Of a stretch of DNA of 23,226 nucleotides, positions 1-23,226 are shown piece after piece. Numbering within the stretch: the first letter of the stretch is position 1; every line of letters starts with the position of its first letter. The position numbers and the translations under genes are program-made. The stretch is from a virus. The DNA lies in IMG/VR virus record IMGVR_UViG_3300001848_000267, positions 1-23,226 of that record; one strand, 5' to 3'. The notes below the pieces were generated by a model. It was not told the DNA's origin and did not search any database. It was given only the letters and a program-made list of their open reading frames with translations.

Positions 1-51
1 CGTCTGATTATCCACGAAGGACCGGGGGTTCGGCCTCGGAGGTGCATGGTC

Positions 52-351
52 ATGCAAAAGAAGCGCATGGTGCAAGAACCGGTCACGATCGTGGCCGCCG
101 CACGCACCGGTGATCGACGTGCCACGTTGGAAGCAATGCGCGACAAGCTCGCCGTCGACATGGACAACGCACCACCAGCCGTCGTCGCACAAATCGCCGG
201 CCGACTTGCCGCCATCCTCACCGAACTCAACGAGCTCGGCCCAGCAAAGAAGGTGAGCGCGCTCGATGAGCTTGCAAACCGTCGCAAGGATCGGCTCGCA
301 GCGGCCGGCGTGGCAGAACCTCCCACACGACAAGCACGCAAGCCTGGGTGA
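52..351 (+). CDS. Probable terminase small subunit (DNA packaging)
   Basis: Small, helical, charged protein of about 99 residues directly upstream of the large terminase, where the DNA-recognition subunit of the packaging motor is normally encoded. The middle (about residues 18-60) is Ala/Leu-rich helix and is followed by a conserved-looking SALDELANRRKDRLAA segment that I associate with actinophage small terminases; this is from memory of the family. GGAGG at 38-42 lies 9 bases before ATG 52 and only 3 before ATG 46, so I prefer ATG 52. The frame is also open back to base 1, so a longer protein starting outside the window cannot be excluded. The 3' end overlaps the large terminase by 86 bases in another frame. 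Confidence 0.6.
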   Translation: MQKKRMVQEPVTIVAAARTGDRRATLEAMRDKLAVDMDNAPPAVVAQIAGRLAAILTELNELGPAKKVSALDELANRRKDRLAAAGVAEPPTRQARKPG

Positions 352-1672
352 CGAAGCCGCAGACCTTGCAGCGTTGGCCGGCCTTCACCTGGACGACTGG
401 CAACGCTGGTGCCTCGGCGAAATGTTGTCCACCTCCAAGGATGGGCGCTGGTCAGCGTTTGAGTGCGCCGTCATCGTTCCACGCCAGAACGGCAAAGGTG
501 GCCTGCTTGAAGCCCGCCAACTGTTCGGCCTGTTCCTCGGTGGTGAGCAGCTGGCAATCCACAGCGCCCACGAATTCAAGACAGCGTTCGAACACTTCTT
601 GCGCATCACCAACCTGATCGAGAACACGCCCGAACTCGAATCGAAGGTGCTGCGCATCCGACGTGGCGCCGGTGAGCAAGCGATCGAACTCAAGACCGGT
701 GCACGACTTCGGTTTCTGGCACGCTCGTCCGGCTCCGGCCGAGGCATGTCCGGCGACGCCGTCTACCTCGACGAGGCGTTCGCACTGACCGCACCAATGA
801 TCGGCGCATTGCTGCCGACGATGGCTGCAGTGCCGAACCCGCAAATGATCTACACCTCATCAGCCCCAGCACCGGGACAAGCCGTCCTGTTTGACTTGGT
901 GCAACGTGGCCGAGCCGGCAAGTCTCCTCGACTGTTCTACGCCGAATGGGGAAACGAGGACGGCGTCGAACTTGACGACCGTGACGCCTGGGCTCGAGCA
1001 AACCCCGGTCTTGGCATCAGGATCGGCGAGGACTTCATCTCCGCCGAACTGGACGCGATGCGAGCCTTCCCGGACGAGTTCATGCGTGAACGTCTTGGCG
1101 TGGTGATCGACCAGTCCGAATCGTCGATGATCTCGATGCCGAAATGGCGTGCGTGCACCGACCCGACGTCACAAGCCGACAATGGTGTTGCAGCCCTGTC
1201 GGTCGGACCCGGTTCGGTGTGGGCATCGCTCGGTTACAGCGCTGTCCGTAACGACGGTTTGCTTCACGTCGAGGTCGCACGACACGAACAAGGCACCTCG
1301 TGGGTGGTGGATGCGTGCAAGCGTGCGCACGCCGACACCGGCCGCCCGATCGTGGTCGATCCGAAGTCACCGACCGCCGGTGTGATCGACCGGCTTGAGG
1401 ACGCCGGTGTTCCGCTGGTGCGTGTCGGTTTCCCCGAGTTCGCACAAGCCTGCATCGCGTTGCAGGACGCTGTCGGAAACGAACGTGTCCGTCACCTCGG
1501 CCAAGATCGGCTGACTTCAGCGGTTGCTGGTGCGGCGATCCGCACGTTCGGCGAGTCATGGGTGTTCTCCGCTCGAGCATCCGACGTTGACATCACGCCG
1601 CTGCTGTCGATCGTGCTGGCGTTGGGCGCGTTGCAAACCAAATCGGCCACCAAGCCGGTGTTCGCATTCTGA
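266..1672 (+). CDS. Terminase large subunit
   Basis: ATPase/nuclease motor that packages phage DNA into proheads. The Walker A-like loop VPRQNGKG is at residues 71-78, the Walker B strand AVYLDE at 165-170 and the coupling motif YTSSA at 196-200, all in the expected order for the phage terminase family. The C-terminal RNase H-like nuclease half keeps VVDP (Asp365) and VDITP (Asp442). The first nuclease strand reads ALSVGPG (310-316), where relatives usually have an Asp (DVSPD-type), so one metal ligand seems to be missing. ATG 266 is the first start after an in-frame stop at 254-256 and has AAGGTGAG just upstream. The N-terminus (ARIGSQRP...) looks complete for the family. It overlaps the small subunit by 86 bases. 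Confidence 0.95.
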   Translation: MSLQTVARIGSQRPAWQNLPHDKHASLGDEAADLAALAGLHLDDWQRWCLGEMLSTSKDGRWSAFECAVIVPRQNGKGGLLEARQLFGLFLGGEQLAIHSAHEFKTAFEHFLRITNLIENTPELESKVLRIRRGAGEQAIELKTGARLRFLARSSGSGRGMSGDAVYLDEAFALTAPMIGALLPTMAAVPNPQMIYTSSAPAPGQAVLFDLVQRGRAGKSPRLFYAEWGNEDGVELDDRDAWARANPGLGIRIGEDFISAELDAMRAFPDEFMRERLGVVIDQSESSMISMPKWRACTDPTSQADNGVAALSVGPGSVWASLGYSAVRNDGLLHVEVARHEQGTSWVVDACKRAHADTGRPIVVDPKSPTAGVIDRLEDAGVPLVRVGFPEFAQACIALQDAVGNERVRHLGQDRLTSAVAGAAIRTFGESWVFSARASDVDITPLLSIVLALGALQTKSATKPVFAF

Positions 1673-1683
1673 ACGAGGTGTTC

Positions 1684-1833
1684 GTGCAGCGTTTCCGACC
1701 GGTTCTCGCCCAAATCATCGAGGTTTCAGGTTTGATCGCACTGGTTGTCGGTGCGTTTCTGATCACTTCTTCTGTCGGTTTCCTGACTGCTGGTGCGGTC
1801 AGCTTGTGGTTTGCGAAGGGGATGAGCACATGA
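1684..1833 (+). CDS. Small single-span membrane protein
   Basis: A 49-residue protein fills the gap between terminase and portal. It has a short basic N-terminus (MQRFRPVLAQ), one long hydrophobic stretch of about 30 residues rich in Leu, Val, Ile, Ala and Gly, and a short tail ending KGMST. GTG 1684 is preferred because GAGG (1675-1678) lies 5 bases upstream; GTG 1678 in the same frame would add two residues. Its stop overlaps the portal start as ATGA, which suggests translational coupling. Tiny membrane proteins at this position occur in other actinophages, but no function is known to me. It is real on coding grounds (frame, overlap, RBS); its role is open. Confidence 0.6.
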   Translation: MQRFRPVLAQIIEVSGLIALVVGAFLITSSVGFLTAGAVSLWFAKGMST

Positions 1834-3206
1834 CGGTCTTGTTTCGAGCCGCACCTCGACCCCCGGAGCGACGTGACTTTCTCGGTGTTCCCGGCGCGTT
1901 GAGTCCTCGCACCGGGCAACCGAGCTATCAGTATTCGGAACTTGAAGCGTTGCGCATCAGTGCCGTTGTTGCTTGCATCGGTCTTCGCGCTGGTGCGTTC
2001 GCTCAGCTGCCACTGAAGGGCTATCGCGACGACCGCAACGGGTATCCGTTGTTGTTGCCGTCGCAGCCGATGCTGTTGGCCGATCCGTCAGACAAGGTGA
2101 CCGCCTCGGTGTGGCGCACACAGATGTCGATCAGTCGTGACCTGTGGGGTTTCGCACTTGGCCGCATCGTCGCCTGGGATGCCGCCATGTATCCCGTGAA
2201 GGTCGACTGGATCGACCCGTCAACCGTGAAACCGAAACTGGAGAACGGCGAGGTCACATGGCTGATCAAAGGTGGCCGGCCGATCGACCAAGCCGACCTG
2301 CTCCACATCCCGTCCCGTTGGGTGATGCCAGGCAACCCGGTCGGCATCTCGCCGCTCGCCTACTCCGGCCTCACCGACCTGGCACGCAAGGCACAAGACT
2401 TCGGTCGTGACTGGTTCACAAACGGCGCCGTGCCGTCGTCGCTGATCTACAGCGACACACCCCTCGATCAGACCGCCGCCGAAGGCATCGTCGACACCAT
2501 CCTGTCCCGTTGGCAAGGGCGCAAACCTGCCGTGCTCGGCGCCGGGCTCCGCTACGAAAAAATCAGTGTCCCGGCGAACGAGTCACAGTTTTTGGAGACG
2601 TGCAACAAAGTCGCAGCCGACATTGCGATCTCGTTCAACTTGCCGCCATCAAAGATCGGTGCGGCGATCTCGGGTGCGAACGTCACCTACGCGAACCGTG
2701 ATCAGGATCGCGAGGAGTATCTGGTCGATTCGATCAACCCTGATCTGGTCGTGATCCAAGAAGCGTTGGATCGGCACACACCTCGAGGCCAGTACAGCAA
2801 GTTCTCGACCGGCGCGTTCATGCGTTCGGACACCTTGACTCGTTACAACGCACACAAGATCGGCATCGACAGCGGTTTCCTGACGCCGAACGAGGCTCGT
2901 GCGTTGGAAGAACTGCCGCCGCTTCCCGGTGGCGACGAGCTGCGCCCGTTGGGTTCCGGTCCTGCTGCACCGGCCTCGCCGCCGGTCGTGGTCAACAACT
3001 CGCCGCTCGAGCTGGTGGAACGCACCACCGAACTGCACCCCGAAATCGTGGTGCCGGTCGAACTGAAACAGGACGCCACCGTGGTGCATGTCGCCGCACC
3101 GATCATCGAGTTCCAAGAAACCGAGCGTCGCACCTATCGACGCCGCGTTGAGCGTGACGAGTCGGGCCGCATCGTGGCAGTGATCGACGAACCAGGAGAA
3201 GACTGA
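1830..3206 (+). CDS. Portal protein (HK97-type)
   Basis: Forms the dodecameric ring at the capsid vertex through which DNA passes. The 458-residue length fits the HK97-like portal family. Visible family features are the N-terminal SALRISAVVACIGLRAGAFAQLPL-type helix region near residues 35-65, the IDPSTVKPK segment, LLHIPSRW followed by GISPL, and the stem/crown region with FNLPPSKIG. The reading frame is open further upstream, but ATG 1830 is chosen because it overlaps the upstream stop (ATGA) and starts where the family begins. The last 80 residues are a Pro/Val/Glu-rich extension ending in an Arg-rich stretch. TerL, portal, protease and capsid identify an HK97-like head module. Confidence 0.95.
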   Translation: MTVLFRAAPRPPERRDFLGVPGALSPRTGQPSYQYSELEALRISAVVACIGLRAGAFAQLPLKGYRDDRNGYPLLLPSQPMLLADPSDKVTASVWRTQMSISRDLWGFALGRIVAWDAAMYPVKVDWIDPSTVKPKLENGEVTWLIKGGRPIDQADLLHIPSRWVMPGNPVGISPLAYSGLTDLARKAQDFGRDWFTNGAVPSSLIYSDTPLDQTAAEGIVDTILSRWQGRKPAVLGAGLRYEKISVPANESQFLETCNKVAADIAISFNLPPSKIGAAISGANVTYANRDQDREEYLVDSINPDLVVIQEALDRHTPRGQYSKFSTGAFMRSDTLTRYNAHKIGIDSGFLTPNEARALEELPPLPGGDELRPLGSGPAAPASPPVVVNNSPLELVERTTELHPEIVVPVELKQDATVVHVAAPIIEFQETERRTYRRRVERDESGRIVAVIDEPGED

Positions 3207-3610
3207 TGGCACTCGGCTACTCGACAGCGATCCGTAACGCAATGTTGGATGCCATCACGTCAGCGGCTGGCGCCTCGGCGCTGCTCAAAATCTACGACGG
3301 AGCCCGTCCTGGCACCACCGGCGGAACCGCCACCAACGTGCTCGCGACACTGACCTGCAACGCCACGTTCGCACCCGCCTCATCCGGTGGCGTGCTCACA
3401 CTCAACGCCATCACCAGCGGCACCGGCACCGCCGCTGCAGGCGCCGGCACGACCGCAACCTGGTTCCGCATCACCACCTCAGGCGGCACCCTGATCTGCG
3501 ACGGCAGCATCAGCACCACCGGCAGCGACCTCAACCTGTCCTCGACCACGATTGCCAACGGCCAGACCGTTGCCATCTCGTCGTTCACCATCACCGAGGG
3601 CAACCCGTAA
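3206..3610 (+). CDS. Putative virion structural protein, Ala/Thr/Gly-rich
   Basis: This 134-residue protein starts ALGYSTAIRNAMLDAITSAA and then becomes a Thr/Gly/Ser-rich beta-type sequence ending in SSFTITEGNP. The pattern (short helix, then LLKIYDGARP, then NGQTVAISSFTI) matches a recurrent family of unannotated phage proteins found among head and tail genes. I recall the pattern but not a proven function. The start overlaps the portal stop as TGATG, and the end is immediately adjacent to the next gene. A capsid decoration or tail-accessory role is inference. No Cys pairs, signal peptide or membrane segment are visible. Confidence 0.75.
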   Translation: MALGYSTAIRNAMLDAITSAAGASALLKIYDGARPGTTGGTATNVLATLTCNATFAPASSGGVLTLNAITSGTGTAAAGAGTTATWFRITTSGGTLICDGSISTTGSDLNLSSTTIANGQTVAISSFTITEGNP

Positions 3611-4236
3611 TGGCTGACTCCGACGTGCTGATCACTGCCGGTTCTGGCACCAAGATTGACACACGCACCGTCGGGCCCGGAGTCGATGAACATCGCCAAG
3701 TGATCGTGGTCGGCGATCCGACCACCAACACCAGCGTCGCCACCGTCACCGCCAACGGCCAGCTGCAAGTCATCGGGCGCGACCTGCAGCGTTCAAGCGC
3801 CACCATTAGCGGCATCTCAACCTCGGGTGCCGCCTACGTCGCCGGTAACCAGATCGGCACGCTCACCACCATCACCAACGCTGCACGCGCCACCGGCGGC
3901 TCCGGAGTCCTTACCGGCATGGTCATCGCCGACGCCGGTACGGCTCTCAGCGCAGTCGACATCTATCTGTTTGACCAGTCGATCACCCCGACCTCGACCG
4001 ACAAGACAGCGTTGAACATCGCGACCACCGACATCGCCAAACTTGTCCAGGTGGTGCAGTTGACAGGCCCGTTCACCACCACCTCGTCACGGCATGTGCA
4101 AGCGCAGAACATCAGTGTTCCGTACACCTGCTCAGGTGGCACCAGCCTCTACGCGTTGCTGGTCGCTCGAGCCGCGAACGCGATCTTCGGCGCGTCGGAA
4201 ACTCTCACGCTGATCTGCTACTTCGAACGGTTCTGA
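3610..4236 (+). CDS. Putative virion structural protein
   Basis: This 208-residue protein begins MADSDVLITAGSGTKIDTRT, followed by EHRQVIVVGDPTT and later VDIYLFDQS and SLYALLVARA. The same layout (a GSGTKIDTRT-type strand, then HRQVIVIGDP) occurs in small structural proteins of marine and freshwater siphoviruses, usually called hypothetical or virion protein. The composition is beta-rich with many Thr, Ser and Ala and no transmembrane segment. Its ATG overlaps the previous TAA, so translation is probably coupled. It belongs to the block of four genes inserted between portal and protease. A surface or decoration protein is the best guess, but no catalytic motif supports anything more specific. 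Confidence 0.7.
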   Translation: MADSDVLITAGSGTKIDTRTVGPGVDEHRQVIVVGDPTTNTSVATVTANGQLQVIGRDLQRSSATISGISTSGAAYVAGNQIGTLTTITNAARATGGSGVLTGMVIADAGTALSAVDIYLFDQSITPTSTDKTALNIATTDIAKLVQVVQLTGPFTTTSSRHVQAQNISVPYTCSGGTSLYALLVARAANAIFGASETLTLICYFERF

Positions 4237-4237
4237 A

Positions 4238-5083
4238 ATGGCGCTCACCTTTGGTGCGGCAACGTCCGACCGAGCAGCCCAACTGTCCTCAATGGCAGCA
4301 GCGACCAACACTGTCGGTCTTATTGCCGGCTGGTGGTATCCGACCACGTTGACCGCTGGCCGGTTCTATTTCTCGGCAGCGGCAAGCAGTTCGACCATCA
4401 ACTACGGCATCAAAGTCGGCACCACGACCAGCACGCTGCAAATGAACAGTTGCACCACAGTGTCCGGCCTGTGGACGGCAACCGCCGATGCAAACGTATT
4501 CCCGAGTGGCATCCAAACCGACAAGTGGTGGTTCATCGCCGGCGCTTACAGCGTGGTGTCAACACCAGCAGTCGCTTGGGTGATGTGGTTGGGTGACGCT
4601 CAAACACCACCGACCCCGATGACGGTAGTGCAGAACACTGCACCCACAACCGGCTTGACATCCAGCAACCTCAGCGTCGTCGGCAATAGCAGCACGACCG
4701 GTACTGATTCGTTCCAAGGCGACATCGGCACCGTTCACATCATCAACTCCACAATCTCAACCAGCTACCAGTTCGGCATCCCTGTCGCTACCGGTGGCGT
4801 CATCACCAGCGCCGAACAAACCCTCATTGAGCAACGCCTCGTCAACCCTCTTTGGCGTGGCGATACACCTCGACCCAACTGGTTTCCCGGACGGACTGGC
4901 ACCGTGTCAACCACCTACGACATGACCACCAACCCGCCGACGTACAGCTACGCGTCGGGTCTGACAGTGACGAGGTCTGCAGTCGGCACTGCGTCGGGAA
5001 TGACCGTGTCCAGCCGTCGTGAGCCCGTCGTCCGAGATCAGCGACAACTTCTGCAGCCGCCTCCCCTGACAAGCAGGATTTGA
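4238..5083 (+). CDS. LamG/concanavalin-like jelly-roll virion protein
   Basis: The 281-residue sequence looks like a LamG/concanavalin A-type beta sandwich. Residues 1-200 show alternating hydrophobic strands. Typical landmarks are the segment around KWWFIAGAYSV (about 88-98), which pairs with the final strand FQGDIGTVHIINSTIS (about 157-172), and a terminal helix SAEQTLIEQRLVNPLW. After residue 220 the sequence turns into a low-order tail ending in an Arg/Gln/Pro-rich stretch quite unlike the rest. This could be a genuine basic tail or the mark of a frameshift near the end. Such domains often bind sugars, so a role on the capsid surface is possible. It starts one base after the previous stop. 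Confidence 0.65.
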   Translation: MALTFGAATSDRAAQLSSMAAATNTVGLIAGWWYPTTLTAGRFYFSAAASSSTINYGIKVGTTTSTLQMNSCTTVSGLWTATADANVFPSGIQTDKWWFIAGAYSVVSTPAVAWVMWLGDAQTPPTPMTVVQNTAPTTGLTSSNLSVVGNSSTTGTDSFQGDIGTVHIINSTISTSYQFGIPVATGGVITSAEQTLIEQRLVNPLWRGDTPRPNWFPGRTGTVSTTYDMTTNPPTYSYASGLTVTRSAVGTASGMTVSSRREPVVRDQRQLLQPPPLTSRI

Positions 5084-5084
5084 T

Positions 5085-5831
5085 ATGTCGTTGTTGCTGC
5101 TACTGAAATCCGGTGGCGCAGCAGGCATCACCGGCACGGTTGCTCGCACCAACGCCAACGACACCAGCACCGCCACCGGCAGCGTCACGACTTCTGGCAC
5201 GGTCGCACGTACCAACGCAAACGACACCAGCACCGCCACCGGCAGCGTCACCACCTCGGGCACTGTCGCCCGCACCAACAACAACGACACCAGCACTGCG
5301 TCGGGCAACGTCACCAGTTCGGGCAGCTCGGCCACCATCAACGCCAATGACACCGGCATCGCATCCGGATCAGTTACCGCCAGCAGTGTCACCGGCACGT
5401 CGGTTACCACCAACAACAACGACGCAACCGTTGCAGCCGGTTCGATCACCACCTCCGGCACTGTCGCCCGTACCAACAACAACGACACCAGCACCGCAAC
5501 TGGCGCGGTGTCGTCACCGCTGACCGGCACCAGCACCACCATCAACGCCAATGACATCGCCACCGGGTACGGCGCCGTCATCGACCCGAACCAAGGTGGC
5601 TCGAGCCCGGAACGTGGGTTTGTCAACCCCTTACCACCCCACCAACGGATCAGCGGGTTCGTAGCCACACGCAACCAGTCCGATGTGGCCACCAGCATCG
5701 GCGTCATCCACGACCTGATCGCCGCCACGGCTGACATCACCCGTCTTGACGATCACTATCAGTTCAACCTCATCGTCGCCGGCTGGGAACACGCCGAACG
5801 TGACGACGAAGACCTTCTCCTTCTCATCTAG
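5085..5831 (+). CDS. Repeat protein with leucine-run termini, probable virion fibre/decoration
   Basis: Residues 17-168 consist of seven repeats of 21-24 residues with consensus GTVARTNxNDTSTATGSVTT. The first three copies are nearly identical and the later ones drift. The DNA repeats accordingly with a 63-base period (5133-5588). The protein is bracketed by hydrophobic leucine runs, SLLLLLKS at the start and EDLLLLI at the very end, with a non-repetitive 80-residue C-terminal part (HQRISGFVATRNQSD...) before the second run. Short Thr/Asn/Asp/Gly repeats of this kind occur in phage fibrous and decoration proteins. No enzyme motif is present. It is the last of four genes between portal and protease. 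The copy number could vary between relatives because neighbouring repeats are almost identical. Confidence 0.75.
   Translation: MSLLLLLKSGGAAGITGTVARTNANDTSTATGSVTTSGTVARTNANDTSTATGSVTTSGTVARTNNNDTSTASGNVTSSGSSATINANDTGIASGSVTASSVTGTSVTTNNNDATVAAGSITTSGTVARTNNNDTSTATGAVSSPLTGTSTTINANDIATGYGAVIDPNQGGSSPERGFVNPLPPHQRISGFVATRNQSDVATSIGVIHDLIAATADITRLDDHYQFNLIVAGWEHAERDDEDLLLLI
5133..5588 (+). repeat. Seven in-frame tandem repeats (63-72 bp)
   Basis: Unit boundaries read from the translation are 5133-5195, 5196-5258, 5259-5321, 5322-5393, 5394-5456, 5457-5525 and 5526-5588. Unit lengths are 63 bp in five copies, 72 bp in the fourth and 69 bp in the sixth, always a multiple of three. The two Asn codons and the Asp-Thr pair of the NxNDT core recur in nearly every copy. 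Copies 1 and 2 encode the same residues but differ at synonymous positions, which points to selection on the protein after duplication. Confidence 0.9.
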
Positions 5832-5839
5832 GAGGCTCC

Positions 5840-6628
5840 ATGAGTGCATCCAAGAAACCGATCGAACGGCGCATGTTCAACGCCGACATCGAGGTTCGCA
5901 GCAACGCAGACGGCACCGTCGGCCTGCGCGGCTACGCGGCCGTGTTCGACAGCGAAGCCCACGGCGAAGTCGTGCGCGCCTCGGCGTTCAACACCACCTT
6001 AAAGCAGCGCGACAACGTGCGCCTCCTGGTGAACCACGACGGCATCCCGATGGCGTCCACCAAGGCCGGCACCATGACCCTGTCGGTCGACCAGCGTGGC
6101 CTCCTCGTTGACGCACCGTCGCTCGACCTGGCCAACCCGACCGTGCAAGAGCTGGTGTCCGCCATGAACCGTGGCGACATTGATCAGATGTCGTTCGCGT
6201 TTGCCGACCTGTCACCGGTCAAGAAGAACGCCAGCGTGCGCGAGATCACCGACTGCGTCCTCTACGACGTCAGTGTGGTCACGTACCCCTGGTATGAGGC
6301 CACATCGGTCGGCCTGACCGGTGACCGTGACATGGATCGTGCGCTCGTCTTGTTGCGCAGCCTCAACCCCGACCAGCTGCGAGAGGTCACCGTCATCGCC
6401 CTTGAGGGCGACGTCACCGTGTCCAACGTGACCGACAACAGCGTCGAGGACGAAGCCGACGACGCCGAAGAACTGTGCCCCAGTTGCGGCGCAGAATGCC
6501 CCGACGGCGCCAACTACTGCCCGTCCTGCGGCACACCCATCGCCCCCGCCACCGACCCCGTCGCCGTGGCAAGCGAACCGGCACGCATGTACAGCGTCGC
6601 CGAAGCCCGAGCACTGCTCGGCCTCTAA
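5840..6628 (+). CDS. Prohead maturation protease with C-terminal zinc ribbon
   Basis: HK97-family serine protease that cleaves the capsid protein's N-terminal scaffold during head maturation. The core (about residues 10-165) includes LRGYAAVFDS, the active-site His66 in LLVNHDG, the nucleophile Ser118 in QMSFAF and the strand YDVSVVTYPWYEAT, all as expected. The unusual part follows an acidic linker (VEDEADDAEE): Cys213, Cys216, Cys227 and Cys230 form two CPSCG knuckles ten residues apart, a classic zinc ribbon, plus an extra Cys220. The last 15 residues (MYSVAEARALLGL) resemble the usual C-terminal helix of such proteases. A very strong ribosome site AGGAGG (5831-5836) precedes ATG 5840. It is followed by the capsid gene. 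Confidence 0.93.
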   Translation: MSASKKPIERRMFNADIEVRSNADGTVGLRGYAAVFDSEAHGEVVRASAFNTTLKQRDNVRLLVNHDGIPMASTKAGTMTLSVDQRGLLVDAPSLDLANPTVQELVSAMNRGDIDQMSFAFADLSPVKKNASVREITDCVLYDVSVVTYPWYEATSVGLTGDRDMDRALVLLRSLNPDQLREVTVIALEGDVTVSNVTDNSVEDEADDAEELCPSCGAECPDGANYCPSCGTPIAPATDPVAVASEPARMYSVAEARALLGL

Positions 6629-6729
6629 CCCCTCGGAGCCGGAACCCGCCTCGGAGCCATCAGGGCCACCAGGCGTCGCGTCACCACGCCGACACCCCCC
6701 ACCCAACGACTCCCCAGGAGAAACCAACC
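6629..6729. other. Protease-capsid spacer with direct repeat
   Basis: This 101-bp GC-rich, non-coding gap is the largest break inside the head module. The ten bases CCTCGGAGCC occur twice, at 6631-6640 and 6649-6658, 18 bp apart. AGGAG at 6716-6720, nine bases before ATG 6730, is the ribosome site of the capsid gene. No convincing promoter hexamers are seen. The gap may give the capsid gene its own 5' leader or processing site, which is inference. Confidence 0.45.
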
Positions 6730-8124
6730 ATGTCCCTTCTTGAGAAGGTGCGCGAAGAGCGCGCCAAGATCAACGCGCCCGCAGAGGCACTCATCGCCGC
6801 TGCCGAGGGCGAGAACCGTGACCTCACCACCGACGAGTGGGAGATCATCACCGCAGCCAAGACCGGCGGCGCCGTCCTCGACGAGCGCATCGCCGACCTC
6901 GAGCTCATCGAGTCCCGCAAGGCCAAGCCCGTCATCGGTGGCGCCGTGATCCGTCGCGAGGAGCGCACCTACACCCGCGCCAAGAACGTCGCCGGTGAGA
7001 CCTCGTTCTTCGCCGACGCATTCCAGGCACAGATCGGCGACTTCAACGCTCGCCAGCGTCTGGAGCGTCACCTCAACGAGGTGCGCGTCGAAAACGAGTT
7101 CATCCCCCGCGAGACCCGTGCGGTCGCGACTTCCGGCTTCGCCGGCCTCGTCGTCCCTCAGTACCTGGTGGACGCCGCCGCCGTCGTACTCCGCAACGGC
7201 CGTCCGACCGCCAACATCTGCCGTCACCTGCCGCTCCCTTCGCAGGGCATGACGCTGTACATCCCGCGTGGCACCACCGGCGCCAGCGCAGCGTCGCAGG
7301 CAACTGAAAACAACGCAGCCAGCAACACCGATGAGGTGTGGGCCAACCTGAGCATCCCGGTGGTCACCATCGCTGGTCAGCAGCAAATGTCCCGCCAGTC
7401 GCTGGAGCGTGGAATGCCCGGCCTCGACGAGCTCATCTACCTCGACCTCGCCGGCGCCTACCACGCCGAACTCGACCGTCAGGTGCTCAACGGCTCGGGT
7501 TCCAGCAACCAGATGACCGGCATCATCAACACCGGTTCCATCGGTGCCGCCACCGCGTTCGCCGCTGTGCCCGCCGCCGCCAACTTCTCGCTGAAGGTGG
7601 CCGGTCAGGTCGCCGGTGTCAGCGGCGCTGGTGCACAGGTCTCGCCCGGCTACATCGTGATGGCTCCCCGCCGCTGGGGCTGGCTCAACGGTCTGGTCGA
7701 CTCGTCGAACCGTCCGATCGTCATCCCGACCGCGCAGGGTCCGTACAACGCCATCCTGCTCAACGCCACCGGCTCCTCGGCCGACGGCGGCGAAGGCAGC
7801 CAGGTGTCGACCACGCTCGCACGCGTCGTCGGCACCCTGCAGGGCCTGCCGGTCATCGTCGACCCGAACATGCCGACCAACATCGGCACCAACACCGAGG
7901 ACATCGTCCTCGTGGGCGACTTCAACCAGGCACTCCTGTACGAGGAAGGCGACGGGATGCCCCGGATGCTTCGCTTCGAGCAGACGTTGGGCAACCAGCT
8001 CACCACGACCCTCGCCGTCTACGGCTACGCCGCCTTCTCGGCCGGCCGTTACCCCACCGCCTTCGGCAAGGTGGGCGGCGTGGACAGCACCGCCACGTTC
8101 GGCCTCGTGGCCCCCAGCTTCTGA
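6730..8124 (+). CDS. Major capsid protein (HK97 fold)
   Basis: At 464 residues this is the size expected for an HK97-fold capsid precursor. Residues 1 to about 95 form a charged helical delta/scaffold region (many Glu, Lys, Arg, Ala), presumably removed by the protease encoded upstream. The mature part begins around the RVENEFIPRETRAVATSG region, with the N-arm segment GGLVVPQYL-like (FAGLVVPQYLVDAA) and the spine helix/P-domain region around YLDLAGAYHAELDRQVLNG. Near the C-terminus VLVGDFNQALLYEEGD and VYGYAAFSAGRYPTAFGKV are typical. The frame is open upstream inside the protease gene, but ATG 6730 with AGGAG is the clear start. Glu is coded almost only by GAG here, unlike the neighbouring genes, as expected for a highly expressed gene. 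Confidence 0.95.
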   Translation: MSLLEKVREERAKINAPAEALIAAAEGENRDLTTDEWEIITAAKTGGAVLDERIADLELIESRKAKPVIGGAVIRREERTYTRAKNVAGETSFFADAFQAQIGDFNARQRLERHLNEVRVENEFIPRETRAVATSGFAGLVVPQYLVDAAAVVLRNGRPTANICRHLPLPSQGMTLYIPRGTTGASAASQATENNAASNTDEVWANLSIPVVTIAGQQQMSRQSLERGMPGLDELIYLDLAGAYHAELDRQVLNGSGSSNQMTGIINTGSIGAATAFAAVPAAANFSLKVAGQVAGVSGAGAQVSPGYIVMAPRRWGWLNGLVDSSNRPIVIPTAQGPYNAILLNATGSSADGGEGSQVSTTLARVVGTLQGLPVIVDPNMPTNIGTNTEDIVLVGDFNQALLYEEGDGMPRMLRFEQTLGNQLTTTLAVYGYAAFSAGRYPTAFGKVGGVDSTATFGLVAPSF

Positions 8125-8146
8125 CCTGAAGCATCCCCCAACGGAC

Positions 8147-8178
8147 ACAGGGTCGGCACCTTCGGGTGCCGGCCCTGT
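8147..8178 (+). terminator. Strong hairpin after the capsid gene
   Basis: A 14-bp stem (8147-8160 with 8165-8178, one G-U pair) closes a TTCG tetraloop. It starts 22 bases after the capsid stop. There is no run of T after it, so it may act as a weak terminator or, more likely, as an RNA stabiliser or processing site that raises capsid mRNA relative to the genes downstream. Confidence 0.75.
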
Positions 8179-8204
8179 TGCCGTGCCAACAACAGGAGAC
8201 AGCA

Positions 8205-8411
8205 ATGCCCCCCGAGGAACTCGAAGCGCACTACAAGGCCGTCGTCGACTCCGGTGTCACCACCTGGGAGTCGCTCGCAGCGACCGCACGCAACAACGGC
8301 TGGACCGAGATCGAAAAGATCGCCATTCGCAACAGCGCACCGGTCATCGAAACCGCATCGGTCGAACCGGCCGAAACCGCAACAGTCAAGCGTCGCACCC
8401 GCACCGTCTGA
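8205..8411 (+). CDS. Small head-tail region protein, unknown function
   Basis: A 68-residue protein between capsid and connector. The first half is an amphipathic helix-rich segment (PPEELEAHYKAVVDSGVTTW) and the second half is Ala/Glu/Thr-rich, ending in a basic KRRTRTV tail. The start is ATG 8205 with AACAGGAGACAGCA upstream, just after the capsid hairpin. Small proteins of this kind often sit between the capsid and the connector in siphoviruses. The beginning vaguely recalls Rho-N/LEM-like helix pairs found in phage head proteins, but the match is too weak to name. No membrane segment or cysteines. Confidence 0.7.
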   Translation: MPPEELEAHYKAVVDSGVTTWESLAATARNNGWTEIEKIAIRNSAPVIETASVEPAETATVKRRTRTV

Positions 8412-8424
8412 GAAAGGCTGACCG

Positions 8425-9009
8425 ATGTCGAGCTATGTGACGCTGGCACAGTTCAAGGACTACGCACGCAACGAGATCACCGCGTCCGACGACACGGTCC
8501 TGCAGCTCGCCCTCGATTCGGCCGAAATGTTGATCAACAACTTTTGCGGCCGCACTTTCTACGTCGCCGGTGCCGCATCGGCACGGTCCTACAGTCCCGC
8601 AACTCGAGGCGCCAAAGTGCTGCCGATCCACGATTGCACTTCGGTGACGTCGATCGTGGAAATGAACCTGACGCTTGACACCAGCACCTACCAGCTGGAA
8701 CCCCTCAACGGGATCACACCGGCCGGTGACAGCCGACCGTACGACCGTATCCGCCGATACGGCTCCGTCTGGTTCTGGGACGACAGCAAGGCTCGCATCG
8801 TCGTCACCGCCACCTGGGGCTGGGCTTCGACCCCGTACCGAGTGCAGGAGGCGACCTACATCGTCGCCAAAGACATCTACCAGCAGCGCAACACCAACGC
8901 CGGCGTCGCAGGGTTCGGCGAGTTCGGCGCCGTTCGTGTCCGCATGAACCCGATTGCCATCGACCTGCTGACACCATTGCGTCGCGCTGAAGCGATCGGT
9001 ATCGCGTGA
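8425..9009 (+). CDS. Head-tail connector (gp6-like adaptor)
   Basis: The protein docks under the portal and joins the head to the tail. The 194-residue sequence starts YVTLAQFKDYARNEITASDDTVLQLALDSAEMLINNFCGRTF, the characteristic opening of the gp6-like connector family: a short helix, then a helix carrying the conserved A...I...FCGR pattern. Beta strands follow (VTSIVEMNLTLDTSTYQLEP, ARIVVTATWGW), then a late helix VQEATYIVAKDIYQQRN. Placement after the capsid and before the tail-end gene fits. AGAAAGG lies before ATG 8425. The end overlaps the next gene by four bases (GTGA). Confidence 0.88.
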   Translation: MSSYVTLAQFKDYARNEITASDDTVLQLALDSAEMLINNFCGRTFYVAGAASARSYSPATRGAKVLPIHDCTSVTSIVEMNLTLDTSTYQLEPLNGITPAGDSRPYDRIRRYGSVWFWDDSKARIVVTATWGWASTPYRVQEATYIVAKDIYQQRNTNAGVAGFGEFGAVRVRMNPIAIDLLTPLRRAEAIGIA

Positions 9010-9467
9010 CCATCAACCTGCAAACCATTCGTGAAGGCGTCGAGGCACGCCTTCAAGACGCGTTCAGTGCGAACGGTCTGAGCATCACCATTCATCCGTG
9101 GCTCATCAACGATGACGTGTATCCGATCGTCACCGTGATGCCTGGCAGCCCACTGATCGAATACCACACCACCTACGGTCAAGGACTGTCGCAGATCAAC
9201 CTGATCATCGAGGTGCGCACCACCGCCGCCGACCCGATCTCGGCACAGATCGCGCTGTCAAGGTTCACGAACGCCGGCACCGGTGAACCACGATCCATCA
9301 TCGACGCACTCGAAGCAACCCTTGGCGGCAACACACCCACCCTGAACGGTGTCGTCGAGAACGTGATGGTCGTCGACTGTGCCATCAACAACGGTGAGCA
9401 GCTCGGTTCTGGTGTGTACGAGTTTGCTGCCACGTTCAACGTCCAAATCCTCGCGAGGAGAAACTGA
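9006..9467 (+). CDS. Putative tail terminator / tail-end protein
   Basis: This 153-residue alpha/beta protein sits between the connector and the tail-tube genes, the usual place of the protein that caps the tail where it meets the head. The pattern is an N-terminal helix (LQTIREGVEARLQDAF), a strand IHPWLINDDVYPIVTVMPG, the strand LSQINLIIEVRTTAADPISAQIALSRF with a following helix, and a terminal beta hairpin VYEFAATFNVQILARR. This arrangement fits tail terminators of the lambda gpU/gp10-like class, although the call rests on layout and position more than on a diagnostic motif. The GTG start overlaps the preceding stop by four bases; ATG of the next gene overlaps this stop. Confidence 0.65.
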   Translation: MTINLQTIREGVEARLQDAFSANGLSITIHPWLINDDVYPIVTVMPGSPLIEYHTTYGQGLSQINLIIEVRTTAADPISAQIALSRFTNAGTGEPRSIIDALEATLGGNTPTLNGVVENVMVVDCAINNGEQLGSGVYEFAATFNVQILARRN

Positions 9468-10198
9468 TGGCCGCATTCGCATTGACCAACGTGTCGATCA
9501 CGCTGGACGGCACCACCGTCACCGGTTTCGCCAACAGCGTCGACGCGAACGCTTCCGCCGACATGCTGGACTTCACGACGTTCGCTTCGGGCTCGTGGAA
9601 GACGATGAAGCCCGGCTTCCAGTCGTTCACGCTCAACCTCAAAGGCTTCCAGGATTATGCCACCAACGGCCTCGATCCTGCGTTCCCGCTCGCCTCGGCC
9701 GGTGGCACCGACACGTTCACCGTCGCTCCCACCGGTGGTAGCAACGTCGCCGATCTCGCCTATTTCGGCCAAGGCCTGCTGACCAACTACCACCCGTTGA
9801 CCGGCGCCATCGGACAACCAGCGAACTTTGATTTCACCTGGACCGGCATCAACCAGTTCGTGCGCGGCCAGGTGCTGCACCCCTCGGCGGCACGCACCGC
9901 CACCGGCAACGGCACCGCCACACCGTTCACCACCCCCACCGCCACACAAGCGCTGTACGCAGCGTTCCATGTCACCTCGGTGACCGGCACCGGCTCGATC
10001 CAGTTCAAGGTGCAAACCGCCAACAGTTTGGCGTTCACCACGCCGAACGACCGCATCACCTCACAGTCGTTCACCGCCGCCGGCGGACAGTTCACCTCGC
10101 TCGCCGGTGCACTTGCCGGCGAAACCCACGTCCGCACCACATGGACCATCACCGGGTTCACGTCGGTCACGTTCACGGTCGCCGCTGGCGTCCTCTAG
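9467..10198 (+). CDS. Tail tube protein, longer paralogue
   Basis: A beta-rich 243-residue protein that starts MAAFALTNVSITLDG. Residues 30-66 (ASADMLDFTTFASGSWKTMKPGF...LNLKGFQDYA) align by eye with residues about 47-88 of the next protein, so the two are paralogues. Tail-tube proteins of siphoviruses share this layout: opening strand, the DFTT-F-SGSW segment, then a Gly-containing turn and strand. After residue 140 an extra Thr/Ala/Gly-rich beta segment (about 145-243) looks like an added C-terminal domain, as often seen on the outside of tail tubes. GAGGAGAAAC lies directly before ATG 9467. Which of the two is the main tube subunit cannot be told from sequence. Confidence 0.7.
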   Translation: MAAFALTNVSITLDGTTVTGFANSVDANASADMLDFTTFASGSWKTMKPGFQSFTLNLKGFQDYATNGLDPAFPLASAGGTDTFTVAPTGGSNVADLAYFGQGLLTNYHPLTGAIGQPANFDFTWTGINQFVRGQVLHPSAARTATGNGTATPFTTPTATQALYAAFHVTSVTGTGSIQFKVQTANSLAFTTPNDRITSQSFTAAGGQFTSLAGALAGETHVRTTWTITGFTSVTFTVAAGVL

Positions 10199-10225
10199 TC
10201 CTCCCACCATCAAGGAGCAACCAAC

Positions 10226-10723
10226 ATGGCAGCATTCAGCCTCACGTCGGCCACCGTGCTGATCGGCACCACCTGGACCGGCACGGCGCCTGGAGACCCC
10301 GGCACCCAGACCGTGTCCGGCACGATCACCACGTCGACCAACATCTCGACGATGCTCACTCAGGTCGACGTCGGCCTGACGGTGGCACAGCTGGAGATCA
10401 CCAACTTCGGTTCGGGTGGTTGGAAGCAGAACACGGTCGGCCTGAAAGAAGGCACTCTGCAGCTGAACTTCAACCAGGACTTCACCGCATCGCAGATCGA
10501 CGCTCTGTTCGGCATCGGCGGTTCGGCGATCCCGTTCGGCGGTTCCGGCACCTACTACGTCGACGTAAAGCCGACCAGCTCGGCACGGTCGACGACGAAC
10601 CCCAGCTACTGCTTTCAGGTGTACAACACGCAGTATCAGCCGATCTCCGGTCAGGTCGGTTCGCTCGCCGTCGGCCAGCTGCAGCTGACGATCACCGGTC
10701 AGATCGCACGCCTCACCGCCTGA
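10226..10723 (+). CDS. Tail tube protein, shorter paralogue
   Basis: A 165-residue protein that starts MAAFSLTSATVLIGT, echoing the first residues of the preceding protein, and continues with LEITNFGSGGWKQNTVGLKEGTLQLNFNQDF in parts matching it. The length is typical for a single-domain siphovirus major tail protein without an Ig-like addition, and it directly precedes the tape-measure region. Sequence features are TFG-like strand pairs, SGTYYVDVKPTSSARST and a final strand LAVGQLQLTITGQIARLTA. CAAGGAGCAACCAAC before ATG 10226 is a good ribosome site after a 27-base gap. It is likely the main tube subunit because of length and position; this is inference. Confidence 0.75.
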   Translation: MAAFSLTSATVLIGTTWTGTAPGDPGTQTVSGTITTSTNISTMLTQVDVGLTVAQLEITNFGSGGWKQNTVGLKEGTLQLNFNQDFTASQIDALFGIGGSAIPFGGSGTYYVDVKPTSSARSTTNPSYCFQVYNTQYQPISGQVGSLAVGQLQLTITGQIARLTA

Positions 10724-10724
10724 C

Positions 10725-11186
10725 GTGGACGACCTCGCCGGCCTGCAGCGCAAGATCGAACTCTTGGAGAAAGAGTTCTCGGGTGCTGCAGGTCGTCAAC
10801 GTCTCACACGCGTCGCCGTCCAAACCAAGAAAGACGTCGACGAGGCAGTCCGAGACACGCTCGGCGACCAGTCGATGTCCGGATGGCGACGCAAAAAACC
10901 GATCGTCATCAAAGGCCGGTTCGACATCGTGTCCGACCACGAGTTCAACCTGAAACCCAACATTCCGGGACCGATGGTGGTGCTCGAGTTCGGGCGCAAC
11001 TTCGGGCGCAGCGGACCGGTGGAGCGTTACAGCAAGAAGACCGGCCGGCGTCTCAAGTCAAAACGGTGGAATGGTCACACACCGGCCAAACACACCTGGT
11101 CAAAAGCGTCAAAGTTGGCCGAACAGCGCGCACCGGGCCGTGTGCACGCTGAGGTGCACAAGACGTTGGTCAAGTTCTTCGGTTAG
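10725..11186 (+). CDS. Conserved phage protein between tail tube and tape measure
   Basis: A 153-residue, strongly basic protein. The N-terminal 45 residues form helix (LAGLQRKIELLEKEF, then VAVQTKKDVDEAVRDTLG). A beta section follows with MSGWRRKKPIVIKGRFDIVSDHEF and PGPMVVLEFGRN, and then a Lys/Arg/His-rich end. The combination of an N-terminal helix with MSGWRR and VLEFGR recurs in actinophages as a protein of unknown role, as far as I recall; the VLEFG part resembles gp10-type neck proteins. It occupies the place where tail assembly chaperones normally sit. GTG 10725 is one base past the preceding stop. The function is uncertain. Confidence 0.6.
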   Translation: MDDLAGLQRKIELLEKEFSGAAGRQRLTRVAVQTKKDVDEAVRDTLGDQSMSGWRRKKPIVIKGRFDIVSDHEFNLKPNIPGPMVVLEFGRNFGRSGPVERYSKKTGRRLKSKRWNGHTPAKHTWSKASKLAEQRAPGRVHAEVHKTLVKFFG

Positions 11187-11222
11187 GGCTCTGCGGGTCC
11201 GTCAACAGTTGGAAGGGGAACC

Positions 11223-12743
11223 GTGGCACTGACCGATCGCGTTCAAGTCATCATTGACGTGGTCACCAACAAGGCCACGCAAGGGCTCAAGGACTTCCGT
11301 TCGGCGGTCGGTGAGGCACAAGGTTTCACCGGCAAGCTCAAAGCCGGCGTGTCGTCGCTCGCATCGACGTTCAGTGGTGCGATCTCCGGTCCTGTCGGGA
11401 TGGCGGCAGCGGTCGGCACGGCAGCAAAGATTGCTGGCGACGCCGTCATGGATTACGTCAACCTGGGGGAGCAGGTCGGCAACTTCAGTGCTGCCACCGG
11501 TCTTGCCACCGAGGATGCGTCACGTTGGCTTGAGGTTGCTAAAGACCTCGGTGTTGAGGCCGGGACGCTTGAGTCGGCGATCGGCAAGCTCAACAAGTCG
11601 ATCGACCCGAAACTGTTCAAGGATCTTGGCGTTGAGATTGCGCACACGTCGACGGGTGCTGTCGATGTGAACGGCACGTTCTTGAACGTCATCGACCGGC
11701 TGCGTGAAATCCGTGACCCAGCGGAGCAGGCTCGTGTTGGTGCGCAGCTGCTCGGCAAGGGCTGGCAGTCGGTTGCTCCGATCATTGCTCGGTCGGCCGA
11801 AGACATCAAGGGTCAACTCAAAAGCGTTGCCGACGTCAAGGTGTTCAGCGAAAAAGAAGTAAAAGCGACGCAGAAAATGAAGGCGTCGATGAATGACCTC
11901 AAGGACTCTGCCGAAGAACTAAAACTGACAGTCGGTCAAAAACTTGCTCCCTCGGCCACCACTGGCGCTGCCGGTTTGACGAAGGTCGCCGACGCAATGA
12001 TCAAAGTCAACGACCAAGCTTCTCCGACTCAATCGGGAGTCAATGCCATTATTGGTTTTTTTAGCAGTCTCAACAACGTGATTGACTATTTCACCAGTGA
12101 CACGCCAAAGATCGTCGATGGAAGCAAAGCGATCGCCAACCTTGGCGAGTCGGCCACCGGTTCGCAGCGTTACCTTGGCCTGTTGGCACAGCAGCTGCAT
12201 GACGCCAGCGGTGCAGCGGACGACTTCGGCGGCAAGGCCGAGTACGCGAAGAAGCAACTGAAGATCCTGCAAGATCAGATCAGCGGTCGATCCTCGTTCA
12301 TCGACCTGGCGCAACAGCTCAAGGACAACGCCGCCAAGATCAAAGACCTCGAAAAACAATACGCAGACCACAAGATCACGGCAGAGGACTACTACCTTGG
12401 CGTGGCCAAGGCGGCGCTTGACTCAAAGGGCGCTGTGGCCGATTACGTGAGCACGGTTGACGCGATCTCCGAGGATCAGAAGTTGCAGATCACGGCTGAA
12501 CTGGATCCGGCTAGTCCCGGCAACATGATCAAAACAATTGACAACGCACTGATCAACCACACGTTCCAAGTCACTGCCGAAACCAACATCGAGACACGTC
12601 GAGGCACCAGCGGCGGCATGGGTGGTGGCGGAGCGACGTTTCAAGTCAACGTCTACCCCGGCGCAGGTGACGCTGAGACCGGACGTCGAATCGTGCAGTC
12701 GATCCAGGCGTACTACCGCGCTGGTGGGAACAGGTTGAGCTGA
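11223..12743 (+). CDS. Tape measure protein (short)
   Basis: Sets tail length and probably helps DNA entry. The protein is 506 residues, helix-rich, with Ala, Lys, Asp and Gln. It has an N-terminal helical region (TNKATQGLKDFRSAVGEAQ), a hydrophobic stretch at about 52-72 (GAISGPVGMAAAVGTAAKIAG) and the segment FSAATGLATEDASRWLEVAKDLGV that is characteristic of phage tape measures. A long helical region with coiled-coil-like periodicity follows (330-400), then a Gly-rich hinge and FQVNVYPGAG...RRIVQSIQAYYRAGG at the end, as in other tape measures. At roughly 1.5 angstrom per residue it predicts a tail of about 75 nm. GAAGGGGAACC precedes GTG 11223; the stop overlaps the next start (TGATG). 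Confidence 0.9.
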   Translation: MALTDRVQVIIDVVTNKATQGLKDFRSAVGEAQGFTGKLKAGVSSLASTFSGAISGPVGMAAAVGTAAKIAGDAVMDYVNLGEQVGNFSAATGLATEDASRWLEVAKDLGVEAGTLESAIGKLNKSIDPKLFKDLGVEIAHTSTGAVDVNGTFLNVIDRLREIRDPAEQARVGAQLLGKGWQSVAPIIARSAEDIKGQLKSVADVKVFSEKEVKATQKMKASMNDLKDSAEELKLTVGQKLAPSATTGAAGLTKVADAMIKVNDQASPTQSGVNAIIGFFSSLNNVIDYFTSDTPKIVDGSKAIANLGESATGSQRYLGLLAQQLHDASGAADDFGGKAEYAKKQLKILQDQISGRSSFIDLAQQLKDNAAKIKDLEKQYADHKITAEDYYLGVAKAALDSKGAVADYVSTVDAISEDQKLQITAELDPASPGNMIKTIDNALINHTFQVTAETNIETRRGTSGGMGGGGATFQVNVYPGAGDAETGRRIVQSIQAYYRAGGNRLS

Positions 12744-14677
12744 TGGCTGCATGGAGAGACGGTGCGACCGTCACTGTCGAGGTGGCGTTCACCAACTCGC
12801 CGCTGACCGCCGTCGCATCATGCACATGGGTCGACGTGACCGCCTACGTTCGCAACTGGAACGTCCGTCGAGGCCGCACCAGCGAACTATCGAATTACAG
12901 CCCTGGCACCGCCACCATCACGCTCGACAACCGCAGCCGGCTATTTGACCCGTCAAACACGGCTGGCGCCTATTACGGCAACTTGGTGCCGATGAAGAAG
13001 GTACGGATCAGCGCTTCATCGGGTGCGACGTCGTCATCGGTGTTTGTCGGCTACATCTTGGGCTGGCCGATTGAGTACGCCGGCATGGTTGACTCGACCG
13101 TCACCATCCAAGCGGTCGACGCGTTCAAGGTGTTGGCGCAGACCGCACCGCCAGCGAACGCGTATGAGGCGGTCGCTCGAGCGGACAGCCCGTACGCCTA
13201 CTGGGCGCTGGACGAGATTGACACAGGTGGTAATTCGCCTGCGTTGATCGGCGGTGTCGATGCCAGAAACCTCAACCAGGGCGACCCGAACTATTCGGCG
13301 CCAGCCGATTTCACGATCACTCGTCCGGTTGGGCCGACGACCACGAAGGCCAACGCCGGTTGGGCAGCGATCGGTGACAGCACCAGCTCGTTGGCAACAA
13401 ACTCGCCCAAGACGATTGAGGGCTGGTTCTGGAACTACAACTACGGCGTGTCGGGCGGCAGCGACATTGCTCGTGTCGCCAAGGACTCCACAAATTGGAT
13501 TCGCCTGGCGGTTTCTGCAACTGACGGCACCGTATCTGTCGGCTACAGCAACTCGACGGACACGAGGTCATATGCTTTTGCGGCGATCGGCTGGCAGGTG
13601 TCGTCGGCGCTGGTGCATCTGGTACTCACTGCCTCAACGACGACGCTGACGCTGTACTCGAACGGTGTGCAGGTGTGGCAAGGCAACCTGTCGGCAGTCA
13701 CCTCAACGAACACGTTTGCCACGTTGCCGCCACCGTCAATGCAGGCGGTCGCACAAATCCGTGCCAGTGCACCGACCACACCAGCGATCTACGGGCTCGC
13801 TATCTACAGCACCAACCTGACCTCAACACAGGTCACGACGCACTATGTGGCCGGTTTGACCGGGTGGGGTCATCCGTTGGGCGATCGTGCCGGCACCCGC
13901 ATCGGACGCATCCTGGACGCCATCGGCTGGCCTGCCGGCGATCGTGACGTCGCCACCGGATCCACAGTCCTCGGCACCTACAACAGCAACTCGTCAGCGT
14001 TGGCGGCCTGCCAAACCCCAGCGGATGCGGAACAAGGTCTGCTGTTCATCGGCAAGGACGGCAAAGTCGTGTTTCGTGACCGGCAATGGCTGTTCACGAA
14101 CTCGTCGGCACGCACCTCGACCGCCACGTTCGGCGACAGCGCCGGCGAAACGCCGTACAACGACATCGAGATCGACGGCAACCATGTCGACTGGCTGCGC
14201 AACACGGTGACCGTGTCATTCACGAACAACAGCGTCACCGTCGCCGATTCGACCTCGGTTGCTGCGTACGGTGTCCAGGACGACAGCGTGTCGGCTGGTG
14301 ACCTGCCGGCGTCTGGCACATGGCTGGCCCGCCAACTGGCGGCCTATCGGTTGCGGCTTCGCAAAGATCCGAAGACTCGTATCCCGTCGATCAAAGTGCT
14401 GCCTCGAGTTGCAACGGCGACGCATCTGCCGACGTTGTTGAACCTTGAGATCGGGAACCGTGTCACGGTGACACGTCGACCGACCGGCGGCACCGGCACG
14501 TTCTCTCAGGCGTGTTTTGTGCAAGGCATTAGCCATCAGGTGACCCCGGACAACTGGATCACCCAGCTGTATCTGGCACCGACCGTCCCGTCGTACACGG
14601 AGGCGCCGTATTTGACGCTTGGTGATGCCACCTACGGCAAGATCGGCGTCGCAACCGGCAACAAGATCCCCTACTGA
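12743..14677 (+). CDS. Tail hub / minor tail protein with inserted LamG-like domain
   Basis: The 644-residue protein follows the tape measure, where the tail-tip hub is encoded. Residues 1-140 resemble the distal-tail/hub start (VTVEVAFTNSPL, YVRNWNVRRGRTSELSNYSPGTATITLDNRSRLFDP). Residues about 145-372 form an inserted LamG/concanavalin-like domain starting with ADSPYAYWALDE, a signature of such inserts, and ending with YGLAIYSTNLTSTQVTTHY. The hub fold then resumes at GRILDAIGWPAGDRD and ends with a VTRRPTGG...CFVQGISHQVTPDNWITQLYL segment typical of baseplate hub C-termini. The LamG part probably contacts sugars on the host surface (inference). The start overlaps the tape-measure stop. Confidence 0.85.
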   Translation: MAAWRDGATVTVEVAFTNSPLTAVASCTWVDVTAYVRNWNVRRGRTSELSNYSPGTATITLDNRSRLFDPSNTAGAYYGNLVPMKKVRISASSGATSSSVFVGYILGWPIEYAGMVDSTVTIQAVDAFKVLAQTAPPANAYEAVARADSPYAYWALDEIDTGGNSPALIGGVDARNLNQGDPNYSAPADFTITRPVGPTTTKANAGWAAIGDSTSSLATNSPKTIEGWFWNYNYGVSGGSDIARVAKDSTNWIRLAVSATDGTVSVGYSNSTDTRSYAFAAIGWQVSSALVHLVLTASTTTLTLYSNGVQVWQGNLSAVTSTNTFATLPPPSMQAVAQIRASAPTTPAIYGLAIYSTNLTSTQVTTHYVAGLTGWGHPLGDRAGTRIGRILDAIGWPAGDRDVATGSTVLGTYNSNSSALAACQTPADAEQGLLFIGKDGKVVFRDRQWLFTNSSARTSTATFGDSAGETPYNDIEIDGNHVDWLRNTVTVSFTNNSVTVADSTSVAAYGVQDDSVSAGDLPASGTWLARQLAAYRLRLRKDPKTRIPSIKVLPRVATATHLPTLLNLEIGNRVTVTRRPTGGTGTFSQACFVQGISHQVTPDNWITQLYLAPTVPSYTEAPYLTLGDATYGKIGVATGNKIPY

Positions 14678-14694
14678 TCCCCACGGAGGACGTT

Positions 14695-15306
14695 ATGCCC
14701 GACGCCGGCCTGGCTGATGGTTCGGTGCTGACCAGCGCCAACTATGACACCTATCTGCGGCAGCAGGTGGTGGCACAGATGACGACGGTGACTCGTCCGA
14801 CCGGTGTTGAGGGTCGTCTGATCACGACGACGGACTCGAAGCGTGTCGAGTGTTACGACGGTACGAACTGGGTGCGTGTGGCGAACTACACCGCAGCCGG
14901 TCGTTCCGGCGTCCAGTTGGCACGCGTTGCAGCCCAGTCGATTGCGAGCAACACGGCGACGTTCACGGCGGTCTCGTGGGATACGGAAACCACTGACACC
15001 GACAACTACATCGTCGCCCCGTCGGACACGATCACCATCCCGACCGGGCTCGGCGGTCTGTATGCCATCAGTGCGGTGTTGGCGTGGGCGTCTTCGCCCG
15101 GTGCGAACAGCAGCATCGAGGTCTTCGTGAACGGCACCACCTCGTGGCGTCATCCGATCGGTGCCGGCACCCAAATGACGACGTGTTCGATGTCGGTGGT
15201 AGTGCCGGTCGCTGCCGCACAGACCGTGCAGGTGCGTGTGTCGCAAGGTTCTGGTGCTGCGATCAACATCACCGGAAACCTCGAAATGTGGAGGCTGTCA
15301 GCATGA
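14695..15306 (+). CDS. Probable receptor-binding tail protein (C1q/TNF-like)
   Basis: A 203-residue protein. Residues 1-25 (ADGSVLTSANYDTYLRQQVV) match the tail-attachment helix of many siphovirus tail-fibre proteins. Residues 45-65 hold an RLITTTDSKRVECYDGTNWVRV strand pair. Residues 80-203 look like a C1q/TNF-type jelly roll, with strands ending in LEMWRLS as the trimer-forming last strand. These suggest a short trimeric fibre tip that binds the cell surface; the fold is inferred from pattern, not proven. GGAGGACGTT before ATG 14695 is a strong ribosome site. The end overlaps the endolysin by four bases (ATGA), linking receptor and lysis genes. Confidence 0.7.
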   Translation: MPDAGLADGSVLTSANYDTYLRQQVVAQMTTVTRPTGVEGRLITTTDSKRVECYDGTNWVRVANYTAAGRSGVQLARVAAQSIASNTATFTAVSWDTETTDTDNYIVAPSDTITIPTGLGGLYAISAVLAWASSPGANSSIEVFVNGTTSWRHPIGAGTQMTTCSMSVVVPVAAAQTVQVRVSQGSGAAINITGNLEMWRLSA

Positions 15307-15935
15307 TCGAGTTCCCGCCCGTTGAAATGCCGTCCGATCTGACCGGTGTGGCAAACGGTCGCCTCGGGCCGTGCAACCTGACCGATGTCTTCTTCGTCGG
15401 TGTCGGCCACCTGTCAATGCATCCGCTCGCAGCTCGTGCGTGGCACGCAATGACAGCGATCTGCAAAGCAGAAACCAAAGCTGACCTGTCAACGACCGGC
15501 GCCTACCGCCCGTTCGACGCCCAACTGCAACTGTTCAACGAGCGATACACGCCGACGTATCTGCCGCTGCGGAACGTCCTCACCAGCCAGCGCACCTACC
15601 AGGGCAAGACCTGGTATCTGCGTCGAGGCTGCGCACCAGCTGCAACGCCAGGCACCAGCAATCACGGTTGGGGTATCGCAATCGACAGCGCCATCGCCGC
15701 ACCCACCTATGACCCGACCGCCAAAGTGTGGGTCACGAAGATCGTCGGGATTACCGCCGATCCAAAGGTGTGGCAGTGGGTGCAGGACAACGCAATGTCG
15801 TTCGGGTTCGGCTGGGAAGGCGCCAAACCGGGTATGTCGGGCTGGGAACCGTGGCATCTGCGCTATTGGGCCGGCGACCGTATCCCGCAGCGCGTCCTTG
15901 ACGTCGAGGCATGGTTCGCAGGAGCGAAACCGTGA
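15303..15935 (+). CDS. Endolysin, M15-family D,D-/L,D-peptidase
   Basis: A zinc peptidase that cuts peptide bonds in peptidoglycan and releases virions. The VanY/M15 signature SNHGWGIAID lies at residues 119-128 (His121 and Asp128 as zinc ligands). The second motif EPWHLRY at 182-188 gives the catalytic Glu182 and the third ligand His185. GAYRPFDAQLQLF (66-78) is the conserved Tyr-Arg substrate segment. At 210 residues it is a single catalytic domain, with a short C-terminal extension and no visible cell wall-binding repeat or signal peptide, so it needs a holin. Upstream in-frame codons are open, but ATG 15303 overlapping the previous stop is the sensible start. Confidence 0.92.
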   Translation: MIEFPPVEMPSDLTGVANGRLGPCNLTDVFFVGVGHLSMHPLAARAWHAMTAICKAETKADLSTTGAYRPFDAQLQLFNERYTPTYLPLRNVLTSQRTYQGKTWYLRRGCAPAATPGTSNHGWGIAIDSAIAAPTYDPTAKVWVTKIVGITADPKVWQWVQDNAMSFGFGWEGAKPGMSGWEPWHLRYWAGDRIPQRVLDVEAWFAGAKP

Positions 15936-16201
15936 TCGGCCTGTCAGCACCTGAAGGCGCAGTGCTGGCCGCCGTGATTCCGGTGCTGATCGTTCAGGTG
16001 GTGCAGGTCGTGCAGCAGCGGTCCGCCGGAAAGCAAAGCAAAGCGGCTGCCGAGCAGCTACGTCCGAACGGTGGCTCATCGTTGCGCGACGCCGTCGACC
16101 GTATGGAACGCAAAGTCGACAGGATGCACGACCGGCACGACACGCTGGCCGAACGCATCTACCTACTCGAGGACTACATCACGAAACCGAGGGAACGCTA
16201 A
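15932..16201 (+). CDS. DUF2746-like membrane protein, possible holin
   Basis: An 89-residue protein with one N-terminal membrane span (about residues 7-28, AVLAAVIPVLIVQVVQVV) followed by a Gln/Lys-rich segment, LRPNGGSSLRDAVDRMERKVDR and a predicted coiled coil to the end. The PNGGSSLRDAVDR motif is the hallmark I associate with the actinophage DUF2746 family found beside lysins. A holin or spanin-like lysis role is suggested by topology and by its position directly after the endolysin, but it is not demonstrated. GGAG (15921-15924) lies 7 bases before GTG 15932, which overlaps the endolysin stop as GTGA. The 3' end overlaps the next ATG. Confidence 0.75.
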   Translation: MIGLSAPEGAVLAAVIPVLIVQVVQVVQQRSAGKQSKAAAEQLRPNGGSSLRDAVDRMERKVDRMHDRHDTLAERIYLLEDYITKPRER

Positions 16202-18051
16202 TGGCTGTCGTTTCGCAGGCTCCGGCCACGTTGGACATCGTCGCCGTCAAAGGTGACGATCTGACGTTGACGTTGTCGGTCACCGAGAACAGTGTCGCCT
16301 ACGACTGGACTGGTGCAACGGTCGCAACGGCAATCCTCCAGAACGGCACGGCGGTTGCCACCAACTTCACGACCGCCACACCGGTCGCCGGCACTCTCAC
16401 ACTGTCGTTGACCGACACGCAGACCACAACGCTCGGTGTTGCCACCTACCGGTGGTGGGTGTCGGTGACGAAAGCATCGGCTACTAGGTCGTGGATCGCT
16501 GGCACGCTGTCGGTCGTCGAGGCCGGCTGGGGCGGTACGTCATCGTCGTCGGTGTCGCTGGCGATCACCACCGGCACCACCAGCCTGACCTTGACGTCCA
16601 TCACGGGTGGCAACGCGTCAGGAATCTCGCTGACCGACACAAGTGACCGTTTCGCCGCAACAAACGTCGAAACTGCATTGGCCGAAATGTCGACGCAGTG
16701 GAAACACAAACCGTCCAGCAGTTTCATGCGAAACCTCGGTCTGACGGATCGACCCACGACGATGGTCGTGATGGGCGACAGCACCGGCAACGACGTCGAC
16801 GAATGGCCGTACGTCACCGCAACCTGGCTCGGCACCCTCTACCCCGGCTACACCGTCCACCATCGCCTGTGGAGCGACACCGCTCAAGGCTGGCTGTTGC
16901 CGACCGTTCTTCAGACGGGAACAGCCGGCGAAGCATATTTCACGATGGGAACGACGGACAGTCGCAACTTCAGCGTGAACGACAGCGCAACCTTGTCCCC
17001 GACTGGCGACGTGTCGGTTCGCGTCAAAATGCGACGCAGCAACTGGCTTTCAGCAGCCGACTGCGAAGCGTTCAACAAGTTCGACGTCGCAGGCGCCAGA
17101 TCGTGGCGATTCATCGTCGGCGCAACCGGACTGCTGACGTTCGAACATTCATCCGACGGCACAAACCTGAAGACGCAGGTGTCCTCACAAGCCGTCGGTT
17201 TTGCGAACAACGCATCCGGCTGGGTGCGAGCCGACCTTGACGTCGACAACGGGGCAAGCCAGTACGCAGTGACGTTCTACACGTCCGACGACGGCACAAC
17301 CTGGACGCAGCTCGGCACCACAAAAACCGCAGCCGGCGTCTCGTCGATTTTCGATTCGACCGCTCAGCTCAGGATTTGCAACCGTGGAGGAACTAACCAA
17401 GGCGGCGACATCTTTGCTGCTGACTTCTTCAACGGGATCGGCGCAACACCAACTCTGATCGCATCATGGCGTGCGGGCGAAATGTGGCGCTCGGGATCAA
17501 CCGTCGGCCGGATCGATGGTTACGACGTGTGTGGAAACTTCTGGTCGGGCAACACACCCGCGCTGACACAGGGCATCACTGGCGCACCCGTTCTCACGAT
17601 TCGCAACGCAAGCGTCACCGGACAAGCGTTGACGTACTTCACCGACGTGACCCGGTTTCCGAAGATCAACACCGGCAGGGTTCGCATGACGATGGTGTCG
17701 TTGTCGCACAACGAGGGCGGAACCTACGCCAATCTCCAAGGCGACCAGTATTACTCGGACGTCTCGACGTTCCTGACTCAGATCACAACGCTCAACGCAA
17801 CGTCGGCCATCGTCTTGCACGGTCAAAACCCAAAGGCGACACCGAGCACCAGCGACGCCATCAACGGGCACAAAGATCGAGTGCGATCGCTTGCCGAACT
17901 GGCCGCAAACCTCAACCACGGCTGGATTGACGCTTACACGGCAATGGCCGGCAACGAAACGACCTACGTCTCGTCCGACGGCATACACCCAACAGCCGCT
18001 GGCAATGCGCTGTGGGCAACGCTCACCAAACGATTCCTCATCAACAGCTAA
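16201..18051 (+). CDS. Tail spike with SGNH/GDSL esterase split by a beta insert
   Basis: The 616-residue protein has four parts. Residues 8-108 resemble the N-terminal beta domain of baseplate upper protein (BppU): VKGDDLTLTLSVTENSVAYDWTGATV. Residues 110-180 are a linker with a helical segment. An SGNH hydrolase begins at MVVMGDSTGND, with nucleophile Ser194. Residues about 240-480 are a jelly-roll-like insert (RVKMRRSNWL...SWRFIVGATGLLTFEHSSDG). The hydrolase resumes with MVSLSHNEG (Asn504, oxyanion block III) and ends with SDGIHPTAAG, supplying the catalytic Asp593 and His596. Such esterases remove acyl groups from host polysaccharide, so a surface-sugar deacetylase or receptor-processing role is likely (inference). 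The ATG overlaps the previous stop. Confidence 0.82.
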   Translation: MAVVSQAPATLDIVAVKGDDLTLTLSVTENSVAYDWTGATVATAILQNGTAVATNFTTATPVAGTLTLSLTDTQTTTLGVATYRWWVSVTKASATRSWIAGTLSVVEAGWGGTSSSSVSLAITTGTTSLTLTSITGGNASGISLTDTSDRFAATNVETALAEMSTQWKHKPSSSFMRNLGLTDRPTTMVVMGDSTGNDVDEWPYVTATWLGTLYPGYTVHHRLWSDTAQGWLLPTVLQTGTAGEAYFTMGTTDSRNFSVNDSATLSPTGDVSVRVKMRRSNWLSAADCEAFNKFDVAGARSWRFIVGATGLLTFEHSSDGTNLKTQVSSQAVGFANNASGWVRADLDVDNGASQYAVTFYTSDDGTTWTQLGTTKTAAGVSSIFDSTAQLRICNRGGTNQGGDIFAADFFNGIGATPTLIASWRAGEMWRSGSTVGRIDGYDVCGNFWSGNTPALTQGITGAPVLTIRNASVTGQALTYFTDVTRFPKINTGRVRMTMVSLSHNEGGTYANLQGDQYYSDVSTFLTQITTLNATSAIVLHGQNPKATPSTSDAINGHKDRVRSLAELAANLNHGWIDAYTAMAGNETTYVSSDGIHPTAAGNALWATLTKRFLINS

Positions 18052-18060
18052 GGACACGAC

Positions 18061-18240
18061 ATGCACCGCATCTTCGGCACCAACGGCGCAGCATCAGCAT
18101 TGCGCACCATCCTCCGAGCTGCCATCGTCATCGCCACCGCCTTTGGCTGGAAACTGTCCGCGGACCAGGTCGCCGCCATCCAGCTCGGCATCGAAGCCCT
18201 CCTGCAGGCCGGCCAACAGTGGTACGGCAAAGGATTCTGA
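18061..18240 (+). CDS. Small hydrophobic protein, possible holin or lysis accessory
   Basis: A 59-residue protein not longer than many holins. It has a basic-polar start (MHRIFGTNGAASALRTILR), a hydrophobic segment AAIVIATAFGW (residues 20-30), the helix KLSADQVAAIQLGIEALLQAGQQWY and a short basic end. The LSADQVAAIQ helix after a short hydrophobic span recurs in small actinophage membrane proteins near the lysis genes. AAGGACACGAC before ATG 18061 serves as a ribosome site. Its position nine bases after the spike and two before the next gene shows it is part of the late unit. A second holin-like protein beside the DUF2746-like protein is plausible, but direct evidence is absent. Confidence 0.65.
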   Translation: MHRIFGTNGAASALRTILRAAIVIATAFGWKLSADQVAAIQLGIEALLQAGQQWYGKGF

Positions 18241-18241
18241 C

Positions 18242-18487
18242 ATGGGTCTCGGCGACGCACTGCAACAGCAGGCCGGTCGCAACTATCGGATGCGCTGCGC
18301 AATCGCCGTCCTGATCGAACGGCTTGACGACGCAGACGCCAACGCACTGCTCGAGGCGCTCGCACCCGACTCCACCATGACAAACGGGCAGATCGAACGA
18401 GCCCTCGCCGCCGAAGGCCACAGCCACGTCAAGTCGTACACCGTGATGCGACACAGGAACGGCTCCTGCAGCTGTGGCACTCGCTGA
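18242..18487 (+). CDS. Small DNA-binding-type protein with Cys-x-Cys end
   Basis: An 81-residue protein made mostly of helices: an N-terminal acidic helix (LIERLDDADANALLEALA), then MTNGQIERALAAEGHSHVKSYTVMRHRNGSCSCGTR. The second half looks like a short helix-turn-helix (residues 46-72) used by small phage DNA-binding proteins, ending in RHRNGSCSC, a basic, cysteine-containing tail. I recall similar short proteins in actinophages next to a metallophosphoesterase, as here. Regulatory or accessory DNA binding is an inference. The frame extends upstream without a stop, but ATG 18242 directly after the previous stop is the natural start; its last 14 bases overlap the next gene. Confidence 0.65.
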   Translation: MGLGDALQQQAGRNYRMRCAIAVLIERLDDADANALLEALAPDSTMTNGQIERALAAEGHSHVKSYTVMRHRNGSCSCGTR

Positions 18488-19628
18488 CGCACTCAACGAC
18501 CAGCAGCCAGAACGGTCGCAGCGCAACCTGATCGTCGGCAAGATCCAAGACCTCCTTGACCGGTCAGGGATCGACGTCGAGGATGTCGGACGAGTCAACC
18601 GTGTCAACGTGTGGCAAGGGTTCCACAAGAACGCCGAAGGTGAAGCCGAAGTCGTCGACCTGGTCGGCATCCAACTGTCACCGCACTGGGCGGACGGGCC
18701 CCAATGGCCGGTCGTACAGCAGGCCGCACCGGTCAAACTGGCCGCACAAAAGGTCAAACCGCAACGCACCGACGGCTGGCATGACTGCGTGATCCTTCCC
18801 GACATGCAGATCGGCTACTACCGGAACCGTGCCGGCGACCTCGAGCCCATCCATGACGAGGCTGCGATCGCCGTCGCGCTCGCTATCACCGCCACCATCA
18901 ACCCGGCGCTGCTGGTGCTGGTCGGCGACAACCTTGACGGCGCCGAACTCGGCAAGTATCGAACAAGCCCCGCCTACCAGCAGACCACACAGGCCGCTGT
19001 CGACCGGCTGGCCACCCTGTGCGCCGAGCTGCGTCGTGCAGCACCGAACGCACGCATCGTCTGGCTCGCAGGCAACCACGAGGAACGACTGCCCCGCTAC
19101 ATCCTCGACAACGCTGTCGCAGCGTTCGCGTTGCGGAAGGGGAACGCACCCGAATCGTGGCCGGTGATGTCGCTGCCGTATCTGGCACGCATGGACGAAC
19201 ACGGCGTCGAGTACCTGCCCGGCTATCCGGCGTCGTCGTTCTGGATCAACGACCGGTTGCGTGTCATCCACGGCGACAAGGTCAACAGCGGTGGCAGCAC
19301 CGCCCACAAATACCTCGGGACCGAGAAGGTGTCGGTCATCTACGGCCACATCCATCGACGCGAATACGCCGCTCGCACCCGCGAGGACCGTGACGGCGCC
19401 AAAGAGATCATGGCTGCGTCGCCCGGTTGCCTTGCCAAGATCACCGGCGAAGTTCCCTCGACCCGTGGCGGCGTCGATTTGGACGGCCGGCCACTGCCAC
19501 GCATCGAGGACTGGCAGCAAGGCATCGGCCACGTCGTCTACCAAGACGGCGACGGCATGTTCACCTACACGAACGTCGCCATCCACGACGGCTGGGCGCT
19601 GTTCAACGGCAAGGAGTACCGAGCGTGA
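18474..19628 (+). CDS. Calcineurin-like metallophosphoesterase
   Basis: A 384-residue phosphoesterase with a separate N-terminal helical domain (residues 1-95). The metal site is complete but for one variation. Block I is LPDMQIG (Asp110, with Gln112 where His is usual). Block II is GDNLD (151-155), block III GNHEE (200-204), block IV VIHGDK (His266) and block V GHIHR (291-295). The substrate could be a phosphodiester or nucleotide; sequence alone cannot say which. Enzymes of this kind occur in actinophages late or near DNA metabolism genes. GTG 18474 starts inside the previous gene by 14 bases, with ACAGGA about a dozen bases before it; the end overlaps the next start. Confidence 0.87.
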   Translation: MALADALNDQQPERSQRNLIVGKIQDLLDRSGIDVEDVGRVNRVNVWQGFHKNAEGEAEVVDLVGIQLSPHWADGPQWPVVQQAAPVKLAAQKVKPQRTDGWHDCVILPDMQIGYYRNRAGDLEPIHDEAAIAVALAITATINPALLVLVGDNLDGAELGKYRTSPAYQQTTQAAVDRLATLCAELRRAAPNARIVWLAGNHEERLPRYILDNAVAAFALRKGNAPESWPVMSLPYLARMDEHGVEYLPGYPASSFWINDRLRVIHGDKVNSGGSTAHKYLGTEKVSVIYGHIHRREYAARTREDRDGAKEIMAASPGCLAKITGEVPSTRGGVDLDGRPLPRIEDWQQGIGHVVYQDGDGMFTYTNVAIHDGWALFNGKEYRA

Positions 19629-19771
19629 GCAAGCATCCGTTGAAACTGACCGCCGGCGAAGCATCACAATTGGCGTCGCTCATCGCGGCCGTCGCACGCC
19701 CACGTTCCGCTGACGAGGTGAACGCTGTCGAACGCTGGCTCGGTCGGCTCCTCAAGGCAAGCCGAGAGTGA
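19625..19771 (+). CDS. Small protein of unknown function
   Basis: A 48-residue basic protein, KHPLKLTAGEASQLASLIAAVARP followed by ADEVNAVERWLGRLLKAS. It is predicted as two helices with a Pro-Arg turn, without cysteines or a membrane span. GTG 19625 overlaps the phosphoesterase stop (GTGA), and the ribosome site AAGGAG (19611-19616) stands eight bases before it. The end overlaps the following gene as GTGA. The overlaps on both sides and the good ribosome site support a real gene despite its size. The function is not recognisable; placement suggests a small accessory of the phosphoesterase segment. Confidence 0.6.
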   Translation: MSKHPLKLTAGEASQLASLIAAVARPRSADEVNAVERWLGRLLKASRE

Positions 19772-20001
19772 AACGCCGGCCGGTGTGGATTCGCTGGCAC
19801 GATGCAGCGCATGTGGCGCCAGGGGAGTGGGTCGACAACCTGGCCGACACCGGCGTGACTGTCCACACCGTTGGGGTGCTGATCGGCAAGACCAAAACCC
19901 ATCTCGTGATCGCGCACTCGGTCGATTCGTCCGGCAACTGCACCGGCGTGTTTTCCATCCCTCGCACCGCCGTCGAGGACTGGCACGAGCTGCACGACTA
20001 A
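19768..20001 (+). CDS. Small beta-rich phage protein of unknown function
   Basis: A 77-residue protein beginning KRRPVWIRWHDAAHVAPGEWVD and continuing VHTVGVLIGKTKTHLVIAHSVD, then GVFSIPRTAVEDWHEL. The strand-turn-strand series with a final IPR...V..W pattern is shared with small phage proteins that look like SH3-type barrels (V..W.DA..-GxW-VGxL-hhh-S-hxIPR), a family I recognise by pattern only. No known activity can be given. GTG 19768 overlaps the upstream stop. It is the last gene before the terminator at 20035, so it ends the long late transcription unit. Confidence 0.65.
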   Translation: MKRRPVWIRWHDAAHVAPGEWVDNLADTGVTVHTVGVLIGKTKTHLVIAHSVDSSGNCTGVFSIPRTAVEDWHELHD

Positions 20002-20007
20002 TAGATC

Positions 20008-20080
20008 GCGATCGTCCGCCCGATCGCTGAGCGCACACCCCCGGCCGAACCTCCACGGCCGGGGGTGTCGACGCGTTTTT
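20008..20080 (+). terminator. Double-hairpin terminator ending the late unit
   Basis: The first hairpin has 7-bp arms GCGATCG/CGATCGC (20008-20014 and 20021-20027) directly after the stop of the upstream gene. The second has a perfect 13-bp GC-rich stem (20035-20047 with 20056-20068, 8-base loop), followed a few bases later by five T residues (20076-20080). This is a typical rho-independent terminator. It separates the structural/lysis unit from the following promoter and attachment region. Confidence 0.9.
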
Positions 20081-20095
20081 GGTTCAACGAATTGT

Positions 20096-20125
20096 TTGAC
20101 ACCGTCACGCATCTATGGTTAGATA
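20096..20125 (+). promoter_or_regulatory. Promoter with leaderless start for the 20131 gene
   Basis: A perfect -35 box TTGACA (20096-20101) is followed by a 17- or 18-base spacer and TTAGAT/TAGATA (20119-20125) as the -10 region. The ATG begins only five bases after TAGATA (six after TTAGAT), so transcription would start at or next to the A of the ATG, and no Shine-Dalgarno sequence is present. The imperfect -10 overlaps an inverted repeat ATCTA-TGGT-TAGAT (20111-20124), a likely operator half-site pair. Confidence 0.7.
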
Positions 20126-20130
20126 GCGTC

Positions 20131-20370
20131 ATGAACAACAACGACATCAACCGCAACGCAATCCGGCAGGCACTTAAGACCGTTGTCGACATCAACGGCA
20201 AGTGGGAACCCAATCACGAATTTTGGTTTGACATTGACGCTGCGGAGGTCGCGATCATGAGCGGCGCTGTTGCTGCGCACATTGATGACGACATGCCGAG
20301 TTCCGACGTCAACGAACAGCTGGCGCTCGGCGCGTACTTGTCCGATGGCATCTGGTGGGTCAAGGCGTGA
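20131..20370 (+). CDS. Small protein of unknown function in the pre-attP operon
   Basis: A 79-residue acidic protein, starting MNNNDINRNAIRQALKTVVD and continuing through NGKWEPNHEFWFDIDAAEVAIMSGAVAAH to SDGIWWVKA. Several Trp and Asp residues and no cysteines; mixed helix and strand. It is the first gene after the terminator and starts with an apparently leaderless ATG, five to six bases after a -10 element. The frame is open upstream of ATG 20131, but that stretch is promoter and terminator, so the ATG is favoured. It is followed by a gene that overlaps its stop. Function cannot be assigned; placement next to attP may mean lysogeny-related expression. Confidence 0.65.
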   Translation: MNNNDINRNAIRQALKTVVDINGKWEPNHEFWFDIDAAEVAIMSGAVAAHIDDDMPSSDVNEQLALGAYLSDGIWWVKA

Positions 20371-20561
20371 GCAACGCCGATCGGCAACGTCGATATCGCC
20401 AGCGTTTGGGCAGCAACGTCAATGGTCCTCCTGGTCCGGCCCCGTCAGCGCCATGCGGGACAGTGTCTGCCTACAAGCGTCATTTGCGCCATTGCGAAAC
20501 GCCATGCTCGGCGTGTCGAGCGGCGTGGGCTGCGTACCATCGCAAACGCAACGACATGTAA
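20367..20561 (+). CDS. Small zinc-finger-like actinophage protein
   Basis: A 64-residue basic protein. It opens MSNADRQRRYRQRLG, the common N-terminus of small DNA-binding phage proteins, and then has CGTVSAYKRHLRHCETPCSACRAAWAAYHRKR. This CGT...YxRHxR-x-C...PC..C layout is a widespread small family in actinobacteria and their phages, presumably holding zinc through Cys30, Cys43, Cys47 and Cys50 (and His). The role is unknown; RNA or DNA binding is plausible. GTG 20367 overlaps the previous stop (GTGA) with AAGG just before it. The stop codon TAA lies inside the first of the putative integrase arm repeats. Confidence 0.65.
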   Translation: MSNADRQRRYRQRLGSNVNGPPGPAPSAPCGTVSAYKRHLRHCETPCSACRAAWAAYHRKRNDM

Positions 20562-20577
20562 CGGCGTGTAACGGCAG
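20557..20577 (+). repeat. Left arm-type repeats of attP
   Basis: Two copies of TGTAACGGC (20557-20565 and 20567-20575) lie head to tail with a 10-bp period, so on the same face of the helix. The second copy forms part of a 13-bp stretch, CGTGTAACGGCAG (20565-20577), that is exactly repeated at 20772-20784. They are probable integrase N-terminal-domain sites. Confidence 0.65.
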
Positions 20578-20586
20578 ATCCGAAAT

Positions 20587-20598
20587 GTGGTCGACCAC
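20587..20598. repeat. 12-bp perfect palindrome GTGGTCGACCAC
   Basis: A perfect 12-bp inverted repeat sits in the left arm of attP, between the arm repeats and the tRNA core. It could bind an excisionase, a repressor or a host factor; no match elsewhere in the window was noticed. It is not preceded by recognisable promoter boxes. Confidence 0.5.
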
Positions 20599-20652
20599 CA
20601 CAACGCTGACCTGCGGTTTCGCGATCTACCGAAAGGAAAAACCCCTGAATAC

Positions 20653-20700
20653 GCGCCCTCTCAAGGTGGCGGCACGGGTTCGAATCCCGTACGGGCTGCA
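20653..20700 (+). other. attP core: 3' half of a tRNA gene
   Basis: A T-arm with perfect 5-bp stem ACGGG/CCCGT and loop TTCGAAT (20674-20690) is followed by a seven-base acceptor strand ACGGGCT and a G at the discriminator position (20698). Upstream, an anticodon arm can be drawn with loop CTCTCAA (20658-20664) on a stem of four pairs, one of them G-T. The anticodon would be CUC (Glu), although the outermost stem pair mismatches and the 5' half of a tRNA is absent. This is the part a phage carries to restore the host tRNA on integration. The tRNA identity is tentative. Confidence 0.75.
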
Positions 20701-20704
20701 ACAC

Positions 20705-20749
20705 AAAACCCCTGCTCAGAGCACATAACTGAGCGGGGGTTTTGCTTTT
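20705..20749 (+). terminator. Strong terminator after the tRNA segment
   Basis: A 15-bp stem (20705-20719 with 20729-20743, one G-U pair) with a 9-base loop, A-rich on the 5' side and ending TTTT-GC-TTTT on the 3' side, so it could work in both directions. After integration it would terminate transcription of the restored host tRNA before it runs into the integrase gene. Confidence 0.9.
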
Positions 20750-20764
20750 CCGGAGGGCGTTTCG

Positions 20765-20784
20765 TGTAACGCGTGTAACGGCAG
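20765..20784 (+). repeat. Right arm-type repeats of attP
   Basis: Two copies of TGTAACG (20765-20771 and 20774-20780) lie head to tail nine bases apart. The second belongs to the 13-bp sequence CGTGTAACGGCAG shared with the left arm. Their place just before the integrase promoter means integrase binding could also shut off its own gene. Confidence 0.65.
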
Positions 20785-20789
20785 GCCGG

Positions 20790-20818
20790 TTGACGACCAT
20801 CCAAGACGCGTGCAAACT
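20790..20818 (+). promoter_or_regulatory. Integrase promoter (leaderless type)
   Basis: TTGACG (20790-20795) and CAAACT (20813-20818) are 17 bases apart, and GTG 20826 starts seven bases after the -10, where transcription would begin. No Shine-Dalgarno sequence precedes the GTG. The -10 is weak, so the promoter assignment is tentative, but the -35 and the spacing echo the two other promoters in this region. Confidence 0.45.
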
Positions 20819-20825
20819 CGCCGCC

Positions 20826-21908
20826 GTGCACCTCCAACAACTGCCCTCGGGACGCTGGCGCGTCATCGTCCAACACGCCGGCCGGAAACGCACCGGAAGC
20901 GGAGCGACACGCATCGAGGCACAACAGGTCGGTGCCGAACTGCTCCTCGAACTGGGTGGCTCAACAAAAACTTCTGCGATGAACGTGGCCGAACTGATGG
21001 CGCAATGGTTCCTGCAAGCCGACCTGTCTGCCACCTACGAGGCCGACGCACGACGCGTCATCGAACGCCTGCCGGACGAGTTCACCGACCGACCGATCGT
21101 CGAGGTCACCCCATCGGTGATCGAGGGTCTGTACCGCCAGTTGGCTCGAGCAGGCTGGTCGGCGCATCGTGTGCGACGCCTGCACGCCGTCATGTCTTCA
21201 GCCTGGACGATGGCACGCCGCTACGAGTGGGCGGTCACCAACCCGTTCAGCGCAGCCCGAGCCCCGACACCACCGAAACGTGCGATCGCACCGCCGACCC
21301 CGGCACAGGTGTTGGAACTGTTGGACTCGGCGCCCGAACGCCTTGCGCTCTACCTCGAACTGTCTGCCGTCCTTGGTGCACGACGTGGCGAAGTCGTCGG
21401 TCTGCAATGGCAGGACATCACCGGCGACTCAATCTCGGTCCGTCGCTCCATCGCCTACAGCCCGACCACCGGGCTCGTCATCACCGACGGCAAAACCGGC
21501 GCCAAAGGCCACCGAGTCGTAGCGATCACCAACGACCTCGTCGAGGCGTTACGAGCGCACCGTGTCAACCAGGTCGAGATGGCATTGGCGGCCGGTCTAC
21601 CGGCACCCGTGTGGGTGTTTTCCCACGATGCCGGCGTCACACCGTGGAGGCCGGACTACATCAGCCGCGAGTTCCGCCGTCACCGCAAACGCGTCGGCCT
21701 CGACCAGTCGTTCCGGCTGCACGACCTGCGTCACTTCGTCGCCACGCAGCTGCTCGCCGCCGGCGTCCCGCTGAAGACCGTGTCGGAACGGCTCGGCCAC
21801 CGGCAACTGTCAACCACGTCGGACCGTTACGGCCATTGGGTGCCGGCTGCGGACAAGGCGGCGGCGGACACCATCGGCAGCATCCTTCGGCCTCGACGCG
21901 CGCAATAA
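20826..21908 (+). CDS. int: Tyrosine integrase
   Basis: Site-specific recombinase that joins phage attP to a host tRNA gene. From GTG 20826 it has 360 residues: an N-terminal arm-binding beta domain (PSGRWRVIVQHAG), a helical core-binding domain (about 50-145), then the catalytic domain. Catalytic residues are Arg186 in GARRGE, Lys223 in the beta hairpin DGKTGAKGHR, His299 and Arg302 in HDLRH, His325 in LGH and Tyr335 in DRYGHW, so the enzyme is complete. The frame is open to 20742, but this stretch holds the terminator and arm sites. TTG 20790 is the main alternative start. Its gene lies directly beside attP and the repressor, as in temperate phages. Confidence 0.95.
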   Translation: MHLQQLPSGRWRVIVQHAGRKRTGSGATRIEAQQVGAELLLELGGSTKTSAMNVAELMAQWFLQADLSATYEADARRVIERLPDEFTDRPIVEVTPSVIEGLYRQLARAGWSAHRVRRLHAVMSSAWTMARRYEWAVTNPFSAARAPTPPKRAIAPPTPAQVLELLDSAPERLALYLELSAVLGARRGEVVGLQWQDITGDSISVRRSIAYSPTTGLVITDGKTGAKGHRVVAITNDLVEALRAHRVNQVEMALAAGLPAPVWVFSHDAGVTPWRPDYISREFRRHRKRVGLDQSFRLHDLRHFVATQLLAAGVPLKTVSERLGHRQLSTTSDRYGHWVPAADKAAADTIGSILRPRRAQ

Positions 21909-21965
21909 CTGTCGAACACCCGTTCGCTATGGTCAGCCTCTAGCCGTAGTCGCCAGGAGGAAGAT

Positions 21966-22133
21966 GTGGACGCCGACCAGTATCGAGCAACGATGGATGC
22001 GCTGCTCAGCGAGATTTCTTCCGGCGTTGCACAGTTGGAGTGGCGGGCTCGGCTGCGGCGGCATCCAGCTGCTGGCGTACCAACTGCCGAAGTAGTGCCG
22101 CTATCTCCGTCACATCACCTTGAAGTTGGCTGA
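21966..22133 (+). CDS. Putative small protein overlapping the repressor gene
   Basis: A 55-residue frame starts at GTG 21966 with the excellent ribosome site AGGAGG (21955-21960) five bases upstream. Its start MDADQYRATMDALLSEISSGVAQLEWRARLRR looks like a genuine amphipathic helical protein, while the rest (from about residue 33) runs antisense to the repressor gene and is less protein-like. Either this is a short real gene convergent with the repressor by 128 bases, or the N-terminal remnant of a longer gene cut off by the repressor segment. The strong ribosome site argues against chance. It is not seen with any recognisable function. Confidence 0.4.
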   Translation: MDADQYRATMDALLSEISSGVAQLEWRARLRRHPAAGVPTAEVVPLSPSHHLEVG

Positions 22134-22371
22134 TCGCGTCCTCGACGCGCATCAGGCGCTCGTTGTCGGCGTCCGTTTCCAACTCAAGTTGCAGCAACTT
22201 GGCCAGTTGAGGGATGTACTTGGCTGAGGGCAGACCGTTGCCGCTTGCCCAGCGCTGAACGGCCTGAGGACGTATGCCGAGCGCATCGGCCACCATCGAC
22301 AGGTTCAGGCCGACCTCTTTGATGCGTGCGCGCAACGGTTCTCCCGACAGCGGCAAGTCCTCCATACGCAC
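22006..22371 (-). CDS. Xre-type HTH repressor, probable immunity/cI-like regulator
   Basis: A 121-residue protein with an Xre/Cro-type helix-turn-helix in residues 12-62: RIKEVGLNLSMVADALGI (helices 1-2), RPQAVQRWASG (recognition helix) and SAKYIPQLAKLL. A coiled-coil helix (about 68-102, LMRVEDAISQLQ...LLRQLVRQQL) probably makes dimers or tetramers, and the end is an Arg/Lys-rich tail. It is the only clear leftward gene here and is divergent from the excisionase operon, the normal arrangement of a temperate switch. GTG 22371 lies six bases after a TAGGCT -10 and lacks a ribosome site (leaderless); ATG 22365 is the alternative. The C-terminal part overlaps a convergent small frame. Confidence 0.8.
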   Translation of the reverse strand: MRMEDLPLSGEPLRARIKEVGLNLSMVADALGIRPQAVQRWASGNGLPSAKYIPQLAKLLQLELETDADNERLMRVEDAISQLQGDVTEIAALLRQLVRQQLDAAAAEPATPTVQRRKKSR

Positions 22372-22377
22372 AAGTTC

Positions 22378-22406
22378 AGCCTACGGCGTTGGCTTTCCAA
22401 GCGAAA
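22378..22406 (-). promoter_or_regulatory. Repressor promoter (leaderless)
   Basis: Read on the minus strand, the -10 element TAGGCT (22378-22383 on the plus strand) is six bases upstream of GTG 22371, with a weak TTTCGC (22401-22406) at 17 bases as the -35. No Shine-Dalgarno sequence precedes the start codon. The -10 fits the TAnnnT rule of actinobacterial leaderless genes. Confidence 0.45.
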
Positions 22407-22418
22407 TGAGCCGTTCGG

Positions 22419-22441
22419 ACACTTTTTGCACCCGAAAGTGT
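22419..22441. promoter_or_regulatory. Putative operator, 23-bp inverted repeat
   Basis: ACACTTT (22419-22425) and AAAGTGT (22435-22441) are exact inverted arms separated by nine bases. The right arm ends at the first base of the -35 of the rightward promoter, and the left arm lies just beyond the weak -35 of the repressor promoter. A dimeric repressor binding here could control both genes. Confidence 0.6.
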
Positions 22442-22469
22442 TGACACCGGATTACAACGGTGGTTGTAT
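22441..22469 (+). promoter_or_regulatory. Early rightward promoter with operator
   Basis: TTGACA (22441-22446) and TTGTAT (22464-22469) are 17 bases apart, and the ATG follows eight bases later at 22478 with no ribosome site, so the mRNA has little or no leader. The 16-bp inverted repeat TACAAC-GGTG-GTTGTA (22453-22468) overlaps the -10, an ideal position for repression by the divergently encoded HTH protein. Confidence 0.75.
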
Positions 22470-22477
22470 CTCGGTTC

Positions 22478-22723
22478 ATGAACCAACCGAAGCAGACAGC
22501 GGCGGAGCTGCTGCAGCGGCCGGTGATGACCGTCACCGAAGTCGCTGAGTACCTCCGCCTCGAGTACAGCCGAGGTGCGAAGAAGGGCAAGCCGAAGCGC
22601 ACCCTGGTGATCGCACTCGTCGACAAAGGCGTGATCCGTCCGATCGACCCGACCGAACCGACCCACCGCTGGCGGTTCTCGCGTGCAGCCATCGACCGCT
22701 ACATCGGCGAGGTGGCCGCATGA
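22478..22723 (+). CDS. Excisionase-like wHTH protein
   Basis: An 81-residue protein. MTVTEVAEYLRLEYSRGAKKG opens a MerR/excisionase-type winged HTH (TVTEVAEYLRL, the first helix pair), continuing LVIALVDKGVIRPIDPTEPTHRWRFSRAAIDRYIGEVA, where the RWRFSRAAIDRY element is the wing and last helix typical of Xis/HTH_17 proteins. It could be the excisionase or a Cro-like early regulator; position as the first gene of the operon divergent from the repressor supports both. A stretch GAKKGKPKR extends the loop between helices and is longer than usual. ATG 22478 is leaderless; the end overlaps the next start (ATGA). Confidence 0.75.
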   Translation: MNQPKQTAAELLQRPVMTVTEVAEYLRLEYSRGAKKGKPKRTLVIALVDKGVIRPIDPTEPTHRWRFSRAAIDRYIGEVAA

Positions 22724-22863
22724 AGGTTCTGCTCGCCTCACTGTGGCTGTTCTCGCCACTGCTCGGCATGACCGTTCTGTTCGCCATCTGCGACGCCTGC
22801 CCCCGCCTCATGGACCGGTTCGACGGCTTCATGTCCCGGCTCGAGGAGCGAGTGTTCGAATGA
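22720..22863 (+). CDS. Small membrane protein in the early operon
   Basis: A 47-residue protein with one hydrophobic span (MKVLLASLWLFSPLLGMTVLFAIC, residues 1-24) followed by a short cytoplasmic-type helix rich in Asp, Arg and Glu (MDRFDGFMSRLEERVFE). Stop and start codons overlap on both sides (ATGA), showing tight coupling with the excisionase-like and the lysozyme-like genes. Tiny membrane proteins in early operons can alter host membranes or exclude other phages, but nothing in the sequence says so here. The next gene is exported, so this protein might work with it at the envelope (inference). Confidence 0.65.
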   Translation: MKVLLASLWLFSPLLGMTVLFAICDACPRLMDRFDGFMSRLEERVFE

Positions 22864-23226
22864 AGCGCCGCATCGCACTCACCATCGCCATGATGGCCAC
22901 CTCGGTTCTGCACGTCGGTCACGCGGAAGCCGCTTCCGGCCGTTGTGAAGGGTACGAGTCGCTGTTGACGACCTACGCGCCGAAGCGTGGCTGGGACATC
23001 AATCGGATGAGCCGGCTCATGTTCCGCGAGTCCCGGTGCACCCCGACCGCACGCTCCACCACTCGCGACTCCGGCCTGCTGCAGATCAACGACATCAACC
23101 TGCAGTACCTCAGCCGCAAGATGGGTCGCACCATCACCCCGACAGCGCTATTCGATCCGATAACAAACGTCCAGGCGGCTGCGCTGCTGTGCTCGTTCTG
23201 GCGTGCCAGCGGCGCCTCCTGCTACC
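22860..23226 (+). CDS. Secreted lysozyme/transglycosylase-like protein (3' end beyond window)
   Basis: The first 122 residues are present and the frame is still open at the window end. MKRRIALTIAMMATSVLHVGHAEA is a Sec signal peptide with the cleavage probably after AEA. The mature part carries RLMFRESRCTPTARSTT (Glu57 as catalytic acid candidate) and DSGLLQINDIN, the E-S...G-LLQIN pattern of SLT/lysozyme-fold glycosidases. Cys59, with Cys29, Cys110 and Cys119, could form disulphides, consistent with an extracellular enzyme. It attacks peptidoglycan from outside or within the wall. It lies in the early operon, apart from the M15 endolysin. ATG 22860 overlaps the preceding stop. Confidence 0.8.
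   Translation, partial: MKRRIALTIAMMATSVLHVGHAEAASGRCEGYESLLTTYAPKRGWDINRMSRLMFRESRCTPTARSTTRDSGLLQINDINLQYLSRKMGRTITPTALFDPITNVQAAALLCSFWRASGASCY

Follow-up and report, generated by a model that had tools for sequence, protein, structure and literature searches.

The tail of phage SPP1 is described as containing a plain tube protein, gp17.1, together with a decorated form, gp17.1*, in a 3:1 ratio, the decorated form arising by frameshift (PMC6316719). In phage T5, the rings of the tube protein pb6 are described as trimers, and the tube domain of pb6 is duplicated (PMC9022992, PMC10038345). The T5 protein p140, a tube-protein paralogue that lacks the Ig-like domain, is reported to form a ring between the tube and the distal tail protein (PMC10038345). 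The tail-tube decorations listed in a review are Ig-like (PMC9022992). Several named isolates carry a long tail-tube gene (233–250 aa) followed by a short one (137–144 aa) upstream of the gene for the tape measure: Laroyevirus (Laroye gp64/65), Ottawa (gp39/40), Kovu (gp61/62), ValentiniPuff (gp64/65), and the Microcystis phage Mae-JY09. In Laroye, Wheelbite, Waltz, Kovu, and Ottawa, both genes of the pair are annotated as major tail proteins; the annotations are minor and major tail protein in ValentiniPuff, and hypothetical and major tail protein in Mae-JY09. An announcement of Cluster DJ Gordonia phages mentions two major tail proteins (PMC10652937), and a paper on Laroye names one major tail subunit gene, 64 (PMC5513430). 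Because the pair is present in named isolates and often already annotated as major tail proteins, tandem tail-tube genes are known; however, no paper explaining them was found in the open-access literature searched. Relatives with only one, short, tube gene include Rhodococcus REQ1, Madraxi, Shagrat, and Jflix2 and Pontimonas phiPsal1.

The DNA analysed here, called the window, is an IMG/VR virus record of 23,226 nt with a siphophage-like morphogenesis module. The genes are arranged in the order TerL, portal, protease, major capsid protein, head-tail adaptor, tail terminator, MTP1, MTP2, small basic protein, and tape measure, and a tyrosine integrase is encoded downstream of the module. The long tail-tube protein MTP1 (243 aa, positions 9467..10198) and the short tail-tube protein MTP2 (165 aa, 10226..10723) form the same long-short tandem as in the named isolates; these two genes, their neighbours, and the elements mapped within and before them are on the plus strand. 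Matches of the neighbours to PHROGs place the pair between the tail terminator (9006..9467; phrog_17840, E 8.5e-8), which is the 5' neighbour of MTP1, and the tape measure protein (11223..12743; phrog_2276, E 1.9e-15). The gene for a basic 153-aa protein is located between MTP2 and the tape measure (10725..11186). This protein has no match in PHROGs, Pfam, or NCBIfam, and its homologues are found at the equivalent position in relatives. A 644-aa protein encoded 3' of the tape measure (12743–14677), whose sole strong match is phrog_5313 with unassigned function (E 3e-47), is probably the distal tail or hub protein.

MTP1 and MTP2 are paralogous tail-tube proteins. The original prediction of tandem tail-tube paralogues of different length was based on a common MAAF-LT start and an aligned SGSWK/SGGWK segment with the strand that follows it, features that both proteins indeed have, and it is borne out by sequence, fold, and family profiles. 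BLASTP aligns the two proteins with 29% identity (E 5e-11). Their local alignment score is 135, compared with a maximum of 74 among shuffled sequences, and none of 2000 shuffles reached 135. The similarity is confined to residues 1–140 of MTP1; the score of the C-terminal part of MTP1 against MTP2 is no better than that of shuffles (838 of 1000 reach it). In the comparison with known tail-tube families, both proteins match PHROGs families labelled "major tail protein", although the best families differ (phrog_9522, E 2.8e-28, for MTP1 and phrog_4574, E 1.2e-12, for MTP2). Neither has a tail-tube match in Pfam or NCBIfam.

The structure of MTP1 was predicted by AlphaFold2 with 31 relatives (pLDDT 83.4, pTM 0.79). 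Its tail-tube domain, residues 1–136 (9467..9874), aligns with MTP2, and residues 5–140 match solved tail-tube proteins of monocin (Z 8.9 and 8.7), R4C (8.7), and 80alpha (8.6). For MTP2, the only model is that of a read-through construct of which it is the second half (overall pLDDT 71.4, pTM 0.50), and this half matches tail tubes with Z up to 11.1. Thus both proteins have the tube fold, a beta-sandwich with a long β2–β3 hairpin, and the folds of the two are similar, as the original prediction required. Foldseek alignments to T5 pb6-type structures that were longer than 450 columns had an rmsd above 22 and were disregarded. The SGSWK motif of MTP1 (residues 41–45, 9587..9601) is located between strands 22–35 and 47–61 of the model, at the tip of the long hairpin, and is aligned with the SGGWK motif of MTP2 (residues 63–67, 10412..10426). 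The long hairpin loop is described as one of the quaternary-contact regions in known tube proteins (PMC9022992). The joint model of MTP1 and MTP2, considered for lateral or stacked packing, has a pTM of 0.50 and is unusable for contacts.

Each of the two genes has its own start codon and likely ribosome site, GAGGAG for MTP1 (9455..9460, duplex energy −8.9) and AAGGAG for MTP2 (10212..10217, −7.7), and the window therefore does not have the SPP1-type frameshift origin of the longer protein. The genes are separated by 27 nt and are in the same frame. Read-through of the MTP1 stop codon, producing an MTP1-MTP2 fusion, was rejected as a conserved mechanism: the stops of relatives vary between TAG, TGA, and TAA, and the frame of the two genes relative to each other varies as well. 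In 25 pairs, with loci L113, L126, L030, and L129 left out, the mean ribosome-site energy is −8.70 for MTP1 and −8.17 for MTP2, both strong. The codon use of both genes is capsid-like (ranks 2 and 4 of 19 genes) in a comparison for which the start of the major capsid protein gene, which starts from 6730, was taken one codon early.

The long-short pair recurs. A total of 36 distinct contig pairs was collected, the window included, and the long gene is first in all of them, followed by the short gene wherever the downstream sequence suffices; in L127 the start of the short gene is close to the contig end. In MTP2, strands 1 and 2 are separated by an insertion of approximately 20 residues (about residues 14–34, 10265..10327) that is without counterpart in the single tail-tube proteins of related phages. 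When 81 loci were sorted by the MTP2 insertion pattern, with loci repeating a contig dropped and L020 counted as having the insertion, the long gene was upstream in 34 loci with the insertion (one of them fused), and two were unjudged (L006 and L036; the long gene of L006 is on another piece of the same contig, L109). Among loci without the insertion, 6 have the long gene upstream, 32 do not, and 7 were unjudged. In L127, the stretch separating the long and short tail genes (5709–6422) is several hundred bases longer than in L126, and a long gap is also present in L044. Tblastn searches of named phages with MTP1, two divergent MTP1 relatives, a stand-alone jelly roll, and the jelly roll of the window gave no result, and neither did scans of genome contigs. 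The long proteins of the Laroyevirus type have no tblastn link to MTP1.

In locus L004, MTP1 and MTP2 are in one open frame of 419 aa (3693–4952). This may be a real fusion, similar to T5 pb6, or a sequencing error, because the near-twin L005 has a stop codon at the MTP1/MTP2 junction. L004 is the only one of the examined loci with two tube domains in one frame. In the window, MTP1 and MTP2 have a single tube domain each, whereas one chain of T5 pb6 contains two copies of the tube domain plus an Ig-like domain.

The extra beta region foreseen in the longer protein comprises residues 137–243 of MTP1 (107 aa, 9875..10195), and all of its secondary structure in the model is beta strand. This domain is not part of the tube; its fold is a jelly roll, and its relatives are the capsid-decoration (cement) proteins of phages. 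The two best structure matches of residues 129–243 are the BPP-1 cementing protein (3j4u_H, Z 10.2) and the Carin1 decoration protein (8cjz, Z 9.6); other jelly rolls have lower scores, among them IBDV VP2 (Z 8.9), STNV (7.9), and CBM4-2 (7.4). When PDB sequences were searched with a profile of 27 MTP1 C-terminal domains, built without stand-alone proteins, the Carin1 "Capsid Decoration Protein" was identified with E 1.3e-6, and the next match has E 0.15. The sequence match of the window's family to BPP-1 is weak, with E 0.066 when a stand-alone row was included in the profile, and is not listed without that row. One of the 27 domains touches Pfam BIg21 (E 0.026). The best structure matches of the MTP1 C-terminus are jelly rolls, but the absence of an Ig-like match by itself excludes nothing. 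Foldseek also aligned MTP1 with SPP1 Dit over 275 columns (E 2.6e-6), but with an rmsd of 12.6. Assignment of MTP1 as a distal tail protein was rejected by gene position: MTP1 precedes the tape measure, and a Dit gene would be expected after it.

The long proteins of the named isolates also have jelly-roll-related C-terminal domains. The best PDB sequence match of the Laroyevirus-type domain is the BPP-1 cementing protein (E 1.8e-5), and the domain matches both of the other jelly-roll profiles, that of the tails of the window's family and that of the stand-alone proteins. The decoration proteins of BPP-1 and Carin1 are separate capsid proteins, whereas the jelly roll of the window is fused to a tail-tube subunit. 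Among the titles and abstract openings screened in the open-access literature, none described a tail tube bearing a jelly roll of the capsid-decoration kind. The nature of the extra domain of MTP1 and its relatives in head modules are new, whereas the tandem arrangement is already in public annotation.

Stand-alone relatives of the MTP1 jelly roll are encoded in head modules. A stand-alone relative encoded in L124 was used as a query and identified 49 loci, and the preceding large gene encodes the major capsid protein in nine of the ten stand-alone loci tested, with no match in L182. The profiles of the tail and stand-alone domains match each other in hhalign (97.8%, E 1e-12). Twelve of 16 stand-alone proteins match phrog_9522, in its C-terminal part in the one alignment inspected. 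The stand-alone profile matches the BPP-1 cement protein weakly, with E 0.041, no better than designed proteins. L001, the nearest relative of the window (81% in MTP1), has both a fused and a stand-alone jelly roll. The stand-alone copy is located between the capsid gene and the tail genes in L001, L004, L005, and L109, and L079 and L087 have a stand-alone jelly roll upstream as well. A six-frame search of the window at E 1e-3 detected no stand-alone jelly roll, and the sole copy is the one fused to MTP1. Since there is no separate head-module gene, the MTP1 jelly roll is regarded as a related domain and not as a member of the capsid-decoration proteins.

In the jelly-roll tree, the tail domains of the window's family fall into a single clade (100/99), and all stand-alone domains are on one side of a branch (97/92); therefore, the capture of the domain was not recent. 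The topology is equally compatible with a single capture and with two. L166 (ORFs from 4591 and 4938) and L177 (ORFs from 4470 and 5875) each contain two stand-alone jelly-roll ORFs close together, which are perhaps two different decorations.

In the tree of tube domains, MTP2 clusters with the single tube proteins of relatives, apart from MTP1, at a branch that is not fully supported (90/88). The long and short domains of the Laroyevirus type group together, apart from the family of the window (100/99), which may reflect separate duplications or gene conversion. Conservation was compared in 25 contigs, giving 300 non-independent pairs, with four Laroyevirus-type loci left out. In 295 of the 300 pairs, conservation is higher for MTP2 than for the MTP1 tube domain (mean identity 0.448 and 0.300, respectively), and in 283 it is higher for the jelly roll than for the tube domain of its own MTP1. 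In Laroyevirus-type records, the short protein is likewise better conserved than the long one. From these sequence comparisons, MTP2 can be read as the plain, most constrained tube subunit.

Since the longer gene ends in a domain of capsid-coat type, the phage tail probably combines plain and decorated forms of one tube subunit. That MTP2 is the plain and MTP1 the decorated subunit of one tube, as in SPP1 but with two genes, has about an even chance of being correct. Each protein would be produced abundantly from its own ribosome site, and both would be incorporated into one tail tube of stacked rings, with MTP2 as the plain bulk subunit. MTP1 would dock through the same conserved hairpin loop and carry its jelly roll on the outer surface of the tail. 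A partly decorated tube may thus have arisen by gene duplication and capture of a head-decoration domain, with no frameshifting. The weakest step is the function of the jelly roll, which would probably stabilise the surface or bind glycans. The mixed tube is preferred because both genes look well expressed; the position and ratio of the subunits are what we infer. Evidence against it is that the mean ribosome site of MTP1 is slightly the stronger one, which is at odds with a rare MTP1, and that the faster evolution of the MTP1 tube domain may point to a special ring. The likeness to SPP1 consists in the combination of a plain and a C-terminally extended tube protein, and in the window the two would be mixed within one tube. 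In SPP1, a single gene with a +1 frameshift gives identical tube domains and an FN3 decoration, whereas the window has two diverged genes and a jelly roll.

The original prediction offered alternating rings or a specialised tube-end component as roles for the second copy, and either may apply. An arrangement in which the tube consists almost entirely of one paralogue, with the other confined to a single terminal ring, is possible, but rather unlikely. MTP1 could be the bulk subunit with MTP2 as an undecorated terminal ring similar to p140, or MTP2 the bulk with MTP1 as a head-proximal or tip ring. T5 provides the precedent, as it combines, within one tail, a tube protein and a paralogue without the decoration domain (PMC10038345). 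The tube domain of MTP1 has the highest evolutionary rate, which would be in keeping with a special ring; the MTP1 gene is also on the terminator side. However, strong ribosome sites and capsid-like codon use in both genes argue against a single-ring role for either.

It is distinctly unlikely, in our estimate, that one domain family serves head and tail in the following sense: a cement jelly roll was captured by a duplicated tube gene, the paralogues co-assemble into a heteromeric tube, within rings or in alternating rings, and the domain does the same job on both surfaces in phages similar to L001. A heteromeric tube with a 1:1 ratio, with three copies each of MTP1 and MTP2 per ring or with alternating rings, is improbable. 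The pseudo-hexamer of pb6, with its trimer rings of the duplicated tube domain, offers a model for it (PMC9022992, PMC10038345), and the two genes stay paired in 36 distinct cases and are joined in one frame in L004. Nevertheless, the evolutionary rates of the two tube domains are unequal, the joint model has no confident arrangement, and the L004 frame may be a sequencing error. It is highly improbable that the C-terminal domain has no particular tie to capsid decoration and is just a jelly roll or carbohydrate-binding module of a general kind: the Z scores of IBDV VP2, STNV, and CBM4-2 are not far below those of the decoration proteins, but Carin1 was found by sequence profile well ahead of the next match, the stand-alone relatives sit after the capsid gene, and a second tail-tube family leads to the BPP-1 cement protein.

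A tube subunit with a cement-type jelly roll that has stand-alone versions in head modules, sometimes with both in one genome, represents a surface domain common to head and tail. The reason why many phages keep two tube genes becomes testable, as isolates with the pair exist (Laroyevirus), and therefore the copy number and position of the two proteins are directly measurable.

Elsewhere in the window, the protein encoded at 5085–5831 consists mostly of imperfect repeats of approximately 20 residues with a high content of T, N, D, and S. The protein encoded at 15306–15935 resembles D-Ala-D-Ala carboxypeptidases, with weak matches to VanY/VanXY, and its matches in PHROGs are endolysin and tape measure. 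The prohead protease (5840–6628) has a C-terminal zinc ribbon (Pfam Zn_Ribbon_1, E 8e-8), which to our knowledge is unusual in this protease family.

Follow-up and report, generated by a model that had tools for sequence, protein, structure and literature searches.

A phage attachment site for the tRNA-Glu(CTC) gene of Ilumatobacteraceae beside the tyrosine integrase gene of an uncultured virus

The core of the mycobacteriophage L5 attachment site is the 3' half of a tRNA gene. In the cluster K1 mycobacteriophages (CrimD, Adephagia and others), the attP site comprises an RNA-gene core, two pairs of arm repeats and a terminator located between the core and P3 (PMC3203893). Cores of 30-45 bp with a tRNA 3' half are typical of mycobacteriophage tyrosine integrases, and the phages with tRNA-dependent lysogeny combine a short core of about 10 bp with a phage-encoded complementing tRNA (PMC10865867).

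We analysed a linear virus record of 23,226 bp, which is incomplete and which is called here, over its whole length, the window. Its genes follow the order terminase, portal, head and tail genes, metallophosphoesterase, attP region and tyrosine integrase, with the integrase gene (int) directly downstream of the site on the + strand (20826-21908). With very high confidence, we assign positions 20555-20818 to a complete phage attP of the lambda/L5 tyrosine-integrase type, for integration into the host tRNA-Glu(CTC) gene. This attP belongs to an uncultured bacterial virus, and its predicted target is the glutamate-tRNA gene of Ilumatobacteraceae, in which insertion would restore the tRNA. The original prediction had described, beside the integrase, a tRNA-targeting attP composed of a tRNA 3' half, a bidirectional terminator, two nested sets of direct repeats and a palindrome. 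All these elements were found in the sequence, with small corrections of coordinates. The tRNA-targeting reading itself was upheld by the search of the tRNA half against host genomes, which matched a real tRNA-Glu(CTC) gene in Acidimicrobiia over about 44 bases, and by a relative of the integrase located behind such a gene (L094). The features of the region are as follows:

20555..20577, + strand: predicted left (P) arm-type integrase sites, a tandem GTGTAACGG-like pair with 10-bp spacing (kept position, changing word, shuffles)
20587..20598, no strand assigned: 12-bp palindrome GTGGTCGACCAC, probably incidental (shuffles and relatives)
20607..20635, + strand: conserved block TGACCTGCGGTTTCGCGATCTACCGAAAG on the inner left, a candidate region for an excisionase or a host factor (kept despite differing arm words)
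20638..20647, + strand: left AAAACCCCTG copy (conserved in relatives)
20656..20699, + strand: common core, 3' part of tRNA-Glu(CTC) (identity to host genes)
20704..20744, + strand: bidirectional intrinsic terminator, including the right AAAACCCCTG copy at 20705-20714 (folding, kept in relatives)
20763..20784, + strand: predicted right (P') arm-type integrase sites, a tandem pair with 9-bp spacing (places kept in relatives)
20790..20818, + strand: promoter-like TTGACG-17-CAAACT of int (TTGAC placement in relatives)
20826..21908, + strand: tyrosine integrase, 360 aa, GTG start at 20826 (PF00589, 3e-20; phrog_1, 6e-65; N-terminal beta-beta-beta-alpha domain)
22006..22371, - strand: HTH repressor-like gene
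22478..22723, + strand: small HTH_17 (MerR/Xis-like) protein, candidate excisionase (PF12728, 1e-6)

The 41-bp block at 20658-20698, present in a single copy in the window, runs from the anticodon loop to the discriminator base of tRNA-Glu(CTC). Scanned for exact matches, the genome collection yielded this block, letter-identical, in 34 genome-contig stretches labelled as Acidimicrobiia, Ilumatobacteraceae, Acidimicrobiaceae and unspecified Actinomycetota or bacterial records, most of them Ilumatobacteraceae. ARAGORN identified a complete tRNA-Glu(ctc) at 33 of these 34 loci, usually behind tRNA-Gln(ctg), and the remaining one (L025) was a remnant copy. The identity to the host spanned 20656-20699 in 31 out of the 34; the tRNA 3' half that had been placed at 20653-20700 is thus present, with a slightly shorter extent. 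The resulting common core of 44 bp, which matches the 3' part of the host tRNA, falls within the 30-45 bp range of PMC10865867. A 46-base pattern extending beyond the tRNA into phage sequence gave no match in the genome search, since the host identity mostly ends at 20699. The core was also identical in 7 viral contigs (scan over 35 bases), and its anticodon loop, CTCTCAA (20658-20664), is the likely candidate for the strand-exchange region. When the junctions were simulated, attL (host 5' half plus phage core) was recognised as tRNA-Glu(ctc), and neither attP nor attR alone gave a tRNA; the phage part would therefore restore the tRNA gene and supply its own terminator. In two MAGs (L019/L042 and L020/L034) the contigs break at tRNA-Glu(CTC), which would be expected of a population with both occupied and empty sites.

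An attachment junction would likewise show a piece of tRNA next to an integrase, and the window, as a linear and incomplete record, might represent the end of a prophage (attL or attR) or a host-phage junction with host DNA on one side. We consider this very improbable: the 5' half of the tRNA is absent from the window, in which no tRNA gene was found (the record being incomplete), and homologous phage genes flank the core, left and right, in a shared order in the window and in four viral relatives (L003, L005, L006 and L007). These flanking phage genes identify the site as an attP, not as an attL, an attR or a junction.

Around the core of this attP we found two tandem pairs of short repeats. 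The word TGTAACGG is exact at three sites (20557, 20567 and 20774), and the fourth site, at 20765, reads TGTAACGC, so that the outer repeat set proposed previously stands for three exact copies and not for the fourth. In a 9-mer register the sites start at 20555, 20565, 20763 and 20772, all four in direct orientation, and a perfect 14-mer, GCGTGTAACGGCAG, at 20564-20577 recurs at 20771-20784. None of 300 dinucleotide shuffles had one 9-mer (with at most one mismatch) as a tandem pair both left and right of the core. Among the relatives, the distances of the repeats from the core were nearly constant (about -103/-93 on the left and +65/+74 on the right, with some extra left copies), and the word itself varied by phage: GTGTAACGG in the window and L003, GTGCGAAGT in L005, CGCGCGTAG or CGCGCGGAG in L006/L007, and GTGTGCCCG in L002. 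For L002 the automatic test detected the left pair only; its right pair, TTGTGCCGTTGTGCCG, is weaker and visible by eye.

The integrase varied together with these words. In particular, residues 1-50 of the window integrase were 42-46% identical to those of L005-L007, compared to about 66-72% in the other domains, and the N-terminal 50 residues of L003, which has the same arm words as the window, were 96% identical. The AlphaFold model of the integrase contains strands at residues 2-5, 11-17 and 20-26 and a helix at 29-42, forming a beta-beta-beta-alpha domain over residues 1-42 (pLDDT about 85). This is the shape expected of an arm-binding domain, as in lambda Int, and no arm-binding Pfam model matched the N-terminal domain. 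The tandem pairs are the predicted arm-type integrase sites, because their position is conserved while the word and the Int N-terminal domain change together. The relatives thereby separate the constant parts of the attP (core, spacing, terminator) from the exchangeable ones (arm words and Int N-terminal domain). As a tentative and rather doubtful extension, the attP group might form a fixed scaffold (core, arm positions, 10- and 9-bp spacing, placement of the terminator and the promoter), with the arm words and their matching Int N-terminal domain as its sole exchangeable parts; the result would be mutually orthogonal integrases for one attB, with the left block TGACCTGCGGTTTC as a shared host- or excision-factor site.

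Regarding the inner repeats, AAAACCCCTG is located at 20638-20647 and 20705-20714, exactly where the pair had been placed by the original prediction. A 10-mer common to both arms appeared in 4% of the shuffles; the AAAACCCCTG pair is nonetheless conserved in the relatives. In all of them the left copy, or a one-base variant of it, precedes the core by about 10-12 bp, and the right copy is an arm of the terminator, at the base of the stem. We also found TKACCTGCGGTTTCGCG in all the close relatives, whose arm words differ. For the left AAAACCCCTG copy and the block TGACCTGCGGTTTCGCG, conserved unlike the arm words, the most probable function would be that of a site for an excisionase or a host factor. 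The 12-bp palindrome GTGGTCGACCAC is present as described, and is imperfect in L003 and absent in L005-L007; any perfect 12-bp palindrome occurred in 6% of the shuffles. It is thus probably incidental, and the role in the recombination design that had been proposed for it does not hold. The nested, symmetrical design is retained for the outer arm pairs and not for the palindrome and the inner repeats as core recombination parts.

When inverted, the word TGACCTGCGGTTTC (20607-20620), which lies left of the core, corresponds to a word found behind tRNA genes (GAAACCGCAGGTCA). In 222 Ilumatobacteraceae genomes it gave 21 matches, compared to 5 for reversed-pattern controls, and in a few cases it recurs beside tRNA-Ala or arm-like repeats (L146, L151, L154, L159); as a marker of integrase-linked sites it was only partly borne out by these numbers.

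The hairpin at 20704-20744, with a 16-bp stem, a 9-nt loop and a folding energy of -28.3 kcal/mol (z -7), is preceded by an A-rich and followed by a T-rich stretch, in agreement with the bidirectional terminator that had been predicted. It lies between the core and the right arm and is kept in the relatives. A strong terminator after the tRNA fragment, together with a transcript from the left that could carry it, would also suit a fragment maintained as a tRNA-derived regulatory RNA or a decoy in the late transcript, with no part in recombination. This is extremely unlikely in our assessment: the identity begins at the anticodon loop, the fragment is flanked by arm repeats at fixed places, and relatives of the integrase adjoin a complete tRNA gene.

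In Actinomycetota, tRNA genes of many isotypes are followed, after about 12-16 bases, by the 10-base word CAGNTCAGAG (58 out of 198 genomes); when the word was reversed, the same pattern was found in none of the 198. Of 55 cases, 41 had the 3' half of the word within the 5' arm of a strong hairpin, and the word is therefore mainly a shared terminator base; its linkage to integrases was not significant (12/56 vs 2/30, p = 0.07). The phage attP has CTGCTCAGAG at the corresponding place (window 20705-20722; loci L168-L223).

Just beyond the right arm sites there is a putative int promoter, whose spacer is 17 bp long and whose weak -10 ends 7 bp before the start codon. In the window, L003, L005, L006 and L007, TTGAC is placed at +91 to +93 and the start codon at +126 to +129; the TTGAC box was not found in L094. 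This arrangement suggests a leaderless int mRNA. The right repeat pair lies immediately upstream of the conserved -35-like TTGAC, and a repressor-like gene is nearby, so the TGTAACGG repeats could be taken for repressor operators or int promoter sites. However, the core and a distance of 200 bp separate the right pair from the left one, which has the same orientation, and both pairs keep their positions in the relatives while their words change with the Int N-terminal domain. We therefore regard operators or promoter sites as a very unlikely explanation and retain the arm-type reading, under which the repeats could have an additional effect on the int promoter.

The catalytic residues of the integrase, R187, K223, H299, R302 and Y335 (R, K, H-x-x-R, Y), were invariant in alignment A1. 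No close cultured relative was found in the phage collection searched, where the best Int match had 32% identity. Among the viral relatives, L003, L004 and L008 are near-copies of each other over the attP region, and L005, L006, L007 and L002 are more distant; the window integrase groups with L005-L007 (100/99). Based on its position and family, the HTH_17 protein is a candidate excisionase.

Integrase relatives (E 1e-30 or better) were detected in 27 out of 222 Ilumatobacteraceae genomes, and most of the loci fetched immediately follow a tRNA gene (Glu, Thr, Arg, Val, Met, Lys, Leu or Gly). The integrase relatives at L094, L053, L055, L072 and L077 are directly behind tRNA-Glu(CTC). The tRNA label was strongly clustered on the integrase tree (13 changes vs 25.6 in shuffles), and, on this tree, tRNA-Glu has been adopted at least twice among these integrases. 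The closest integrated relative, L094, comprises the host tRNA-Gln, a complete tRNA-Glu, a terminator and the start of int; its integrase, cut by the contig end, is 59% identical over the first 60 residues. The prophage expected by the original prediction was thus recovered in part, as an integrase relative directly behind tRNA-Glu(CTC) in a bacterial contig, and not with both attL and attR: no such complete prophage of this phage was found, given that the L094 contig ends inside int and that the terminase relatives in the Ilumatobacteraceae genomes were distant (40% or less). Five integrase matches (L066, L067, L069, L090 and L091) have one internal stop each (TAG or TGA), which suggests decayed elements.

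In Desertimonas flava, a named species of Ilumatobacteraceae, we identified a 19,008-bp island between two core copies, the first in an intact tRNA-Glu followed by an integrase and the second a remnant. Its integrase belongs to a second clade, different from that of the window. The new integrase specificity suggested earlier therefore stands as regards a specific target, and not as an exclusive one, the same tRNA being used by a separate clade in the same bacterial family. No phage structural genes were found among ten proteins scanned in this island (L093 523-19490), which encodes caspase-domain, GHMP-kinase-like, HATPase, C-5 cytosine DNA methylase and O-methyltransferase-like proteins and is possibly a defence island.

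Taken as a mechanism, the N-terminal domain of the integrase would bind the tandem arm-type repeats and its other domains the core, with strand exchange predicted within or next to CTCTCAA of the host tRNA-Glu(CTC) gene. After such recombination, attL would carry the host 5' half joined to the phage 3' part as an intact tRNA-Glu, followed by the phage terminator, the arm sites and int, and attR would carry the tRNA 3' remnant at the other end. Integrase bound to the adjacent arm sites may control the leaderless int promoter, and the HTH_17 protein would act as the excisionase. We infer recombination at tRNA-Glu(CTC) from sequence comparison.

With these results, a phage group that lacks close cultured relatives in the phage collection we searched is firmly assigned to a host (Ilumatobacteraceae, by way of tRNA-Glu CTC), and the site offers a ready design for an integration vector. 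To our knowledge, there is no such tool for Ilumatobacteraceae.

The plan of this attP is a known one, since the sites of cluster K1, L5 and Giles have the same architecture; what is new here is that a host and a target have been assigned and that the relatives form a clear series. In contrast to the phages with tRNA-dependent lysogeny, the core is 44 bp long and rebuilds the tRNA, and there is no tRNA gene in the (incomplete) window. The Ilumatobacteraceae island integrases (Desertimonas flava and others) share the same attB with a letter-identical core, but form a separate clade with candidate GCCAATGG-like arm words and, in Desertimonas, non-phage cargo. As in the mycobacteriophages L5 and Giles (cited in PMC3203893), pairs of arm sites in direct orientation surround a core next to int, whereas L5 has several additional arm sites, another tRNA and another host. 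Finally, as in cluster K1, a small RNA gene contributes its 3' end as the core, int has the attP on its 5' side, the core is surrounded by two pairs of arm-type repeats (about 11-bp in K1), a rightward stem-loop terminator separates the core from P3, and the arm words vary among close relatives; unlike in K1, where the core is from tmRNA (24 bp) and P3/P4 are inverted, the core here is from tRNA-Glu(CTC) (44 bp), the four sites are direct and the integrases are distant.
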